DNA from: Oceanicola sp.
Lineage (GTDB): Bacteria > Pseudomonadota > Alphaproteobacteria > Rhodobacterales > Rhodobacteraceae
Assembly (NCBI GenBank): GCA_017792405.1
Contig: CP051231.1
Location: 3,666,062 to 3,730,061, forward strand
Reading direction: 5' to 3'
DNA: 64,000 nucleotides
A model generated the notes under the pieces. That model made no database searches and was not told the origin of the DNA. It saw only the letters and a list, made by a program, of their open reading frames with translations. Positions within the stretch are counted from its first letter, which is position 1. Each line of letters opens with the position of its first letter. A program made the position numbers and the translations under genes. This document shows positions 1 through 64,000 of the stretch, piece after piece.

Positions 1-1074
1 CTCCCCGGCTACACGAAGGCGGGCGGCACGGGACTTGATATCCGGGCCAGGCACGGCGGGCATTTTTGCAGCAGGCGTGCCAGGGCGGGGGGAATAGGGG
101 AAGACGTGAAGCCAGGTCAGGTTGCAGTCTTTTACTAGACGGAGCGAATCCTCGAAATGCGCCTCGGTTTCGGTGGGGAAACCGGCGATGATATCGGCGC
201 CGAAGGTCATTTCAGGACGCAGCTTGAGCGCCTCTTCGGTGAAGCGAATGGCGTCGTCGCGTAGGTGGCGGCGCTTCATTCGCTTAAGGATCAAGTCGGC
301 GCCGTGTTGGAGCGAGAGGTGCAGGTGGGGCATCAGCCTTGGCTCGGTAGCGATGGCCTGCATGAGGTTCTCATCGACCTCGATGGAATCGATCGAGGAG
401 ATCCGCAGGCGGGGCAGGTCGGGGACCAGCTTGAGGATGCGCATGACGAGGTCGCCCAGCTTGGGCTGTGCAGGCAGGTCGGCGCCCCACGAGGTGAGAT
501 CGACGCCGGTGAGGACGACCTCGTTGAAGCCTTTGCCCACGAGCCGCTTGATCTGCTCGACCACCACGCCTGCAGGGACGGAGCGCGAATTGCCACGGCC
601 GAAGGGGATGATGCAGAAGGTGCAGCGGTGGTCGCAGCCGTTCTGCACCTGCACATATGCGCGGTGGCGGCCAAAGCCGTCGATCAAGTGGCCGGCGGTT
701 TCTGTCACCGACATGATGTCGTTGACCTGCACGCGCTCGGTGTCGCCGATAAAGTTTGGCGCGAGGCTGGCCCAGGTTTCGGGCTGCATTTTCTCGGTGT
801 TGCCGATGACATGGTCGACCTCGGCCATTTCGGCGAAGGTTTCCGGCGCGGTCTGGGCGGCGCAGCCGGTGACAATGAGCGTTGCGTCAGGATTGTCTCG
901 GCGCAGCTTACGAATATCCTGCCGGGCCTTGCGCACCGCCTCGGAGGTGACGGCGCAGGTGTTGACGATCACCGCGCCGTGCAGCCCGGCCCCCTCTGCC
1001 AACTCACGCATTGCCTCTGTCTCATAGGCGTTGAGGCGGCAGCCGTGGGTGGAGAAGATCGGCGCGTCAGCCAT
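1..1074 (-). CDS. mtaB: tRNA ms2t6A methylthiotransferase MtaB (3' end outside window)
   Basis: Radical-SAM enzyme that adds a methylthio group to t6A37 of tRNAs decoding ANN codons. Translation of the minus strand starts [20 protein letters not shown], the N-terminal MTTase Fe-S domain. Further on is CDHRCTFC, the CxxxCxxC radical-SAM cluster motif, followed by [11 protein letters not shown]. The C-terminal TRAM region lies beyond base 1, so the gene is partial. The ATG at 1072-1074 overlaps the end of dapF by 8 bases, implying co-transcription dapF-mtaB. The paralogue MiaB is the main alternative, but HGCRLN with a cysteine and no MiaB-type start favours MtaB. Confidence 0.9.
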
Positions 1075-1882
1075 GCCAGACGCCATCGAAGACATGAGCG
1101 GTTGGGCCGGTCATCCAGACACCCTGATCGTTCCAGTCGATCAGGAGCGTGCCACCGTCGAGGACGATCTCGACCGCGCGGCCGGTGATGCCGCGCCGGG
1201 CCGCTGCGACGGCGGTGGCGCAGGAGGAGGAGCCGGAGGCAAGGGTAATGCCAGTACCCCGCTCCCAAACCCGCATCCGCAGCCTGTCAGGCCCAATCAG
1301 TGAGGCAAACTGCACGTTGGTGCGCTGCGGGAAGAGCGGATCATGCTCGAAGCGCGGTCCCTCAGTGGTGAGGTCCACCGCTTCGGCATCCCCGACGAAG
1401 AACGTGCAGTGGGGATTACCCATTGAGGTGGCCGTGGGGGTGCCGGGCAGTGGCAGCTCCAGCGTGTCCATCTCGCGGGCGAGCGGGATCTGCTGCCAGT
1501 CCAGAATCGGGGGCCCCATGTTGACACTGACGATGCCGTCCAGATCGCGGGCGAGGTGGCTGCCGTTGACTGTGGAAAGGGTGATGTGGGTCACGCCCTT
1601 CTCGGCCATCAGGTACTGCGCAATGCAACGGGTAGCGTTGCCGCAGGTGGCGGAGGGGGAGCCATCGGCGTTCCAGAAGGTGAGGTGGCCGTCGCTCTCG
1701 CCGGTGTCAGTGATCACTGCGAGCTGATCGAAGCCAACGCCTCGATGACGATCGGCCAGCGCGGTGGCTAGATCGGGTGTTACAGCAACGCCCCCCTCGC
1801 GGTGGTCGAGCACCACGAAGTCATTGCCAAGCCCGTGCATTTTCATGAAGGGCAGGCCGGAGGGAGGGGTCTGACTGCGCAT
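1067..1882 (-). CDS. dapF: diaminopimelate epimerase
   Basis: Interconverts LL- and meso-diaminopimelate in the lysine and peptidoglycan precursor pathway; cytosolic and cofactor-independent. The 271-residue product has the usual family length. It opens [24 protein letters not shown], in which the block around [10 protein letters not shown] is the DapF signature. The two catalytic cysteines are visible in CGNATRC (first half) and SSSCATA (second half, after the ERGTG-like stretch). An internal ATG at residue 13 (MKMHGLG) is an alternative start. It lies upstream of, and overlaps, mtaB. Confidence 0.95.
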
Positions 1883-1940
1883 GAGCGGGCATATACAGCG
1901 CGGCTGGTACGCTTTCCAGTCCGGGATGCAAGATTCCCGC

Positions 1941-1969
1941 TTGACCCCTCTTTGGGGATTCCCTAGAGA
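1941..1969 (+). promoter_or_regulatory. sigma70-type promoter of tRNA-Lys
   Basis: TTGACC at 1941-1946, a 17-base spacer, then TAGAGA at 1964-1969 and a G/C-rich discriminator. Transcription would start a few bases before the mature tRNA end at 1983. The spacing is ideal for the housekeeping sigma factor, and a GC-rich discriminator is usual for stable RNA promoters. Confidence 0.65.
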
Positions 1970-1982
1970 GCGGGCCTCAAGT

Positions 1983-2058
1983 GGGCCGTTAGCTCAGTTG
2001 GTAGAGCAACTGACTTTTAATCAGTGGGTCGCAGGTTCGAATCCTGCACGGCTCACCA
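1983..2058 (+). tRNA. tRNA-Lys (anticodon TTT)
   Basis: A 76-base cloverleaf. The acceptor arm GGGCCGT pairs with ACGGCTC (one G-T). The D-arm contains AGCTCAGTTGGTAGAGC, the anticodon arm CTGACTTTTAATCAG has TTT in the loop, and the T-arm has GCAGGTTCGAATCCTGC. CCA is encoded at 2056-2058. It is a single, isolated tRNA gene with its own promoter. Confidence 0.97.
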
Positions 2059-2096
2059 CTTGCACCGCAGAGGCGAATGGGCGGAGTGGTCGAAGG

Positions 2097-2870
2097 TCAT
2101 GGTTGGCTGCCGGCTCTGATGGCGTTGAAGCCCTGCATGAGCGCGTTGCGATAGATCCCGACATCGGTGGAATAGCAGATCAAGGTGCATCCCTGCGAGA
2201 TGCGCAGTTGCGCCTCGTCGGTATCGCCGACCACTCGCCCCACGGGCTTTCCAGCCGATTTGGCTGCCGCCATGATCCGTTCGGTGGCGGCCACGAGCTT
2301 TGGATGATCCATTTCGCCAGGCACGCCGAGCGAAATAGAAAGGTCGACCTGACCAATCCATAGGGCATCGCACCCGGGGAGCGCCGCAATTTCTTCCACG
2401 CTCTCCACACCCTCTGCGGTTTCGATCAAGGCAACGAAACTGGTTTTGGCATTACCCTGCGCTATCGACTCCGGGATCGACAGGGGGGTGAAATCATCAT
2501 GGGCCAAGCCAAACGCCGCACCGCGGGTTCCGAGTGGCGGGTATTTCGTGGCGTCAATGACACCCTGCGCCTGCGTGGCGCTGCCCATCATCGGCGGGAT
2601 GATACCCTGTGCACCGGTATCGCAGGCACGAGAAATGTGGTGCGTTGCGCTGCTGGGCGGGCGGAGCAGGCTAGCGATGCCAGAGTCATGAAGTGCTCGC
2701 ACTGTAGCCTTTGCCGTTTCGAACGACATGCCGCTGTGTTCCATATCGAGAAATACGAACTCACAGCCCGCACTCTTGAGCAGCGCGCCAATGCCCGGCT
2801 GGGTGAACTCCCCGATGTAGGTTCCCAGCTGAACGCTATGGTTCTGGGTCAAGTCGCGGAAGGATGGCAT
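2097..2870 (-). CDS. HpcH/HpaI-family aldolase
   Basis: Metal-dependent class II aldolase of the HpcH/HpaI (2-keto-3-deoxy acid aldolase) family. These enzymes cleave 4-hydroxy-2-oxo acids to pyruvate and an aldehyde. The 257-residue protein, taken from MPSFRDLTQ, shows FVFLDMEHSGM near residue 40, a family hallmark, and FVALIETAEG in the second half, with the Glu metal ligand. DALWIGQVDLS and the C-terminal YSTDVGIYR are also typical. A longer reading frame exists upstream of this ATG but lacks family sequence. It is divergent from the GMC oxidoreductase gene and separated by 165 bases, so it probably belongs to the same catabolic cluster. The substrate is unknown. Confidence 0.88.
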   Translation of the reverse strand: MPSFRDLTQNHSVQLGTYIGEFTQPGIGALLKSAGCEFVFLDMEHSGMSFETAKATVRALHDSGIASLLRPPSSATHHISRACDTGAQGIIPPMMGSATQAQGVIDATKYPPLGTRGAAFGLAHDDFTPLSIPESIAQGNAKTSFVALIETAEGVESVEEIAALPGCDALWIGQVDLSISLGVPGEMDHPKLVAATERIMAAAKSAGKPVGRVVGDTDEAQLRISQGCTLICYSTDVGIYRNALMQGFNAIRAGSQP

Positions 2871-3035
2871 TGGGGGCCTCTGATTGGGGAGTGGGTACGA
2901 CAGGGTGACACGGAAGTCGGGTGAGTGCGAGGGCCGGCAGCTGCGGATTGGACCCCTCAAAGATGAAGAGTGGCCCGGTGACGGCGGACCGATTGGTGAT
3001 TAGCGTCAGGGGTCGCAGGGATAGGGAGTTTGTGC

Positions 3036-4652
3036 GTGGAGACAATCGACTGTGACGTGGTGGTTGTCGGCGCAGGCTCGTCCGGCTGCGTCGTGGCAGC
3101 TAGGCTGGCCGAGCGCGCGGGGCTGCGGGTTTGCGTGCTCGAGGCCGGTGGCCGCGACCTGAGCCCGTGGGTTCGCATGCCAATCGGCTATGGCGGGGCT
3201 TTCTATCACCCTCGATTGAACTGGCGCTACTACACCGAGCCTGAAGCGGGCCTCGGGGGGCGCACCGCTTACTGGCCGCGAGGCAAGGTGATCGGCGGAT
3301 CGAGCTCGATCAACGCTATGGTGTTCATCCGTGGGCAGGCTGATGACTACGATCGATGGGCGGCTGCCGGCTGCGGAGGCTGGAGCTATGCGGATGTGCT
3401 TCCCTACTTCAAGCGACTCGAGGACAATCTGGCGGGCTCCGACGAGTGGCGTTCGACGGGTGGCCCAATCGGGGTGAAGGAGACCTCCGCCGATGTACAC
3501 CCCCTTTCCCACAGCTTTGTCCGTGCTGCTCAGGCCGCAGGGCACAGCCTAAACCCCGACTTCAACGGGGCGACTCAGGAGGGCGTTGGCTTCTACCAGA
3601 TCACCACGCGCGGTGGGTTTCGTTCGTCTGCAGCGGCGGGTTACCTACGGCCGGCCTTACGGCGACGTGCCTTGCGGCTGGAGACTGGCGCACACGTGAC
3701 CCGACTTACCTTTGATGGGCGGCGCTGTACCGGCGTTGAGTTCTTGCGAGGCGACATGCGTTACCGTGTGCGGGCAACGCGACAGGTGGTTCTTTCGGCT
3801 GGAGCAATCGGATCGCCGCAAATTCTCCAGCTATCGGGGATCGGTGACCCCGCGCGACTAGATTCACTCGGCATAGAGACTATTCATGCGTCTCCGATGG
3901 TGGGCCAGAACCTGCAAGACCACATCGGGTTTGATCTTGTCTACGAGGCCACTGTGCCAACTCTGAACGCCACTCTAGGGCGCTGGCTCGGGCGGATGGG
4001 TGCTGGCCTTCGCTATGTGATCTCGAGAGGCGGGCCGCTCTCTCTCAGTGTGAACCAGGCAGGTGGGTTTATTCGGTCTGATGCAGGGCGCGACAGGCCT
4101 AACCTGCAGCTCTACTTCTCGCCGCTGAGCTACACCAAAACTCTCCCAGGAAAGCGGCGGCTGATGAAGCCTGATGCCTTCGCGGGCTTCATGATCGGAA
4201 TTTCAAACTGCCACCCCAAGAGCCGTGGCGAGTTGCACATTCGCTCGTCCGATCCAGCAGAGGCGCCATCAATCCGGCCCAATTATTTCAGCGCAGAGGA
4301 AGATATGGACGAGTTGCTGGCTTCGGTTCCGATCATGCGGGCGATTGCGGCAAGAACTCCCTTGTCGCAGATCACGAAGACCGAGTTGAAGCCCGGCCCT
4401 GCGGTCACTGAGCGCGCAGCGCTGGTGGACTACATCCGGGCTGTGACAGGTTCTGTCTTCCACCCCTGCGGCACCTGCGCCATGGGGCCGGAAGAGAGCG
4501 CCGTGACCACCCCCGACCTCCGCCTGCGCGGTATCGAAGGGCTGACGGTGGCGGATGCCTCAGTCATTCCACAAATCACGTCGGGAAACCTGAATGCGCC
4601 CGCGCTGATGATCGGTGAGAAGGCGGCCGACCTTATCGCGGCGCGGCTCTGA
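3036..4652 (+). CDS. GMC-family FAD oxidoreductase (choline dehydrogenase-like)
   Basis: Flavin-dependent alcohol dehydrogenase/oxidase of the glucose-methanol-choline family. The N-terminus has the dinucleotide fold VVVGAGSSGCVVAARL, then LEAGG and the GMC signature region PRGKVIGGSSSINAM (about residues 85-100). The C-terminus has HPCGTCAMG and GNLNAPALMIGEKAAD, carrying the catalytic His/Asn region. Length 538 aa is normal. I chose GTG at 3036 because AGGGAG at 3023-3028 is 7 bases away; the TTG at 3030 is too close to it. The last 20 bases overlap the end of the convergent regulator. The substrate, presumably an alcohol in the neighbouring pathway, cannot be read from sequence. Confidence 0.9.
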   Translation: METIDCDVVVVGAGSSGCVVAARLAERAGLRVCVLEAGGRDLSPWVRMPIGYGGAFYHPRLNWRYYTEPEAGLGGRTAYWPRGKVIGGSSSINAMVFIRGQADDYDRWAAAGCGGWSYADVLPYFKRLEDNLAGSDEWRSTGGPIGVKETSADVHPLSHSFVRAAQAAGHSLNPDFNGATQEGVGFYQITTRGGFRSSAAAGYLRPALRRRALRLETGAHVTRLTFDGRRCTGVEFLRGDMRYRVRATRQVVLSAGAIGSPQILQLSGIGDPARLDSLGIETIHASPMVGQNLQDHIGFDLVYEATVPTLNATLGRWLGRMGAGLRYVISRGGPLSLSVNQAGGFIRSDAGRDRPNLQLYFSPLSYTKTLPGKRRLMKPDAFAGFMIGISNCHPKSRGELHIRSSDPAEAPSIRPNYFSAEEDMDELLASVPIMRAIAARTPLSQITKTELKPGPAVTERAALVDYIRAVTGSVFHPCGTCAMGPEESAVTTPDLRLRGIEGLTVADASVIPQITSGNLNAPALMIGEKAADLIAARL

Positions 4653-6096
4653 GGGCATGCGCAAGCCGTTCGACCCCACGCTCGATCTCAATTCGCGGCA
4701 CGGCAGAAAATCCGAGAGTCAGACCATCTTGGGCGATGGGCGCAAGTGCAAAGCGAGACAGGGGTGAGGTGGCCAGACCTTCCGCCAACGCCGCTTTGGC
4801 GGCGGTCTTCTCACAGCGGGGTTCTGGGAAGAGCCCGACGGTATGAAAGCCCGTCTCGGTGGGCTGCACCTTCAGCGAACCTTTCAGGTGTGCTTCGGCA
4901 GCTTCTATCAGCGCGTCCCGCCGGTCGCGGTACAGGTCTCTCATTCTACGGATATGTGCGGAGAAACGGCCCTCATCGATAAAGCTGGCAACGACCGCCT
5001 GCACCGAATGCGACACGCCGTGCGCGGCGGCCTCCAGCGTGCGGGTGAATACATCCGTAAGGCCTGGCGGGACTACTGCGTAGCCCAGCCGAATGGCCGG
5101 AAACAGCGCCTTGGAAAAAGTGCCGACATAGATCACCCGCCCCCCGGCATCGAGCGCCTTCAGCGGCGGCAGGGGCGCACGACCGTAGTGGAACTCGCCG
5201 ACGTAGTCGTCTTCTATTACCCAGGCATCGGCGCGCTCTGCCTCCTCGAGCAGCTCGAACCGCCGGTCGCGCGACATGGGCATGCCGAGCGGGTGCTGGT
5301 GAGCAGGGGTAGTAAATGCCGCGCGAAACTGTGGCTCGGCGGCTCGACCTGCAGCAACATCGAGACCCTGGGCATCGACTGGAACGGGCACCAACCGAGC
5401 ACCACGAGCGAGAAAGGCGTTGCGGGCGCCGATAGCACCGGGGTTCTCGATCCAGACCGGGTCGCCCGGCTCCATCAGAATCTGGGCAATCTGCAGAAAG
5501 GCATCCTGCGCCCCGGCAAACACAAAAACCTCCTCGGGCGCGCAGGTAAGGCCGCGGTTGGCGCGAAGGTGGCGGCAAATTGCTTCGCGCAGCGCGGGCA
5601 GGCCGGCGGCATCGGGGTAGCTCATGATGCTGGCGCGAGGGCTGCGCCAGTACTTCGCCTGCATGCGCGCCCATTGCGCCATCGGGAAGGCATCGAAGGC
5701 GGGCATGCCGGTGACGAAGGGGCGCGGGCTGCGTGGGTGCTCGAGCCGCGGAAAGAATTGCGCCGGATGCCCGCCCGCTACGCGGGGCAGGCTCTGCGGA
5801 CGCGGCGCAGCGGGGGCGTGCGGGCGCACCTCCTGCGACACATAGGTGCCCGCGCCCACGTGGCTGGTGACCATGCCCTCGGAGGCAAGCTGCTCGTAGA
5901 CGGTGACGGCGGTGGTGCGGCTCACCCCGTGATCGCGGGCCAGAACACGCGTCGCCGGCAACCGGGTGCCGGGCGGCAATTCGCCTGAAAGGATCATGTC
6001 CCGCAGTCGAGTTGCGAGTTGCATGGAAAGTGACGCTGCATCGGACCGGTCCACCGAAAGGCCGGGAATAAGCGCGCCACCCGCATACTTTGTCAT
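4633..6096 (-). CDS. MocR/GabR-type transcriptional regulator
   Basis: PLP-dependent regulator with an N-terminal GntR winged helix fused to an aminotransferase class I fold. The 487-aa product has the HTH at about residues 20-85 (LRDMILSGELPPGTRLPATR and DHGVSRTTAVTVYEQL). After a proline-rich linker comes the aminotransferase fold, with YPDAAGLPALREAI, ENPGAIGARNAF, and the PLP-lysine region GTFSKALFPAIRLGY. The start at MTKYAGG is chosen over an upstream ATG that would run through the promoter region. It is transcribed divergently from the enolase-superfamily gene, so it most likely controls that operon. Family members sense amino-compounds such as GABA, taurine or pyridoxal, which fits a nitrogenous inducer. 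Confidence 0.9.
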   Translation of the reverse strand: MTKYAGGALIPGLSVDRSDAASLSMQLATRLRDMILSGELPPGTRLPATRVLARDHGVSRTTAVTVYEQLASEGMVTSHVGAGTYVSQEVRPHAPAAPRPQSLPRVAGGHPAQFFPRLEHPRSPRPFVTGMPAFDAFPMAQWARMQAKYWRSPRASIMSYPDAAGLPALREAICRHLRANRGLTCAPEEVFVFAGAQDAFLQIAQILMEPGDPVWIENPGAIGARNAFLARGARLVPVPVDAQGLDVAAGRAAEPQFRAAFTTPAHQHPLGMPMSRDRRFELLEEAERADAWVIEDDYVGEFHYGRAPLPPLKALDAGGRVIYVGTFSKALFPAIRLGYAVVPPGLTDVFTRTLEAAAHGVSHSVQAVVASFIDEGRFSAHIRRMRDLYRDRRDALIEAAEAHLKGSLKVQPTETGFHTVGLFPEPRCEKTAAKAALAEGLATSPLSRFALAPIAQDGLTLGFSAVPRIEIERGVERLAHALRAAPR

Positions 6097-6110
6097 TACG
6101 TCTCCATAAT

Positions 6111-6150
6111 GGTCTGCCAGCCATTGAAGAGTGGACCTTACCGCCAGACC
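6111..6150. promoter_or_regulatory. probable operator for the MocR-type regulator
   Basis: The 95-base divergent gap between regulator and catabolic operon holds GGTCT (6111-6115), TGGACC (6132-6137) and AGACC (6146-6150). The last two form an imperfect direct repeat and the first is inverted to them. MocR/GabR regulators usually bind short direct plus inverted repeats in such divergent gaps. The match to this family's geometry is inference. Confidence 0.35.
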
Positions 6151-6191
6151 GTTTGGCAAGTTTTATCGCCACGAACAGGGAGCCCGATGCC

Positions 6192-7304
6192 ATGAGACTG
6201 ACCAAGATCGAGACATTTTCCATTCCCGAGATTGGCTTCGTCCGCGTCACCGACGAGATGGGCAACGAAGGCTGGGGGCAGGTCTCGACCTACCAGAGTG
6301 ACACTACCTCCCAAGTGCTACACCGGCAGGTCGCGCCCCATGTACTTGGTGTGGAATTCGATCCTGTTACGTCCCAAGACGACCTGTTCGACCGGGCTTG
6401 GGAAAAGGAACACAAGTTCCCCGGCTCTTACATGTGCCGGGCAATCGGCGGTGTGGAGACAGCGCTGTGGGACCTGCGCGGCAAGGTGGCCGGCAAGCCC
6501 GTGGCGGAGTTGCTGGGCGGGTCTCCGGGTAGGGTCCGTGCCTATGCCTCATCCATGAAGCGCGACATTACACCCGCCGACGAGGCCGAGCGGTTCAGGC
6601 GGCTCCGGGGCGAGTTTGGCTTCGATGCCTTCAAGTTTCGCATCGGGGCCGAGGTGGGCCGGAACAGAGACGAGTGGGAGGGGCGGACCGAAGAGATCAT
6701 CCCGACCATCGCCCAAGCCGTTGGCGAGGGCGCGGCGCTGCTCGTCGATGCCAACTCTTGCTACACTCCCGAACGCGCGATCCATTATGGCAAGATTCTC
6801 CAAGACAACGGGATCGTGCACTACGAGGAGCCTTGCCCCTACTGGGAGTTAGAGCAGACCGCAGAGGTGACGGCGGCGCTCGAGATCGACGTGACCGGCG
6901 GAGAGCAGGACTGCTGGCTGCCAACGTGGCGGCGGATGTTCGAGCTGAAGGCGGTGAACGTGGCCCAGCCGGATGTGCTCTATCTTGGCGGGATCGGACG
7001 CACGCTGCAGGTGGCACGGATGGCGCAGGCCGCCGGGCTTCCTATTACGCCCCATGCTGCCAACCTCGGGCTGGTGACGCTGTTCACAATGCACCTGCTG
7101 CGGGCGATACCTAACGCTGGGCCATATTTGGAATTCTCAATCGAAGGCGCCGACTATTACCCATGGCAATACGGGCTCTATCGCAACGATCCTTATAAGG
7201 TGGAGGACGGTACGGTGGAGGTTTCAGATGCTCCTGGGTGGGGCGTGGAGATCGAGCCAGATTGGTTGGAGTCTGCCAGCTATGCCGTGAGCGAAGTCGA
7301 TTGA
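6192..7304 (+). CDS. enolase-superfamily enzyme, mandelate racemase subgroup
   Basis: Abstracts a proton alpha to a carboxylate, giving racemisation, epimerisation or dehydration. The 370-aa protein starts MRLTKIETFSIP. Visible active-site residues are K148 and R150 (FKFRIG), the metal ligands D186 (LLVDANS), E212 (HYEEP) and E238 (GGEQD), then D261 (QPDVLY) and H288 (TPHAANLG), the His-Asp dyad of the mandelate racemase subgroup. It is the first gene of a run with the FAD oxidoreductase and ABC importer. Within this subgroup substrates range from acid sugars to proline betaines. The amine-type neighbours argue for a nitrogenous acid, but this is inference. Confidence 0.88.
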   Translation: MRLTKIETFSIPEIGFVRVTDEMGNEGWGQVSTYQSDTTSQVLHRQVAPHVLGVEFDPVTSQDDLFDRAWEKEHKFPGSYMCRAIGGVETALWDLRGKVAGKPVAELLGGSPGRVRAYASSMKRDITPADEAERFRRLRGEFGFDAFKFRIGAEVGRNRDEWEGRTEEIIPTIAQAVGEGAALLVDANSCYTPERAIHYGKILQDNGIVHYEEPCPYWELEQTAEVTAALEIDVTGGEQDCWLPTWRRMFELKAVNVAQPDVLYLGGIGRTLQVARMAQAAGLPITPHAANLGLVTLFTMHLLRAIPNAGPYLEFSIEGADYYPWQYGLYRNDPYKVEDGTVEVSDAPGWGVEIEPDWLESASYAVSEVD

Positions 7305-7320
7305 ACAGGGCGCTGGTCGG

Positions 7321-8595
7321 ATGCAGGATCAGCGGATGGAGCTGAAGACAACACCCTACTGGTGGGACACAACGCCATTGGTCCAAATTGAGCGCCGTGA
7401 TCTGCCAGCGCGCGCCGATGCGGTTGTGATTGGCTCCGGCTACACCGGACTGCACGCCGCTTTGCAAATTGCTCGGGGCGGGCGCTCGGTGGTGGTGTTG
7501 GAGAAAGGCCGCATCGGCGAGGGATGTTCGACCCGGAACGGCGGGCAACTTAGTTACTCGATCAAGCCCAGCCTACGCGAGCTGACTGCGAAACACGGGG
7601 CCGAACTGGCCGCTGGAATCCGCGCCGAGGGTCCGGCGTCGCTCGCCTTCCTCGGGGAGTTCATCAAGGCCGAGAGTATTGATTGCGACTATCGCCTCAG
7701 CGGGCGGTTCGATGGGGCCGCGACCGCAAGAGCGTGGGTGGAGATGAACCACGAAGCTGATGGCGAAAGCATCATCTCCGTGCCGAAGGACAGGCAGCGC
7801 GAAGAGATCGGCAGCGATTGGTACCACGGCGGTATCGTTCATAAAAACTACGGAGCTCTGGACCCTGGGCGATACCATGCAGGGCTACTCGCCAAGGTAC
7901 TAGCAGCCGGGGTCATGGTGCTGCCCAACTGCTCAGTTGTTGCGATGGATGAGGGCATCAACGACGTTGTCGTCCGGACGCATCATGGGAGCATCACCAC
8001 GAAAGATGTGGTGGTTGGCACCAATGGCTATACACAGGAAGCCACACCTTGGCACCGGGAGCGCGTGATACCAATTGGTAGCTACATCATCGCAACCGAA
8101 GAGCTCTCAGCGGACGTCATGGATCGCCTGTTTCCGAAGAACCGGATGCACTGCGACAGCCGCCGGGTGATTTACTACTATCGTGCTTCACCCGACAGAA
8201 AGCACGTGCTCTTCGGCGGACGTGCGGCTGCGGGGGAGGCTGGCGCAAAGGTCGCCGCCGCGCGGCTGAGGGCCGAGATGGTAAGGCTTTTCCCCGAACT
8301 CGAGAGCGTGAGGATCACCCATAGCTGGATGGGGTTTGTCGCCTTCACCTTTGACAAGCTAGCCCACGCGGGCGTGCGCGGCCGGATCCGCCATGCCATG
8401 GGCTATTGCGGATCGGGCGTTGGTATGGCCTCTTATCTCGGAATGAAGGCAGGGCTCAAAGTGCTTGGCGACCCGGCCGGGGAGACCCCGCTGATGACCC
8501 CAAGCTTCCCCACGCGCCCCTTCTACAAGGGCGACCCTTGGTTTTTGCCCGCAGCGGTTGCAGGCTATCGCATGCTCGACCGCCTCGGTTTGTAA
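7321..8595 (+). CDS. FAD-dependent amine/amino-acid oxidoreductase (DadA/PuuB-like)
   Basis: Oxidises a secondary or primary amine using FAD; the family includes D-amino acid dehydrogenase and gamma-glutamylputrescine oxidase. The 424-aa product carries the Rossmann motif VVIGSGYTGLHAAL (about residues 36-49), VLEKGRIGEGCSTRNGGQ, a segment very like PuuB-type oxidases, and near the C-terminus HAMGYCGSGVGMASYLG for flavin binding. The TPYWWDTTP start resembles this group too. ATG at 7336 is an alternative start. It lies 16 bases after the enolase-superfamily gene, in one operon. A role in amine catabolism is inferred. Confidence 0.87.
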   Translation: MQDQRMELKTTPYWWDTTPLVQIERRDLPARADAVVIGSGYTGLHAALQIARGGRSVVVLEKGRIGEGCSTRNGGQLSYSIKPSLRELTAKHGAELAAGIRAEGPASLAFLGEFIKAESIDCDYRLSGRFDGAATARAWVEMNHEADGESIISVPKDRQREEIGSDWYHGGIVHKNYGALDPGRYHAGLLAKVLAAGVMVLPNCSVVAMDEGINDVVVRTHHGSITTKDVVVGTNGYTQEATPWHRERVIPIGSYIIATEELSADVMDRLFPKNRMHCDSRRVIYYYRASPDRKHVLFGGRAAAGEAGAKVAAARLRAEMVRLFPELESVRITHSWMGFVAFTFDKLAHAGVRGRIRHAMGYCGSGVGMASYLGMKAGLKVLGDPAGETPLMTPSFPTRPFYKGDPWFLPAAVAGYRMLDRLGL

Positions 8596-8725
8596 CGGCA
8601 TTGTATCGGTTTGCCAGCATGCGCGGAATGGACCTTTCGGACCAAACCAATCTGCGCTTCACTCACTGGAAGGCCCGCACAAGACGGGCCGACAGACACC
8701 ATTAGACCCAACCGGAGGATCTGAC

Positions 8726-9793
8726 ATGAAACCCACCTTCCGCGCCCTGCTTGCGGGCACCGCGATGGTACTGGCGGGCGGCACTGCCAACGCCGAGACG
8801 CTGCGTCTGCTTACGTGGGGCGGTTACGCCCCCGAGGATGTGATCGCCGCATTCGAAGCCGAGTATCCCGACATTGATGTTGAGGTAACGCTCTCGAACA
8901 ACGAAGAGATGATCGCCAAGTTGCGCGCCACCGGCGGCACGGGCTTTGACCTCGCTCAGCCCAGCCACGACCGCGTTTACGCCGCGCAACTGGAGTACAA
9001 CATCTACAAGCCGCTGGACCTCAGCCAGATCAACACCGACGCGATGACGCCGAACCTGCTGGAGGGCGTGAAGGCCAATACCACCATCGAAGGTGAGGTT
9101 TACTCGGTGCCGCACCAGTGGGGCACCTCTGGCGTGATGGCCAACATGAAGGAGGCCCCTGAGGTCGCCGGTTGGAACGACCTGTGTGACGAGCAATACG
9201 CTGGCCGCACCTCGATGCGCCTGCGCCGCACCATTCTCCTCGGCACAGCCTATGGCATGGGCATGGACCCCTTTGCGCTCTATGCGGACCCTGAAGGCTA
9301 TCAGGATATGCTGGATCAGGTCACCGAGAAGCTGATCGCCTGTAAGTCTGTTATCAAGACTTACTGGAGCGGCGGCGATGACCTAAGCGCGCTAATGCTC
9401 TCGGGCGAGGTCGTGGTGTCGGAGACTTGGGATTCGACGGCGTTCAAGCTCTACGGCGAGAACCCCGATATCGTCTTCGTGCCGCCTGAGACCGGTGCGC
9501 TGGCCTGGATCGATACCTTCACCATCCCGCGCGGTGGCGAAGCTGACGATGCTGCCTACAAGTGGATCAACTTCGTGCTGCGGCCCGAGATCACCAAGAT
9601 GATGTCGGCCTCCACCGGCGCCATCGCTGCCGTGCCGAACGGGATCGATCTGATGCCCGACGACAAGAAGGCCGCGATCTCGGCAGCTTTCGATCAGGAA
9701 GACCTGGATAACCTCAAGTTCTTCGCCAACATCCCGCCGGGGATTGAGGATATGGAAGGCCTGGCGCTGGAGCGCATCAAGGCTGCCAACTGA
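8726..9793 (+). CDS. ABC transporter periplasmic binding protein, PotD/PotF-like
   Basis: Captures the substrate in the periplasm for the importer encoded downstream. The 355-aa precursor starts with a Sec signal peptide of about 23 residues (positively charged Lys/Arg, hydrophobic core, ANA cleavage site). The mature part begins ETLRLLTWGGYAPEDV, the typical opening of spermidine/putrescine-binding proteins. GGAGG at 8714-8718 precedes the ATG. The longer upstream frame would add non-signal residues and is rejected. A hairpin terminator follows, which would give this gene more mRNA than the membrane components. Confidence 0.9.
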   Translation: MKPTFRALLAGTAMVLAGGTANAETLRLLTWGGYAPEDVIAAFEAEYPDIDVEVTLSNNEEMIAKLRATGGTGFDLAQPSHDRVYAAQLEYNIYKPLDLSQINTDAMTPNLLEGVKANTTIEGEVYSVPHQWGTSGVMANMKEAPEVAGWNDLCDEQYAGRTSMRLRRTILLGTAYGMGMDPFALYADPEGYQDMLDQVTEKLIACKSVIKTYWSGGDDLSALMLSGEVVVSETWDSTAFKLYGENPDIVFVPPETGALAWIDTFTIPRGGEADDAAYKWINFVLRPEITKMMSASTGAIAAVPNGIDLMPDDKKAAISAAFDQEDLDNLKFFANIPPGIEDMEGLALERIKAAN

Positions 9794-9801
9794 GGATGAA
9801 T

Positions 9802-9830
9802 GGGCCGGGGTGCTTGCACTCCGGCCCTTT
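9802..9830 (+). terminator. intra-operon attenuating terminator
   Basis: Inverted repeat 9802-9827, an 11-bp stem with one G-T pair and a four-base loop, followed by TTTTCC. It sits between the binding-protein gene and the ATPase gene, the usual place for a partial terminator that makes binding protein exceed the membrane complex. Confidence 0.7.
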
Positions 9831-9847
9831 TCCGGCTCCGTTCGGAT

Positions 9848-9865
9848 GGCGGGACAAATCCCGCC
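9848..9865. repeat. short palindrome resembling dispersed REP-type repeats
   Basis: GGCGGGA (9848-9854), CAAA, TCCCGCC (9859-9865), followed by CTACG. This shape, a perfect 7-bp stem with CAAA loop flanked by CTACG, is like short palindromes dispersed in many proteobacterial intergenic regions. Only one copy is seen in this window. Confidence 0.45.
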
Positions 9866-9894
9866 CTACGGGCCGATGACAGAAAGACCCGCCC

Positions 9895-10977
9895 ATGTAT
9901 GACCTGAGCTGCACCGATCTGACCAAGACGTTCGGCACCTTTACCGCCGTCTCGGATGTGTCGCTCGACATTCCTTCGGGCTCGTTCTTCTCGATCCTCG
10001 GGCCCTCGGGCTGTGGCAAGACCACGTTGATGCGGATGATCGCGGGCTTCGAGCGCCCGACCTCGGGCGATATTGCCATCAAGGGCGAGAGCGTGCTGAA
10101 GCTGCCGCCCAACAAGCGCAACGTTAAGATGGTGTTTCAGCACCTGGCGCTATTTCCGATGATGACCGTGGGCGAAAATATTGCGTACGGCCTGCGCTGC
10201 CGGAAAGAGCCGAAGAGTGAAATTGCGGGCAAGGTAGCTCGAGTGCTGGACAGGGTCGGCCTGCCCGGCAATGAAGACAAGAAGATCGACCAGCTCTCAG
10301 GCGGACAGAAACAGCGGATCGCGATTGCTCGCTGCATGGTGCTGGAGCCCGATGTATTGCTTCTCGACGAGCCACTCGGCGCGCTGGACCTGAAGCTGCG
10401 CGAGCACATGAAGATCGAGCTGAAGCAACTGCAGCACCAGTTCGAAACGACATTTCTCTACATCACCCATGACCAATCTGAAGCGCTGGTAATGTCTGAC
10501 AATGTCGCCGTGATGAACACCGGGCGTTTTGAACAAATCGGTGCGCCGAAAACGCTCTATGACGCGCCCGCTTCTGGCTTTGTGGCCGGGTTCGTGGGCG
10601 ACGCCACGGTGCTTGAAGGCAAGTTGGGTGAAGTGCGCGGCAATCAAGGCCGTGTCATTCTTGAGGGCGGCAAAGAAGTGATTGGCACCGTCTCCGATGG
10701 CAGCAAAAGCGGTGACGCGGTAGAGGTGTTTCTGCGGCCAGAGGCGCTGAAGCTCGGCGAGGGCGAGAGCGGTTGCCAGTTGGGCGGCAAGGTGGAGAGC
10801 CTTCTCTTCAATGGCGCGTCGAGTCGGATCCTCGTGCAGACCGGACGCAATCTCATCGAGGTTGCCGATCCCGAGCAGCGCAGCGATGTGGGTGAGGGCA
10901 GCGCCGTGACCGTGAGTTGGACGCCCGACCGCGCCCGTATCTTTGCAAGACGGCCAGGCTCTGGGGCCGCGGCATGA
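9895..10977 (+). CDS. ABC transporter ATP-binding protein, PotA-like
   Basis: Energises import by the adjacent permeases from the cytoplasmic side. The 360-aa protein has Walker A GPSGCGKT (residues 36-43), the ABC signature LSGGQKQRIAIAR (about 135-147), Walker B VLLLDEPLGALD and the switch histidine in YITHDQSEAL. The C-terminal part from about residue 240 is a TOBE regulatory domain (VEVFLRPEALKL). The stop codon overlaps the ATG of the first permease gene (ATGA), so translation is coupled. Confidence 0.93.
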   Translation: MYDLSCTDLTKTFGTFTAVSDVSLDIPSGSFFSILGPSGCGKTTLMRMIAGFERPTSGDIAIKGESVLKLPPNKRNVKMVFQHLALFPMMTVGENIAYGLRCRKEPKSEIAGKVARVLDRVGLPGNEDKKIDQLSGGQKQRIAIARCMVLEPDVLLLDEPLGALDLKLREHMKIELKQLQHQFETTFLYITHDQSEALVMSDNVAVMNTGRFEQIGAPKTLYDAPASGFVAGFVGDATVLEGKLGEVRGNQGRVILEGGKEVIGTVSDGSKSGDAVEVFLRPEALKLGEGESGCQLGGKVESLLFNGASSRILVQTGRNLIEVADPEQRSDVGEGSAVTVSWTPDRARIFARRPGSGAAA

Positions 10978-11840
10978 GCCGCGACGCGGGGCGCCTCTCT
11001 CTGATCCTGCTGTTCACTCCCTTTGCGCTGTGGATTCTGCTGCTGATCATCCTGCCGCAGATCGGGATCGGATATGTCTCGATCCGCGAGAAGGTGGGGA
11101 TCAACACCTACGAATACGGGTTCAAGAACTACTTCGACTTCATCACAGAGCCGGTATACCGCAATACGCTACTGCGGACGGCTTGGATGAGTATTCTCGT
11201 CACCGCGCTTGCTCTGGTGATCGGGTTCCCCATCGCTTGGTACATTGCCAAAATTGCCCGCGAACGCTCGCGCGCCGCGCTGTTCCTGATGTGTCTGATC
11301 CCGCTATGGGTCTCCGACCTCGTCCGCGCCTATGGGTGGATCGTGCTTCTGCGTGAGACCGGTGTGATCTCAATGACGTTGGTCAAATGGGGGATCATCT
11401 CGCAACCGATCGAGATGCTCTACAACGACATGACGGTCATCATCGGTCTCGTCTACACGGTAATCCTATTCATGATTGTGCCATTGGTATCGACCCTTCA
11501 AGGCATGGACGACGCGCTGCTGGAGGCGGGATACAACCTTGGCGGCTCACGCGTCACAGTCTTCCGCAGGATCATCGTGCCCTATGCGATGCCGGGCATC
11601 GTCGCAGGCTGCATCATCACATTTATGCTGACGGCGGGCAGCTACCTGACCCCGATCCTGCTCGGTGGCAAGAACTCGAGTTGGTTCACGGAGCAAATCT
11701 ATAACCAGTTCATCACGCGATATAACTGGGAGAGCGGATCTGCCTTCGGGGTTTCGCTGCTCGTCTTCACCTCGTTCGTGGTCTGGGCCGGGCTCCGGCT
11801 GACCGGGCAAAGCCTGGCAACCACCGTGGCGAAGGAGTGA
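10974..11840 (+). CDS. ABC transporter permease, PotB-like
   Basis: First membrane subunit of the importer: 288 aa with six predicted transmembrane stretches, the first at about residues 10-32 (SLILLFTPFALWILLLII). The cytoplasmic EAA loop, which contacts the ATPase, is visible as EAGYNLGGSRVTVFRRIIVP around residue 185. The start is the ATG overlapping the ATPase stop; the reading frame extends further upstream only inside that gene. Confidence 0.93.
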   Translation: MSRDAGRLSLILLFTPFALWILLLIILPQIGIGYVSIREKVGINTYEYGFKNYFDFITEPVYRNTLLRTAWMSILVTALALVIGFPIAWYIAKIARERSRAALFLMCLIPLWVSDLVRAYGWIVLLRETGVISMTLVKWGIISQPIEMLYNDMTVIIGLVYTVILFMIVPLVSTLQGMDDALLEAGYNLGGSRVTVFRRIIVPYAMPGIVAGCIITFMLTAGSYLTPILLGGKNSSWFTEQIYNQFITRYNWESGSAFGVSLLVFTSFVVWAGLRLTGQSLATTVAKE

Positions 11841-11845
11841 GCGCG

Positions 11846-12694
11846 ATGCAGGGTTCTGCCGGGCTGATGTGGATTTACAGAGGCTACGTTGTAGCCTTTT
11901 TCCTGTACCTCGTGGCGCCGCTGGTGGCAGCAGGGGTTTTTGCATTCAACGACAGCATGTTCCCCTCTCTGCCGTGGAACGGCTTTACGTGGGACTGGTT
12001 CTTCTCGCCCAGCGAGCCGAAGTTAGGCCTGTTCCACGATGGCCGGCTGCTGCAGGGCCTCGGCAACTCGCTCTACATCGGGGTGATCGTTGCAGCACTT
12101 TCGGTGGCGGTGGGCACCTGCAATGCGTTCCTGTTTGTGCGCAAGGAATTCCGCTTCAAGAACGCGCTCTACGTGCTGATGGTGGTGCCGCTGGTGATCC
12201 CCGGTGTGATCCTCGGTATCTCGATCCTAGTGCTGGCCTCCACCATTGCCGGGCTCGCGGACCAATGGTTTGGCGTGTTTCTCACGTCGTTGCGGCCGGG
12301 CATCCCGCTGGTGGTTATGGGTCAGTTCTCCTTCCTCGTAACGATCACCTCGCTGGTCATCATTGCACGGCTGGAAAAGTTCGACATCTCGTTGGAGGAA
12401 GCCGCACTGAACCTAGGGGCCTCTCGGTACCGTACCCTCTCGACGGTAACGCTGCCGTTCTTGTTCCCGGCGATGTTCTCGGCCTTCGTGGTCGCCTTCC
12501 TTGTATCGTTCGAGAACTTCAACACCACGCTCTTCCTTGTCGGCTCAGACTCGCCACTGACGATCACGATGTATGACCGCATGGTCAAAGCGGGATCGAC
12601 CCCGGTGCTGAATGCCACCTCGGTTGTGCTGATGCTTGGTTCGGGCCTCTTGGCGCTGCTCTCTATTTTTGCTCAGCGGCCCAAGAGGGCCTGA
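11846..12694 (+). CDS. ABC transporter permease, PotC-like
   Basis: Second membrane subunit, 282 aa, with a first transmembrane helix at about residues 10-32 and an EAA loop EEAALNLGASRYRTLSTVTLP. The ATG at 11846 is preferred because AAGGAG at 11832-11837 is 8 bases away; a GTG at 11837, overlapping the previous stop, is the alternative. It is the last gene of the operon and ends 2 bases from the end of convergent speA, leaving no room for a terminator between them. Confidence 0.92.
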   Translation: MQGSAGLMWIYRGYVVAFFLYLVAPLVAAGVFAFNDSMFPSLPWNGFTWDWFFSPSEPKLGLFHDGRLLQGLGNSLYIGVIVAALSVAVGTCNAFLFVRKEFRFKNALYVLMVVPLVIPGVILGISILVLASTIAGLADQWFGVFLTSLRPGIPLVVMGQFSFLVTITSLVIIARLEKFDISLEEAALNLGASRYRTLSTVTLPFLFPAMFSAFVVAFLVSFENFNTTLFLVGSDSPLTITMYDRMVKAGSTPVLNATSVVLMLGSGLLALLSIFAQRPKRA

Positions 12695-12696
12695 GC

Positions 12697-14592
12697 CTAC
12701 TCGAAGTAAGTGTAACCGTGCATGCTGTTGCGGAAAGCTTGGATCAGTTCGCGGCCTTCCTTGGCATCAATCCCGCCCTCGGAAATCGCTGCATCCACGC
12801 GCTTCCTGAAGCCGTCTGAAATATCGCGTGGTGTGTATTCGACGTAGCTCAGCACCTCGCTGATCGTATCTCCTTGCAGCTCCTCTACGAGATCGAAGCC
12901 GCCGTCCTCGCGCAGTGTGATCGTTGCCACATTCGTATCACCGAAGAGGTTGTGTAGGTCGCCCAGCGTTTCCTGATATGCACCAACAAAAAAAGTCCCG
13001 AAGTGATAACGCTCGCCCTCCTCCACGGTATGCACGGGCAGCGTGCTGGCAGTACCGTCCTCAAGAATGAAGCTGTCGATCTTGCCATCGGAGTCGCAAG
13101 TAATGTCGGCAAGAATCGCGCGACGATCGGGTGTCTCATTCAGCCTTTGCAGCGGCACAAGCGGATGTAACTGATCAATCGCCCATACGTCGGGCAGCGA
13201 CTGGAAGAGCGAGAAGTTGCAGTGGAGGATGTCAGCGGTCGTGTCGAGCTGATCAAGAATCTCGGTGGGGCCTCCGGGTGCCTCGGCAATGTCGTGAATG
13301 CGCGACATGAGCCAAAGATAGATGCGCTCGCCGCGGGCAACCTCCCGAAGGCCAATCGCCCCGCGGCGGAACATCGCTCTCAGTTCATTGCGATAGTAGG
13401 TGGCGTCATTGATGCATTCTTGAAGGCGCTGAGGTTCAAGGTAGGCTGCAATTCCGGCCAGATCGGACACGAGGTGGTGGTCATTAGGCTCAGGCTCAGG
13501 CGCGCTTTCGACATCATATCGAGTGGTTTCTAGCACATCGAAAACCAGCGCTGCGGAAAGCGCGACGACGCCGCGCCCACTTTCGGTCACGAGGTCGGGG
13601 TGATCTGCCCCAGCCTCATCCATCGCGTATTTTACCGTCTCAACAATGTTGGTGCAGTACTCAGCGACAGAGTAGTTCACGGAGCTTTCGGTCGCCCTGG
13701 CCTCGCCAGTGTAGTCAATGCCAAGGCCGCCACCCAGATCGAGACGCGTGAGCGGAACGCCCTCCTTTAGAAGTTCTGTAAAATACCGACAGGCCTCAGA
13801 GGCGGCGCGGCGCACATCGTTCACATCAGGGATCTGACTGCCGAGGTGGCTGTGCTGGAGTGTGAGGCAGTGGAGCAGGTCCGCCTCTTTCAGCTTTTCA
13901 ACAGCCGTGACAAGCTGCTCAGAGTTTAAGCCAAAAGCCGAACGATCCCCTGAAGAGGCAGCCCAAGCACCGCCGATCTGATTGGTCAGCTTGATCCGAA
14001 CACCCAGCAGCGGGTCGATGCCAAGATCCTTGGCGACGCGGATGGCAATATCGACCTCGTTCAGGCTCTCCAGCACGATATAAGTGTTGAAGCCGGCCTT
14101 GCGGGAAAGCGTGGCAAGCGAAACGAACTCCTCATCCTTGGTGCCGTTGCAGATGATCAGCGCATCTTTCGCCAACGGTTGGCCTAATGCGATCACAAGT
14201 TCGGGTTTTGAGCCGGCCTCCAGCCCGTAACCCATCGGAGCACCATATTCGACCAGCCGGCGCACCACCTGTTCCTGTTGGTTCACCTTGATCGGAAAGA
14301 CACCGCGGTAGGCGCCCTTGTAGCCTGCATTTGCGATTGCATCGGCAAAGCTTCCGGTCACCCGCTGAAGACCATATTGAAGAAACTGGGTCACTCGGAT
14401 GAGCACGGGCGTTTGAATGCCCCGTTCGGAGAGGGCGTTCACGACCCCAGGCAGGCTGACAGGTTTAGCCCCGGGGTTCAGCGGGTCCATAAGACCGATT
14501 TCGCCACTCTCCATGACCTCAACAAGGCCACGGCCCCATCGGTTGACGCCGTAAATGGCGTGGGGTGCGGTCGGGGTATCGGACTTATTCAC
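12697..14592 (-). CDS. speA: biosynthetic arginine decarboxylase
   Basis: PLP enzyme converting arginine to agmatine, the first step of one putrescine route. The 631-aa product has the SpeA opening YGVNRWGRGLVEV, the PLP-lysine region GVFPIKVNQQEQVV (about residue 100), the glycine-rich LDLGGGLGIDY, and the C-terminal NLFGDTNVATI. The start is GTG at 14592 with AGGAG about 8 bases upstream; an ATG 51 bases further upstream has no such site. Convergent with the polyamine-type importer, it may tie polyamine synthesis to uptake, although speA is also a core gene in this group. Confidence 0.95.
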   Translation of the reverse strand: MNKSDTPTAPHAIYGVNRWGRGLVEVMESGEIGLMDPLNPGAKPVSLPGVVNALSERGIQTPVLIRVTQFLQYGLQRVTGSFADAIANAGYKGAYRGVFPIKVNQQEQVVRRLVEYGAPMGYGLEAGSKPELVIALGQPLAKDALIICNGTKDEEFVSLATLSRKAGFNTYIVLESLNEVDIAIRVAKDLGIDPLLGVRIKLTNQIGGAWAASSGDRSAFGLNSEQLVTAVEKLKEADLLHCLTLQHSHLGSQIPDVNDVRRAASEACRYFTELLKEGVPLTRLDLGGGLGIDYTGEARATESSVNYSVAEYCTNIVETVKYAMDEAGADHPDLVTESGRGVVALSAALVFDVLETTRYDVESAPEPEPNDHHLVSDLAGIAAYLEPQRLQECINDATYYRNELRAMFRRGAIGLREVARGERIYLWLMSRIHDIAEAPGGPTEILDQLDTTADILHCNFSLFQSLPDVWAIDQLHPLVPLQRLNETPDRRAILADITCDSDGKIDSFILEDGTASTLPVHTVEEGERYHFGTFFVGAYQETLGDLHNLFGDTNVATITLREDGGFDLVEELQGDTISEVLSYVEYTPRDISDGFRKRVDAAISEGGIDAKEGRELIQAFRNSMHGYTYFE

Positions 14593-14665
14593 CGGGGGCT
14601 CCTGCTGCTGCGGGTCTCTGTACCTATCCCGATGGTAGAGCATCGGGGCCGCGCTGCAACGGGGG

Positions 14666-15751
14666 TCAGTCGGCCCGCGACTGGGAAGGGCAGCGGTGTG
14701 GGAGGCTCACGTGAATGATCGTTCCTTGGGTGGCCGCTTCATCACACCAGATTCGACCGCCGTGACGCTCGACTACCTTGCGGCAGGTGGCCAGCCCAAG
14801 GCCTGTACCAGGGATCGCGACAGCGACCGGCAGTCGCTTGAACGGCTCGAAGATGGTCTTGCGGTACTCAAGCGGGATGCCAATGCCCTGGTCCGCCACC
14901 TCGAGGTGAATGGCATCATCGCTTCGGTTGCACCGCACAGTAATTTCTGGGGGCGACTCGCCAGCATACTTAATCGCGTTGCCGATCAAGTTTTGGAGTA
15001 GTTGGATGATCCTAGGCACATGGCAGGTTAGGGTAGCGTTCCCCTCCAGCCTCACTCTTGCTCCCGTACGCTCGACCTCGGCCAGTAGCGACAGGCGCGT
15101 CTCTTCGACAAGCTCCGCGATGGTGATTTGCTCTTCAACAGTCTCGCGGTCCAGATGAACATGGCTCGCGAGACTGGTGACCAGTTCGTTCAGTCTATCC
15201 GCAGATTTTCCAATTAGTTGAACATCACGCTGGACCTCGTTGGCCGTGCCCTCCGCGAGATCTTCGTTCAGTTTTTCGACCAGAAATCGCATCGAGCGGA
15301 TCGGTGCTTTCAGGTCATGCACGAGCACCTCAGAGAAGACCGAAAGATCCGCACGATGCTCTTCAAGCTGCCAGCGCATTCGAGCAAGTTTACAGCCATT
15401 TTCGATGACTCGATCCAGCGCGGCCGCGCTGATGTTTCGCTTTGGCAGGTAATCGACGGCGCCTCGCTGGATCGAAAGCGTCGCGATTTCCTCATCTCCC
15501 TGTCCGGTCATCATGCATATAGCTGCACGCGGCCAGCAATCGGCGAGTAGAGAAATCAAGTCAACGCCACGCGCATCCGGCAGAAGGTAGTCCAAGAAGA
15601 TGAGGTCGGGTTCCAAGTCTGGATTGACCAGAGCCTCTTCTCCGCTAGCGGCTTCGGAAATCTCGGCACGGCTTCCGTGCTGGGTAATGAGGCGTCGAAG
15701 CAGTTTGCGATCGCCTGCGTCATCATCGACGATGAGCACTTTAAATGACAT
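14666..15751 (-). CDS. hybrid receiver-histidine kinase (REC-HisKA-HATPase)
   Basis: Cytosolic signalling protein, 361 aa, with no membrane segment. A receiver domain comes first (residues 1-120; VLIVDDDAGD, phospho-Asp in LIFLDYLLPDARG, conserved Lys in YLPKRN). It is followed by a HisKA dimerisation helix with the phospho-histidine in LVHDLKAPIRS (about residue 156) and a HATPase domain (NLIGNAIKYAG, DQGIGIP, GTGLGLA). Receiver-first order means phosphorylation of the N-terminus probably controls the kinase. It starts 2 bases after the stop of the small response regulator and is last in a four-gene signalling operon. Confidence 0.9.
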   Translation of the reverse strand: MSFKVLIVDDDAGDRKLLRRLITQHGSRAEISEAASGEEALVNPDLEPDLIFLDYLLPDARGVDLISLLADCWPRAAICMMTGQGDEEIATLSIQRGAVDYLPKRNISAAALDRVIENGCKLARMRWQLEEHRADLSVFSEVLVHDLKAPIRSMRFLVEKLNEDLAEGTANEVQRDVQLIGKSADRLNELVTSLASHVHLDRETVEEQITIAELVEETRLSLLAEVERTGARVRLEGNATLTCHVPRIIQLLQNLIGNAIKYAGESPPEITVRCNRSDDAIHLEVADQGIGIPLEYRKTIFEPFKRLPVAVAIPGTGLGLATCRKVVERHGGRIWCDEAATQGTIIHVSLPHRCPSQSRAD

Positions 15752-15753
15752 CG

Positions 15754-16233
15754 TCAGCCACCGCTCTTTGGGCTAGAATGAGACATGTCCGGCAAGACGA
15801 CGATACTCCAATAGTGCTCAACTCCTTCGATGAGCCGTAGGAAATCCATGCCAGCGTTGCCCTTGAGTACGTAGCCAGCGACATTGTTGTCGTATGCGCG
15901 GGCAATGTCCGTTTCGTCCTCCGAGGTCGACAACATAAACACAACCGCTCGGTGGAGGCGGGGGTCCGAGCGTAGCTCGGCCATGAACTCATGACCGTTC
16001 ATTCGGGGCATGTTGATGTCGAGCAAGATCACATAGTGCTCTGGCGGCAGCTCTTCAGCCTCGCTGCGCAAGAAGGAGAGCGCCTCCAGCCCATCACGCA
16101 TTCGGTGTACCGGGTTGGCGATACGGGAACGGCTAAGAGCCCGCTTTACTGATTTCGCGTCGCCGTCATCATCTTCTACAAGGATAATGTTGAGCATGGT
16201 TCGAAGTGCATCGGGATGGAGGGGAGCATTCAT
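15754..16233 (-). CDS. single-domain response regulator
   Basis: A stand-alone receiver domain of 159 aa: NIILVEDDDGDAKSVKRAL, phospho-Asp in YVILLDINMPRMNGHEF, the switch Thr/Ser in FMLSTSEDETD and Lys in GYVLKGNAG. VILLDINMPRMNG and the acidic EDDDGDA match the Rcp1-like class that partners bacteriophytochrome-type kinases. The ATG at 16233 overlaps the kinase stop (ATGA), so the two are translationally coupled; an internal ATG at 16197 lacks a ribosome-binding site. With no output domain it likely shuttles phosphate to another protein. Confidence 0.9.
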   Translation of the reverse strand: MNAPLHPDALRTMLNIILVEDDDGDAKSVKRALSRSRIANPVHRMRDGLEALSFLRSEAEELPPEHYVILLDINMPRMNGHEFMAELRSDPRLHRAVVFMLSTSEDETDIARAYDNNVAGYVLKGNAGMDFLRLIEGVEHYWSIVVLPDMSHSSPKSGG

Positions 16234-18440
16234 GCAGCGAGACCTTCGGGTTGCGAACCAGCCGAGGTTTTGGGCCATTTGAGGCGAAAGGTGGTGCCTC
16301 GGTTTCCATCTGAGTGCAGAGAGATCTCGCCTCCGGCGAGGTCGACATGCTTTCGGACGATCGCTAAGCCCATTCCAGACCCTTCGAGTTCATCACGCGG
16401 GCGTAAAGTCTGGAAGATCTGAAACACGCGCTCATGAAACTCTGGCGGGATACCAGGTCCGTCATCGTTGACGGTAAAGAGCCAGGCATCTGCTGTTTCG
16501 GAGAGGGCGAGGCGCACCGTGCCTTCCTCTCGGTCGTGGTGTTTGAATGCATTTGAAACGAGGTTCAGGATGACAACCTGAAGCGGCATCTGAGGAAGCC
16601 GTCCGGTGTTGAAACCCTCGGTCTCAAATTTCATGCCTTCAGGCACGTTCAGGAGGCCCACGAGGTTCTGGATGAAATCAGCTCCGGCAACTTCCTCCAC
16701 CATTTGACCTTTTCGGCCAATCCGGGAGTGCTCCAGCAGATCGTTCAGCAGACGCTCCATTCGCGTTGCTCGGCTTTTCAGCAGATCCAGGCTTTCACGC
16801 GTGTCGTCAGTCAGATGTGGCTCAAGGTCTTCAGCCAGCCACTGCGAGGCATTCTGGATAACCCGGAGAGGAGCTTTCAAATCATGACTCGCGACATAGG
16901 CGAACTGGTCAAGTTCTTCATTAGAGCGGCGGAGTTGTGCGACAAGATCTGACATACGCGCCTGCGCCTCGTGGCGCTCGGTGATGTCACGGACCATGCC
17001 GATAAACTTGACTTCGCCATCCAGTTCGGCACGGCTAACGGAGATTTCAATTGGAACCCTGGTGCCAGACTTGTGGCGCCCGTAAATCTCTCGGTTGAGG
17101 GCCATGGCCGTGCGGTTTGGGCCGACCCGGCTTTTGGAAACGTGGGATTGGTGCCCGATGGCGTCTTCGCTGAACATGAGCCGGGTTAGGGGCTGACCTG
17201 CCGCTTCAGATGCGGTGTAGCCAAACATCTCTTCGGCCGCCGGGTTTATCTCTTCGACGATGCCATCGCTTGAGATCGTTACCAATCCGTCCGCCATGTT
17301 TCGCAGCGTCCAACCCAATCGCTTATGACTCTGATCGACGGCGCGATGGAGCGCCTCAAATGTGCTTCCGACTTCCGATGCGAGTACGTGCGTGACTCCA
17401 GCCGCAAAACCGACAAGGACGAGGGTGATCAGCAAGTGGCGCAAGAGTACGCCTTTGACGTTACTCTCCAACATTTCTCGAGCACCGAAGGTCAAAACGC
17501 CAAACTGCGCCGGAACTTGCTGGCTCGGGTCCATTGGAACCGTCGATAGGTAGACCAACTCGTCATCAAGGTCAGCAAAGGAGTTCTTGCCGAGCCGGCT
17601 GCCCAACTCTTCTGCTTGTGGTAGGGGCCGAAAGCCGGAGTCGGTGTGGTGGTAGAAGCGCGCTGAACTCTCGCCATGCTGGAAAAGGAGATAGTCTCCT
17701 TCGCTGTTCACTACTGCCACAGACTGGTTCTTAAGCACACCGGGCCGAACTGCTTTGAGAAGTTCTGCATAGTCCGCGTTGAACACAAGTGCCCCGACCG
17801 TTGCGCCGGCTGCGTCACGAACTGGCTGAACATACCGAATTGTGACCGGCCCGCCATCGCGCCTGCCGTGTTCGCGGTTGTATGTGATGCGCGAAAAGTA
17901 TGGCTCCGTTTCGGGGATGGCCTGTATGCGGTCGAGATAGGGTTCGGTGCCTTTGGTTTGCAGATCGGCCTCTGGAACGCGCAGCAATTGGCCCTCGCGT
18001 CGATCAACCCGCACTACTTCGCGCCAGTCGCCCTCAGCGAGTATCAGGCGAATCTGGGTGAAGTGCGGGTGGACCTCTATCTTGTTGGTCATGATGACGG
18101 CTAGCCGATCCTTCCACTGCGAAAGCGAGGAGCCATCGGCAGGATCCATCCCACGCGGGTCGGCCATTGCGCGAACAATTCCAGCAACGGGCGGATGGCG
18201 GGCCAGAGTAGCACCCTGATCCTGTATCTCTCTGAAGCCGGAAGAAATTTGCCCCGCATAGAAACTGGCGCGCTGTTGTAGCTCCGTTTCAGTAGCGCGC
18301 AGAGCGGCAGATCGCGCCGCGAGTACATGGTAGGAGCCGTAGAGCAGGCTCACCACCAGAACAACGCCAACCGCGATCAAGGTAATCCGGTGGGTAAGCG
18401 CGCGGGCGGAGCCTTGGTCGACAGTCGCATTGGGGCTCAT
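16230..18440 (-). CDS. membrane sensor histidine kinase with periplasmic and PAS domains
   Basis: A 736-aa sensor. TM1 lies at about residues 20-40, followed by a periplasmic sensing region of about 290 residues (Cache-like by size and placement). TM2 is near residue 335-355, a PAS domain covers 375-490 (LVTISSDGIVEEINPAAEEMF and GMVRDITER), HisKA has the phospho-His in YVASHDLKAPLR, and the HATPase domain has NLVSNAFKH, DDGPGIP and GSGMGLA. It senses an unknown extracytoplasmic ligand. Coupled by ATGA to the small response regulator downstream and 19 bases below the upstream regulator, it is the evident input of this operon. Confidence 0.9.
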   Translation of the reverse strand: MSPNATVDQGSARALTHRITLIAVGVVLVVSLLYGSYHVLAARSAALRATETELQQRASFYAGQISSGFREIQDQGATLARHPPVAGIVRAMADPRGMDPADGSSLSQWKDRLAVIMTNKIEVHPHFTQIRLILAEGDWREVVRVDRREGQLLRVPEADLQTKGTEPYLDRIQAIPETEPYFSRITYNREHGRRDGGPVTIRYVQPVRDAAGATVGALVFNADYAELLKAVRPGVLKNQSVAVVNSEGDYLLFQHGESSARFYHHTDSGFRPLPQAEELGSRLGKNSFADLDDELVYLSTVPMDPSQQVPAQFGVLTFGAREMLESNVKGVLLRHLLITLVLVGFAAGVTHVLASEVGSTFEALHRAVDQSHKRLGWTLRNMADGLVTISSDGIVEEINPAAEEMFGYTASEAAGQPLTRLMFSEDAIGHQSHVSKSRVGPNRTAMALNREIYGRHKSGTRVPIEISVSRAELDGEVKFIGMVRDITERHEAQARMSDLVAQLRRSNEELDQFAYVASHDLKAPLRVIQNASQWLAEDLEPHLTDDTRESLDLLKSRATRMERLLNDLLEHSRIGRKGQMVEEVAGADFIQNLVGLLNVPEGMKFETEGFNTGRLPQMPLQVVILNLVSNAFKHHDREEGTVRLALSETADAWLFTVNDDGPGIPPEFHERVFQIFQTLRPRDELEGSGMGLAIVRKHVDLAGGEISLHSDGNRGTTFRLKWPKTSAGSQPEGLAA

Positions 18441-18459
18441 GGCGTGTGCTCGGATGAGG

Positions 18460-19203
18460 TCAGCCGTTGTTGGTTACAAGCTTGATGTTGCGGGCGGATT
18501 CGAGCTTGCTCTGCTCGACTATGCTCATCAGGTCATCCAGAAAGATGACGAGATCTTTACATCCTCGTTCGAGCAAGGTGACGTGCTCGTTGGCCGTGCT
18601 CTTGCTGTCATCCTGTCGCATCTTGCGGATGGTCGACAGCGCATTGCTGAGGATTTCGCGCATCTCCGGACCGCAAGACGTGAGGAATTGACGGATCGTC
18701 CGCTTCATCTTGTCCTGAAAGGCTCGAGCATCGGAGATGGACGCGTAGAACATACGTCGCTCGAAGGCAGACACCATGGACTTGCGCAAGTTATCGACCG
18801 ACAGTTCTTCCTTCACTAGATAGTCGGCGCATCCTCGGCGCATTGCCTCAACCGCGATCGCACGGCGGGTGACGGAGGTGAGCATGATCGGAATGATCTG
18901 TGCCTGCTCTTCATGCCCGAGTATCACCTTGAGTGCATCAAGCCCGGTTTCCATGCCAAGATTGTAGTCGATGAAAGCGACATCGAACGGCGCGTCGAGT
19001 TTTTCACGCATTTCTGCAATCGTGTATGCCTCGGTGATTTCCAGATCGAGCCCGGCGCGCTCGCAAATGCGCTGAAGCCGGAGATGGTCGATATCATCAT
19101 CGTCGATGACCAAAGCGCGGAGGCGGGTTGGCATGGCGGTGGCGGTCGCGGTGGGGGGCGCAGGGAAGGGCACAGGCTGAGTAGACATGGCGTTATCATT
19201 CAT
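18460..19203 (-). CDS. response regulator with helical C-terminal extension
   Basis: The 247-aa product has a receiver domain at about residues 27-150 (ALVIDDDDIDHLRLQRI, phospho-Asp in VAFIDYNLGMETG, MLTSV, conserved Lys in DYLVKEEL). After it come about 95 residues of predicted helix (FQDKMKRTIRQFL, EILSNALSTIRKM, LLERGCKDLVIFLDDLMSI) with no DNA-binding motif or catalytic signature I recognise. It could be a degenerate dimerisation/phosphotransfer helix pair. It is the first gene of the signalling operon, divergent from the DUF1045 gene by 154 bases. Met6 is an alternative start. Confidence 0.85.
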   Translation of the reverse strand: MNDNAMSTQPVPFPAPPTATATAMPTRLRALVIDDDDIDHLRLQRICERAGLDLEITEAYTIAEMREKLDAPFDVAFIDYNLGMETGLDALKVILGHEEQAQIIPIMLTSVTRRAIAVEAMRRGCADYLVKEELSVDNLRKSMVSAFERRMFYASISDARAFQDKMKRTIRQFLTSCGPEMREILSNALSTIRKMRQDDSKSTANEHVTLLERGCKDLVIFLDDLMSIVEQSKLESARNIKLVTNNG

Positions 19204-19357
19204 CCTAAAGGCAAGCTGATTGCAGTGACCTTACGGATTTCGCTGTTAACATTTGGTTGCCTTCTGTGGCCAATACGCCTTCCCTTTCACTAAATCTCGC
19301 CACAGTTTGCGCCGGTCTGTCATCGAGATGTTGCTTGGCTGACAGAGAGATGGCCCG

Positions 19358-20041
19358 ATGAACAAGTTCAGCCGATACGCGATTTACTACACTCCGCCTG
19401 TGGGCGCGCTTGCAAACTTCGGGGCTAGTTGGCTTGGCTGGGATGCCGAGTTGGGTCGGGAAGTTGCGCAGTCGGAAGTTACCGGTCTGGACATGGCTGC
19501 GCTCACGGAAGCGCCGCGCAAGTACGGTTTTCATGGAACGATCAAACCACCCTTCCGGCTAGTGCAGGGCAAGCATAGGGAAGGCTTGGAGGCCACGCTG
19601 TGTGAAGTATGCGCCAACACCGCGCCAGTGTCGCTGGACGGCTTACGCCTCGCCGCATTGGGTCGGTTTCTGGCGCTCGTACCGGAGGGTGATGTCACCC
19701 CTCTTTCGGATCTCGCAGCGAAGGTTGTGACGGAACTGGATGGCTTTCGGGCTCCTCCCGGCGCCGCTGAGCTGGATCGAAGACGTCAGTGCGGGCTGAC
19801 GGCGCGGCAGGACTCGCTGTTGCTCCGTTGGGGCTATCCTTACGTTTTGGATGAGTTCCGCTTTCATCTCACGCTGACAGGCGCTCTTGATGCGTTGACC
19901 GCGCGCCGTGCAGAGGTTGCGTTGGGGTCCGCGCTGAGTCAGCTGAGCCTTTCGCCATTCCAGATCAGGTCTCTTTGCCTCGTCGGCGAAGGCGATGACG
20001 GCCGGTTCAGGCTGATCCGGCGCGTGCCGTTGGTCGGTTGA
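19358..20041 (+). CDS. DUF1045 protein (2H phosphoesterase fold)
   Basis: Member of the DUF1045 family, often annotated as a putative phosphonate metabolism protein because relatives occur in C-P lyase operons. The 227-aa product has both HxTx motifs of the 2H phosphoesterase superfamily: HGTI (GFHGTIKPPF, about residue 60) and HLTL (FHLTLTGAL, about residue 168). A cyclic phosphodiesterase activity is therefore likely. No phn genes are present in this window, so a link with phosphonates is not supported here by context. It is followed after 45 bases by the BKACE-like gene in the same direction. Confidence 0.85.
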   Translation: MNKFSRYAIYYTPPVGALANFGASWLGWDAELGREVAQSEVTGLDMAALTEAPRKYGFHGTIKPPFRLVQGKHREGLEATLCEVCANTAPVSLDGLRLAALGRFLALVPEGDVTPLSDLAAKVVTELDGFRAPPGAAELDRRRQCGLTARQDSLLLRWGYPYVLDEFRFHLTLTGALDALTARRAEVALGSALSQLSLSPFQIRSLCLVGEGDDGRFRLIRRVPLVG

Positions 20042-20086
20042 CGCTTCGGCTCGAGCGCAGGAGTTTAGCACGGAGGAGATTTGGCC

Positions 20087-20830
20087 ATGTCGCTACCATA
20101 CTTGATGGTCGCCCCCAATGGGGCGAGTAAAACGCACGACGATCACCCGAGGGTGCCACTAACCCTATGGGAGGTTGTCCAGTGCGCGCGTGATTGCGAG
20201 GCGGCCGGAGCAGACGGATTGCATTTGCATTTGCGCGACGATGAGGGTGGCCACCTGCTGGACTCTGGTGCTTACCGAGAGGCGCTTGCGGAACTGGCTC
20301 AGTCTCTGCCGGATTTGGCAGTTCAGGTTACGACGGAAGCTGGCGGACGCTATGGCCCGGCGCATCAGGCCCACGTGGCGCTGCACTCGGGCGCAGATAT
20401 GGTCTCCGTCTCAGTGCGTGAGATTTGCCGCGACGGGGATGGTCTGGCTGCCCGGTTCTATGCGGAGGCCGAGGCTCGCGGGATAGCGGTGCAGCACATC
20501 CTCTATGATGTTGAAGATTCGCGACATCTTGAGCGAGTATTGCCGGGAGGTTTGCAGCCAGAGACTCAACTGATCTTCGTGTTGGGGCGTTATGTGGCGG
20601 GTCAGGCTTCGGAGCCTAATATGCTAGAGCCATTTTGGGACTGGCTGGGCGGACGCGAGGCGGACTGGGCCGTCTGTGCCTTTGGGCAAGGTGAGACCGC
20701 GTGCCTGCGGGCGGCTGTTGCCGCAGGTGGAAAAATGCGTGTCGGGTTTGAGAATTCGCTGGTTAACGAGGATGGCACGTTGGCGACAGACAACGCAGAG
20801 CGCGTGGCTGCGGTCTCGGCGTTTCTATAG
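20087..20830 (+). CDS. beta-keto acid cleavage enzyme (BKACE/DUF849) family protein
   Basis: Zn-dependent enzymes of this family condense a beta-keto acid with acetyl-CoA to give acetoacetate and a CoA ester. The 248-aa protein has the metal motif in GADGLHLHLRD (about residues 46-56) and VQVTTEAGGRYGP with the conserved Glu, plus VSVSVREI and the C-terminal VGFENSL. It is shorter than the usual 270-310 residues. ATG at 20087 is chosen because GGAGGAG at 20072-20078 precedes it by 8 bases. The substrate is not deducible. Confidence 0.85.
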   Translation: MSLPYLMVAPNGASKTHDDHPRVPLTLWEVVQCARDCEAAGADGLHLHLRDDEGGHLLDSGAYREALAELAQSLPDLAVQVTTEAGGRYGPAHQAHVALHSGADMVSVSVREICRDGDGLAARFYAEAEARGIAVQHILYDVEDSRHLERVLPGGLQPETQLIFVLGRYVAGQASEPNMLEPFWDWLGGREADWAVCAFGQGETACLRAAVAAGGKMRVGFENSLVNEDGTLATDNAERVAAVSAFL

Positions 20831-21072
20831 TGTAACTGCCGAAGAGCATTCTTCTAGTCGAAGTTTTTGCCAAAAGGCAGTCGTCTGGAAGTCTTTGTGG
20901 CGGCTACTTCCGCGCGAACGACGAGCACTTTCACGTTCCTAGACGTGAGGAGGGTCCTGGCCCTCAAATCCTAGCCTTAAACGTTTGTTCGTGTCGCACG
21001 CTGAATCCAGCCTTCATCGCCTTGTTGTAGCCGGTCTCAAGGCATAGAGCGGTGGTAACCAAGGAGGCACTC

Positions 21073-22326
21073 ATGCTGGGCAACAACGCAGGTTTGATCG
21101 AAGAGGTTCGGGCGCGGTTTGCCCATGTCGAGAGTGATCCGTTCACCGGCGAGAGGATCTTCTTTGAGAACGCGGGCGGGGCGCTGACGCTGAAGAGCGT
21201 GGTTGAGACTTCCGCCACCTTTGCCGCGATCCCCGACAACCAAGGGCGCGACAACCCGATGTCGGCCCACCTGGTTGCAGTCATTGCCAAGGCCAAGACG
21301 GATGCGGCCTGCTTTCTCAACGCCAGCGGCGGGCAGGTGATCGTGGGCGAGAGCGGCACCGAGCTGCTCTTCCGCCTGGCGCGCGCCGCCTGCAACGCCT
21401 GGAAGGGAAAGGGCGGCAAGGTCATCAGCTCGACGATGGAGCACCCCGCGAGCCGCTCAGCGGCGGCACTGGGGGCCGAGGCGGCCGGGCTGGAGCACAT
21501 CGTCGTCGCCCATGACGACGCCAGCGGCACCGTCGGCCCCGATGCCTATGCCGTAGCCATGACGCCCGATGTGCGGGTGGCCACCATCGTGCATGCGTCG
21601 CCGGTGACCGGCATGGGGATGGACGTGGCGGCCATCGCGGCGGCGATCCGCGCCGTCTCGCCGGAGTGCACAATCATCGTCGACGGGATCCAGCACGCCG
21701 CCCACGGCCATGTCGACGTGACGGCGGCGGGCGTGGATGGCTATGTGGTCTCTCCCTACAAGATGTTCGCGCGCCACGGCTTCGGCCTCGCCTGGCTCTC
21801 TGACCGGCTCGCGGCCTGCCCGCATGACACGCTCCAAGGCGGCGGCTCCTGGGAGATGGGCACGCGCGACACCGGGGCCTATGCCGCCTTCTCCGACGTG
21901 ATCGACTACTTCATATGGCTCGGCGAGGCGGTGGGGGCAACCGGCGACCAGCGCGCCAAGATCGAGGCGGCGGCCAAGGCGATCCACGCCCACGAATGGG
22001 ACCTGACCGAGGCCATGCTGCGCGGCACTGGCAACCAGAAGGGCCTGACCGAGCTGCCCGGCGTCACTGTGCTCGGCGGTGCCGACAACCCGGCGCGCGA
22101 GGGGCTCGTATCGCTCGTTGTCGATGGCATGACGGCCGAGGCGCTGGTGTCGGCCCTGCGTGAGCGCGGCATACGCACACACGCCCGCAAGGCCGACCAC
22201 TACTCGGGCAACGTGCTCACCCCGCTCGGCTACGACGGCTGCCTGCGGGTCTCGATGTGCCACTACAACACCGAGGGCGAGGTTGCGGCCTTTCTTGCCG
22301 CGATGGCCGAGATCACCGGGGCCTAG
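21073..22326 (+). CDS. class V aminotransferase (cysteine desulfurase-like)
   Basis: PLP enzyme of the SufS/NifS-like fold. The 417-aa product has VIVGESGTELLFRLA, STMEHPASRSA (the PLP-stacking His), IVDGIQHAAHGHVDV (the Asp and His contacting PLP) and the PLP lysine in GYVVSPYKMFARHG. A C-terminal VSMCHYNTEGEV replaces the flexible active-site cysteine loop of true desulfurases, so the reaction may differ. Start is ATG at 21073, 5 bases after AAGGAGG. Third codon positions are almost all G/C, unlike the genes to its left. It overlaps the end of the convergent DUF1772 gene by 4 bases. Confidence 0.88.
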   Translation: MLGNNAGLIEEVRARFAHVESDPFTGERIFFENAGGALTLKSVVETSATFAAIPDNQGRDNPMSAHLVAVIAKAKTDAACFLNASGGQVIVGESGTELLFRLARAACNAWKGKGGKVISSTMEHPASRSAAALGAEAAGLEHIVVAHDDASGTVGPDAYAVAMTPDVRVATIVHASPVTGMGMDVAAIAAAIRAVSPECTIIVDGIQHAAHGHVDVTAAGVDGYVVSPYKMFARHGFGLAWLSDRLAACPHDTLQGGGSWEMGTRDTGAYAAFSDVIDYFIWLGEAVGATGDQRAKIEAAAKAIHAHEWDLTEAMLRGTGNQKGLTELPGVTVLGGADNPAREGLVSLVVDGMTAEALVSALRERGIRTHARKADHYSGNVLTPLGYDGCLRVSMCHYNTEGEVAAFLAAMAEITGA

Positions 22327-22829
22327 GCTCCGGTCGACCGCGCCGCCAGCAGGGCCGCGCCGGCGAGCGCGAGCCCTAGGCCGGTGAGCGCGGTGCGGGT
22401 CTGGTTCCAAACCTGCCAGGGGGCGGAATATTCGGACCAGACCGTCGCGGCATGCGCTTCGATCTGCGCCTCGGTTACGAGGGCCAGAGCCTCGTTCATC
22501 GGAACGTTGACCACCATGGTCAGCACCGTGCCGCCCAGCAGTACCACGCAGCCGGCCAAGGCCATGAGACTTGTGACCGCGCCGGGCTGACCGCTCTTCC
22601 ATGCCAGCACGGCGGTGACGAGCAACAACGGGCCGGTGGCAAAGAAAGCCGGGGCGAACACTACGTTACGGACAGAAGCGTTCATCGCCTGCATCGCGCG
22701 GATCGCCACCTCCGGCGCCGCGGCATCGAGCCCCCACATGGTCGAGCAGACCCAAGCATAGAAGAACCCGAACAGGGCGCCGTTGAGCAGAAGCGCCACG
22801 AGGGCAGAGAAGCGAAAGGCGAGGGTCAT
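22323..22829 (-). CDS. DUF1772 (anthrone oxygenase-like) membrane protein
   Basis: Small integral membrane protein, 168 aa from MTLAFRFSALVALLLNGALF, with four predicted helices. The motif region of the DUF1772 family is visible in FYAWVCSTMWGLD, AIRAMQAMN and VPMNEAL. Relatives include fungal anthrone oxygenases, but bacterial members have no assigned function. It is divergent from a TetR regulator with a palindrome between them, so it is probably the regulator's target. Confidence 0.8.
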   Translation of the reverse strand: MTLAFRFSALVALLLNGALFGFFYAWVCSTMWGLDAAAPEVAIRAMQAMNASVRNVVFAPAFFATGPLLLVTAVLAWKSGQPGAVTSLMALAGCVVLLGGTVLTMVVNVPMNEALALVTEAQIEAHAATVWSEYSAPWQVWNQTRTALTGLGLALAGAALLAARSTGA

Positions 22830-22865
22830 GCTGCGATCTGTACATTGAGTTACGCTTTTACCGTA

Positions 22866-22885
22866 TCCGTAATGTGATATACGGA
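22866..22885. promoter_or_regulatory. TetR-family operator (palindrome)
   Basis: TCCGTA (22866-22871), 8 bases, TACGGA (22880-22885). An overlapping CCGTAT...ATACGG pair spans 22861-22884. The palindrome lies in the 80-base gap between the DUF1772 gene and the divergent TetR gene, as expected for an autoregulated TetR operator. Confidence 0.6.
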
Positions 22886-22909
22886 AAAGTGTCAACAAGG
22901 GATTGCACT

Positions 22910-23521
22910 ATGCGCGACGAGACCCGGGCGAGGCGGGAAGCCGAGATCATCGACGCGGCCTATGCGCTGCTCGAGCAGAAGGGCGCTGCGGGCATGTCGA
23001 TGCTGGCCGTCGCCAAGGCGGCGAAGGCTAGCAACGAGACCCTCTACAACTGGTACGGCGACAAGCTTGGCCTGTTCCGGGTGATGGCCGAGCGCAACGG
23101 CGAGTCCTTGGTGGCGCGGCTGGAGGCGGCACTGGCCGAGGATGCCTCGCCGCTCGAGGCGCTCGACGGCCTGGGGCCGGTGCTGCTTGAGCTGCTCACC
23201 GCGCCCCGCGCTGTAGCTTTGGCCCGAGCGGCCGCGGGCGACCCTACAGGCAGCTTGGGCGCCGCGCTCGCGGACGCCGGTCGGAACCAAGTTAAGCCCA
23301 TGATTGCGGCACTCTGCCAGAAGGCTCTGGACGAGCGCGCATTAAAGGGTGGCGATGCAGGAGCGATTTGCGACACTTACATCGCCCTGCTGCTTGGAGA
23401 CTTCCAAATCCGTCGCGCGATCCACGCTGCTCCGCAGCCCACCAAGGCGGAAATCAGGTCGCGCGCGGACCGGGCGTTGATGCTCACGTGGAAGCTCTAT
23501 GCCCGGGAGGACACACGTTAA
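22910..23521 (+). CDS. TetR-family transcriptional regulator
   Basis: Repressor of 203 aa with an N-terminal HTH at about residues 10-55 (AEIIDAAYALLEQKG, MLAVAKAAKASNETLYNWYGDKLGLF) and an all-helical ligand-binding C-terminal part of unknown specificity. Start ATG at 22910 is chosen because the upstream frame would run through the operator. Codon use changes inside the gene: the first two thirds are strongly G/C-ending, while from about base 23,260 codons such as CAA, GTT, ATT and TTA appear. Confidence 0.9.
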   Translation: MRDETRARREAEIIDAAYALLEQKGAAGMSMLAVAKAAKASNETLYNWYGDKLGLFRVMAERNGESLVARLEAALAEDASPLEALDGLGPVLLELLTAPRAVALARAAAGDPTGSLGAALADAGRNQVKPMIAALCQKALDERALKGGDAGAICDTYIALLLGDFQIRRAIHAAPQPTKAEIRSRADRALMLTWKLYAREDTR

Positions 23522-23603
23522 GGTTTTAACGGCTTATATGTGCATTGCAGCATCGCAGCGGCGTGGGTTGCCAGCATGCCCGGGGGTACATACATGGGTG
23601 ATC

Positions 23604-24398
23604 ATGCGCCGATTCATACCCTTCGTCGAAAAACCTCCGTTGATTGCCGTAGTGCGCCTGCAGGGCGCCATTGGGGTAGGCGCGCGGGGTATGAGTGATG
23701 CCGGCATGGCGTCAGGCATCGAGCGCGCTTTCGTACGCGGGAAGCCTGCAGCGATCGCTCTGCAGATCAATTCACCCGGTGGCTCCCCGACCCAAAGCGC
23801 CATGATCGCAGCGCGTATTCGCCGACTTGCTGATGAAAAAGATGTGCCGGTCTTTGCCTTCGTCGAAGACGTCGCTGCTTCTGGCGGGTACTGGTTGGCA
23901 ACCGCAGCTGACGAGATCGTTGTTGATGCAAATTCGATCACCGGCTCAATCGGTGTGATCTCGGCCAGCTTCGGTCTGCACGAATTCATAGGCAAGCACG
24001 GTATCGAGCGACGGGTCCACTCCGCCGGGCAAAGCAAGAGCTTCATGGATCCGTTTCGGCCGGAGAAACCCGAGGATGTCGAGCGTCTCGAGGCACTTCA
24101 GAAAGTTATCCACGACAACTTCATCGAGCAGGTCAAAGCACGGCGCGGTAGCAAACTCCCAGAAGGTGTCGACTTGTTCACGGGCGATATCTGGGTTGGG
24201 CGCCAAGCCGTTGACCTCGGTTTGGCCGATGCAGTCGGACATCTCATTCCAACCATGAAAGAGCGCTTCGGGGAGAAGACCCGGTTTGCCGTGTACGGCC
24301 CAAAGCGGGGCCTCTTGCGGCGGTTGGGCGCGGAGGCCGTGAACGGAGCGGTCGGCGCTGTGGAAGACCGCGCGATGTGGGCAAGGTTCGGGCTATAG
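23604..24398 (+). CDS. S49-family signal peptide peptidase-like serine protease (SppA-type)
   Basis: Protease with a Ser-Lys dyad that degrades cleaved signal peptides or other membrane-associated peptides. The 264-aa protein has the nucleophile in VEDVAASGGYWLA and the general-base lysine in SAGQSKSFMDPFRP, with ALQINSPGGSP near residue 55. It is a half-length SppA, without the N-terminal duplicated domain of E. coli SppA and without a clear membrane anchor. The start MRRFIPFVEKPP is preferred over an ATG 105 bases upstream. The next gene starts directly after its stop. Confidence 0.88.
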   Translation: MRRFIPFVEKPPLIAVVRLQGAIGVGARGMSDAGMASGIERAFVRGKPAAIALQINSPGGSPTQSAMIAARIRRLADEKDVPVFAFVEDVAASGGYWLATAADEIVVDANSITGSIGVISASFGLHEFIGKHGIERRVHSAGQSKSFMDPFRPEKPEDVERLEALQKVIHDNFIEQVKARRGSKLPEGVDLFTGDIWVGRQAVDLGLADAVGHLIPTMKERFGEKTRFAVYGPKRGLLRRLGAEAVNGAVGAVEDRAMWARFGL

Positions 24399-24575
24399 AT
24401 GTTGCTCAAGGCTGTCATCCTCTTTCTGGCCGTGATGGGCCTGCTGGCGATCTTCGGTAAGAAGAAGGTTTCCGGCAAAAAGCCAGCGCCGAAACGGATG
24501 GAGTCGGCAAAGAGGTGCCCGGATTGTGGCAATTACCGGATCGGGACGGGCGACTGTGCCTGCGGGAAGCGCTAA
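24399..24575 (+). CDS. 58-residue membrane-anchored zinc-ribbon protein
   Basis: Below common ORF length cut-offs but well supported: ATG immediately follows the peptidase stop and the next gene starts 3 bases after its own stop. The product begins MLLKAVILFLAVMGLLAIFG, a single hydrophobic segment. A lysine-rich linker (KKKVSGKKPAPK) follows, then a C-terminal four-cysteine motif CPDCGNYRIGTGDCACGKR, which looks like a zinc ribbon (CxxC plus CxC). Function unknown; position suggests a role with the S49 peptidase. Confidence 0.75.
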   Translation: MLLKAVILFLAVMGLLAIFGKKKVSGKKPAPKRMESAKRCPDCGNYRIGTGDCACGKR

Positions 24576-24578
24576 AGC

Positions 24579-25544
24579 ATGACCTATGATCTCATGATCG
24601 CGGGGCTTGGCCTTGTGATCCTGCTGTTGGCGGGCGACGCGTTGGTGCGAGGTGCCGTCAACATCGCACTTCGACTGGGCATCCCGGCGCTCATCGTCTC
24701 TCTAACTATCGTGGCATTCGGCACCTCGGCGCCAGAACTTCTGATTTCAGTCAAAGCCGTGCGCGACAACGCTGGCGGGCTGGCGCTCGGTAATGTCGTC
24801 GGATCGAACATAGCCAACATTTTGCTCGTGCTCGGCGTGCCCGCTTTGATGCGTGTCTTGGCGACTAAAGATCACGACACCCGCCGTAGCTTCATGTTCA
24901 TGGTGGCGGGGTCTCTGCTCTTCATTGCTCTCTGCTTCCTAGGTCCAATCCGCTGGTGGCACGGACTCGTTCTTGTCGCTGCCCTTGCGGGAGTTCTGTG
25001 GGATGCAATCCACACCGCGCGCAGTCACCGTCGGGCTACAGCCACGCAGGACTATGGCGCGGACGAGGAAGAGGAGTTGGAAGGCGCCGACCCGACGATG
25101 CCTTGGTGGAAGATTGGTGTGTTCACCGTCCTTGGGCTCGTCGGTTTGCCACTCGGAGCAGATCTCCTCGTCGACAGTTCTGTTCGCATTGCGACCGTGC
25201 TGGGAGTTTCCGACACGGTGATTGGCCTTACGCTAGTGGCTATTGGAACATCTTTGCCCGAGCTTGCGACCACGGTTATGGCTGCGCTCCGCAACCAGGC
25301 TGATGTGGCGCTTGGCAATGTGATCGGCTCCAACATGTTCAACCTTCTGGCAATTATCGGTATCGCAAGCTTCGTCGGCCCGATCCCGGTCGACCCGGAA
25401 ATCCTACAGTTTGATCTGTGGGTCATGTTGGCGGCGTCGTTGGCCCTGATTCCCTTTGTCTTCCTCCGCCAAAATATGGGCCGTGCTGTCGGCGTGATAT
25501 TCAGTCTTCTCTACGTGGCATATCTTGTGGTCGTCGTCAGCTGA
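24579..25544 (+). CDS. calcium/sodium:proton antiporter of the CaCA family (YrbG-like)
   Basis: Integral membrane exchanger, 321 aa, with about ten hydrophobic helices in two inverted halves. The two alpha-repeats are visible: VAFGTSAPELLIS followed by GNVVGSNIANILL (residues about 45-90), and VAIGTSLPELATT followed by GNVIGSNMFNLLA (about 220-265). The acidic stretch DEEEELEGAD between the halves is a cytoplasmic loop. Ion specificity cannot be determined from sequence. Confidence 0.92.
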   Translation: MTYDLMIAGLGLVILLLAGDALVRGAVNIALRLGIPALIVSLTIVAFGTSAPELLISVKAVRDNAGGLALGNVVGSNIANILLVLGVPALMRVLATKDHDTRRSFMFMVAGSLLFIALCFLGPIRWWHGLVLVAALAGVLWDAIHTARSHRRATATQDYGADEEEELEGADPTMPWWKIGVFTVLGLVGLPLGADLLVDSSVRIATVLGVSDTVIGLTLVAIGTSLPELATTVMAALRNQADVALGNVIGSNMFNLLAIIGIASFVGPIPVDPEILQFDLWVMLAASLALIPFVFLRQNMGRAVGVIFSLLYVAYLVVVVS

Positions 25545-25867
25545 TCCCTAGTCGCCGAAAGTTGCCGTGGCGTCCGGTTGTCTCCTGACAATCAAGGCAT
25601 GAATACCGTGGGATACAGAGTTATCCCGCGTAGCCGAGAACGTTACAAAACCTTTAGAAATTCCTTAATGAAATCATTTATTTACAAAACTGAAGAAAAA
25701 ATAGTGCGCAATTACAACGCCTTAACGTCACGCATAAAATTTAGGCAAACTCCAGAATCCGCCGTGATTCAAAGAGATTTTCCATTCCATGAGGGTTTCT
25801 CCAAAGAGTTATCCACAGAAACCGTGGAGAGCTTTCCTCTTGCCCCTGTCCGACTACCATTGCAGCC
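25545..25867. other. AT-rich intergenic region with DnaA-box-like sites
   Basis: This 323-base gap has no convincing gene; a 97-codon open frame in it has no family features. Its central part, about 25,600-25,830, is far richer in A+T than the surroundings. It holds TTATCCACA (25809-25817, perfect DnaA box), TTATTTACA (25678-25686, one mismatch) and TTATCCCGC (25621-25629, two mismatches). It may be an origin-like or DnaA-regulated region, or simply the promoter of uvrC. Confidence 0.45.
25809..25817 (+). promoter_or_regulatory. consensus DnaA box
   Basis: TTATCCACA, an exact match to the E. coli-type DnaA consensus, 51 bases before the uvrC start. A single 9-mer can occur by chance; its placement in an AT-rich gap with two weaker neighbours raises interest. 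Confidence 0.5.
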
Positions 25868-27751
25868 ATGAGCGGGAATCACGAACTAGATCAAGTAGGT
25901 GGCATGAAGACCGGCCATGAGGTCATACGCGACCAGTTGCGGCACCTCGATGGGTCTCCTGGCGTCTATCGGATGCTCGATGCGGAGAGCCGGGTACTCT
26001 ACGTCGGCAAGGCCCGGAACCTGAAAGCACGGGTCAGTTCCTACGCCCGGCCGACCGGCCACAGCCCTCGCATTGAGCGAATGATCTCCGAAACCGCGTC
26101 GATGATGTTCCTGACCACATCGACCGAGACGGAGGCGCTGCTGCTTGAGCAGAACCTCATCAAGCAGCTCAAGCCCAAGTTCAATGTGCTGCTGCGGGAC
26201 GACAAGAGCTTTCCGAATATTCTGGTGGCAAAGGATCACAGCTTTCCGCAGATCAAGAAACACCGGGGGGCTAAGAAGGAAAAGGGTGCCTACTACGGCC
26301 CCTTCGCCAGCGCCGGAGCAGTGAACCGGACATTGAACCAACTGCAGAAGGTGTTTCTGCTACGGAACTGCACCGACGCCACGTTTGAAACCCGGACACG
26401 ACCCTGCCTGCTCTACCAGATCAAGCGGTGCTCAGCCCCTTGTGTCGGGCACATCAGCGAGCCCGACTACTGTGCTTTGGTCGCCGATGCAGAGCGTTTC
26501 TTGCAGGGCAAGTCGACCCGTGTGCAGGAACAACTGGCAGAGCAGATGCAGGAAGCCTCGGAAGCAATGGAATTCGAGCGGGCCGCTGCGCTGCGCGATC
26601 GGATAAGGGCAATGACAGCTGTGCAGACAACCCAGGGCATCAACCCGCGGTCCACTCCGGAGGCAGACGTGATGGCGCTGCACATGGAAGGTGGCCTAGC
26701 CTGCGTCCAAGTGTTCTTTATCCGTGCCGGGCAGAACTGGGGCAACCGAGATTACTACCCCAGGCTTGGTGGTGCGGAGAGCCCGGCAGAAGTCTTGCAG
26801 GCGTTCGTTGGTCAGTTCTACTCCACCAAAGAGCCCCCAAAGCTGGTGTTGCTGTCAGACGATATCGAAGATCGCGAGGTCATGGAGCAACTGCTGACCG
26901 AGGCAGCCGGGCGCAAGGTGGAATTGAACGTGCCTCAGCGCGGAGAAAAGGCCGAAATTGTGGCAGGCGCGCTCAGGAACGCGCGAGAAAGTCTGGCAAG
27001 GAAGATGAGTGAGAGCGCAGCTCAGTCGAAGCTGCTAAAGGGGCTGGCTGAAGCCTTTGACCTTGCCACAGCTCCCCAGCGCATCGAGATCTACGACAAC
27101 TCCCACATCCAAGGCACGAATGCCGTCGGCGGGATGGTGGTGATGGGACCGGACGGTTGGGTGAAGAGCCAGTATCGGAAATTCAACATCAAGGGTGAGG
27201 ATCTGGTGCCTGGCGACGACTTTGGCATGATGAAGGAGGTGCTCTCACGCCGCTTCAAGCGGCTGCTGAAGGAAGACCCTGACCGCCAATCCGAAGCCTG
27301 GCCTGACCTCTTGCTGATTGATGGGGGTGCGGGGCAAGTGAGTGCGGTTGCTGAGATCATGGCCGAGCTTGGAGTGGAAGATGTGCCCTTCATCGGCGTT
27401 GCAAAGGGCATCGATCGGGACGCGGGCAAGGAGGAGTTTCACAGATCGGGTGAACGGCCCATGGCACTAAGGCACAATGACCCCGTACTCTACTTTATCC
27501 AGAGAATGCGCGACGAGGCACATCGCTTTGCCATTGGAACACACCGCGCCAAGCGCGCCAAATCCATGACAGCTACTCCGCTAGACGAAATTGCTGGCGT
27601 TGGCGCCACCCGGAAACGGGCGCTGCTAGCGCACTTTGGCTCAGCCAAGGCCGTGAGCAGAGCCGCATTGGCGGACCTAAAGGCCGTCGACGGAGTGAGC
27701 GAAGGTTTGGCGCAGAAGATCTATGATTTTTTTCACGAGAAGCGGTCATAG
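25868..27751 (+). CDS. uvrC: excinuclease ABC subunit C
   Basis: Makes the 3' and 5' incisions in nucleotide excision repair with UvrB. The 627-aa product has the N-terminal GIY-YIG domain ([21 protein letters not shown], residues about 34-54), the four-cysteine stretch region [15 protein letters not shown], a UvrB-interacting UVR segment ([22 protein letters not shown]), the RNase H-like C-terminal nuclease ([20 protein letters not shown]) and terminal helix-hairpin-helix motifs. Met13, preceded by AGGTGG, is an alternative start. It is transcribed towards pgsA with one opposing gene between. Confidence 0.95.
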
Positions 27752-27755
27752 GACC

Positions 27756-28169
27756 TCAGTAGCGCGCCAACCGTTCCTCCCACATCACATAGCGGCCAAG
27801 AGAGTTTTTCTGGCTGGAACCAAGCACGTGGCACCCTCCTTTCTCGAAAATGTGCGTTACCTCGACGGTGGCATTCGGCACGGGAAGAGTGAAATGCAGC
27901 GCCGTTTGAGTAAAGTAACCGAGGCCTTGGGGCATGCCGGAAATTTCAAACGTGATTATGCCGGGAGCAGTCGCCTGCATCGGAATTTCCATCATCACAT
28001 CCGGCGTTTTCTCTTCTACAAAAACGTGCCGAAACCGAAGCCAAATGCCGTAGTCACTCTCTGGCGCAAGCTCCAGTTCCACGTTGTAAGCGTGGCTGTC
28101 ACCCTTCTCATCAGCCCAGCGGCCAGTGCCTATGTAGCAACCATGCGCATCAGCAAGTATTCCAGACAT
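27756..28169 (-). CDS. hypothetical protein, possible beta-barrel
   Basis: A 137-aa protein starting MSGILADAHGCYIGTGRWAD; GGAG lies 7 bases before the ATG. The upstream frame extends much further but runs antisense through pgsA, so it is a shadow. The sequence alternates hydrophobic and polar residues (YNVELELAPES, FRHVFVEEKTPDVMMEI, ITFEISG), suggesting a small beta-rich, lipocalin-like fold. I do not recognise a named family. It lies tail-to-tail with uvrC, 4 bases apart. Confidence 0.6.
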   Translation of the reverse strand: MSGILADAHGCYIGTGRWADEKGDSHAYNVELELAPESDYGIWLRFRHVFVEEKTPDVMMEIPMQATAPGIITFEISGMPQGLGYFTQTALHFTLPVPNATVEVTHIFEKGGCHVLGSSQKNSLGRYVMWEERLARY

Positions 28170-28284
28170 GTCTGCGCTCCTGTCGTTACAGTGCATGGTA
28201 GCACGGAACGACAGACCGCAGACGTTAGTACACCGTGAAATCGTCGCACTTCCACCCTCCCCAAGGCTGGGGTAAACCCGAAGC

Positions 28285-28902
28285 ATGGTCTGGACGATCC
28301 CCAATATCCTGACGGTCTTGCGCCTGCTTGCTGCCCCCGGCGTGGCGGTGATGTTCTTGTATTTCCATCGCCCATGGGCAGATTGGTTTGCTCTCGTGCT
28401 CTTCATGGCCGCCGCAGTGACGGACTTCTTCGACGGATGGCTCGCTCGAAAATGGAAGCAGGAAACTAAGATCGGAGCAATGCTCGACCCGATTGCCGAC
28501 AAGGCGATGGTGGTGATCGCGCTGCTCGTCATTACGGGCTTCTCGGGCATGAACCCCTGGATCCTGCTGCCGGCAACATTGATCATGTTTCGCGAGGTTT
28601 TTGTGTCGGGTTTGCGCGAGTACCTCGGCGATACGGCAGGTACCTTGAAGGTGACGCAGCTCGCAAAGTGGAAGACCACAACTCAGATGGTGGCTATTGC
28701 TATTCTGTTTTTGGGCACGGGTCTGGACTGGTTGACCCACCGCGGTGACGGGCCGGGAGGCTTGGCGCGCTTCCGGGATGGCCCGGCCGGTTGGGCAACG
28801 GTCACGGGAATATGGGTCCTCTGGCTCGCTGGCGCCCTTACGTTGGTGACAGGATGGGACTACTTCCGTAAGGCGCTGCCGTTCCTGAAGGGGCCGAAAT
28901 GA
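28285..28902 (+). CDS. pgsA: CDP-diacylglycerol-glycerol-3-phosphate 3-phosphatidyltransferase
   Basis: Makes phosphatidylglycerol phosphate at the inner membrane. The 205-aa product has the CDP-alcohol phosphotransferase motif DGxxAR...GxxxDxxxD: DFFDGWLARKWKQ then GAMLDPIADK (residues about 47-75), with four hydrophobic helices. MVWTIPNILTVLRLLAAP is the typical PgsA start. Its stop overlaps the moaD start (ATGA). The order uvrC-pgsA-moaD-moaE is seen repeatedly in alphaproteobacteria. Confidence 0.94.
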   Translation: MVWTIPNILTVLRLLAAPGVAVMFLYFHRPWADWFALVLFMAAAVTDFFDGWLARKWKQETKIGAMLDPIADKAMVVIALLVITGFSGMNPWILLPATLIMFREVFVSGLREYLGDTAGTLKVTQLAKWKTTTQMVAIAILFLGTGLDWLTHRGDGPGGLARFRDGPAGWATVTGIWVLWLAGALTLVTGWDYFRKALPFLKGPK

Positions 28903-29150
28903 CGGTGGATGTGCTCTACTTTGCATGGGTCCGCGAGCGGATCGGGTTGCCGCGCGAGATTGTCGAAACCGGGGCCGAGACAGTAGCCGAGTTGGTTGAC
29001 GAGCTCCGCGTCCGCGAGCCACGCTATGCCGCAGCGTTCGAGGATGTCTCAGCCCTGCGCGTGGCACTGGATCAGGAATTAGCTGACTTTGATGCTTCTC
29101 TGGAGGGCGTGCGCGAGGTGGCCTTCTTCCCGCCGATGACGGGCGGGTGA
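28899..29150 (+). CDS. moaD: molybdopterin synthase sulfur-carrier subunit
   Basis: Small beta-grasp protein of 83 aa whose C-terminal Gly-Gly (FFPPMTGG) is adenylated and thiocarboxylated. It then delivers sulfur for conversion of precursor Z to molybdopterin. The family features DVLYFAWVRERIG at the N-terminus and VAFFPPMTGG at the end are both visible. It overlaps pgsA and moaE by 4 and 1 bases, so it is translationally coupled. Confidence 0.94.
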   Translation: MTVDVLYFAWVRERIGLPREIVETGAETVAELVDELRVREPRYAAAFEDVSALRVALDQELADFDASLEGVREVAFFPPMTGG

Positions 29151-29593
29151 TGGCTGAGGTTCAGGTCCAGACAGAGAGCTTTGACGCCGGAGCGGAGCTG
29201 AACAGTTTCTCTGAAGCACAAGAAGGTGCAGGGGCTGTCGTGAGCTTTACGGGTGTGGTCCGTGATGTCGCCGGAGGTCTGGAGGCGATGGAGATCGAGC
29301 ATTATCCGGGCATGACCGAAAAGGCGATCGCAGGGATTGTAGAACAAGCGAAGAGCCGGTGGCCGCTCACCGGCGCTCTTGTGATCCACCGCCACGGGCG
29401 GCTGGAGCCAGGCTCACAGATCATGATGGTTGCCACCGCTTCCGCGCACCGCCTCGCCGCTTTCGAAGCTGCGGAGTTTCTAATGGACTACCTCAAAAGC
29501 CGAGCGCCCTTCTGGAAGAAAGAACTGACACGTGATGGCGCTGGCTGGGTAGCAGCTGTGGAAGCGGATGAGGATGCGCTGAAGCGCTGGTGA
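29150..29593 (+). CDS. moaE: molybdopterin synthase catalytic subunit
   Basis: Catalytic partner of MoaD in molybdenum cofactor biosynthesis. The 147-aa product has VVSFTGVVRD (residues about 31-40), MEIEHYPGMTEKAI, HRHGRLEPG and the active-site lysine region YLKSRAPFWKKE (about 118-129). The ATG overlaps the moaD stop (TGATG); a GTG one codon upstream is an alternative. Confidence 0.95.
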   Translation: MAEVQVQTESFDAGAELNSFSEAQEGAGAVVSFTGVVRDVAGGLEAMEIEHYPGMTEKAIAGIVEQAKSRWPLTGALVIHRHGRLEPGSQIMMVATASAHRLAAFEAAEFLMDYLKSRAPFWKKELTRDGAGWVAAVEADEDALKRW

Positions 29594-30055
29594 AGCCAAA
29601 GGCTCGCAGAAGAGCTATGTACACCCCGAAATCGCTCCGGTGGATAGCGTTCCAATGTCGCGGCATTGGCCGCTGCGTGATCTTCGAAGTGTTGCCAGAC
29701 GACCTAATAGGCGGCGGAATGGCCGAGGCACCGGGAGTAGGCACCGGTGCCGGAAGACCATTCGCCATGATCGTAGCCGGGATCGGACCAGTGCTTTCGA
29801 ATGGTTTCGCTATGCTGTCCGTTGCATCTGAAACAGCAGCTTCTTAGGGCCTAATCGGCTGGCCAAATATTTCGTGCGGAAGATGGCAAGCGAGCCCTTT
29901 TTGACACAAGCGCGGCGCCTGGGGAGTTGCCATTGCCGGGACCGTCCTAACGGGCCGCGTGGGTGTCAGTAACTGCCTGGATCAGCCGAGGCGCCACTCT
30001 ACCGAGTGCGCCGCGAGAGTTTGAGAGGGGGCGTAGAGTGAAGACGGTAATCCCG
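29594..30055. other. gap without a convincing gene
   Basis: This 462-base gap follows moaE. An 85-codon frame starts with GTG at 29590, overlapping the moaE stop, and runs to 29847, but it shows no family, signal or domain. A reverse-strand frame overlaps it. Its base composition is like coding DNA, so a decayed gene is possible. I found no clear terminator, tRNA or repeat. Confidence 0.4.
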
Positions 30056-30385
30056 TCATCCGGCCTGCTGATGACGCTCGATGTAGCTCCGGAGTTCCTC
30101 CGCTTCCCGCCGTGCATCACGAAGCCCGTCCATCGCAGCGGTTAGTTCGGCCTCGGTTTGGGAAAGCTGGTTTGTCAGTTCTGCCTCACGCTGCTGCAAG
30201 TAAGCAATTGCTTGATCACGTGTCTCTTCAGCTTCGTGGAGCGATTGGGCCATCTTGTCGAGTTCGCCCATTTCCGATTGCGTCACCCGGCTTAGACGGT
30301 GGATGAGCCAGTTGGCAAACCATCCCAAGATGAAAGCGACGAAGAGGATGATCGCCGTGACGATGATGAATTCCGATCTACTCAC
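30056..30385 (-). CDS. small membrane protein with coiled coil
   Basis: A 109-aa protein with one transmembrane helix at about residues 6-27 (FIIVTAIILFVAFILGWFANWL). It is followed by a long predicted coiled coil rich in Glu, Gln and Arg (MAQSLHEAEETRDQAIAYLQQREAEL and beyond). GTG at 30385 is chosen since GGAG is 7 bases upstream and it overlaps the OmpA-family stop by 8 bases; an ATG at 30424 would add a basic N-terminus. It is encoded just downstream of the OmpA/BON protein, so a joint envelope role is possible. Confidence 0.7.
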   Translation of the reverse strand: MSRSEFIIVTAIILFVAFILGWFANWLIHRLSRVTQSEMGELDKMAQSLHEAEETRDQAIAYLQQREAELTNQLSQTEAELTAAMDGLRDARREAEELRSYIERHQQAG

Positions 30386-32330
30386 CCGCGGTCTCCGCCT
30401 CACCTTCTTCTTCGGTCCCGTCATTTGACGGGTTTTCACCTTCTGCCTCATCACTGGCAGCAGCGCCAGCCTCTTCGGCTTCTCTTACGGCATCTGCGGG
30501 AACCAGAGTGAACTCAATCCGGCGGTTGGCTTCGCGGCCTTCCTCGGTTTCGTTATCGGCGATTGGCATCTCCTCACCGTAGCCGGTCGCCGTGATGTTG
30601 GAGGTCAGAACACGGCGGTTCATCAAGGCGTTAAGTACCGCATCCGCGCGCTGTTGCGAGAGTTGCTGGTTCATTTGCTCTCGGCCTTGGCTGTCGGTGT
30701 GGCCGCCAATCTCCATCGCGAAATCGACTTCCGAGCACTTGCCCTTAAGCACTTCGGCGATCTTGTCCATCACTCCGATAGCGGGGCCTGTGATCTCGGT
30801 GGAGCCAGGTTCAAAGGTGATCTTTGTGGCTTCGTTTATCGCGACGACCTTCGCCACACATTGCTCGGGAGTGGGCAAATCGGCGAGAGGATCGAGTTGC
30901 GCCTGATAGGTGACGGCAATCTCATAATGCGCACCCTCGCCCAGTTTCTCCGCCAGATGGCGGGCGATCTCAGCCTTTGCGTCTGGATTGCCTGTCTGGC
31001 CACGGACTTCGATGTATGCGGGCTGCACAACCACGGTACCGTTGTTCAACTGGCCGAGCGCCGTAAGGCCCGCCAAAACACGGATTGGCCAACCGTCGGG
31101 CAGGTCAGGATCGAGCCGAGTGGCCAGATAAACGGCCTCTGATCCGAAACTGGCCTGTGCAAAGCTCTTAACCGCCTCGCGCACCTGCTCGTTGGTCACC
31201 CGGCCACGGAGCGCAACACGACCCTCGGGAGAGCGGGTGGCGACAAACTCAGGCGGACCCTGATCTGCCTCGCCCGTACCGTCGACCTTGACCTGCTCAG
31301 GAAGTTTGGACGCGAGAGAAAAGACCTCCGGCAGGTTGCTCTCAAGCTCACCTACAACGCGGTCAAAGTCACTTTGCGAGGTGCCCGCGAGCGCCACGAG
31401 GGAAATGTCGGCATCGGAGAAGGTCACCGCACCGCCCCCCAATGCGCCAACCGCAGCGATTGCCTGTTCGGCGGCGTCAGCCCAGTCTGGCGTAGGTACG
31501 CCAAGGCCAAGCACGCAATCGGCCTGACCTTCGAGCCCCACAGCACGAGCAGCGGAGAGTATTCGGCGACGACTTTGCTCAGTATCCGCTGAACAGGCGT
31601 CAAACCGGGCTGTTCCGTTTTCATCGATCAGAAAACGGAGCGTGAAGGGGGTGATGACCGGACGCGGGGCTGTGATGTCGACAACAAGTCGAACACCGTC
31701 AGGTGCTTGCCGGGCGAGCATCGTCTCAAGTTTGCGCTTTTCAGCCCCTGACGAGGAAATTGCGGTGACTGCCACACGATCTGCCGCGATAGAGACCTTC
31801 GAGCGCGGCAGCGCATTGAGCGCGTAGAGCCCGAACTCAACAGCACGATCCCAGCCGTCTGGCACGGGGTAGTCAGCGGTTTCCAGCAGATCGGTGATCC
31901 CGACTCCCTGCCCGACAGCCTTTGTGATCCGGCCGGCGAAATCATCCCGGTCAATTTCCGCCGGGATCAAACCGATCATCGAGATCCCATCATCGTTTCG
32001 CAGGATCTCGATGGAAAACTTAGGAGCCGTGATGGGCTTGGCGGGCTCTACCTCGATCTGGTCGATCACCCGGGAGGCATCAACAACGGCACCGGTCGCG
32101 GAAAGAGCCCGAAAGCGAGCTGCCTCGGAGGGCGCAGTGCCGGAAAGGAGCACTTGAAGTCCGTCTGTCTCGACAGTCGCCCAGTCATGGCCTCCCTCAA
32201 TAAGCGCTGTCCTCACCGCAGAATGCGAACCCCGTTCAATCAACCCTGCGGCAGCCGTAGCGCTGACGTAGCAAAGAACAGCGGCAATAACGAGCGCGGC
32301 AAGGGTGACGGTTTTCGGGCTGAGACGCAT
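30378..32330 (-). CDS. OmpA-family protein with BON-like domains
   Basis: A 650-aa envelope protein. A membrane/signal segment at residues about 8-30 precedes a BON-like repeat (GLQVLLSGTAPSEA) and a long periplasmic stretch. The C-terminal OmpA peptidoglycan-binding domain is at about 490-610 (FEPGSTEITG, EIGGHTDSQGREQMNQQLSQQRA, TGYGEEMPI, NRRIEFTLV). An acidic, low-complexity tail (EEGEAETAGE) follows. Architecture resembles BON-OmpA proteins that bind the wall and may form or gate pores. The downstream small coiled-coil gene overlaps it. Confidence 0.85.
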   Translation of the reverse strand: MRLSPKTVTLAALVIAAVLCYVSATAAAGLIERGSHSAVRTALIEGGHDWATVETDGLQVLLSGTAPSEAARFRALSATGAVVDASRVIDQIEVEPAKPITAPKFSIEILRNDDGISMIGLIPAEIDRDDFAGRITKAVGQGVGITDLLETADYPVPDGWDRAVEFGLYALNALPRSKVSIAADRVAVTAISSSGAEKRKLETMLARQAPDGVRLVVDITAPRPVITPFTLRFLIDENGTARFDACSADTEQSRRRILSAARAVGLEGQADCVLGLGVPTPDWADAAEQAIAAVGALGGGAVTFSDADISLVALAGTSQSDFDRVVGELESNLPEVFSLASKLPEQVKVDGTGEADQGPPEFVATRSPEGRVALRGRVTNEQVREAVKSFAQASFGSEAVYLATRLDPDLPDGWPIRVLAGLTALGQLNNGTVVVQPAYIEVRGQTGNPDAKAEIARHLAEKLGEGAHYEIAVTYQAQLDPLADLPTPEQCVAKVVAINEATKITFEPGSTEITGPAIGVMDKIAEVLKGKCSEVDFAMEIGGHTDSQGREQMNQQLSQQRADAVLNALMNRRVLTSNITATGYGEEMPIADNETEEGREANRRIEFTLVPADAVREAEEAGAAASDEAEGENPSNDGTEEEGEAETAGE

Positions 32331-32402
32331 TGGTGCTCCGGCGCAGCTGCGGTTAGGCCTTTGCTTTAGAGTGCCGGGGAGCCGGGCGCAATCATGCCGC
32401 GA

Positions 32403-33365
32403 TCACAGAAGGATGACGGCGGCGAGAAACAGCACGGGGATCAGCCCAGCGTCGCGGTTGGAGCGGAACAGCCGCAGGCAGGTTGCGGGGTCGCCGGTGT
32501 TGAGCTGTCCGAGCTGCCAGGCGAGGTGCCAGCCCATTGCCCACACTCCGCAGGCGGCCAGTGCTAGCTGCAGCGGCGAGGCGGGCTCAATCAGCGCGGC
32601 AATCATTGCCACGGTCATCAGGGTCACGGTGAGCGCGAGGAAGAGCCGCAGGATCTGGGGCGAGTTCTCGCCGAAGAGCCGGGCGGTGGATTTGACCCCG
32701 ATCAGCGCGTCATCCTCGATGTCCTGATGGGCATAGATGGTGTCGTAAAACACCGTCCAAGCGATGCCCGCGAGGTAAAGGAACACCGGCGCCAGCGCGA
32801 GGCTGTCGGTATGCGCGGCCCAAGCCAGCAGGGCGCCCCAGTTGAAGGCGAGGCCCAGAAAGATCTGTGGCCACCATGTGAACCGCTTGGCGAAGGGGTA
32901 GATGCACACCAGCCCCAACGAGCCGATGCCGAGCCAGATCGCCGTGGGCGGGAAGGTGAGCAGGATGCCGAAGGCGACAAGCGCCTGCGCCGACATCCAG
33001 GCCAGCGCCTGCCTAACCGAAACCGCGCCCGAGGGGATCGGCCGCGAGCGAGTGCGGGCCACCGAGCCGTCGACGTTGCGGTCGGTGATGTCATTCCAGG
33101 TGCAGCCGGCGCCGCGCATCAGCACCGCGCCGATGCCGCAGCCTGCGATGATCCAGAGGTCGAACCAGCGCCAGCCGGTCGATGCGGCGGCGAGCAGCAC
33201 GCCCCACCAGCACGGCAGAAGCAGCAGCCATGTTCCGATCGGGCGGTCGGCACGCGACAGCCGCAGATAGGGGCGTGTGGCAGGCGGGGCCAAGCGGTCG
33301 ACCCAGTTGCCGCTCACCGCATCCGCGACCTGTCCCGCATCTGGCGTTTCGGGTTCGGCAGACAT
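32403..33365 (-). CDS. ubiA: 4-hydroxybenzoate polyprenyltransferase
   Basis: Prenylates 4-hydroxybenzoate in ubiquinone synthesis; integral inner-membrane enzyme of 320 aa. The first aspartate-rich motif appears as NDITDRNVDGSVART (about residues 90-104) and the second as YDTIYAHQDIEDD (about 208-220), both needed for Mg-diphosphate binding. RADRPIGTWLLLLPCWWG is the characteristic start of the first helix. The start MSAEPETPD is chosen; the frame continues upstream only as a shadow of rsmE. Divergent from rsmE by 12 bases. Third codon positions are unusually G/C-rich. Confidence 0.94.
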   Translation of the reverse strand: MSAEPETPDAGQVADAVSGNWVDRLAPPATRPYLRLSRADRPIGTWLLLLPCWWGVLLAAASTGWRWFDLWIIAGCGIGAVLMRGAGCTWNDITDRNVDGSVARTRSRPIPSGAVSVRQALAWMSAQALVAFGILLTFPPTAIWLGIGSLGLVCIYPFAKRFTWWPQIFLGLAFNWGALLAWAAHTDSLALAPVFLYLAGIAWTVFYDTIYAHQDIEDDALIGVKSTARLFGENSPQILRLFLALTVTLMTVAMIAALIEPASPLQLALAACGVWAMGWHLAWQLGQLNTGDPATCLRLFRSNRDAGLIPVLFLAAVILL

Positions 33366-33377
33366 ATCTCTGGCCCC

Positions 33378-34097
33378 ATGAAAGCAAAAGTTCGCCTCTA
33401 TGTAGATCACCCGCTGGGCGCGGGGCAAACCGTTGGATTGTCGCGGGAGCAGGCACACTACCTGTTCGCCGTCATGCGACTCGAGGCGGGTGACGGCGTG
33501 CTGCTGTTCAACGGCGAGGCCGGCGAATGGCTGGCCGAGGTGATCGTGGCGAACAAGCGTAACCCGGTGTTGGAGTGTCGCACGCAGACCGGCCCGCAGG
33601 TCTCGCCGCCCGATTTGTGGCTGCTGTTTGCACCGATCAAGAAGGCGCGCACCGATTTTATCGTCGAGAAGGCGACTGAGATGGGCGCGCGCCGGATAGT
33701 GCCGGTGCTGACCGAGTTCACCAACGCGGAGCGGGTGAAGATCGACCGGTTGCAAGCCCATGCGGTGGAGGCAGCCGAGCAGTGTGGCGGGACATTTGTG
33801 CCTAAGGTGGCTGAGCCGGTGAAGTTGGCAAACTTGCTGGACATGTGGCCGCAGGAACGAAGCCTGATGTTTTGCAACGAAGCGTTGGTGGGCGAAGACC
33901 GAAAGCTTGCCGGAACACGAGGCCCTTGGGCGGTATTGATCGGCCCCGAGGGTGGTTTTTCTGACGCCGAACGCCAGCGGCTCTCGGAGCTGTCCCAAGC
34001 CCACGCGGTAAGTCTTGGCCCGCGCATCCTACGGGCCGACACTGCGGCTGTTGCAGCGCTGACTGTTTGGCAAACGACGCATGGAGACTGGCAATGA
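33378..34097 (+). CDS. rsmE: 16S rRNA m3U1498 methyltransferase
   Basis: SPOUT-class methyltransferase acting on U1498 of 16S rRNA in assembled 30S subunits. The 239-aa product begins MKAKVRLYVDHPL (PUA-like domain) and has LLFAPIKKARTDFIVEKATEMGARRIVPV. The C-terminal SAM knot shows AVLIGPEGGFSDAE and LGPRILRADTAAVAAL. These two C-terminal blocks are diagnostic. Overlaps the GNAT gene by 4 bases (ATGA). Confidence 0.95.
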   Translation: MKAKVRLYVDHPLGAGQTVGLSREQAHYLFAVMRLEAGDGVLLFNGEAGEWLAEVIVANKRNPVLECRTQTGPQVSPPDLWLLFAPIKKARTDFIVEKATEMGARRIVPVLTEFTNAERVKIDRLQAHAVEAAEQCGGTFVPKVAEPVKLANLLDMWPQERSLMFCNEALVGEDRKLAGTRGPWAVLIGPEGGFSDAERQRLSELSQAHAVSLGPRILRADTAAVAALTVWQTTHGDWQ

Positions 34098-34954
34098 TCC
34101 GTCAGGCGCAGCCCGGTGACGAAACTCGGCTGGATGCGTTTCTGGCGGGGCATCCCGACACTTCGATGTTTCTACGCGGCAACCTTGCTGACCATGGACT
34201 TTCTCCGAGTGATCACCCGCACGCCAGTACGTTTTGGCTTTCGGAAACCGAGGCGGGTAATGTTCGTGCTGTCGTTGGTTGCAATAACGATGGTTTCCTG
34301 ATGGCGCAGGTGCCTGAACCTCTGCCGGGTCTGTGGGAAGCAGTGGCGAACGCACTTGGCGGTCGCAAGCTTGCCGGAATGACAGGCGAAGACGGACAGG
34401 TCCAAACGGCGCTGCAAGGCTTGGGCCTTGCGAACGCGCAGTTCACGCTAAACCACGATGAACCGCTTTACCGTCTCGAACTGGATAGGCTCGAAGACCC
34501 CTCGGCCAAGTTGCGGCCTCCACAGGCCCGCGACGAAGAGATGCTTCGACTTTGGTATGCCGAGCACTTCATCGACACAGGTTTTGCGCCCAACAAGAAC
34601 GAGGCGATGGTCGACGCACGGCGCCGTGCGGAACGAATGGTGCGGAGCGATGATTTGCGCATTCTTATCGAGGATGGCGTCCCGGTGGCGATGGCGGGCA
34701 TCAATGCGCGCGTGGCGGATTTTGTGCAGCTTGGCTCCGTTCATGTGCCGCGATCGATGCGCAATCGGGGGCTCGGTCGCAAGGTTACGGCGGCGCTGCT
34801 GGCTGAGCAGCGAACCAACAGCGCCCGCACAGCAGTGCTCTTTGCCAACAATCCTGCTGCTGCTCGGGCTTACGAAGCAATTGGTTTCAACCAAGTTGGG
34901 CGCTACCGGATCTCAATACTCACCCGCCCCACAGCCGCGCGTGTGCTGGCATGA
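34094..34954 (+). CDS. GNAT-family N-acetyltransferase
   Basis: Acetyl-CoA-dependent transferase, 286 aa. The C-terminal half has the GNAT core: VAMAGINARV, VQLGSVHVPRSMRNRGLGRKVTAALLAEQ (motif A, acetyl-CoA pyrophosphate binding) and AVLFANNPAAARAYEAIGFNQVGRY. The N-terminal half (IRQAQPGDETRLDAFLAGHP) is a second, degenerate GNAT-like unit. Start ATG overlaps the rsmE stop and its own stop overlaps the next gene, so three genes form a tight operon. Substrate unknown. Confidence 0.85.
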   Translation: MIRQAQPGDETRLDAFLAGHPDTSMFLRGNLADHGLSPSDHPHASTFWLSETEAGNVRAVVGCNNDGFLMAQVPEPLPGLWEAVANALGGRKLAGMTGEDGQVQTALQGLGLANAQFTLNHDEPLYRLELDRLEDPSAKLRPPQARDEEMLRLWYAEHFIDTGFAPNKNEAMVDARRRAERMVRSDDLRILIEDGVPVAMAGINARVADFVQLGSVHVPRSMRNRGLGRKVTAALLAEQRTNSARTAVLFANNPAAARAYEAIGFNQVGRYRISILTRPTAARVLA

Positions 34955-35475
34955 GCCTTATCCGCCCAGAAGCGCGGGCCGTACTCCACCGTTGGAGAGA
35001 GTGCATCGCTGGTGCGTGTGTTGCGGTCCTCGGAGTATTCTTTGGGCTCAACTCTTCCGGGCTTGTCTGGTGGTTGGCGGTCGCGCTGACGGCTCTAGGT
35101 TGCTTGGCGTTTTTCACGGGCCTCCAACGCGCCCGTATACGGCCACGTTCTGGTGGGCGCGGTGTGATCGAGCTTGATGAGGGCGCGTTGCGCTACCTGA
35201 CCGGCGAGGGTGGGGTGATCGTCTCGCTGCCGGAAGTCGTGCGCGTTGAGATCGAGACCACCGGTGATGGCCCGACAGAAGATGATTTGTTTTGGTTGTG
35301 GGTGACGCCGGAAGGTACCGCTCGCATTCCCGCCTCCGCAATTGGCTCCGAGAAGATGGTAGATGCCCTTGCCGCCTTCTCTGGGGCTCGTTACGAGCAG
35401 GTCATCGCGGCCTCCGGAAGCACCGAACCGCGGCTGTTCATCGTGTGGCAGAAGGATAGACTTCTGGTGCATTGA
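34951..35475 (+). CDS. hypothetical membrane protein
   Basis: A 174-aa protein with two hydrophobic helices near residues 20-60 (CIAGACVAVLGVFFGL and LVWWLAVALTALGCLAFF). A soluble beta-rich part follows (VIELDEGALRYLTGEGGVIVSLPEVVRVEIE). This resembles small PH-like membrane proteins, but I cannot name the family. It overlaps the GNAT gene by 4 bases and precedes gshA by 60 bases. Confidence 0.7.
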   Translation: MSLIRPEARAVLHRWRECIAGACVAVLGVFFGLNSSGLVWWLAVALTALGCLAFFTGLQRARIRPRSGGRGVIELDEGALRYLTGEGGVIVSLPEVVRVEIETTGDGPTEDDLFWLWVTPEGTARIPASAIGSEKMVDALAAFSGARYEQVIAASGSTEPRLFIVWQKDRLLVH

Positions 35476-35535
35476 CTTCACCGCTCATGCCGCCAAGTCT
35501 GACGGTTCAGAAGGCCACAAACCCCGGAGCCATAA

Positions 35536-36906
35536 ATGTCTATCCCCCAATCCGGCGGCGGGCCGATCGAGCGGCACGAGCAACTTGCAGAATACTTGGC
35601 GGCTGGCTGCAAGCCGAAGGACGCATGGCGCATCGGCACTGAGCACGAGAAGTTCGGCTACTGCAAAGACTCGCTCAAGCCTCTTCCATACGAAGGCGAG
35701 CGCTCTATCCGGGCAGTGCTCGAGGGGCTGAGGGATACTTATGGCTGGGCACCGGTCGAAGAGGGGGGCCATCTGATTGGCCTTGAGAAGGATGGTGCCA
35801 ATGTGAGCCTCGAGCCCGGTGGAGCTCTGGAGCTCAGCGGTGCCCCTCTAGAGACCATTCACCAGACCTGTGACGAGGTGAACGAGCACCTTCGGGAGGT
35901 CAAAGAGGTCTCTGACAAGATCGGCGTGGGTTTCATTGGTTTGGGTGCTGCACCCGAGTGGATGCATGATGAAATGCCCCTCATGCCCAAGGGCCGCTAT
36001 AAGCTGATGAACGACTACATGCAGAAGGTCGGGCCGCTGGGTACGACCATGATGCGGAGAACCTGCACGGTTCAGGTGAACCTCGATTTCGGCTCCGAGG
36101 CTGACATGGTCAAGAAGATGCGCGTTGCGCTGGCACTACAGCCAGTGGCCACGGCCCTCTTCGCCAATTCGCCGTTCTTTGAAGGCAAGAAGAACGGAAT
36201 GAAGAGCTTCCGATCCTACGTCTGGCGAAATCTGGATGATGACCGCACCGGGATGCTGCCCTTTGTCTTCGACGACGGCTTCGGATTTGAGGCCTACGCC
36301 GAGTACGCTCTCGACGTGCCCATGTACTTCGTCTATCGGAACGGGAGCTATATCAACGCACTCGGCCAGTCGTTTCGGGATTTTCTGAAGGGTGAACTAC
36401 CCGCATTGCCCGGCGAGAAGCCTACATTGAGCGATTGGGCCGATCATTTGACGACGCTCTTTCCAGAGGCGCGCCTGAAGCGGTTCATCGAGATGCGCGG
36501 CGCCGATGGCGGACCGTGGCGTAGGCTTTGCGCTTTGCCCGCATTCTGGGTGGGTTTGACGTATGACGAAGGCGCATTGGATGCCGCGTGGGACATGGTG
36601 AAGGACTGGGATGCTGACACCCGTCAAGCGCTGCGTATTTCGGCGGGCGAACAAGGGCTATCTGGCGAAGTAAACGGCCTGAAGATGCTCGATTTGGCCA
36701 AGGAAGCGCTTGCCATAGCTCAAGCGGGTCTGAAGGCGCGCGCACGGCCCGGTTCTGGCGGGATGGTCGCCGACGAGACGCATTTTCTCAATGCGTTGCA
36801 GGACAGCGTCGAAAGCGGCCATACCCCGGCGGATGAACTCGTCGAGCACCTCGACACCGATTGGAGTGGAGACCTCAAGCGCATCTACCCCGAGTACAGC
36901 TACTAA
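35536..36906 (+). CDS. gshA: glutamate-cysteine ligase (plant/alphaproteobacterial type)
   Basis: First step of glutathione synthesis. The 456-aa protein belongs to the class II/plant-like GCL group: RIGTEHEKFGY (about residues 35-45), VSLEPGGALELSGAPL, TCTVQVNLDFGSEADMVKKM and ANSPFFEGKKNGMKSFRSYVWRN. GGAG precedes the ATG at a normal distance. It stands after the three-gene rsmE operon and may be its last member. Confidence 0.93.
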   Translation: MSIPQSGGGPIERHEQLAEYLAAGCKPKDAWRIGTEHEKFGYCKDSLKPLPYEGERSIRAVLEGLRDTYGWAPVEEGGHLIGLEKDGANVSLEPGGALELSGAPLETIHQTCDEVNEHLREVKEVSDKIGVGFIGLGAAPEWMHDEMPLMPKGRYKLMNDYMQKVGPLGTTMMRRTCTVQVNLDFGSEADMVKKMRVALALQPVATALFANSPFFEGKKNGMKSFRSYVWRNLDDDRTGMLPFVFDDGFGFEAYAEYALDVPMYFVYRNGSYINALGQSFRDFLKGELPALPGEKPTLSDWADHLTTLFPEARLKRFIEMRGADGGPWRRLCALPAFWVGLTYDEGALDAAWDMVKDWDADTRQALRISAGEQGLSGEVNGLKMLDLAKEALAIAQAGLKARARPGSGGMVADETHFLNALQDSVESGHTPADELVEHLDTDWSGDLKRIYPEYSY

Positions 36907-37050
36907 AGTGCGCTCTGCGTGAGGGCTACGTGAAAACTTCCGTCACAGTCGGGCGGGAGCACACGGAAATGTTAACCTTACTTGACCCAACGGTAAAAAA
37001 GTGCCCAATCTCTCGGCACAAGACATTGAACGCGAAGAGGGATTTATTCA

Positions 37051-37293
37051 ATGCGTGACACTATTATCAAGATTTTCGACGTCCTTATCTGGGTGATCGG
37101 TGCGATCACTGCCATCGGCGGTATCATCGCCGGTATCGTCGTTCTGGCGCAGGGCGAAGTGGTTGGCCTCGGCTTCATCATCGGCGGCATCCTCTACGCC
37201 GTGATCATCATGGCCCTGTTCTTCATCCAGATCGGTATCTACTATCACACCAAGCGCACCGCCGAAGCGGTGGAGAAGCTGGCTGGACGCTGA
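37051..37293 (+). CDS. small membrane protein, 80 aa
   Basis: Two predicted transmembrane helices (about residues 8-32 and 36-60) of a strongly hydrophobic, Gly/Ile-rich sequence. They are joined by the short polar turn QGEVVG, and a charged tail (KRTAEAVEKLAGR) follows. GAGGGA lies 8 bases before the ATG, and a strong terminator follows, so this is a real monocistronic gene. Function unknown. Confidence 0.75.
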   Translation: MRDTIIKIFDVLIWVIGAITAIGGIIAGIVVLAQGEVVGLGFIIGGILYAVIIMALFFIQIGIYYHTKRTAEAVEKLAGR

Positions 37294-37320
37294 GCGGCGC
37301 CCCAGTTTGGAAGTTCTGGA

Positions 37321-37345
37321 AACCGGGCCTCAGGGCCCGGTTTTC
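37321..37345 (+). terminator. rho-independent terminator
   Basis: AACCGGGCC (37321-37329), a four-base loop, GGCCCGGTT (37334-37342), then TTTTCTTT. It terminates the small membrane protein gene. The last codons and stop of plsY on the other strand lie inside its descending arm and loop. Confidence 0.85.
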
Positions 37346-37950
37346 TTTCTTGCGCCTATGCGGGTTTCGGTGCCTGCCTTCATCCGTTGGATGTTTTCAA
37401 CGTGTCGGATGTAGATGAGCACTGTCAGCGCGATACCAAGGAAGAAACCGTTGGGATAGCCGAGTGTGAACATCCAAAACGTACAAGTCGCCGCCGAGAT
37501 CAGGGCTGCGAGTGAACTAAGGCGCGTCGCAAAGGCGACGATGAGCCATGTTCCACATGCTGCCAGACCTGTGAGCGGGTGCAGAGCGAGAAGCGTGCCA
37601 AGGAAGGTGGCAACGCCCTTGCCGCCCTTGAATTTGAGCCAAACCGGGAAAAGATGACCTAGGAAGGCGAACAGGCCAGCCACTTGGGCTGCATCCTCGG
37701 CGAGGAGCCAGCGAGCCATGAGCACAGCGATACCGCCTTTGCCAGCGTCGAAGACCAAGGTGAGAAAAGCGGCAAGCTTGTTGCCGGTACGCAGGACGTT
37801 TGTTGCCCCGATATTTCCAGAGCCAATCTTGCGCAGATCTCCCAAACCGAACGCCCGCGCCATGACCAGACCGAAGGGTACGGAACCTAACAGGTAGGCC
37901 AGCAGTGCAGTGACCAGCAGCAGGTTAAGATCAGTCGTTATGACAGGCAT
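37330..37950 (-). CDS. plsY: acyl-phosphate glycerol-3-phosphate acyltransferase
   Basis: Starts phospholipid synthesis by acylating glycerol-3-phosphate from acyl-phosphate; inner-membrane protein of 206 aa. The three PlsY signatures are visible: LLGSVPFGLVMAR (about residues 20-32), GSGNIGATNVLR (about 42-53) and KFKGGKGVATFLG (about 107-119). Five hydrophobic helices fit the family. The gene ends within the terminator hairpin of the convergent gene. Confidence 0.95.
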   Translation of the reverse strand: MPVITTDLNLLLVTALLAYLLGSVPFGLVMARAFGLGDLRKIGSGNIGATNVLRTGNKLAAFLTLVFDAGKGGIAVLMARWLLAEDAAQVAGLFAFLGHLFPVWLKFKGGKGVATFLGTLLALHPLTGLAACGTWLIVAFATRLSSLAALISAATCTFWMFTLGYPNGFFLGIALTVLIYIRHVENIQRMKAGTETRIGARKKTGP

Positions 37951-38087
37951 CGAGGTTCCTTGTGTGCTCCCCGTCTATGCGCCAACACAAAGCTGTTGAG
38001 CAAGGGTCTACCGCGGCACGCGCAGACCACGAACCAAGGGAACGGCCAATTCCAGTGCCGCCGCGACCACCTGTCCCGGCGCCATGC

Positions 38088-38681
38088 TCAGATGAGAAGC
38101 ACTTGAGCGCCCACACGCACCAGGCTGAACAGTTCGGCAATATGCTCATTGTAAAGACCGATGCAGCCGTTAGATGACTTACGTCCAATCTTGCGCGTGT
38201 CGTGGGTGCCGTGGATGCGGTAGTAGGTCCAGCCGAGGTAAAGGGCGTGAGTGCCAAGCGGGTTATCCGGCCCAGCAGGCACGAAGTCGGGCCACTCCGG
38301 GTTACGGCGCTTCATGGCCGGGGTTGGCGACCAGGTCGGTCCCTCGACTTTGCGTGCAACCGATGTGCGGCCACGGCGGGTAAGATCCTCAGAGATGGGA
38401 ACAGAGGTCGGGTACAGCTTGTAAACCGATTGGTCAGGCGACCAGTAGTGAAGTGCACGAGAGGTTAGATCCACCAGAATGGCGCCGCCACGAGTTGAGC
38501 TGAAGTAAGGCCGCCAATCAAGCGAACGAAAGCTGGAGATGTTGCGGGTAACCTGTTCCTGCGAACGCAAAGCCGAAGGGTCGACCTCTTCGGCCCAGCT
38601 TGCAGCTGGAAAAGTCGCGGCAGCAGCTGTGGCCCCCAAGAATGTGCGGCGGTTCAACTTGGCATTCGAAAAATCAGTCAT
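38088..38681 (-). CDS. exported L,D-transpeptidase (YkuD domain)
   Basis: Periplasmic peptidoglycan cross-linking or lipoprotein-attaching enzyme. The 197-aa precursor starts MTDFSNAKLNRRTFLGATAA, a twin-arginine-like signal peptide ending near AASWA. The YkuD catalytic motif is YRIHGTHDTRKIGRKSSNGCIGL, giving His and the nucleophile Cys in SNGC. WSPTPAMKRRNPEWP is typical of this subgroup. The start downstream of a longer frame is chosen because it directly heads the signal peptide. Confidence 0.88.
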   Translation of the reverse strand: MTDFSNAKLNRRTFLGATAAAATFPAASWAEEVDPSALRSQEQVTRNISSFRSLDWRPYFSSTRGGAILVDLTSRALHYWSPDQSVYKLYPTSVPISEDLTRRGRTSVARKVEGPTWSPTPAMKRRNPEWPDFVPAGPDNPLGTHALYLGWTYYRIHGTHDTRKIGRKSSNGCIGLYNEHIAELFSLVRVGAQVLLI

Positions 38682-38865
38682 CCTGTCCTCGAAATAATGT
38701 TCGCGGAGGGCAGATCTCCGCTGGGTAGCATTTATATTGCGTGAAAGCCTCAGTCGCAAATCAAACACATGGCAAAGCCGTGAACGTGATGTCGCCGCAA
38801 TTGCAGAACTAAGGGCAAGCAGCTATGGCTGACGCCCGACACTGTTTACAGGGGCTGCCTTCATC

Positions 38866-39366
38866 ATGCTGCGGATGATTTCCTTGATTGTCGTGAGTGC
38901 GGTTTCGCTCTCCGCTTGTGCACCCGCCGTCACGACGAGCGGTGAGGGCGGTGTGCGGGTGTACAACATCAGCGCCCGCGACGCGAACCAGATCCCCTAT
39001 AGGGTGCTCGACACGGTCAACGAGCTAAGGGCCGCTCGCGGCGTGAGCCCTGTTGCGCTTAGCTCAGAGCTGACTGCCGCGGCTTCGACCCATGCGCGCG
39101 ACATGTCGGTTCAGAACCGACCCTGGCACTTTGGGTCCGATGGCTCCAGCCCGTTGGATCGGGTGCGTCGCACCGGATATTCGGGTCAGTTCCTCGGTGA
39201 GAATATCAGCGAGACGTTCGAGTCCGAAATCGAGACTGTGTCCGCCTGGATGGAGCAGCCCGACACGCGCAACGTGATCCTAGCGCCCTCCGCCCGGAAC
39301 CTCGGTTTTGCCTGGTACCAAGAGCCGAATGGCAAGATCTGGTGGACCCTAATCACCGGTAGCTGA
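38866..39366 (+). CDS. CAP/SCP-domain lipoprotein
   Basis: A 166-aa secreted protein: signal peptide with lipobox LSAC (Cys at about residue 17), then a CAP (SCP/PR-1) domain. The domain shows LDTVNELRAARGVSPVALSSEL, THARDMSVQNRPWHFG with the conserved histidines, GENISETF and LGFAWYQEPNGKIWWTLI. Bacterial CAP proteins are extracytoplasmic and of mostly unknown activity. It is encoded between two L,D-transpeptidase genes and followed by a strong terminator. Confidence 0.88.
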   Translation: MLRMISLIVVSAVSLSACAPAVTTSGEGGVRVYNISARDANQIPYRVLDTVNELRAARGVSPVALSSELTAAASTHARDMSVQNRPWHFGSDGSSPLDRVRRTGYSGQFLGENISETFESEIETVSAWMEQPDTRNVILAPSARNLGFAWYQEPNGKIWWTLITGS

Positions 39367-39388
39367 ACTTAGATACAGACAGTCAAAA

Positions 39389-39417
39389 CGCCCGACTTTT
39401 GCGCCGGGCGCTTTTTT
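39389..39417 (+). terminator. rho-independent terminator
   Basis: CGCCCG (39389-39394), a ten-base loop, CGGGCG (39405-39410), then CTTTTTT. It lies 22 bases after the CAP lipoprotein gene and before the end of the convergent transpeptidase gene. Confidence 0.8.
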
Positions 39418-39429
39418 GTCAGCACATCA

Positions 39430-39933
39430 CTACGGATGGATATCAATCACGGTGCCGTTGCGGACCATGGCGTAGATCTTCTCGATCTCTCGATTCTTGA
39501 CCCAGATGCAACCAGCCGTCCAGTCCGATCCCTTCCGGTCGCGTTTGCTCTCGCGTGCACCGTGGATAAAGATGTCACCGCCAGGCTTCTTGCCCTGAGA
39601 CGCCGCATACTCACGGTCTGCCTCATTGGGGTATGAGATCCCCAACGAAAGGTGAAAGCTCGAGTTCGGGTTCCGCCTGTCGATCGTGTAGCGGCCCTCA
39701 GGAGTCTTGCCGTCGCCCTCAAACTGCTTGTGGCCACTCGGCGCGAAGCCGAGGCCGATCTTGTACTCGCGCAGTACCTCTTGGTGATGCAGCAAGTACA
39801 TCCGACGACGATCCTTGTAGACGACGATCCTAGTAACTTCCGGTCCGTTGTAGGTTTTGAACTTGCTCGAACAGCCTGCAAGGGCAAGGGCCGTAGCGCC
39901 AAAGAGCGTGGCGCGGCGTGTCAGCTTGATCAC
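39430..39933 (-). CDS. L,D-transpeptidase lipoprotein (YkuD domain)
   Basis: A 167-aa precursor starting at GTG (VIKLTRRATLFGATALALAGC), with a lipobox LAGC that anchors it to a membrane. The YkuD domain shows RRMYLLHHQEVLREYKIGLG, TPEGRYTIDRRNPNS and the catalytic IFIHGARES ... SDWTAGCIWV (His and Cys). Second such enzyme within 2 kb. The upstream frame extends as a shadow of the methyltransferase gene. Start codon choice is moderately certain. Confidence 0.86.
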   Translation of the reverse strand: MIKLTRRATLFGATALALAGCSSKFKTYNGPEVTRIVVYKDRRRMYLLHHQEVLREYKIGLGFAPSGHKQFEGDGKTPEGRYTIDRRNPNSSFHLSLGISYPNEADREYAASQGKKPGGDIFIHGARESKRDRKGSDWTAGCIWVKNREIEKIYAMVRNGTVIDIHP

Positions 39934-40019
39934 CGTTATAATCCCAGCATGTGCCTGTTTGTTATTATGCGCCGCACTATACGGATTTTGGTTGGTCTGA
40001 GAAGGTGCGGCGGTGCGCC

Positions 40020-41228
40020 TCACGCCCGCGTGAATTGCGCCGCCAGTTCCACATGAGAAGACCACCGAAACTGGTCCACCGGCTGAACCCAATCCAAAGT
40101 GTAGCCGCCCTCAACCAGAATGCGAGCGTCACGGGCAAAGGTGACCGGATTACAGGAAACAGCCGCAATGATCGGCACTCTACTCTTGGCGAGAGCGTCA
40201 TGCTGCGCTTCGGCGCCGGCACGGGGCGGGTCGATGACCACGGCGGAGTAGCGGTCCAATTCATCGGGCAAAAGTGGCTGGCGAAAGAGATCGCGCACTT
40301 TGGCAGTGGTGCGCCGGAGGCCTCCACCGGTCGAGCGCCAGCCAGCGTCCAAAGCTTCAACAAGCTGCTTGTCACCCTCGAAAGCCTCAACTTCACTGCC
40401 AGCAGCAAGCGGCAGCGTAAATGTGCCGCAACCTGCAAACAGATCGGCAACCAGGGCCTGACTCTTGCCCAATGCGTCTTGGATGGCAGACAAGAGGGCC
40501 ATTTCCCCATGGGCGGTTGCCTGAAGAAACGCACCCGGTGGCGGAACGACACGGGCGGCACCAAAGCGCTGAACCGGCGGCTCACGAGTCACGATGGGCT
40601 CATCGCCGTAGGTCAGACGCGCCAGGCCGTGCTGTCCGGCTAACTGGGCCAATGCAACCAAAATAGATCGGTCCGCGGATCGGCCGCTGCTCACACGAAC
40701 GTCGAGGCCGGATTCAGAAACCGCGACTGCCATATCCACACCGCTAGTGCGGGTGGCCAAGATTCGCGTCAGAGCCTCCAACGCTGGAAAGGCAGCAATG
40801 ATATCGGGATGGAGCACCTGGCAGTCCGGCACCTCTACAAGCAGATTGGAAGCTCTGGCCATGAACCCGACCATTGCCCCCTTCTTGGTGCGTCGCCCAT
40901 GCAGCGTAGCGCGCCTCCGGGATGCAGGAGGCGAGGTCGTTATGGGCCGGATCTCAGTCTCGATTCCTTGTGCGGCCAAGCCTTGCGCAATGACCGAGGT
41001 CTTCCACTCGGCAACGAAATCGTCAGACGCATGTTGCATCGCACAGGCACCACAGGCCTTGAAGTGTCGGCAGGGAGGGGACACTCGCGACTCTGACGGC
41101 GTCAGAACCTGCACCTTGCCTGTGGAAACAGCGATCTTTTCGCCCGGCAGCACTTGTGGAACGGGCTGCACGCCCTCCGCAACCCCTTCGCCGCGAACAT
41201 TCAGCCGTTCGACTACTACTTCCTCCAT
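40020..41228 (-). CDS. RNA 5-methyluridine methyltransferase, RlmD/TrmA family
   Basis: SAM-dependent C5-methyltransferase for a uridine in rRNA or tRNA. The 402-aa protein has a TRAM-like start (VVVERLNVRGEGVAEG) and a Cys cluster CRHFKACGACAMQH for a 4Fe-4S centre. The SAM motif is VADLFAGCGTFTLPLA, followed by VVIDPPRAGAEAQ, and the catalytic Cys is in VSCNPVTFARD. Which uridine it modifies is not deducible. It starts 10 bases after the ABC exporter gene on the same strand. Confidence 0.9.
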   Translation of the reverse strand: MEEVVVERLNVRGEGVAEGVQPVPQVLPGEKIAVSTGKVQVLTPSESRVSPPCRHFKACGACAMQHASDDFVAEWKTSVIAQGLAAQGIETEIRPITTSPPASRRRATLHGRRTKKGAMVGFMARASNLLVEVPDCQVLHPDIIAAFPALEALTRILATRTSGVDMAVAVSESGLDVRVSSGRSADRSILVALAQLAGQHGLARLTYGDEPIVTREPPVQRFGAARVVPPPGAFLQATAHGEMALLSAIQDALGKSQALVADLFAGCGTFTLPLAAGSEVEAFEGDKQLVEALDAGWRSTGGGLRRTTAKVRDLFRQPLLPDELDRYSAVVIDPPRAGAEAQHDALAKSRVPIIAAVSCNPVTFARDARILVEGGYTLDWVQPVDQFRWSSHVELAAQFTRA

Positions 41229-41238
41229 ACTCGAGGCG

Positions 41239-43086
41239 TTACTCGGCAGCCTCAGTCAGGTCAAGGAAGCCTCCGGACTGCCGATGCCAGAAGCCCGCGT
41301 AGCGCCCACCCAGCGAGACCAGCTCCTCATGGGTGCCTTCCTCGATAATGCGACCATCATCCAACACAACGATCCTGTCCATCCGGGCGATGGTTGAGAG
41401 GCGGTGGGCAATTGCAAGCACGGTCTTGCCCTCCATCACCTCATCAAGCGCGCCTTGGATTTGGGCCTCAACCTCTGAGTCGAGCGCGGAGGTTGCCTCA
41501 TCGAGTACGAGGATCGGAGCGTTCTTCAGAATGGCGCGGGCAAGGGCAACACGCTGGCGCTGCCCGCCTGAAAGGCGCACGCCACGCTCGCCGAGGTGCG
41601 CGTCGTAGCCTTGGCGGCTGTTGAAGTCTTCGAGACCGGTCACGAACTCATGGGCTTCGGCGCGGCGGGCGGCCTCTTCCATATCTTCATCCGGGGCGTC
41701 TGGGAGACCGTACTTTAGATTGTCGCGCGCGGAGCGATTGAACATGGCCGTGTCTTGCGTGACCATTGAAATGGCGCGGCGAAGGCTCTCTTGGGTGACA
41801 GTGGAGATATCCTGACCGTCGATCAGGATGCGGCCCTTCTCCGTATCGTAGAGACGCAGAAGCAAAGAGACTAGCGTGGACTTGCCTGCCCCGGAGGCCC
41901 CGACGATACCAAGGCGCTCCCCTGGCGCGATGCGGAGCGACACTCCCTGAACCCCGTCACGCTCACGACCGTAGGTGAACTCAACGTCTTGGAACTCAAT
42001 CGCGCCTTCAGGCACTTCGAGCGCCACCGCATCTGGTGAGTCGGTGACCGAATGGCTCGGCGTGAGCGTCCTCATCCCATCCTCGATCTCACCTACACTG
42101 GCGTAGATACCGAGCAGGGTGTGGCTGACCCATCCGGTCATCTGCGCTATGCGGATCGCGATGGTGCCGGCCGCGGCAATGTCACCAGCCGTTGCGGTGC
42201 CGCCTCTCCAGAGCAGAAGTGTTCCCCCGATGAGGAGGGCAGGAAGAAGCCCCGCCAGCAACATGAGCGCACCACGAAAGCCAGCAGCGAGCGTGCCGAC
42301 GTGGATCACCGAGTCACGGAACTTGCCCATTGCGCCCAGCGCGGCGCGGTCTTCATGCTCGGCGTGGGCGAAGAGCTTGACCGTCTTGATGTTAGTAATG
42401 GTGTCCACAACCTGCCCTGTGACCATCGCGCGCGCCGAGGCTCGTGCTTTGGAGCGCACACGAATGCGCGGCATGTACCAAGCGATCAGCCAAAAATAGG
42501 CGGTGAGCCAAACCGCGAGCGTGAGCGCAATGCGCCAATCGATCCCGATCAGCAGCAGCACCGCGCCGACGAGGGAGGCCAAGGCAAAACACACGGTGTT
42601 GGCCATTTCGGAAATGACATCGGTGATGGCGCGTGCTGTCTGCATCTGTTTCTGCGCGATGCGACCGGCAAAGTCGTTGTCGAAGAACTGCACCGCTTGG
42701 CCCATCGTCCAGCGATGGAGACGCGATAAGACGAGAGGCATCACGTTGGGTTGGATGACCAACGTGTTGGCAGCGGCCGACGCAAGAAAGCAGGCGGGGC
42801 GGATGACAATAAAGAAGCCCAGCGTACCGAGGATCAGCCAGAGGTGCGTTGAGAAGAAGGCATCGGGCCCCGCAGCGAGGGCAGCATCGATGATCTGGCC
42901 AAGCAGGAGGGCGGTGATGACCTCCAGCGTCCCGGTGATTGTGAAGAGCAAGCCCGATGCGACGAGAGGCACTTCCGCGCCACGCACAGCCCAGTGCATA
43001 AACGGCATCAGCTTGTCCGGCGGCGCGCCATCCGCGTGGCGAAAGGCGTCAATCAGATCGGCGAGGCGGCGGGCAATGCGTTGCAT
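41239..43086 (-). CDS. ABC exporter, fused permease and ATPase
   Basis: A 615-aa half-transporter that would act as a dimer in the inner membrane. Membrane domain at about residues 40-330 with six helices, ATPase domain at about 365-600. The latter has Walker A VGASGAGKST, the signature LSGGQRQRVALAR, and Walker B ILVLDEATSALD with H-loop AIAHRLSTI. The ATG at 43086 is chosen over a longer frame. Related to lipid or multidrug exporters (MsbA/LmrA group); substrate unknown. Confidence 0.92.
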   Translation of the reverse strand: MQRIARRLADLIDAFRHADGAPPDKLMPFMHWAVRGAEVPLVASGLLFTITGTLEVITALLLGQIIDAALAAGPDAFFSTHLWLILGTLGFFIVIRPACFLASAAANTLVIQPNVMPLVLSRLHRWTMGQAVQFFDNDFAGRIAQKQMQTARAITDVISEMANTVCFALASLVGAVLLLIGIDWRIALTLAVWLTAYFWLIAWYMPRIRVRSKARASARAMVTGQVVDTITNIKTVKLFAHAEHEDRAALGAMGKFRDSVIHVGTLAAGFRGALMLLAGLLPALLIGGTLLLWRGGTATAGDIAAAGTIAIRIAQMTGWVSHTLLGIYASVGEIEDGMRTLTPSHSVTDSPDAVALEVPEGAIEFQDVEFTYGRERDGVQGVSLRIAPGERLGIVGASGAGKSTLVSLLLRLYDTEKGRILIDGQDISTVTQESLRRAISMVTQDTAMFNRSARDNLKYGLPDAPDEDMEEAARRAEAHEFVTGLEDFNSRQGYDAHLGERGVRLSGGQRQRVALARAILKNAPILVLDEATSALDSEVEAQIQGALDEVMEGKTVLAIAHRLSTIARMDRIVVLDDGRIIEEGTHEELVSLGGRYAGFWHRQSGGFLDLTEAAE

Positions 43087-43139
43087 GGGCAGTCCTTGAG
43101 CGTCCGGAAGCAACGTAGCCCGGGCGCGGAAGAAGGAAA

Positions 43140-44276
43140 CTAGGCCTCGAGCAACTCTTCTCGTGTCAACGCGAAGCCGGACGCGATCCAACGCGCCTCC
43201 AACGCTTTCAGGCGTGCGCCTAACTCCGGGCCGGAGAACTGTGGCATCAGGTCGGCGGCTTTGATTGGAAACCTTTGGTCTGCGCCCATTCTAACTTCTT
43301 CGCCTGCGTTTTCCGGTGGAAGAGTCTCTGTTTGGGCCGCGCGCAAGAGAATGGCATCTAGCCCGCTCTCTGAACCAAACCGGTAGCCAAGCTCACTCGC
43401 AGAGGACATCGAGCTTGCGGCTGTCAAAAGCATATCAATGCCGCGCTCGTCGGCGCGGGACAACCTCAGCCCATCGCGGTCGCCACCCATTGCGGCGAGG
43501 CGTGCCGTCGCCTCTGAATTGGGAGCGAAGTGCAGAAATCTCGAAAGCGTCGGTGCATCGGCACCAGGGATGACGCGATGCAATACCCCAGACGCAGCCA
43601 TGGCGGCTACGGCAGCCGAGGGGTCAGGAGCAGCCAACAGCTTCAGTAGTTCGGTCGTGATGCGTTCAGCCGAAACTCTTGCGAGCCCATCGACACCTGC
43701 AGCGCAGGCGGCGAGACCCTCTTCATCGATGCCGTGAGCTGGGTCGGCGTACCACGCTGTAAAGCGGAAGAAGCGGAGGATACGCAAGTAGTCTTCAGCG
43801 ATCCGCTCTTCGGGCATCCCAATGAAGCGCACGCGCCCGGCCTCAAGATCGGGCAGCCCATTCAATGGGTCGATCAAATCTCCACGTGCATCGCAATACA
43901 GCGCGTTCATGGTAAAGTCGCGTCGGGCGGCGTCCTCGGCAATGTTGCGTGCAAAAGCCACCGTGGCGCGACGGCCATCGGTAGACACATCATTGCGGAA
44001 AGTGGTCACCTCGATCCGTTCATCCCCGGCAAGGACAGTGACGGTACCGTGCTCGACGCCCGTAGGGACAACCCGAAACCCGACTTGCTTGGCTATTTCG
44101 GTGACGCTCTCAGGCAGCGCATCAGTTGCCAGATCAAGATCTGATACTGGAGCGCTTATAAGCGTGTTCCGAACACAACCCCCAACAAAAAGCGCCCTGT
44201 AGCCTGCGTTCTCGAGCGCCCCACACAGTGCCTGAGGGCCAACCGCCTCAAGCCACGATGCGTTGATACGTTTCAT
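43140..44276 (-). CDS. cca: CCA tRNA nucleotidyltransferase / poly(A) polymerase family
   Basis: Adds or repairs the 3' CCA of tRNAs. The 378-aa protein has the class II nucleotidyltransferase head: ALFVGGCVRNTLI (about residue 29), SDLDLATDALPE with the two catalytic aspartates, FRNDVSTDGRRATVAF, and RRDFTMNALYCD followed by DPLNGLPDLEAGRVRFIG. RILRFFRFTAWY begins the helical part. Start ATG overlaps the Nudix stop (ATGA). Confidence 0.92.
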   Translation of the reverse strand: MKRINASWLEAVGPQALCGALENAGYRALFVGGCVRNTLISAPVSDLDLATDALPESVTEIAKQVGFRVVPTGVEHGTVTVLAGDERIEVTTFRNDVSTDGRRATVAFARNIAEDAARRDFTMNALYCDARGDLIDPLNGLPDLEAGRVRFIGMPEERIAEDYLRILRFFRFTAWYADPAHGIDEEGLAACAAGVDGLARVSAERITTELLKLLAAPDPSAAVAAMAASGVLHRVIPGADAPTLSRFLHFAPNSEATARLAAMGGDRDGLRLSRADERGIDMLLTAASSMSSASELGYRFGSESGLDAILLRAAQTETLPPENAGEEVRMGADQRFPIKAADLMPQFSGPELGARLKALEARWIASGFALTREELLEA

Positions 44277-44866
44277 GCCGGCATCCGGTCTGCCAGCGCA
44301 CGGAGCATCCGGGCAGTGGCCCCCCAGATGTAGTAGGGGCCGTAGGGGACAGTGTAGTAACGCCGATTGTATCCCTGCCAGAAACGGCCCTGCACGATAT
44401 AGTTGGTCGGGTCAGTGACGTGGCTGAGCGGAACGGTAAAAACCTCATCGACCTCACCAAACTCAGGGCGCGGAGCGAATTCACCGTCGATCAGCCCAAC
44501 CACAGGCGTAACCAAAAACCCCGTAACGGTTTCATGCGGTGGGAGGGTGCCGAGCACACCCACGGTCTCTCGGGGCAGGCCGATTTCTTCACTCGCCTCG
44601 CGCAACGCCGCGTCCACGACATCTGCATCTTGCGGATCAACTTTTCCGCCAGGAAAGGCGATTTGACCCGGATGATGTTTGAGCCGGGAGCTGCGCTTGG
44701 TCAGGATCAGACTTGGCTCGTGGCCGGTCATCCAGACAGGCACCAACACCCCGGCCGCTCGCGTCTTAGCCCGCACCGATGGTCGGCTTGGATTGAGGTC
44801 GTAGTCCGACGACGGACGGCCCTCTGCAGCTATGGCCGCTCGAAGCCGTCCCTCAATGTCAGTCAT
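44273..44866 (-). CDS. Nudix hydrolase, CoA pyrophosphatase-like
   Basis: Hydrolase of 197 aa with the Nudix box in GGKVDPQDADVVDAALREASEEIGL (G at about residue 70). It is preceded by HHPGQIAFPGG, the UPF0035 signature of the CoA-pyrophosphatase (NudL) group. WGATARMLRAL near the C-terminus also fits. ATG at 44866 is chosen since AAGGA lies upstream and it overlaps the hslO stop by 8 bases. Lies between hslO and cca in one operon. Confidence 0.9.
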   Translation of the reverse strand: MTDIEGRLRAAIAAEGRPSSDYDLNPSRPSVRAKTRAAGVLVPVWMTGHEPSLILTKRSSRLKHHPGQIAFPGGKVDPQDADVVDAALREASEEIGLPRETVGVLGTLPPHETVTGFLVTPVVGLIDGEFAPRPEFGEVDEVFTVPLSHVTDPTNYIVQGRFWQGYNRRYYTVPYGPYYIWGATARMLRALADRMPA

Positions 44867-45848
44867 TGCCATCCTTCGCCTCGAACCCAAGCGTCGCCGG
44901 GTCCAGATCGTAATGTGCCCCGCAGAACTGGCAATCTGCCGTCACCCGGCCTTCATCGGTGGTCATCGTAGCAATGTCTTTCGCCGAGTAGATAGAGAGC
45001 GACTCACGCACACGCTCTTCCGAGCAGGTGCAGCCGAACTTGACGGCCTGTGGATCGAACACGCGAGGGCTCTCTTCATGGAAGAGACGCACAAGAAGGT
45101 CGGTTGGCTGCACAGTCGGGCCAACGAGTTCAAGCTCTTCTACCGTATCCAGAAGGATGTTGGCGCGATTCCAGTGCTCTTCATTCTCATCGTCGAGCAT
45201 ATCGGTCGGCTGCAGCAGGCGCGGCTCGTCACTTTCAGCAGGATTCAGAAATGGTGAAGCTTCAGGCATGAGCTGCAACATCATGCCGCCAGCTCGCCAG
45301 CTCCCTGCGGTTCCATCGGCATCCAGCGAGCGTCCGTACCGAAGATGAAAGCGTGTCGGGAGTTGCTCGGATTGAGCAAAATAAGTTTCAGCACAGGCCG
45401 AGAGCGAGCCGCCATCAATTGGCGTGATCCCTTGATATGGCGTGGTACCCTCACCTTGGTCGATGAGGATAGCAAAGTAGCCCTTTCCAATCAGGTCGAA
45501 TGGCTGCCCCGTAAGCGGCCGTTCTTTGTCGAAACTCGCGTAAGCCCGGATGCGTGCGGGGCCGCCCTCTTTTTCCGGTGCGTAGTAATCGGTTGCGATC
45601 AGCCGCGCGGGACCATCCCCGCGGACTTGCAGCGACAGCTTCCAACGGAGTTTCATCGTGTGGCCGATCATGGCGGTCAAAAGCGCCATTTCCGCCACCA
45701 ACTGTTCTATCGCATCCGGATACTTGTGCTGGGCGAGAATCTCATCAAGGACCCCATCAAGCCGCGCAACTCGGCCACGAATGTCGGATCGGTCGAGTTG
45801 AAAGGGCAGGACGGTGTCATCCCAGGCGATCTGTGCACCGAGGGTCAT
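44859..45848 (-). CDS. hslO: redox-regulated chaperone Hsp33
   Basis: Holdase chaperone activated by oxidation. The 329-aa protein has the Hsp33 core (FQLDRSDIRGRVARLDGVLDEIL; YPDAIEQLVAEMALL) and the zinc-binding redox switch: CTC in KFGCTCSEERV and CQFC in DCQFCGAHY near the C-terminus. All four cysteines are present, so redox sensing should work. It heads the operon hslO-nudix-cca. Confidence 0.95.
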   Translation of the reverse strand: MTLGAQIAWDDTVLPFQLDRSDIRGRVARLDGVLDEILAQHKYPDAIEQLVAEMALLTAMIGHTMKLRWKLSLQVRGDGPARLIATDYYAPEKEGGPARIRAYASFDKERPLTGQPFDLIGKGYFAILIDQGEGTTPYQGITPIDGGSLSACAETYFAQSEQLPTRFHLRYGRSLDADGTAGSWRAGGMMLQLMPEASPFLNPAESDEPRLLQPTDMLDDENEEHWNRANILLDTVEELELVGPTVQPTDLLVRLFHEESPRVFDPQAVKFGCTCSEERVRESLSIYSAKDIATMTTDEGRVTADCQFCGAHYDLDPATLGFEAKDGND

Positions 45849-45924
45849 TTGCTTTCCTTAACGGTGTGGGCATGGTTGTCGGTGCCATATAAGGGCCGAA
45901 GTTGACAAGGCAAAGGGGCGGAGT

Positions 45925-46371
45925 GTGACACGGAGAGTGGGTGAGCCTGTGAAGGCAGGGCAGCGCTACGTCAGGCGACCGGGCATATACGCGTTGCTAC
46001 CACGCGGCCATGACCTGCTGGTGACGTTTCAGGAGCAGCCTAGGCTGGAGTTTCAGTTGCCCGGTGGCGGAATTGATTCGGGCGAGCAGCCGATGGCTGC
46101 ACTTCACCGGGAGGTGATGGAAGAGACAGGCTGGCGGATCAAGCCCATCAAAAGGCTGGGTTTCTTTCGGCGCTTCACCTACATGCCGGAATACGAGCTT
46201 TGGGCAGAGAAGGTCTGCACCGTCGTCCTGGCAAAACCGATCCACCAACTCGGGCCGCCGATTGAGCCGGGGCACAGTGCGGTTTGGCTCGAAGTTGATG
46301 AAGCTCTGGAATTGCTCGGAAATGCCGGAGACGTCATGTTTGCCCGGCAGGCTCTGAAAGGCACCCGCTAG
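45925..46371 (+). CDS. Nudix hydrolase
   Basis: A 148-aa protein with GTG start and the Nudix box GGGIDSGEQPMAALHREVMEETGW (about residues 47-70). The substrate class (NDP-sugar, nucleotide or mRNA cap-like) cannot be read from sequence; RRPGIYALLPRGHDLLVTFQ and FFRRFTYMPEYELWAEK resemble ADP-ribose-type members. Divergent from hslO by 76 bases and ends overlapping the convergent REC-PP2C gene by 4 bases. Confidence 0.85.
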   Translation: MTRRVGEPVKAGQRYVRRPGIYALLPRGHDLLVTFQEQPRLEFQLPGGGIDSGEQPMAALHREVMEETGWRIKPIKRLGFFRRFTYMPEYELWAEKVCTVVLAKPIHQLGPPIEPGHSAVWLEVDEALELLGNAGDVMFARQALKGTR

Positions 46372-47648
46372 ACGGTTTGCTTTGGTCCGTCGTACTCGAC
46401 GAGGATGGCCGACACATCATCTTCAAAGTCGTCGGCTCCCGTATACTCGCTGAGGTCCCAAGTTAGTGCTTCAAGAAAGCCGGGTCCCCTTGTTTCGGCG
46501 TTTCGGCGCAGCAGTCCGGCTAGACCGGTTTCACCAAGCATTGCGCCCTCCCCATCCACTGCTTCAGTCAGGCCGTCCGACATAAGAAAGAGCCTGTCGC
46601 CAGGCCGTAGTCGACCACTGATCTGTTGGTAGGTTGCCTCTTCAACCAACCCAACCGGCAAGCCGCCATGTCCCAGCATTTCAATTGCACCGCTGGCCCG
46701 AAGGATCATCGGATGCGGATGGCCCGCCTGTAAAAGTGTAAAGCTGCCGGACGTCAGGTCGAAGTCTGCATAGGCGAGGGTAAAATAGTGGTCCGTATCG
46801 AGTTCGCTGAACACTAGACGGTTCAGCACGGCAGCCAGATCGGCAGGTGGCACAGCATCGTATAGGCCCAGCTCATTTTCAGTCATGGCGACGTTCTGGT
46901 CTGGCGAGGTCGGCGACAAGAATCCCGCGAGCCGAGCGGTCATGAGGGCGGAGGAGACGCCGTGGCCCGATACATCGATGGCAAAAAGTCCGACCCTGTC
47001 AGCGTTGATCGAAAAGAAACCGACCAGATCTCCTCCAACGTGACCGGATGGGCGCAGCAGAAGCGATACTCGGCTCGAGCCGAAATCTCTGAAACGCTCC
47101 TTTACAAGAGATTGTTGGAGCTTCTTCGCGCCTTGAAGGTCTCGATCGAGGGAATCGTACAGTGTTGAGATCTGGGAGAGGGTCTGGCTGACAAGCCGGT
47201 TTTTCGCAACCAGCTCAGCGTGGATTCCCAGAATGCGCTCACCTGCCGCCAGCCTCGCGCGCAGCTCATCGGGCGAAATGGGCTTGGACAGATAGTCATC
47301 GGCGCCGGCATCGAGGCCTGCAGCAACCTCTTCCGTGCTGCTTTTTGAGGTCAGTAGAATGAAGTACCCGTAGGTTTCGCGGGGTATCGCCCGAAAGATC
47401 GAGCAGAACTCAATGCCATTCATCCCCGGCATCATCCAGTCCGAAATTACAAAATCAGGCGGTTCAGCAACACAGACTTCCAATGCCTGTCGGGCACCCT
47501 CGGCCTCGACAACGTGATATCCCCATTTCCCGAGCATCGCAGCAAGGATGCGGCGCTGCATCCGGCTGTCGTCGACAACCAGAACCCGCCTAGAGTTTAC
47601 GGGCGCAACAGAGGATGTGGGCGCTGGTTTTACAATGCCGTTATGCAC
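46368..47648 (-). CDS. response regulator with PP2C (SpoIIE/RsbU) phosphatase output
   Basis: A 426-aa protein. The N-terminal receiver domain (about residues 21-140) has VLVVDDSRMQRRIL, phospho-Asp in FVISDWMMPGMNG, and YLSKPISP with the conserved Lys. A coiled linker is followed by a SpoIIE-type phosphatase (SGHVGGDLVGFFSI, GLFAIDVSGHGVSSAL, LMSDGLTEA, TGADDFEDDVSAILV). It should dephosphorylate a protein, classically an anti-sigma-antagonist. No STAS or anti-sigma gene is adjacent, but an Hpt gene lies divergently 148 bases away and probably supplies its phosphate. Confidence 0.92.
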   Translation of the reverse strand: MHNGIVKPAPTSSVAPVNSRRVLVVDDSRMQRRILAAMLGKWGYHVVEAEGARQALEVCVAEPPDFVISDWMMPGMNGIEFCSIFRAIPRETYGYFILLTSKSSTEEVAAGLDAGADDYLSKPISPDELRARLAAGERILGIHAELVAKNRLVSQTLSQISTLYDSLDRDLQGAKKLQQSLVKERFRDFGSSRVSLLLRPSGHVGGDLVGFFSINADRVGLFAIDVSGHGVSSALMTARLAGFLSPTSPDQNVAMTENELGLYDAVPPADLAAVLNRLVFSELDTDHYFTLAYADFDLTSGSFTLLQAGHPHPMILRASGAIEMLGHGGLPVGLVEEATYQQISGRLRPGDRLFLMSDGLTEAVDGEGAMLGETGLAGLLRRNAETRGPGFLEALTWDLSEYTGADDFEDDVSAILVEYDGPKQTV

Positions 47649-47796
47649 GGGGCGTTGAGCTCATTCGTTCGTGACCAGCAAGGTTTGTCAGGAAGCAGTT
47701 AAGGTTGGATGAACCGCATAACTTTCGCCAGCGAAGTAATTTTTCCTAAACTGGTGACGACTAGCTTCTCTCGGTGATCACGTGAAGGAGTGGGTT

Positions 47797-48114
47797 ATGA
47801 TTGATTGGGAGCGCGTGTCCGAGTTGCGGGGCGATGTAGGAGAAGAGGCGTTTGCAGAGGTTCGGAGTATCTTCATCGATGAGGCCGAGAAGCTTTTGAG
47901 CCAATTCGAGGCTGGTGGCTCCGGCAAGTGGGAGGAGGACTTCCACTTCCTCAAGAGTACGGCCCTGAATATGGGTTTTGTGGAGGTTGCCCGTCTTTGC
48001 CAAGATGCAGAACTTCGCGCTCGCTTCGGGGAGGCAGGCCCGGCCGATGCAGCCGCAGTAGCGGCAAGCTTCCGCGCTTCGATGACCGAATTCGAGCAGG
48101 GGCTTATCCGCTGA
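47797..48114 (+). CDS. histidine phosphotransfer (Hpt) protein
   Basis: A 105-aa single-domain protein starting MIDWERVSELRGDVG. The phospho-histidine lies in FHFLKSTALNMGF (about residue 50), matching the Hpt consensus HxLKGSA with Ser-Thr in place of Gly-Ser. The four-helix length fits. ATG at 47797 is chosen because AGGAG lies 7 bases upstream. It is divergent from the REC-PP2C regulator, a likely phosphorelay partner. Confidence 0.85.
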   Translation: MIDWERVSELRGDVGEEAFAEVRSIFIDEAEKLLSQFEAGGSGKWEEDFHFLKSTALNMGFVEVARLCQDAELRARFGEAGPADAAAVAASFRASMTEFEQGLIR

Positions 48115-48198
48115 GGCGAACGACCGCCGGCCCCTTGGATTCACCCAAGAAACCGCCTACACCGCCGCCTTGAACGTAAGCGACGGAGCGCCCCCCAA

Positions 48199-49425
48199 AT
48201 GACTGCCCCAAAAAAAGTGGTGCTCGCCTACAGCGGCGGGCTTGATACTTCGGTCATCCTAAAGTGGCTCGAGGTGGAAATCGGCTGCGAAGTGGTGACC
48301 TTCACCGCTGATCTGGGCCAGGGTGAAGAGCTGGAGCCCGCGCGCAAGAAAGCCGAGATGCTGGGTGTGAAGCCCGAAAACATCTTCATCGAAGATGTGC
48401 GCGAAGAGTTTGTGCGCGACTTCGTCTTTCCGATGCTCCGCGCCAACGCGGTTTACGAAGGGCTCTATCTGCTCGGCACATCCATTGCCCGTCCTCTGAT
48501 CTCTAAAAGGCTTGTCGAGATCGCTGCCGAAACCGGTGCCGATGCAGTCGCTCACGGTGCAACGGGTAAGGGAAACGATCAGGTTCGGTTTGAACTCAGC
48601 GCCTACGCTCTCAACCCAGAGATCAAGGTGATCGCCCCTTGGCGCGAGTGGGACCTAACCAGCCGCACCAAGCTAATTGAGTTCGCCGAAGCACACCAGA
48701 TTCCGATTGCGAAGGACAAGCGCGGCGAGGCGCCGTTCTCGGTGGATGCGAACCTTCTGCACACCTCGAGCGAGGGCAAGGTGCTGGAGGACCCGGGACA
48801 GGATGCACCGGAATACGTATATCAGCGCACAGATGACCCGATGAGCGCGCCGGACGAGCCGGAATACATCGAGATCGGCTTCGAGAAGGGCGACGCCGTC
48901 AGCATCAATGGCGAGGCGATGAGCCCGGCGACGATGCTGACCAAGCTCAACGAGGTCGGCAAGCGCCACGGAATCGGGCGGCTGGACTTTGTGGAAAACC
49001 GCTTCGTCGGCATGAAATCGCGCGGGATTTACGAGACCCCGGGCGGCACGATTCTGCTCGAAGCCCATCGGGGGATAGAGCAAATCACCCTCGACAGCGG
49101 CGCGGGGCACCTGAAAGACAGCCTGATGCCGCGCTATGCCGAGCTAATCTACAACGGCTTCTGGTTCAGCCCCGAGCGCGAGATGCTCCAGGCCGCGATC
49201 GACAAGAGCCAGGAGCATGTGACCGGCACGGTGAAGCTGATGCTGTTCAAGGGCTTCTGCCGCACGGTTGCGCGCTGGTCGGATCACTCGCTCTACTCCG
49301 AGGCGCATGTGACCTTCGAGGAAGACGCGGGCGCCTACGACCAAAAGGACGCGCAGGGCTTCATCCAGCTCAACGCGCTGCGGCTGAAGCTGATCGCAAC
49401 GCGAAATCAACGCGTTAAAGGCTAG
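48199..49425 (+). CDS. argG: argininosuccinate synthase
   Basis: Condenses citrulline and aspartate in arginine synthesis. The 408-aa protein has the PP-loop [17 protein letters not shown] at residues 8-24, [17 protein letters not shown] (about 115-131) and [18 protein letters not shown] near the C-terminus. Codon usage changes inside the gene: the first 500 bases use many A/T-ending codons, whereas from about base 48,720 nearly all third positions are G or C. A UUCG-loop terminator follows. Confidence 0.96.
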
Positions 49426-49449
49426 TCGGACGCCGCGTTATGCTTGATC

Positions 49450-49473
49450 TGGCCCGCTTCGGCGGGCCATTTC
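49450..49473 (+). terminator. rho-independent-like terminator with TTCG tetraloop
   Basis: TGGCCCGC (49450-49457), TTCG, GCGGGCCA (49462-49469), then TTTCG. The stem is very stable with a UUCG tetraloop, but the T tract is short, so termination may be partial. It is 25 bases after argG. Confidence 0.7.
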
Positions 49474-49503
49474 GTTGCTGCCAGAGACAGCCGGAGCGCC
49501 AGT

Positions 49504-49797
49504 GTGACGACCCCCCTGCAGGAGATTGCCGACAAGATCGCCCCTCATCTTGCCGCCAGCGAGAATGAGCGAAGCCTGAAGTTCGACTGCGGCAAGGACG
49601 GCGTCATGGTGCTGGACGGCCGCGAGGTTGCGGTCGATGACCGGCCCGCGAGTTGCACGATCAAACTGTCGCTCGAGAACCTCAGGAAGCTGCTCAAGGG
49701 TGAGCTCAATCCGATGACCGGCGTGGTCATGGGCAAGCTCAGGGTTTCCGGCAATCCCGCCGCCGCGATGGAGCTGGCGAAGTATCTGAAAGCCTAG
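49504..49797 (+). CDS. SCP2 sterol-binding-domain protein
   Basis: A 97-aa protein with the SCP2 fold (sterol carrier-like lipid binding): PLQEIADKIAPHL, VMVLDGREVAVDD, PASCTIKLSLENLRKLLKGELNPMTGVVMGKLRVSG and MELAKYL. GTG at 49504 is preferred; CGGAG lies 8 bases upstream, and the ATG upstream falls inside the argG terminator. Ligand unknown; bacterial single-domain members are poorly characterised. Ends overlapping the convergent sulfotransferase by 4 bases. Confidence 0.88.
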   Translation: MTTPLQEIADKIAPHLAASENERSLKFDCGKDGVMVLDGREVAVDDRPASCTIKLSLENLRKLLKGELNPMTGVVMGKLRVSGNPAAAMELAKYLKA

Positions 49798-50513
49798 GGT
49801 TTCAGGGCAACGGCACCCAATCGCTCGTAGTGCGGCATCGCCCCTTCGACGAGGTGCTGCAGTTCGGGCCGAACCGTTGGCAGGGGCCCTTCCGGCCCCG
49901 CAAAGCCGCTACTGTCATGCACCGAGCCATACCAATGCGCGGCCCAGACGCCGTCGGAGGCGTGGCCGCCCTTGGGCCAGCTCAGCATCGCCGGGTCCCA
50001 AGCCAGGCCGATCGCGGCACAGAGTTTTCTCAGCATCCCTTCGGGGTCCTGCCGGATATCGGCGCTGTCCACGACGACCGGGGCCTGGCCGAGCGACAGG
50101 ACGTGATCGTGGAGCTCCGCTTGCTGGCGAAAGCCGATATCGTCGGCGGTAACGTCCTCATACTTATCGGAAAAACTCGCCAGAACGCGGGCAGGATGGC
50201 GAAGCAGGAAGACGTTCACGCAGGATTCCATGAACCCCCTCGGTACGCCCGGAATCATGTGCTGGGTCATATGCTTGTGATAGGCGTGGGGCCTGCCGCC
50301 GGGGATGGGCTCCAGAAGCTGCGCCGAGACCTCTTCGGCGTTTTCGGGGCGGCTTGCGAGGATCTCGCTCCGCATCGGATGGTCCAGACCTGTCAGCCGC
50401 AGGTAGGGGCCATAGAAGGGCTCGTCCACCACATGGAAATCGGCCCGGTTGCCGAAGGCATACATCATCGCGGTCGACAGGTTGCGCGGGCCGGACCACA
50501 TGGCAATTTTCAT
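49794..50513 (-). CDS. sulfotransferase-family protein
   Basis: A 239-aa cytosolic protein with the P-loop-like MWSGPRNLSTAMMYAF (5'-PSB loop, residues 5-20) and VVDEPFYG. A 3'-PSB-like NVFLLRHPARVLASF (about residue 112) also fits PAPS-dependent sulfotransferases. The natural substrate is unknown. Its ATG overlaps the aminotransferase stop (ATGA), so the two are coupled. The longer upstream frame is a shadow of that gene. Confidence 0.82.
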   Translation of the reverse strand: MKIAMWSGPRNLSTAMMYAFGNRADFHVVDEPFYGPYLRLTGLDHPMRSEILASRPENAEEVSAQLLEPIPGGRPHAYHKHMTQHMIPGVPRGFMESCVNVFLLRHPARVLASFSDKYEDVTADDIGFRQQAELHDHVLSLGQAPVVVDSADIRQDPEGMLRKLCAAIGLAWDPAMLSWPKGGHASDGVWAAHWYGSVHDSSGFAGPEGPLPTVRPELQHLVEGAMPHYERLGAVALKP

Positions 50514-51409
50514 GGGGTCACCAGCGCCTTGTAGAGGCCTCGGATGCGCGTGGTCACCGGGCCCATCTGGCCGGTCCCGATGGTGCGGCCGTCGATCTGG
50601 CCCACCGGGGTTTGCGCGCCGAATGTGCCAGTGAGAAAGGCCTCTTCTGCAGAGTAGCTCTCGACGAGGGAGTAGTTCTTCTCGCGGCATGGAATGCCGT
50701 TTGCATGGCAGAGGTCGATCACCTTCTGGCGGGTGATGCCATTCATGCAGTAATCGCCCGTCGAGGTCCAAACCTCGCCCTTACGGACGATGAAGAAATT
50801 GCAGGCGTTGGTGGTGTTCACGAAGCCATGCACATCGAGCATGAGCGCCTCATCGGCGCCGGCCTTCTCGGCGGCGATGCAAGCAAGGATGCAGTTGAGC
50901 TTGCTGTGAGAGTTCAGCTTGGGGTCCTGCGTCATCGGCAAGCCGCGCAGGTGGGGAACGGTGGCGAGGCGGATCGGGCGGGGGATGGAGGGCTTTGAGT
51001 GCTCCATGATGATCGCCACGGTCGGGCCCTGGCGGGAGAGCGACGGGTGCTGGAACGGGCGGGTCTTGATGCCACGGGTGACCATGAGGCGCGCATGGGC
51101 ATCGGTGGTCATGCCGTTGGCCTGTTGTGTCTCTGATATTGCCGAAATGAGCTGTTCTCGGGTCATGCCAATGTCGAGATCAATTGCCTTGGCGGCCTCG
51201 AACAGGCGGTCCATGTGCTCGTCGACAAAGGTCCAGCGGCCATTGTAGAGGCGCAGCCCCTCCCAGACGCCGTCGCCCAGCATGAAGCCGGAGTCGTAGA
51301 CGCTGACGAGGGCCTCGGCGCGAGGCTTGAGCTGGCCGTTCAGCCAGATGAGGAGCGACTCGTTGCGCGGGTCGTCCTCGGCGGTGTGGGTGGTGACTTC
51401 GGTATCCAT
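50510..51409 (-). CDS. class IV aminotransferase (branched-chain or D-amino acid type)
   Basis: PLP enzyme of 299 aa in the fold-type IV group: ALVSVYDSGFMLGDGVWEGLRLYNGR (residues about 36-60), MVTRGIKTRPFQHPSL, the PLP lysine within LNSHSKLNCILA, EALMLDVHGFVNTTNACNFF and NGITRQKVIDL. These fit IlvE-like and D-amino-acid aminotransferase-like enzymes; the exact substrate is open. Translationally coupled with the downstream sulfotransferase, an unusual pairing. Confidence 0.88.
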   Translation of the reverse strand: MDTEVTTHTAEDDPRNESLLIWLNGQLKPRAEALVSVYDSGFMLGDGVWEGLRLYNGRWTFVDEHMDRLFEAAKAIDLDIGMTREQLISAISETQQANGMTTDAHARLMVTRGIKTRPFQHPSLSRQGPTVAIIMEHSKPSIPRPIRLATVPHLRGLPMTQDPKLNSHSKLNCILACIAAEKAGADEALMLDVHGFVNTTNACNFFIVRKGEVWTSTGDYCMNGITRQKVIDLCHANGIPCREKNYSLVESYSAEEAFLTGTFGAQTPVGQIDGRTIGTGQMGPVTTRIRGLYKALVTP

Positions 51410-51530
51410 GGCGCCACGCTAGGCAGGGGCGCGAATGTTTCCAAGGGTAAAGACGGTGTGAGGTCACGGGCCGGTGATTGGACCGCGCACGGGGGTGGCG
51501 GCAAGGGTCGGATCAACAGGAGGAATGGCG

Positions 51531-52196
51531 ATGTTGATGAAGATGAAACGCGGACGACCGATGGCGCTGGCCCTCGCGATGGCGCTTGGAGTGGTTGCGA
51601 ACTGCACGCCGGCAAAAGCCGCGGCGACAGAGGCGGCCGTTTTGGCTGGTGGGTGCTTCTGGTGCGTGGAGGCTGATTTCGAGAAGCTGAAGGGAGTCGA
51701 AGAGGTGATCTCGGGCTTTACCGGTGGGAGCGTGGCGAACCCGACCTACAAGCAGGTGGTGCGCGGCGGAACGGGGCACTACGAGGCGGTTCAGGTGAGG
51801 TACGACCCGGCCGTCGTCTCATACGAACAGATCCTGCACAGCTTTCTCCGCAGCGTAGATCCGACCGATACGGGCGGACAGTTTTGCGATCGGGGCGAGA
51901 GCTATCGGACGGCAATATTTGTCTCTAACTCTGCCGAAAAGCAGGCCGCAGAGGCCGCGTTGCGGGATGTACAGAAGGCGCTTGGGGCCAAGGTTGTGAC
52001 CCCGGTACTGGAAGAAGGCGCCTTCTACCCGGCGGAGGCTTATCATCAGGATTACTACAAACAGGGAGATATCATTCTGACCCGGTTTGGGCCTAAGTCG
52101 AAGGCCAATGCCTATAAGCTGTATCGTGAAGGATGCGGGCGCGATGCGCGGGTGCGGGAGCTTTGGGGCTCGGCAGCACCGTTTGCTGGCGGATAG
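51531..52196 (+). CDS. msrA: exported peptide methionine-S-sulfoxide reductase
   Basis: Repairs oxidised methionine. The 221-aa precursor has an N-terminal signal peptide (KMKRGRP then [13 protein letters not shown], cleavage near AKA). The MsrA catalytic [17 protein letters not shown] follows (nucleophile in GCFWC), with [24 protein letters not shown] and YRTAIF. ATG at 51531 is chosen because AGGAGG at 51518-51523 is 7 bases away, while the ATG at 51525 is too close. An exported MsrA suggests repair of periplasmic proteins; resolving cysteines lie in the C-terminal part (EGCGRDA). Confidence 0.9.
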
Positions 52197-52213
52197 GCGA
52201 GACTGGTCCCGAC

Positions 52214-53083
52214 CTACAGCGCGGCGTCGATCTCGTCGCGTGATGGCATCGCAGGCGCTGCACCGGGACGTGTGACCTGGATGCTGGCAGCGGCTGTGGC
52301 CATTTCGAGCGCCTGCTTGTGGCTTTTGCCCTCCGAAAGAGCGGCGGCGATGACCCCGGTGAAGCAATCGCCTGCGCCGGTGGTATCCACGGCCTCGACC
52401 TTGCGGGCCGCGACATGGGTGACGCTGCCATCAGATTGGTCGCGCCAGATTGCTCCGTCGGCCCCCAGCGTGACCAGGACGTGAGGCACCGGGATGTCGG
52501 CAAGCGGCATCTGGTTGCGGCGCTCCAGTTCCTCGCATTCGCCGCGGTTCATCACCAGGAGATCGATGTACGGGAGCATGACGCTCACCGCATCGGGCAC
52601 AAAGGGGGCAGCGGAATAGATGACAAAGAGGTCTCTGTTTCGGCCAAGTTTTGCGGTTTCTTCAGTGAAAGGGGTCTCGTTCTGTAACAGCAGAATGTCG
52701 CCAGATACTGCCTCAGAGAGCGCAGACTCGACCGCCTCGAGTGACTGTTCGCCGTTGGCGCCGCGCTGAATGACAATCGAGTTCTCGCCCGTTGCATCGA
52801 CATAGATCACGGCGTGGCCGGTTTCAGATTCGACACGCCGGATCTGGCTGATATCAACGCCGAAACCCTCAAGTTGGCCTCGCGCCCAGCTGTCGTCCTT
52901 TCCCACGGCGCCTATGTGGACCGTCTTTGCCCCGGCTTTTGCGCAGGCGACCGACTGATTGGCGCCCTTGCCGCCGAGTCCGACTGAGTAGCGCGTGGCG
53001 GCAAGAGTCTCGCCCGGTGCTGGCATGTGTGGAACCTCGTGGATGAGGTCGCGGTTGATCGAGCCGAAGTTGTAGACTGTCAC
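52214..53083 (-). CDS. ribokinase-like PfkB-family sugar kinase
   Basis: A 289-aa carbohydrate kinase. N-terminal FGSINRDLIHEVPHMPAPGET and YSVGLGGKGANQSVACAKAG (PfkB signature 1, residues about 30-55), and the C-terminal VDTTGAGDCFTGVIAAAL with the catalytic Asp (signature 2). Ribokinase is the best match but other sugars are possible. GTG at 53083 is the start; a longer frame enters maeB. Lies 13 bases after maeB on the same strand. Confidence 0.88.
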   Translation of the reverse strand: MTVYNFGSINRDLIHEVPHMPAPGETLAATRYSVGLGGKGANQSVACAKAGAKTVHIGAVGKDDSWARGQLEGFGVDISQIRRVESETGHAVIYVDATGENSIVIQRGANGEQSLEAVESALSEAVSGDILLLQNETPFTEETAKLGRNRDLFVIYSAAPFVPDAVSVMLPYIDLLVMNRGECEELERRNQMPLADIPVPHVLVTLGADGAIWRDQSDGSVTHVAARKVEAVDTTGAGDCFTGVIAAALSEGKSHKQALEMATAAASIQVTRPGAAPAMPSRDEIDAAL

Positions 53084-53096
53084 GCTACGCCCTGCC

Positions 53097-55352
53097 TTAT
53101 CCGATCTTGGCTGCCGCAAGCACGGCCATGTTGAGAATGTCGCTCGCGGTGGAGGTTGTCGAGCAAATCTGGATCGACTTGTCGATGCCAGTGAGGATCG
53201 GGCCGATCACGGTAGCACCTGCCATCTCCTGCATCAGTTTCGTGGAAATCGAGGCGGAATGACGGGCCGGCACCACGAGTACGTTGGCTGGTCCGGTTAG
53301 ACGGCAGAACGGATAGTTGGCCATCTGGTCGCGGTTCATCGCCACGTCGACCGTCATTTCGCCGTCATACTCAAAGTCCACTGCCCGGCGATCAAGAACT
53401 TGCGGCGCGAGATGCATCTTTTCCGCCCGTTCCGACACCGGATATCCGAAGGTCGAGAACGAGAGAAACGCGACACGGGGTTCCAAGCCGAGGGAGCGCG
53501 CCACCGCGACACCGCGCTCTGCGATGTTGGCCAAGTCTTCTTCGTCTGGCCACTCGTGCACCAGAGTGTCCCCGATCAAAACGATCCGCCCTCGGTGGAG
53601 CAGGGCCGTCACAGCCACCGCTCCAGATTCGGGCGTGACGTCGAAGACGTTGCCAACCAGTTGCAACGCGTGAGCTGACTTGCGGGTCGCGCCTGTTACC
53701 AGCCCGTCACCGTGGCCGTGGGCCAGCATGAGCGCACCGAACACGTGGCGATCCCGGGCGGCGAGGCGGTGAACGTCTTGCCGGTCGATGCCGCGGCGCT
53801 GCAGGCGCGAATAGAGAAAGTCTTTGTAGTGATCGAGATGCACGGTGTTCGCAGCATTCACCACCTCCAGCTCACGGACAGCATCGCCAAGCCCAGCCCC
53901 CTCAAGCCGTTCCTTCACATCTTCTGCACGACCGACAATGAGCGCCTTGCCACATCCCTGCCGCTGATAAGCTACAGCGGCGCGGAGCACGCGCACGTCA
54001 TCGCCCTCGGCAAAGATCATCCGGGCCTGTGCGTTGCGGGCGCGCGCATGGATTGACCGTAGGATCGAGGCGGTCGGGTCCATCCGGGCCTTCAGGTTGG
54101 CCTCGTAGGTATCCATGTCGACGATTGGGCGGCGGGCGACGCCAGTATCCATGCCCGCGCGTGCGACGGCGGGCGGGACGATGTGGATGAGGCGCGGGTC
54201 GAAGGGGGTGGGGATGATGTAGTCGCGGCCGAAGGAGAGCTTGCGGCCATAGGCCATTGCCACTTCATCGGGAACGTCTGCGCGGGCGAGCTCGGCCAGC
54301 GCCTCGGCGCAAGCGATCTTCATCTCGTCGTTGATGGCTCGGGCGTGAATGTCGAGAGCGCCGCGGAAGAGATAGGGAAAGCCGAGGACGTTGTTCACCT
54401 GGTTGGGATAGTCGCTGCGCCCGGTGGCGACGATGGCATCGGGGCGTACCTCATGGGCCTCTTCTGGGGTGATCTCGGGATCGGGGTTGGCCATTGCGAA
54501 GATGACCGGGTTCTCGGCCATGCTCATCACCATTTCCTGAGTCACCGCGCCCTTGGCGGAAACGCCGAGAAACACGTCTGCCCCCACCATAGCCTCCTTC
54601 AGCTCGCGCAGGTCGGTCTTGACAGCGTGGGCCGATTTCCACTGGTTCATTCCCTCGGTACGGCCTTGGTAGATCACGCCCTTGGTGTCGCACATGATGC
54701 AGTTGTCATGCCGCGCGCCCATCGACTTGAGCAGCTCCAGGCAGGCGATGCCCGCCGCGCCGGCGCCGTTGAGCACGATGCGGACATCCTCGATCTTCTT
54801 GCCGGAGATGTGCAAGGCGTTGATGAGGCCGGCAGCGCAGATCACGGCGGTGCCGTGCTGGTCGTCGTGAAATACCGGAATATCCATCAACTCCTTGAGC
54901 TGCTGCTCTATGATGAAACACTCAGGCGCCTTAATGTCTTCTAGGTTGATGCCGCCGAAGGAGGGGCCCATCAACTTGACCGCGTTGATGAACTCCTGCG
55001 CGTCTTCGGTGTCGAGCTCGAGGTCGATCGAATCGACGTCGGCGAAGCGTTTGAAGAGCACGGCCTTGCCCTCCATCACCGGCTTGGAGGCCAGCGCACC
55101 GAGGTTGCCGAGGCCGAGGATCGCGGTTCCGTTTGAGATGACGGCCACCAGGTTGCCCTTGGAGGTGTAGTCGTATGCGGCGGCCGGGTTCTCGGCGATG
55201 GCCTCGACCGGCACAGCAACGCCGGGCGAATAGGCCAGCGAGAGGTCGCGCTGGGTGGTCATGGCCACCGTGGCATTGATCTCGAGCTTACCGGGGCGCG
55301 GCTCTAGATGGAAGCTCAGCGCCTCTTCGGGCGTGATACGAGATTTGGCCAT
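53097..55352 (-). CDS. maeB: malic enzyme fused to phosphotransacetylase domain
   Basis: NADP-type malic enzyme: malate to pyruvate, CO2 and NADPH. The 751-aa protein has the malic domain at about residues 10-160 (LSLAYSPGVAVPVEAI, SNGTAILGLGNLG), the NAD(P)-binding domain to about 420 (IVLNGAGAAGIACLELL), and a phosphotransacetylase-like domain at about 430-751 (LIVGRAEDVKERL, ALLHRGRIVLIGDTLVHEWP). That last domain regulates activity in related enzymes and is usually catalytically inactive. Its 5' half is markedly G/C-ending in codon use, the 3' half less so. Confidence 0.95.
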   Translation of the reverse strand: MAKSRITPEEALSFHLEPRPGKLEINATVAMTTQRDLSLAYSPGVAVPVEAIAENPAAAYDYTSKGNLVAVISNGTAILGLGNLGALASKPVMEGKAVLFKRFADVDSIDLELDTEDAQEFINAVKLMGPSFGGINLEDIKAPECFIIEQQLKELMDIPVFHDDQHGTAVICAAGLINALHISGKKIEDVRIVLNGAGAAGIACLELLKSMGARHDNCIMCDTKGVIYQGRTEGMNQWKSAHAVKTDLRELKEAMVGADVFLGVSAKGAVTQEMVMSMAENPVIFAMANPDPEITPEEAHEVRPDAIVATGRSDYPNQVNNVLGFPYLFRGALDIHARAINDEMKIACAEALAELARADVPDEVAMAYGRKLSFGRDYIIPTPFDPRLIHIVPPAVARAGMDTGVARRPIVDMDTYEANLKARMDPTASILRSIHARARNAQARMIFAEGDDVRVLRAAVAYQRQGCGKALIVGRAEDVKERLEGAGLGDAVRELEVVNAANTVHLDHYKDFLYSRLQRRGIDRQDVHRLAARDRHVFGALMLAHGHGDGLVTGATRKSAHALQLVGNVFDVTPESGAVAVTALLHRGRIVLIGDTLVHEWPDEEDLANIAERGVAVARSLGLEPRVAFLSFSTFGYPVSERAEKMHLAPQVLDRRAVDFEYDGEMTVDVAMNRDQMANYPFCRLTGPANVLVVPARHSASISTKLMQEMAGATVIGPILTGIDKSIQICSTTSTASDILNMAVLAAAKIG

Positions 55353-55466
55353 GTGTTTCCTCCTTGCGCCGTGCGTCTTAATCCGGCGGTGACGTGGCGT
55401 CCACCGGGGGTTTTTCCTCCCATGCGCTGGGGCTATGGTCCGCCAAATCAGCAGGCGGGGGCAAGT

Positions 55467-58106
55467 GTGAGTTCAGCAGCAGTCACACCGATGATGGCGC
55501 AATACCTGGAGATCAAGGCAGATCACCCGGGCGCGCTGCTGTTTTACCGAATGGGCGACTTCTACGAGATGTTCTTTGACGACGCAGTTGCGGCGGCAGA
55601 AGCACTCGATATCGTACTCACGAAGCGCGGCAAACACGATGGGGACGACATCCCGATGTGTGGTGTGCCGGTTCATGCCGCCGAGAGCTACCTGCTGACG
55701 CTCATTCGGAAGGGCTTTCGGGTTGCCGTATGTGAGCAGATGGAAAGCCCGGAAGAAGCCAAGAAACGCGGATATAAGGCTGTGGTACGTCGCGAGGTCG
55801 TGCGGTTGGTCACTCCCGGCACTTTGACTGAGGAAAGCCTGCTTGAGCCGCGCCGACACAACTACCTCGCTGCCTATGCAGATGTACGTGGGGAGGGCGC
55901 GTTGGCATGGGTCGACATTTCGACAGGGGCCTTTAGGGTCGTGCGCTGCGGGTCCGAGATGCTGGGGCCGCAACTGGCGCGACTGATGCCGCGCGAGGTG
56001 TTGCTGAGCGAGCGCTCAGAAGGTTTTTTGGCTGAAATAGTGTCTGATCTTGGTGGTGCACCCACTTTGGCCTCCGCAGAGAGCTTTGACAGCGAGAGCG
56101 GAAAAGCGCGGCTCTGCGTCGCCCTCGGGGTAAAGACGCTGGATGCCTTCGGCACCTTCGGGCGCGCAGATCTTGCAGCGCTCGGCGCAATCGTCGCCTA
56201 TTTGGAACTCACCCAAAAGGGCCAACTGCCGCTACTGCGCCCTCCGGTGTCTGAGGACATGGGCGGGGTCATGCAGATCGACGCCGCCACCCGGCGAAAT
56301 CTTGAGCTGACCCGCAGTCTGAGCGGGGGCCGCGAAGGGAGCCTGATCGCCGCAGTCGACCGAACGCTTACCGCTGGCGGTGGTCGTTTGCTCGAACGGC
56401 GTATTTCTTCGCCGTCCCGTAAATTGTCAGAAGTCCAACGACGCCTCGACACGGTCCAATGGGCGACGGATGCCGGGCGGCGAGAGCCGCTACGCGACTT
56501 GCTTCGCCGCGTGCCTGATATGGACAGGGCACTCTCGCGATTGGCACTCGACCGGGGCGGGCCGCGCGATTTGGCTGCCGTCCGAAACGGGCTGGCACAG
56601 GCTGAATTGCTGGCCTCGTCGCTAATCGGCGAGTTGCCGGAACTTGTGACCGAGGCCGCAGACGCCCTCCGAGGGCATACAAAGCTGGCTGATTTGCTGG
56701 ATGCAGCGTTGGTCGCGGAACCGCCATTGCTGGCGCGCGACGGTGGGTTCATTGCCACCGGTTACAATGCCGAGCTGGACGAGGCTCGCACCCTCCGTGA
56801 TGAAGGTCGCGGTGTAATTGCGCGAATGCAGGCGGAGTTCTCTGAACAGACGGGGGTATCCGCCCTCAAGATCAAGCATAACAACGTCCTTGGATACTTC
56901 ATCGAAACCACGGCAACACACGCCGACAAGATGATGAAGCCACCGCTTTCTGAGACCTTCATCCACCGCCAAACCACAGCCAACGCGATACGGTTCACGA
57001 CCGTGGAACTGAGCGAGCTTGAAACGCGGATTCTGAACGCAGCTGGTCGTTCATTGGAGATTGAGAAGCGTCTCTACTCGGACTTGAGGGAGGCTATTCT
57101 GGATGCATCTGCCAACGTGAGCGGGGCGGCGCGGGCTATTGCAGAACTCGATCTGGCTTGTGCACTTGCTGATCTGGCCAGCGGGGAAGGGTGGGTCCGA
57201 CCGGAAGTCGATGAAGGCCGTGCCTTTGAAGTCGAAGCTGGTCGCCACCCCGTAGTGGAAGCTGCGCTTCGTCGTGAGGGCGGTCAATCCTTCGTAGCGA
57301 ACGACTGTGGTTTGTCTGATGGTTCGGACGGCGCGCACATCTGGTTGCTGACCGGACCGAATATGGCAGGTAAGTCGACCTTCCTCCGTCAGAACGCGCT
57401 GATCGCTCTCCTCGCACAAGCTGGAAGCTTCGTACCGGCGAAACGCGCGCATGTTGGTATTGTCTCAAGCCTGTTCTCAAGGGTTGGAGCTGCGGATGAC
57501 CTCGCGCGCGGCCGCTCGACCTTCATGGTTGAGATGGTCGAAACCGCCGCAATCCTGAACCAGGCCGACGACCGGAGCCTGGTGATTCTGGACGAGATTG
57601 GTCGGGGAACTGCAACCTATGACGGTCTTTCCATTGCTTGGGCGGTAATGGAGCACCTGCATGACGTAAATCGGTCTCGGGCTCTCTTCGCGACACATTA
57701 CCATGAGATGACAGCGCTGAGCGCCAAGCTCGAAGGCGCAGAAAATGCAACCGTGGCTGTGAAGGAGTGGGAGGGAGACGTTATCTTCCTCCACGAGGTG
57801 AGGATGGGTGCGGCAGAAGCGAGCTATGGCGTTCAGGTCGCGAAGTTGGCCGGGCTTCCGGAAGCAGTGGTTTCGCGCGCTAGGATGGTCTTGGAGCAAT
57901 TGGAAAAAGGTGAACGGGAAGGTGGCGACAAGTCAAAGCTCATCGATGATCTGCCGCTCTTCGCCGCAATGCCGAAACAGTCTGCATTGCCGAAGACAGC
58001 TGAACAGAACGCGCTCAAAGAAAAGCTCGCCGAGGTTCTACCCGACGAGCTGACGCCTCGAGAGGCGCTTGAGGTTATCTATGAGTTAAAGCGATTGGCC
58101 GACTGA
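55467..58106 (+). CDS. mutS: DNA mismatch repair protein MutS
   Basis: Recognises base mismatches as a dimer. The 879-aa protein shows the mismatch-recognition motif LLFYRMGDFYEMFFDDAV (Phe-X-Glu in FYEMF), a connector and clamp region, and the C-terminal ATPase with Walker A LTGPNMAGKSTFLRQ. Walker B SLVILDEIGRGTATYDG and ALFATHYHEMT follow. The start is uncertain: GTG at 55467 gives VSSAAVTPMMAQYLE, close to family starts; ATG at 55422 adds 15 residues. It is divergent from maeB by 114 bases. Confidence 0.95.
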   Translation: MSSAAVTPMMAQYLEIKADHPGALLFYRMGDFYEMFFDDAVAAAEALDIVLTKRGKHDGDDIPMCGVPVHAAESYLLTLIRKGFRVAVCEQMESPEEAKKRGYKAVVRREVVRLVTPGTLTEESLLEPRRHNYLAAYADVRGEGALAWVDISTGAFRVVRCGSEMLGPQLARLMPREVLLSERSEGFLAEIVSDLGGAPTLASAESFDSESGKARLCVALGVKTLDAFGTFGRADLAALGAIVAYLELTQKGQLPLLRPPVSEDMGGVMQIDAATRRNLELTRSLSGGREGSLIAAVDRTLTAGGGRLLERRISSPSRKLSEVQRRLDTVQWATDAGRREPLRDLLRRVPDMDRALSRLALDRGGPRDLAAVRNGLAQAELLASSLIGELPELVTEAADALRGHTKLADLLDAALVAEPPLLARDGGFIATGYNAELDEARTLRDEGRGVIARMQAEFSEQTGVSALKIKHNNVLGYFIETTATHADKMMKPPLSETFIHRQTTANAIRFTTVELSELETRILNAAGRSLEIEKRLYSDLREAILDASANVSGAARAIAELDLACALADLASGEGWVRPEVDEGRAFEVEAGRHPVVEAALRREGGQSFVANDCGLSDGSDGAHIWLLTGPNMAGKSTFLRQNALIALLAQAGSFVPAKRAHVGIVSSLFSRVGAADDLARGRSTFMVEMVETAAILNQADDRSLVILDEIGRGTATYDGLSIAWAVMEHLHDVNRSRALFATHYHEMTALSAKLEGAENATVAVKEWEGDVIFLHEVRMGAAEASYGVQVAKLAGLPEAVVSRARMVLEQLEKGEREGGDKSKLIDDLPLFAAMPKQSALPKTAEQNALKEKLAEVLPDELTPREALEVIYELKRLAD

Positions 58107-58128
58107 CATATCGGGCGCGACACAAGGG

Positions 58129-58680
58129 TTAACCGGGGTTGGAGCTCACACCAACCTGTGCTGGGCGCAAGAGGCGATCGTAGAGCATGAAACCCTCGGC
58201 AGCGACCTGAATGATATCGCCCTGCTTGGTATCGGGCAGAGGAGCCTCGAACATCGCTTGGTGCAGCTGCGGGTCGAACTTGTCGCCTACTTCTGGAGAA
58301 ATACGGCTGATGCCATGTTTTTCGAAGATGTTCAGCAATTCGCGCATGGTCAGCTCAACACCCTCCATCAGGGCAGACATGCTCTCGCTGCGTCCCTCAT
58401 GGTCGCCCGCCGCGTCGAGCGCGCGCTTTAAGTTGTCGTAAACCGGCAGCATATCACGGGCGAGCTTGGAGCCGCCGTATTGCTCTGCTTCCCGGCGATC
58501 ACGTTCACCGCGCTTGCGGGCGTTTTCAGCATCCGCCAATGCGCGCATGAACCGGTCACGCATTTCATCCCGCTCAGCGCGGAGGATCGCGAGCTCGTCC
58601 AATTCCACCGCCTCGCCGTCTTCATCGGCGAGCGCGTCGATGTCGATGAGTTCTTCGGGTTCCTGCTTCGGATCTGCCAT
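58129..58680 (-). CDS. grpE: nucleotide exchange factor GrpE
   Basis: Releases ADP from DnaK during chaperone cycles. The 183-aa protein has an acidic N-terminus (EPEELIDIDALADEDGEAV) and a long coiled coil (ILRAERDEMRDRFMRALADAENARKR). A beta domain includes ILPVYDNL-like MLPVYDNLKRALDAA and HGISRISPEVGDKFDPQLHQAM. It starts 3 bases after hrcA on the same strand, forming a heat-shock operon. Confidence 0.95.
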   Translation of the reverse strand: MADPKQEPEELIDIDALADEDGEAVELDELAILRAERDEMRDRFMRALADAENARKRGERDRREAEQYGGSKLARDMLPVYDNLKRALDAAGDHEGRSESMSALMEGVELTMRELLNIFEKHGISRISPEVGDKFDPQLHQAMFEAPLPDTKQGDIIQVAAEGFMLYDRLLRPAQVGVSSNPG

Positions 58681-58683
58681 GTC

Positions 58684-59751
58684 TTACCCTTTGCCTCGAT
58701 CCGCGATCAGCTTTCCGACAAGCTGCGCGGTATAATCCACGATTGGAACGATCCGGCCGTAGTTGAGCCGCGTCGGCCCGATCACGCCTACAGCACCGAT
58801 GATCTTCCGGTCGGCATTCATATAAGGAGAAACCACCAAAGATGAACCCGAAAGTGAGAACAGCTTGTTCTCGGAGCCGATAAAAATGCGTACACCCTCA
58901 CCCTCGTCGGTGAGTTCGAGGAACTCTGCGATATCCCGTTTTCTCTCTAGGTCATCGAACAGAGTCCGTATGCGGTCCAGTTCCTCTGGCTCCGACTCGG
59001 CCAGCAGGTTTGCGCGGCCACGGACCACGAGGCGTTCATGCGGCTCGCCTTGCGCCTCCCAAATCGCGGTTCCCTCGGCAACAAGTTCTGCCGCCAGGGC
59101 ATCGATCTCCTGCCGACGTTGGCCAATCTGCCGTTGAATTACTCCACGCATCTCTGAAAGAGAGTGCCCCTCTGCGAAGGAGTTGAGAAAGTTGGCTGCC
59201 TCTCTCATGGAAGAGGGGGTTTGGCCGGGCGGCGGGGTAAAGATCCGGTTCTCTACATGACCATCCGAGAAAACCAGAACCACAAGGGCCCGCTCCGGCC
59301 CGAGCTGAACAAACTCGATGTGTTTGATTTCAGCCTCATGCTTGGGCGCCAGAACGAGGCTGGCAACTTGCGTGGTTCCCGAAAGCGCTGACCCGACGCG
59401 AGAGAGAAGAGTGGAAACATCTGAAGAGCTCGTGCCGAGGGTGGCATCAATCTTCTCACGGTCTTCCGCACCCAGATCGCGCACTTCGAGCAATCCATCG
59501 ACAAACATGCGCAAGCCCTGCTGAGTCGGCACCCGGCCCGCGCTCACATGGGGGCTATTCAAGAGCCCAAGATACTCCAGGTCCTGCATGACATTTCGGA
59601 TTGTCGCGGCAGAGACCTTCTCCTCCAGCACACGGGTGAGCGTTCGGGAGCCAACAGGCTCACCTGTTGCCAGATAGCTTTCGACCACGCGGCGGAAGAC
59701 CTCGCGGGAGCGATCGTTCATCTCTTCCAGAAGTTTTCCAGCGTCATTCAT
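58684..59751 (-). CDS. hrcA: heat-inducible transcription repressor HrcA
   Basis: Represses CIRCE-controlled chaperone genes. The 355-aa protein has the winged-helix N-terminus (VFRRVVESYLATGEPVGSRTLTR, SAATIRNVMQDLEYLGLLNSPHVSAGRVPTQ; residues about 15-70) and a GAF-like C-terminal domain ending IGVIGPTRLNYGRIVPIVDYTAQL. ATG at 59751 is chosen over a longer frame that would run into the divergent gap. No CIRCE element is seen in front of it. Confidence 0.94.
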   Translation of the reverse strand: MNDAGKLLEEMNDRSREVFRRVVESYLATGEPVGSRTLTRVLEEKVSAATIRNVMQDLEYLGLLNSPHVSAGRVPTQQGLRMFVDGLLEVRDLGAEDREKIDATLGTSSSDVSTLLSRVGSALSGTTQVASLVLAPKHEAEIKHIEFVQLGPERALVVLVFSDGHVENRIFTPPPGQTPSSMREAANFLNSFAEGHSLSEMRGVIQRQIGQRRQEIDALAAELVAEGTAIWEAQGEPHERLVVRGRANLLAESEPEELDRIRTLFDDLERKRDIAEFLELTDEGEGVRIFIGSENKLFSLSGSSLVVSPYMNADRKIIGAVGVIGPTRLNYGRIVPIVDYTAQLVGKLIADRGKG

Positions 59752-59758
59752 GGGGTTT

Positions 59759-59787
59759 AGATAGGGACGCAGCACAGGAAACGTCAA
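59759..59787 (-). promoter_or_regulatory. possible heat-shock or housekeeping promoter of hrcA-grpE
   Basis: On the minus strand, TTGACG (59782-59787) and CCTATCT (59759-59765) lie in the divergent gap. CCTATCT matches the alphaproteobacterial RpoH -10 form CYTATNT. The gap from TTG is about 19 bases, slightly long for RpoH; TTGACG with a 17-base spacer to CTATCT would also serve sigma70. It is close to the start codon, so the leader would be very short. Confidence 0.35.
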
Positions 59788-59848
59788 TCTTGCTTGCGTC
59801 CGCTGGCCGGCGGGGCCAAGACGGGGCAACCCATGAGGAGGACTGAAC

Positions 59849-60562
59849 ATGCGCCCTTCCGGCCGCGCCCTTGGCGATATGCGCCCGATCGAAATTGAAA
59901 CTGAAGTCACGCGCTATGCGGAAGGCTCATGCTTGATCAAATGCGGCGAGACTCACGTCATTTGTACGGCGACAGTGGAGGAGCGTGTTCCGCCATTCCT
60001 GAAGAACAGCGGCAAAGGTTGGGTGACAGCTGAGTATGGCATGCTACCGCGGGCGACCCACAGCCGTATGCGCCGTGAAGCCAAGAATGGTCAAAGCGGA
60101 AGAACACAGGAAATTCAGCGACTTATTGGTCGTTCGCTCCGTGCTGGAGTTGATTTTCAGGCGCTAGGCGAGCGTCAGATTCAAATCGACTGTGATGTGA
60201 TCCAGGCTGACGGAGGAACGCGCTGCGCCTCCATCACCGGTGGCTGGGTCGCACTGAGTCTTGCGGTCAAAAAGCTCATGGCAGCCGGTCTGGTAAAGAC
60301 CAATCCGATCCTCGATCATGTCGCCGCCGTCAGTTGCGGGATCTACGCGGGCCAACCGGTAGTGGACCTCGATTATGCGGAAGACAGCGAAGCGGGCACC
60401 GATGGCAATTTCGTGATGACCGGCTCCGGCAAACTGATTGAGGTTCAGGCAAGCGCAGAAGGTGCAACTTTTGCGCGTTCTGAGTTGGACGCGTTGATGG
60501 ACCTCGCCGAGGCGGGGGTTGCTGAGTTGGTAGCAGCGCAAAAGTCCGCCGTGGAGGGGTAG
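59849..60562 (+). CDS. rph: ribonuclease PH
   Basis: Phosphorolytic 3' exonuclease that trims tRNA precursors. The 237-aa protein opens [18 protein letters not shown] and has [57 protein letters not shown] and [18 protein letters not shown], all RNase PH landmarks. Strong GGAGG lies before the ATG. Its stop is 3 bases before the TTG start of rdgB; order rph-rdgB-hemW. Confidence 0.96.
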
Positions 60563-60565
60563 TAG

Positions 60566-61177
60566 TTGCGCAAGTTTGACGACAACAAGCTGGTTATCGC
60601 GACCCACAATGCTGGAAAGCTGCGGGAGATGTCTACTCTCTTGGCTCCTTTTGACGTTGAAGTTGTGAGCGCGGGTTCGCTTGGTTTGGAAGAACCTGAA
60701 GAGACGGAAACCACCTTTGTCGGCAACGCGCGTATCAAAGCGCACTTTGCTACCAAGGCATCCAACCTGCCCGCCCTCGCGGACGACAGCGGCATTGAGG
60801 TGGATTCCCTCGGCGGCAAACCTGGTGTCTTTACTGCCGACTGGGCCGAAACACCGAGTGGCAGAGATTTCGATCTCGCGATGACCAAGGTCTGGGAGGA
60901 ATGTGAGAGTATCTCTGCTCCCGAGCCACGATTGGCGAGGTTCAAAGCCACGCTCTGCTTGGCGTGGCCTGACGGGCATGACGAAGTGTTTGAGGGCGTG
61001 GCAGAGGGCCAGCTCGTTTGGCCAATGCGCGGTGATCGCGGCTTTGGGTTTGATCCCATGTTCCTACCGGAAGGCCAGAAACTGACCTTTGGCGAGATGG
61101 CGCCCGAGCAGAAGGCGCCGCTCGCGCATCGAACCAAAGCTTTCGACAAGCTCGTTGCAGGTTGCTTTGCTCGCTGA
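60566..61177 (+). CDS. rdgB: dITP/XTP pyrophosphatase (RdgB/HAM1)
   Basis: Removes non-canonical purine nucleotides (dITP, XTP) from the pool. The 203-aa protein has LVIATHNAGKLREM (residues 8-21), EETETTFVGNARIKA, LADDSGIEVDSLGG and the C-terminal GDRGFGFDPMFLPEG and FGEMAPEQKAPLAHRTKAF. The start is a TTG preceded by GGAGG 8 bases upstream. Confidence 0.95.
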   Translation: MRKFDDNKLVIATHNAGKLREMSTLLAPFDVEVVSAGSLGLEEPEETETTFVGNARIKAHFATKASNLPALADDSGIEVDSLGGKPGVFTADWAETPSGRDFDLAMTKVWEECESISAPEPRLARFKATLCLAWPDGHDEVFEGVAEGQLVWPMRGDRGFGFDPMFLPEGQKLTFGEMAPEQKAPLAHRTKAFDKLVAGCFAR

Positions 61178-62318
61178 CTGGCAGCACGGCGGATTCGGCC
61201 TGTATATCCACTGGCCGTTCTGCGCCGCCAAGTGCCCATACTGCGACTTCAACTCACATGTGTCCTCAAGGATCGATCACGCCGCATGGCGGGAAGCCTA
61301 TCTGCGAGAAATTGCCCGGATCGGAGCCGAAACCGAAGGGCGAGTGCTCAACTCTGTTTACTTCGGTGGTGGCACCCCCTCGCTCATGGAGCCCGATACG
61401 GTGGCTGCAATCCTTGCCGAGATCGGTCATTATTGGCCTAAAGCCAACGATATCGAGATAACACTCGAGGCAAACCCTTCCTCAGTCGAAGCTCGGCGTC
61501 TTGCAGGCTATGCAGAGGCCGGCGTTAACCGGGTGTCCCTTGGGGTACAGTCCCTTCGCGACGATGACCTTCGGGCGCTGGGAAGGCTGCATGATGTAGC
61601 GCAGGCCAAGACTGCGATCGCAGTGGCAAAGTCTCATTTCAACCGTGTGAGTTTTGATTTGATCTATGCCCGGCAGCATCAGACCTTCGATGCATGGAGG
61701 GAAGAACTAGATGAGGCGCTTGAGCTCTCTGCAGATCATCTCTCGCTCTATCAGCTGACCATCGAACCCGGCACCGCATTCGGTGATCGCTATGCTGTCG
61801 GAAAGCTCAGGGGGCTGCCTGATGACGACCTCGGTGCGGACATGTATGAGCTAACTCAAGAGATGACTTCTAGCGTTGGATTGTTAGCCTATGAAGTCTC
61901 TAACCATGCTAAAAAAGGGTCTGAGTCACGACATAATCTCATCTACTGGAGGTATGGCGACTATGTTGGTATCGGCCCTGGCGCGCATGGAAGACTCACA
62001 CTCGGTGGGCAAAAATTGGCGACGGTTGCATCAACATTGCCCTCGTCTTGGTTGGCAAAGCAGGCTGAGGGATCTGTAGAGTCGCGCGAGGTGATTTCTG
62101 GTGCCGAGCAGGCGTCCGAGTACCTCATGATGGGCCTACGGGTTACTGACGGCATTTCGCTTGAGCGATTTGAGGCTTTGGGTGGCGTAGCCCTCAGAAA
62201 GGTCAAACTTCGCGGCCTATTTAACGAAGGGCTCATAGTGTTGCAGGGAGACCGGATTCGGGCCACCCAACGCGGCAGAATGGTTCTAAACGCCGTGATC
62301 CGCGAGCTCATGGTGTAA
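61167..62318 (+). CDS. hemW: radical SAM heme chaperone HemW
   Basis: Binds heme and a 4Fe-4S cluster and inserts heme into respiratory proteins; once annotated as HemN-like coproporphyrinogen oxidase. The protein of about 383 aa begins near FGLYIHWPFC and has the radical-SAM cluster CAAKCPYC, a Gly-rich SVYFGGGTPSLM and SLGVQSLRDDDLRALGR. No ATG fits; TTG at 61167 with AGG upstream is a guess, TTG at 61155 an alternative. It overlaps the rdgB stop region by 11 bases. Confidence 0.9.
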   Translation: MLADWQHGGFGLYIHWPFCAAKCPYCDFNSHVSSRIDHAAWREAYLREIARIGAETEGRVLNSVYFGGGTPSLMEPDTVAAILAEIGHYWPKANDIEITLEANPSSVEARRLAGYAEAGVNRVSLGVQSLRDDDLRALGRLHDVAQAKTAIAVAKSHFNRVSFDLIYARQHQTFDAWREELDEALELSADHLSLYQLTIEPGTAFGDRYAVGKLRGLPDDDLGADMYELTQEMTSSVGLLAYEVSNHAKKGSESRHNLIYWRYGDYVGIGPGAHGRLTLGGQKLATVASTLPSSWLAKQAEGSVESREVISGAEQASEYLMMGLRVTDGISLERFEALGGVALRKVKLRGLFNEGLIVLQGDRIRATQRGRMVLNAVIRELMV

Positions 62319-62319
62319 C

Positions 62320-62673
62320 ATGCGTGCCCTGTGGGGACTCGCTGGATCCATCGCGCTTCTATTGGGCTTGCTAGGGGTGTTACTACCTTTGCTTCCGACT
62401 GTTCCGTTCGTTCTGCTGGCCGCGTTCTGCTTCGCCCGTTCGTCAGATCGGCTTCACCGCTGGCTCGTCAACCACCGATCCTTTGGGCCGATGATTGAGA
62501 ACTGGCAGAGTAAAGGCGCAATCAGCCGTTCAGCGAAAGTTGCCGCAACACTGTCGGTGGCATTGGTATTCAGCATCTCTGTTGGCTTTCAGCTTGCCCC
62601 AGAAATCCTGATTATTCAGGGCATTACCTTAAGCTGCGTTATGCTGTTTATCTGGACACGTCCAGAGGCGTAG
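62320..62673 (+). CDS. DUF454 family small membrane protein (YbaN-like)
   Basis: A 117-aa inner-membrane protein with an N-terminal double-helix hydrophobic block (SIALLLGLLGVLLPLLPTVP, residues 10-29), the conserved FARSSDRLHRWLVNH segment, and a C-terminal hydrophobic pair. Starts 1 base after the hemW stop. Its last 26 bases overlap the end of convergent parB. Function unknown. Confidence 0.87.
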   Translation: MRALWGLAGSIALLLGLLGVLLPLLPTVPFVLLAAFCFARSSDRLHRWLVNHRSFGPMIENWQSKGAISRSAKVAATLSVALVFSISVGFQLAPEILIIQGITLSCVMLFIWTRPEA

Positions 62674-63535
62674 CTGTGAGAACGCGGCATAGGGCGTCCA
62701 GATCATCCAGATCTCGGTACGATAGAAGCATTTTACCAGATCCGTTCGCAGCATGCTCTATGGAGACTTTCAGACCAAGGTTAGCCGAAAGGTCATTCTC
62801 CAGCGCTTTAGTATCTGCATCCTTTGATGGGCTTGGCTTTGATTGCCGCTTTGACTGGGCACCACCTTTGGCGAGTCTCTCAGTGTCACGAACCGACAGC
62901 CCTTTCTGAACGACCGTGCGAGCGAGTTCAGAGGCATTTTCGGAAGTGATTAGTGCGCGAGCATGTCCGGATGACAGCCGGCCATCGCGAAGCAATCGCT
63001 GAACGTCTTCCGGCAACTGAAGGAGCCGCATGAGGTTGGCGAGGTGGCTCCTGCTTTTGCCCAGTGCTTTAGCCAAATGTTCTTGTGTGTGGCCGAACCG
63101 CTCGACCAGTTGGCGATATCCATGGGCTTCATCGATCGGGTTGAGATCTTCGCGCTGGATGTTTTCGATGATAGCGACTTCAAGCACTTCTTCGTCTGAA
63201 AAGTCACGGATGATTACTGGTACCTCATGCAGCTGCGCCATTTGCGCTGCTCGCCACCTTCGCTCGCCCGCTACAATCTGGTAAGTACCTGATTTAGAAT
63301 AATTTTCACGAACTATGAGAGGCTGGATGATGCCGTGCTCGCGGATCGAGTCGGCCAGCTCCTGGAGTGGTTCCATTTCAAAGTCCCGGCGCGGTTGCTC
63401 CGGGTTCGGCTCAACACGCTCTATCGGCAGTCGTCGCTCAGCTGCTGTCGGCACCGAAGAGCTTTCATCCCTCGGAGCGACATCGGCCATCAAGGCAGAC
63501 AACCCACGGCCCAGGCCTCTCTTTTTCTCAGCCAT
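62648..63535 (-). CDS. parB: chromosome partitioning protein ParB
   Basis: Centromere-binding CTPase that spreads from parS sites. The 295-aa protein has the N-terminal ParA-contacting basic stretch (KKRGLGRGLSALM), the CTP-binding motifs GERRWRAAQ (about residue 92) and ENIQREDLNPIDEAHGY, and the HTH (HTQEHLAKALGKSRSHLANLMRLLQLP, about 150-175). A C-terminal dimerisation domain ends with CRVLTATPL. Starts 11 bases after parA. I found no clear consensus parS in the window. Confidence 0.95.
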   Translation of the reverse strand: MAEKKRGLGRGLSALMADVAPRDESSSVPTAAERRLPIERVEPNPEQPRRDFEMEPLQELADSIREHGIIQPLIVRENYSKSGTYQIVAGERRWRAAQMAQLHEVPVIIRDFSDEEVLEVAIIENIQREDLNPIDEAHGYRQLVERFGHTQEHLAKALGKSRSHLANLMRLLQLPEDVQRLLRDGRLSSGHARALITSENASELARTVVQKGLSVRDTERLAKGGAQSKRQSKPSPSKDADTKALENDLSANLGLKVSIEHAANGSGKMLLSYRDLDDLDALCRVLTATPLDVSR

Positions 63536-63546
63536 TTCTGTTCTCC

Positions 63547-64000
63547 CTACTGTGCCGGCCGACCCAGCAGTTCTTTTGCCAGGTCTCGATAGGCGATACT
63601 GCCTTTTGACGAAGGATCATAGTCAAGCACCGGCATAGCAAAGCTTGGTGCCTCACTGACGCGGACGTTGCGTGGGATACGTGTTTGGAAGACCAGATCA
63701 CCGAGGGCCTCCCGGGCATCGTCGTCGACCTGTTGCGAAAGATTATTCCGCATGTCGAACATAGTGAGGACAACACCCTCAATTCGTAAATTGGGATTTG
63801 CTGTCTCCCGAACCTCACGAAGGGTCAGCATGAGCTGTGAAAGTCCCTCTAGTGCATAGAACTCAGATTGCAGCGGTACCAGCACAGAATCCGCGGCGAT
63901 CATTGCGTTAACTGTCAGAAGATTTAACGAAGGCGGACAGTCGATCAGAATGTAGTCGAGCGAGTAGCGGTCGATTTCTGGTTGTCGGAGAGCGTCATGT
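63547..64000 (-). CDS. parA: chromosome partitioning ATPase ParA (5' end outside window)
   Basis: C-terminal part of a ParA-type deviant Walker ATPase. The visible sequence includes the Walker B region YSLDYILIDCPPSLNLL and MIAADSVLVPLQSEFYALEGL. GVVLTMFDMRNNLSQQV and VRVSEAPSFAMPVLDYDPSSKGSIAYRDLAKELL follow, all typical of Soj/ParA. The N-terminal Walker A lies beyond base 64,000. Co-transcribed with parB downstream; positions the origin of replication nearby, probably to the right. Confidence 0.95.
   Translation of the reverse strand, partial: HDALRQPEIDRYSLDYILIDCPPSLNLLTVNAMIAADSVLVPLQSEFYALEGLSQLMLTLREVRETANPNLRIEGVVLTMFDMRNNLSQQVDDDAREALGDLVFQTRIPRNVRVSEAPSFAMPVLDYDPSSKGSIAYRDLAKELLGRPAQ

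Follow-up and report, generated by a model that had tools for sequence, protein, structure and literature searches.

Here we report a four-gene signalling cassette from a marine member of the Rhodobacteraceae, comprising a response regulator with a helical tail (rrT), a membrane histidine kinase (HK), a single-domain receiver (rr1) and a soluble receiver-first kinase (rrHK). The architecture of the cassette, its catalytic motifs, its conservation and the association of rrT with a soluble kinase core are established by the comparisons described below. As a whole we read the cassette, with a little less than even confidence, as a portable Lvr-like relay in which HK would pass phosphate to rr1 and probably to rrHK, rrHK would pass it to rrT, and rrT would act through a hairpin; the phosphotransfer steps, their direction and the function of the hairpin are what we infer from the sequences. 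Few receiver-controlled kinases have a mapped signal path, and this portable marine-bacterial cassette ties one of them to a partner of its own, whose tail is of a kind so far undescribed, in a set of four purifiable proteins that allows direct tests of signal routing and tail function. Our search of the open PMC literature found no paper on the cassette or on the rrT tail; with respect to the literature searched, the cassette is new, as is the hairpin-tailed rrT family, and the Rec-HK kind and the Lvr-like trio were already known.

The window analysed is a stretch of 64,000 nucleotides within a 4.31-Mb single-contig genome, whose nearest named relatives belong to Vannielia (Rhodobacteraceae) and whose genus we take as Vannielia. 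Four open reading frames on the minus strand at 14666-19203, proposed as a set in an initial annotation made from the sequence alone, were confirmed at these coordinates and all gave significant Pfam matches. They are transcribed in the order rrT (247 aa), HK (736 aa), rr1 and rrHK (361 aa), with 19 nt between rrT and HK, an ATGA overlap between HK and rr1 and 2 nt between rr1 and rrHK, a spacing like that of an operon. A 154-bp intergenic region (19204..19357), the probable promoter region, separates rrT from a divergent upstream DUF1045 gene (TIGR03223, putative phosphonate metabolism protein); no sigma-70-like site was called within it. On the other side lies speA (12697..14592, minus strand), encoding biosynthetic arginine decarboxylase, with a probable GTG start at 14592 preceded by AGGAG and placed 73 nt past the rrHK stop. 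No terminator-like site was called in this gap, and co-transcription of speA with the cassette by read-through is possible. We rejected speA as a conserved output of the cassette, which it adjoins in six of seven Vannielia genomes and at none of the 34 other loci compared. The seventh Vannielia genome (G001) gave no speA match at 1e-100, a threshold reached in 2 of the 30 genomes searched outside Vannielia, and in the 1.5-kb flanks of speA in those two no other window protein was matched.

HK (16230..18440, minus strand) is a membrane histidine kinase with Pfam matches to HATPase_c (1.9e-25), PAS_9 (1.9e-13) and HisKA (9.4e-13). Its membrane segments, near residues 14-42 and 328-358, enclose an extracytoplasmic part of 285 residues (17460..18314) that is weakly HK_sensor_dom_bact- or dCache-like; of 14 relatives compared, HK_sensor_dom_bact was matched by 8 and dCache_1 by 3 (E<=0.001). 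The PAS domain (residues 379-493; 16962..17306) follows the second membrane segment and is therefore cytoplasmic, so the earlier description of a periplasm-sensing PAS kinase needs correcting, the periplasmic sensor being a separate, weakly dCache-like domain. The HisKA and HATPase_c core (16266..16913) carries SHDLKAPLR, with His519, and its catalytic motifs are intact. HK and rrHK have in common the HDLKAP histidine motif, as had been noted, together with intact N, G1 and G2 boxes.

The receiver-first kinase rrHK (14666..15751, minus strand) matches Response_reg (3.7e-17), HATPase_c (2.4e-27) and HisKA (8.6e-06, just under its cut-off) and carries VHDLKAPIR, with His145. It is soluble, lacking any membrane segment, its acceptor Asp, phospho-His and ATP-binding motifs are all intact, and its residues 4-351 align end to end with residues 5-375 of LvrB (E 2e-15). 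By its predicted architecture rrHK is thus a Rec-HK of the LvrB type, soluble and with the domain order receiver-HisKA-HATPase. The gene between the two kinases, rr1 (15754..16233, minus strand), was correctly described as a single-domain receiver, since Pfam returned Response_reg (1.7e-14) and no other domain. Its listed open reading frame begins at 16278 and would give 174 aa; the true start is probably 16233, in the ATGA overlap with the HK stop, giving 159 aa. It may resemble the Rcp1-type (phytochrome-linked) receivers. At one locus outside Vannielia (L052:2132-5120) a bacteriophytochrome kinase (PAS_2-GAF-PHY-HisKA-HATPase) is convergent to the cassette, and the small gene beside it looks heme oxygenase-like by eye and has no Pfam match at 1e-4.

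The first gene of the cassette, rrT (18460..19203, minus strand), has an alternative start five codons in, which is the start matching several Vannielia relatives. Its receiver (Response_reg, 7.8e-12; 18784..19122) contains the acid pair 34/35, the acceptor D79 and K131; D79 and K131 are kept in 47/47 rows of the family alignment, and Pfam found the receiver domain in all 45 family members scanned. The tail (18490..18762) is predicted to be a hairpin made of a kinked long helix and a second helix. AlphaFold models from three sequences, of low to middling confidence (mean pLDDT 56 for whole rrT and 71 for the tail alone), place the kink at C177-P179, followed by a short turn and the second helix. 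Across 39 tails (those remaining of 47 aligned rows after omission of two duplicates and of six rows whose tail was different or shortened) the conserved residues are F173, C177, E180, M181, R182, L185, S186, L189, R193, R196, L211, E212, C215, L218 and L222.

None of the four proteins has a DNA-binding or enzymatic output recognisable by Pfam besides the kinases themselves, which agrees with the initial annotation, and the Pfam scans of 45 rrT members and 34 tails rule out a known output domain of that database in rrT. Among the matches listed, no Pfam family occurred in more than 3 of the 34 tails and none fell below E 0.009; the NCBIfam matches listed for rrT were only receiver-type ones, far below cut-off. 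A profile of the tail compared with PDB sequences gave nothing convincing (the best match, at E 0.012, was a designed protein), and no single family was prominent among the matches listed from structure searches with the tail model, an absence that carries no weight as evidence.

A search for rrT at E<=1e-12 found it in 52 of 394 genomes of the family (69 match rows) and, at 1e-12, in 7 of 385 genomes of the class, two of the seven lying inside the family. The matches outside the family are longer frames, at least one of them (L089) receiver-GGDEF-EAL by eye and others similar-looking. The rrT family is found mainly in the Rhodobacteraceae. The nearest out-of-family receivers (L087, L089, L091) look by eye to be joined to a GGDEF-EAL-like output, and a match on a Deinococcus plasmid is annotated as a diguanylate cyclase; the rrT receivers may be related to regulators of c-di-GMP.

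For comparison of gene order we used 6 further Vannielia loci and 34 others, chosen for the most part among the best of the 69 match rows, with most of the weaker rows left out, and judged gene presence with profiles for the four proteins; because several genomes contributed two loci, the 34 do not stand for as many independent genera. The full set of four is found as a group in 7/7 Vannielia genomes, the window included, and at 11 of the 34 other loci (L051, L052, L053, L055, L056, L058, L060, L065, L066, L069 and L080). Seven of these eleven (L051, L052, L053, L055, L060, L066 and L080) are collinear on a single strand, and the conservation of gene order that had been suggested as a check thus holds across genera. 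At L058, L065 and L069 HK is divergent, and at L056 HK and a second rr1 face the remaining genes. Elsewhere, other kinases replace HK (L070, L084), or neither HK nor rr1 is near rrT (L054). The flanks of the cassette vary from genus to genus and a Tritonibacter scottomollicae plasmid carries it (L085, NZ_CP136702.1), for which reason the four-gene cassette seems to be portable and to move as a unit. On that plasmid it adjoins a CheA-CheW-CheR-STAS-response regulator cluster. A conjugative plasmid (L086, NZ_CP136707.1) carries a CHASE kinase with rr1 and rrT between IS5 and IS110 transposases, a transposase-flanked set that hints at mobility too.

The initial annotation had named an adjacent transcription factor in orthologous operons as a finding that would tell against its reading. 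Such genes are present near the cassette at three loci, namely AraC/GlxA at L055, TetR at L066 and IclR, ~1.1 kb off, at L051, but each belongs to a different family, and we rejected a conserved transcription factor output on these grounds; in this survey 10 chosen proteins were Pfam-scanned and the others judged by cluster or eye. Four further loci (L115-L118) hold an HK-rr1-rrHK trio without rrT, which makes rrT an added part and means that the trio serves, or once served, some other output; the searches of L116-L122 were run on crude gene calls. At L115 (2461-7470) the open frame of the trio's HK runs to 1670 residues; some 990 of these precede the sensor domain and have no Pfam match at 1e-4, and the length may reflect a mis-called start.

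At most loci rrT is accompanied by a soluble kinase core. It is near rrHK at 14 of the 34 loci and near a short kinase at 16 (L080 has both), hence near one or other core at 29, leaving five (L057, L068, L072, L075, L082) where it is near neither. The short kinase has ~250 residues, is sensorless, keeps its catalytic motifs intact and is often divergent from the adjoining rrT. Conversely, 17 of the 22 rrHK matches in the 394 genomes lie by rrT. Thus rrT goes with one soluble kinase core.

We measured covariation as the correlation of sequence distances in 15 cassettes, 10 of them collinear, with jackknife and permutation. The pair rrT-rrHK gave r 0.60 (partial 0.59; jackknife 0.38-0.69) and the pair HK core-rr1 gave r 0.47 (partial 0.38; jackknife 0.30-0.46), both over 15 cassettes, and the covariation of rrT tail with rrHK core was reached by none of 3000 permutations. 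HK core and rrHK gave r 0.11 (partial -0.07) over the 15 cassettes and r 0.50 in the 10 collinear ones. In the collinear cassettes all six pairs correlate, from r 0.41 (rrT-rr1) to 0.65 (rrT-rrHK), so shared history may explain much of the signal. Read in this light, the covariation would fit transfer from rrHK to rrT and from HK to rr1, as a hint and not a proof.

The near-zero covariation of HK with rrHK, the rrT-less trio at four loci and the 5 of 34 loci with rrT and no core all count against the relay. The first of these is what would be expected of two parallel, largely separate pairs, HK with rr1 on the one hand and, on the other, rrT with an rrHK switched by another kinase or by acetyl phosphate; HK is also inverted relative to the other genes at L056, L058, L065 and L069. 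We nevertheless consider two separate pairs unlikely, given that HK, rr1 and rrHK stay together at the four loci without rrT and that HK and rrHK do correlate in the collinear set.

The relay reading also draws on known systems. Receiver-controlled kinases are common (PMC13269768), and in the LvrA-LvrB pair of Leptospira a receiver-first kinase is switched by phosphate, a direct precedent (PMC5863495, PMC13269768). The LvrA-LvrB-LvrC system likewise links an upstream kinase gene to a soluble receiver-DHp-CA kinase without a DNA-binding domain, LvrB aligns with rrHK over its full length, and a further response regulator lies downstream (PMC13269768, PMC5863495). LvrA, however, is cytoplasmic and hybrid, whereas HK is membrane-bound and has no receiver; rr1 is an extra receiver of the present cassette; and LvrC joins its receiver to an anti-sigma Bergerat domain, whereas rrT joins its own to a helical hairpin. 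The first 25 Pfam families listed for each of two scans, of 45 rrT members and of 34 tails, included no HATPase or Bergerat family, and we therefore rejected the cassette as a true LvrABC system, its downstream regulator not being Rec-Bergerat among the families listed. ExsG of Sinorhizobium, with BphP1 and ExsF, is similar in being a soluble receiver-first kinase with a proposed mediating role that links a sensor kinase to another regulator, but it has an HWE core, forms a hexamer and is inhibited when its receiver is phosphorylated, whereas rrHK is of the HisKA type (PMC3899027).

In the relay as we propose it, HK would sense through its periplasmic dCache-like domain and its cytoplasmic PAS domain, autophosphorylate on its own HDLKAP histidine and phosphorylate rr1, which would be a shuttle or sink receiver. 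By analogy with LvrA-LvrB, HK would also phosphorylate the receiver of rrHK, setting the activity of its soluble core (activation in LvrB, inhibition in ExsG). In turn rrHK would phosphorylate rrT, which would hold the place of LvrC, and the rrT hairpin, in place of the anti-sigma Bergerat domain, would bind a putative partner. The initial annotation had suggested that one kinase is switched by phosphate from the other; the Lvr precedent and the full-length likeness to LvrB speak for a switched rrHK, but HK as the switcher is not favoured by the r of 0.11, and the step from HK to rrHK relies on that precedent and not on the covariation test.

The tail could alternatively act on a kinase, rrT being a phosphorylation-controlled regulator whose degenerate-DHp hairpin docks against the DHp helices of rrHK or of the short kinase, or pairs with them, and thereby inhibits or gates the kinase. 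The presence of rrT beside a soluble kinase core at 29 of 34 loci and the predicted hairpin topology are in keeping with this, and histidine-kinase or DHp structures make up 11 of the 50 structure matches listed for the tail model, such as the ERS1 DHp at Z 8.6 and, superposed over 60 residues with an rmsd of 1.7, a RetS-GacS DHp complex; Z <13 is, however, unspecific for helical hairpins, the models were of low depth, and the matches also include many unrelated hairpins. In gapless profile comparisons the second helix of the tail best matched the second DHp helix in all three kinase sets (scores of 10.0, 12.7 and 11.6 against reversed-tail maxima of 7.9, 10.4 and 8.2), but the first helix does not match likewise, and the register needed to align the His site stands no better than 10th-17th among 111-126 diagonals. 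Alignment of tail with DHp by hhalign was not significant (E 0.01-0.03; 5/100 column shuffles score higher), and against the HK set the reversed tail outscored the forward one. The receiver-like Osp and FixT and the hairpin Sda inhibit other kinases (PMC9430884), and Osp comes from the same bacterial order. Like rr1 and rrT, Osp and FixT are receiver proteins without DNA binding, but the acidic pair is missing from them and they do not become phosphorylated, whereas rr1 and rrT keep the pair and rrT has a tail; we rejected rr1 and rrT as FixT/Osp-type inhibitors on account of these acidic residues. Overall, control of a kinase by rrT seems to us doubtful. In its most specific form, rrT would found a Rhodobacteraceae family of receiver-driven pseudo-DHp adaptors, whose DHp hairpin, its histidine and ATPase lost, docks in the DHp bundle of rrHK or of the short kinase, both soluble and sensorless, to give receiver control in trans, and this we consider quite improbable.

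Two related assignments of the tail were examined. No histidine column is conserved in the 39 tails (the best reaches 10/39, and 7/39 tails have no His at all), which excludes an HPt domain with a conserved phosphorylatable histidine. Against HisKA or DHp identity stand the hhalign result and the missing phospho-acceptor, the five commonest residues at the site aligned to the DHp His being P, A, S, G and Q; HisKA was also absent among the Pfam families listed for 34 tails. The match of the second helix gives partial support, and the tail may still descend from a DHp. HmrB of Caulobacter is likewise a small alpha-helical hairpin, proposed to form a four-helix-bundle dimer in a relay, but it stands alone as an HPt candidate and has putative catalytic histidines, whereas the rrT tail follows a receiver (PMC11481889).

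The initial annotation went too far in limiting the exit of the signal to phosphotransfer or protein binding, since the hairpin has conserved arginines and nucleic-acid binding is a possibility. We nonetheless judge it very improbable that rrT binds RNA or DNA through an arginine-rich first tail helix with gene expression as output: R182 (25/39), R193 (31/39) and R196 (26/39) do lie along one predicted helix, but acidic protein surfaces could equally bind such a stripe, and no HTH, ANTAR or other nucleic-acid domain recurred among the Pfam matches listed for 45 members.

Two further observations concern the surroundings of rrT. A further rrT-like receiver, with a short tail of another kind, occurs at each of L067:8201-8794, L076:14643-15299, L078:10433-11095, L079:7596-8324 and L083:7325-8005; it lies near the short kinase and is often paired with a normal rrT. 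GGDEF proteins of a single cluster are encoded within a few kb of rrT at L051:12848-14251, where the protein is HNOBA-GGDEF, at L053:11226-12819, where the gene adjoins an H-NOX (HNOB) gene, and at L082:9515-10993, immediately 5' of rrT.
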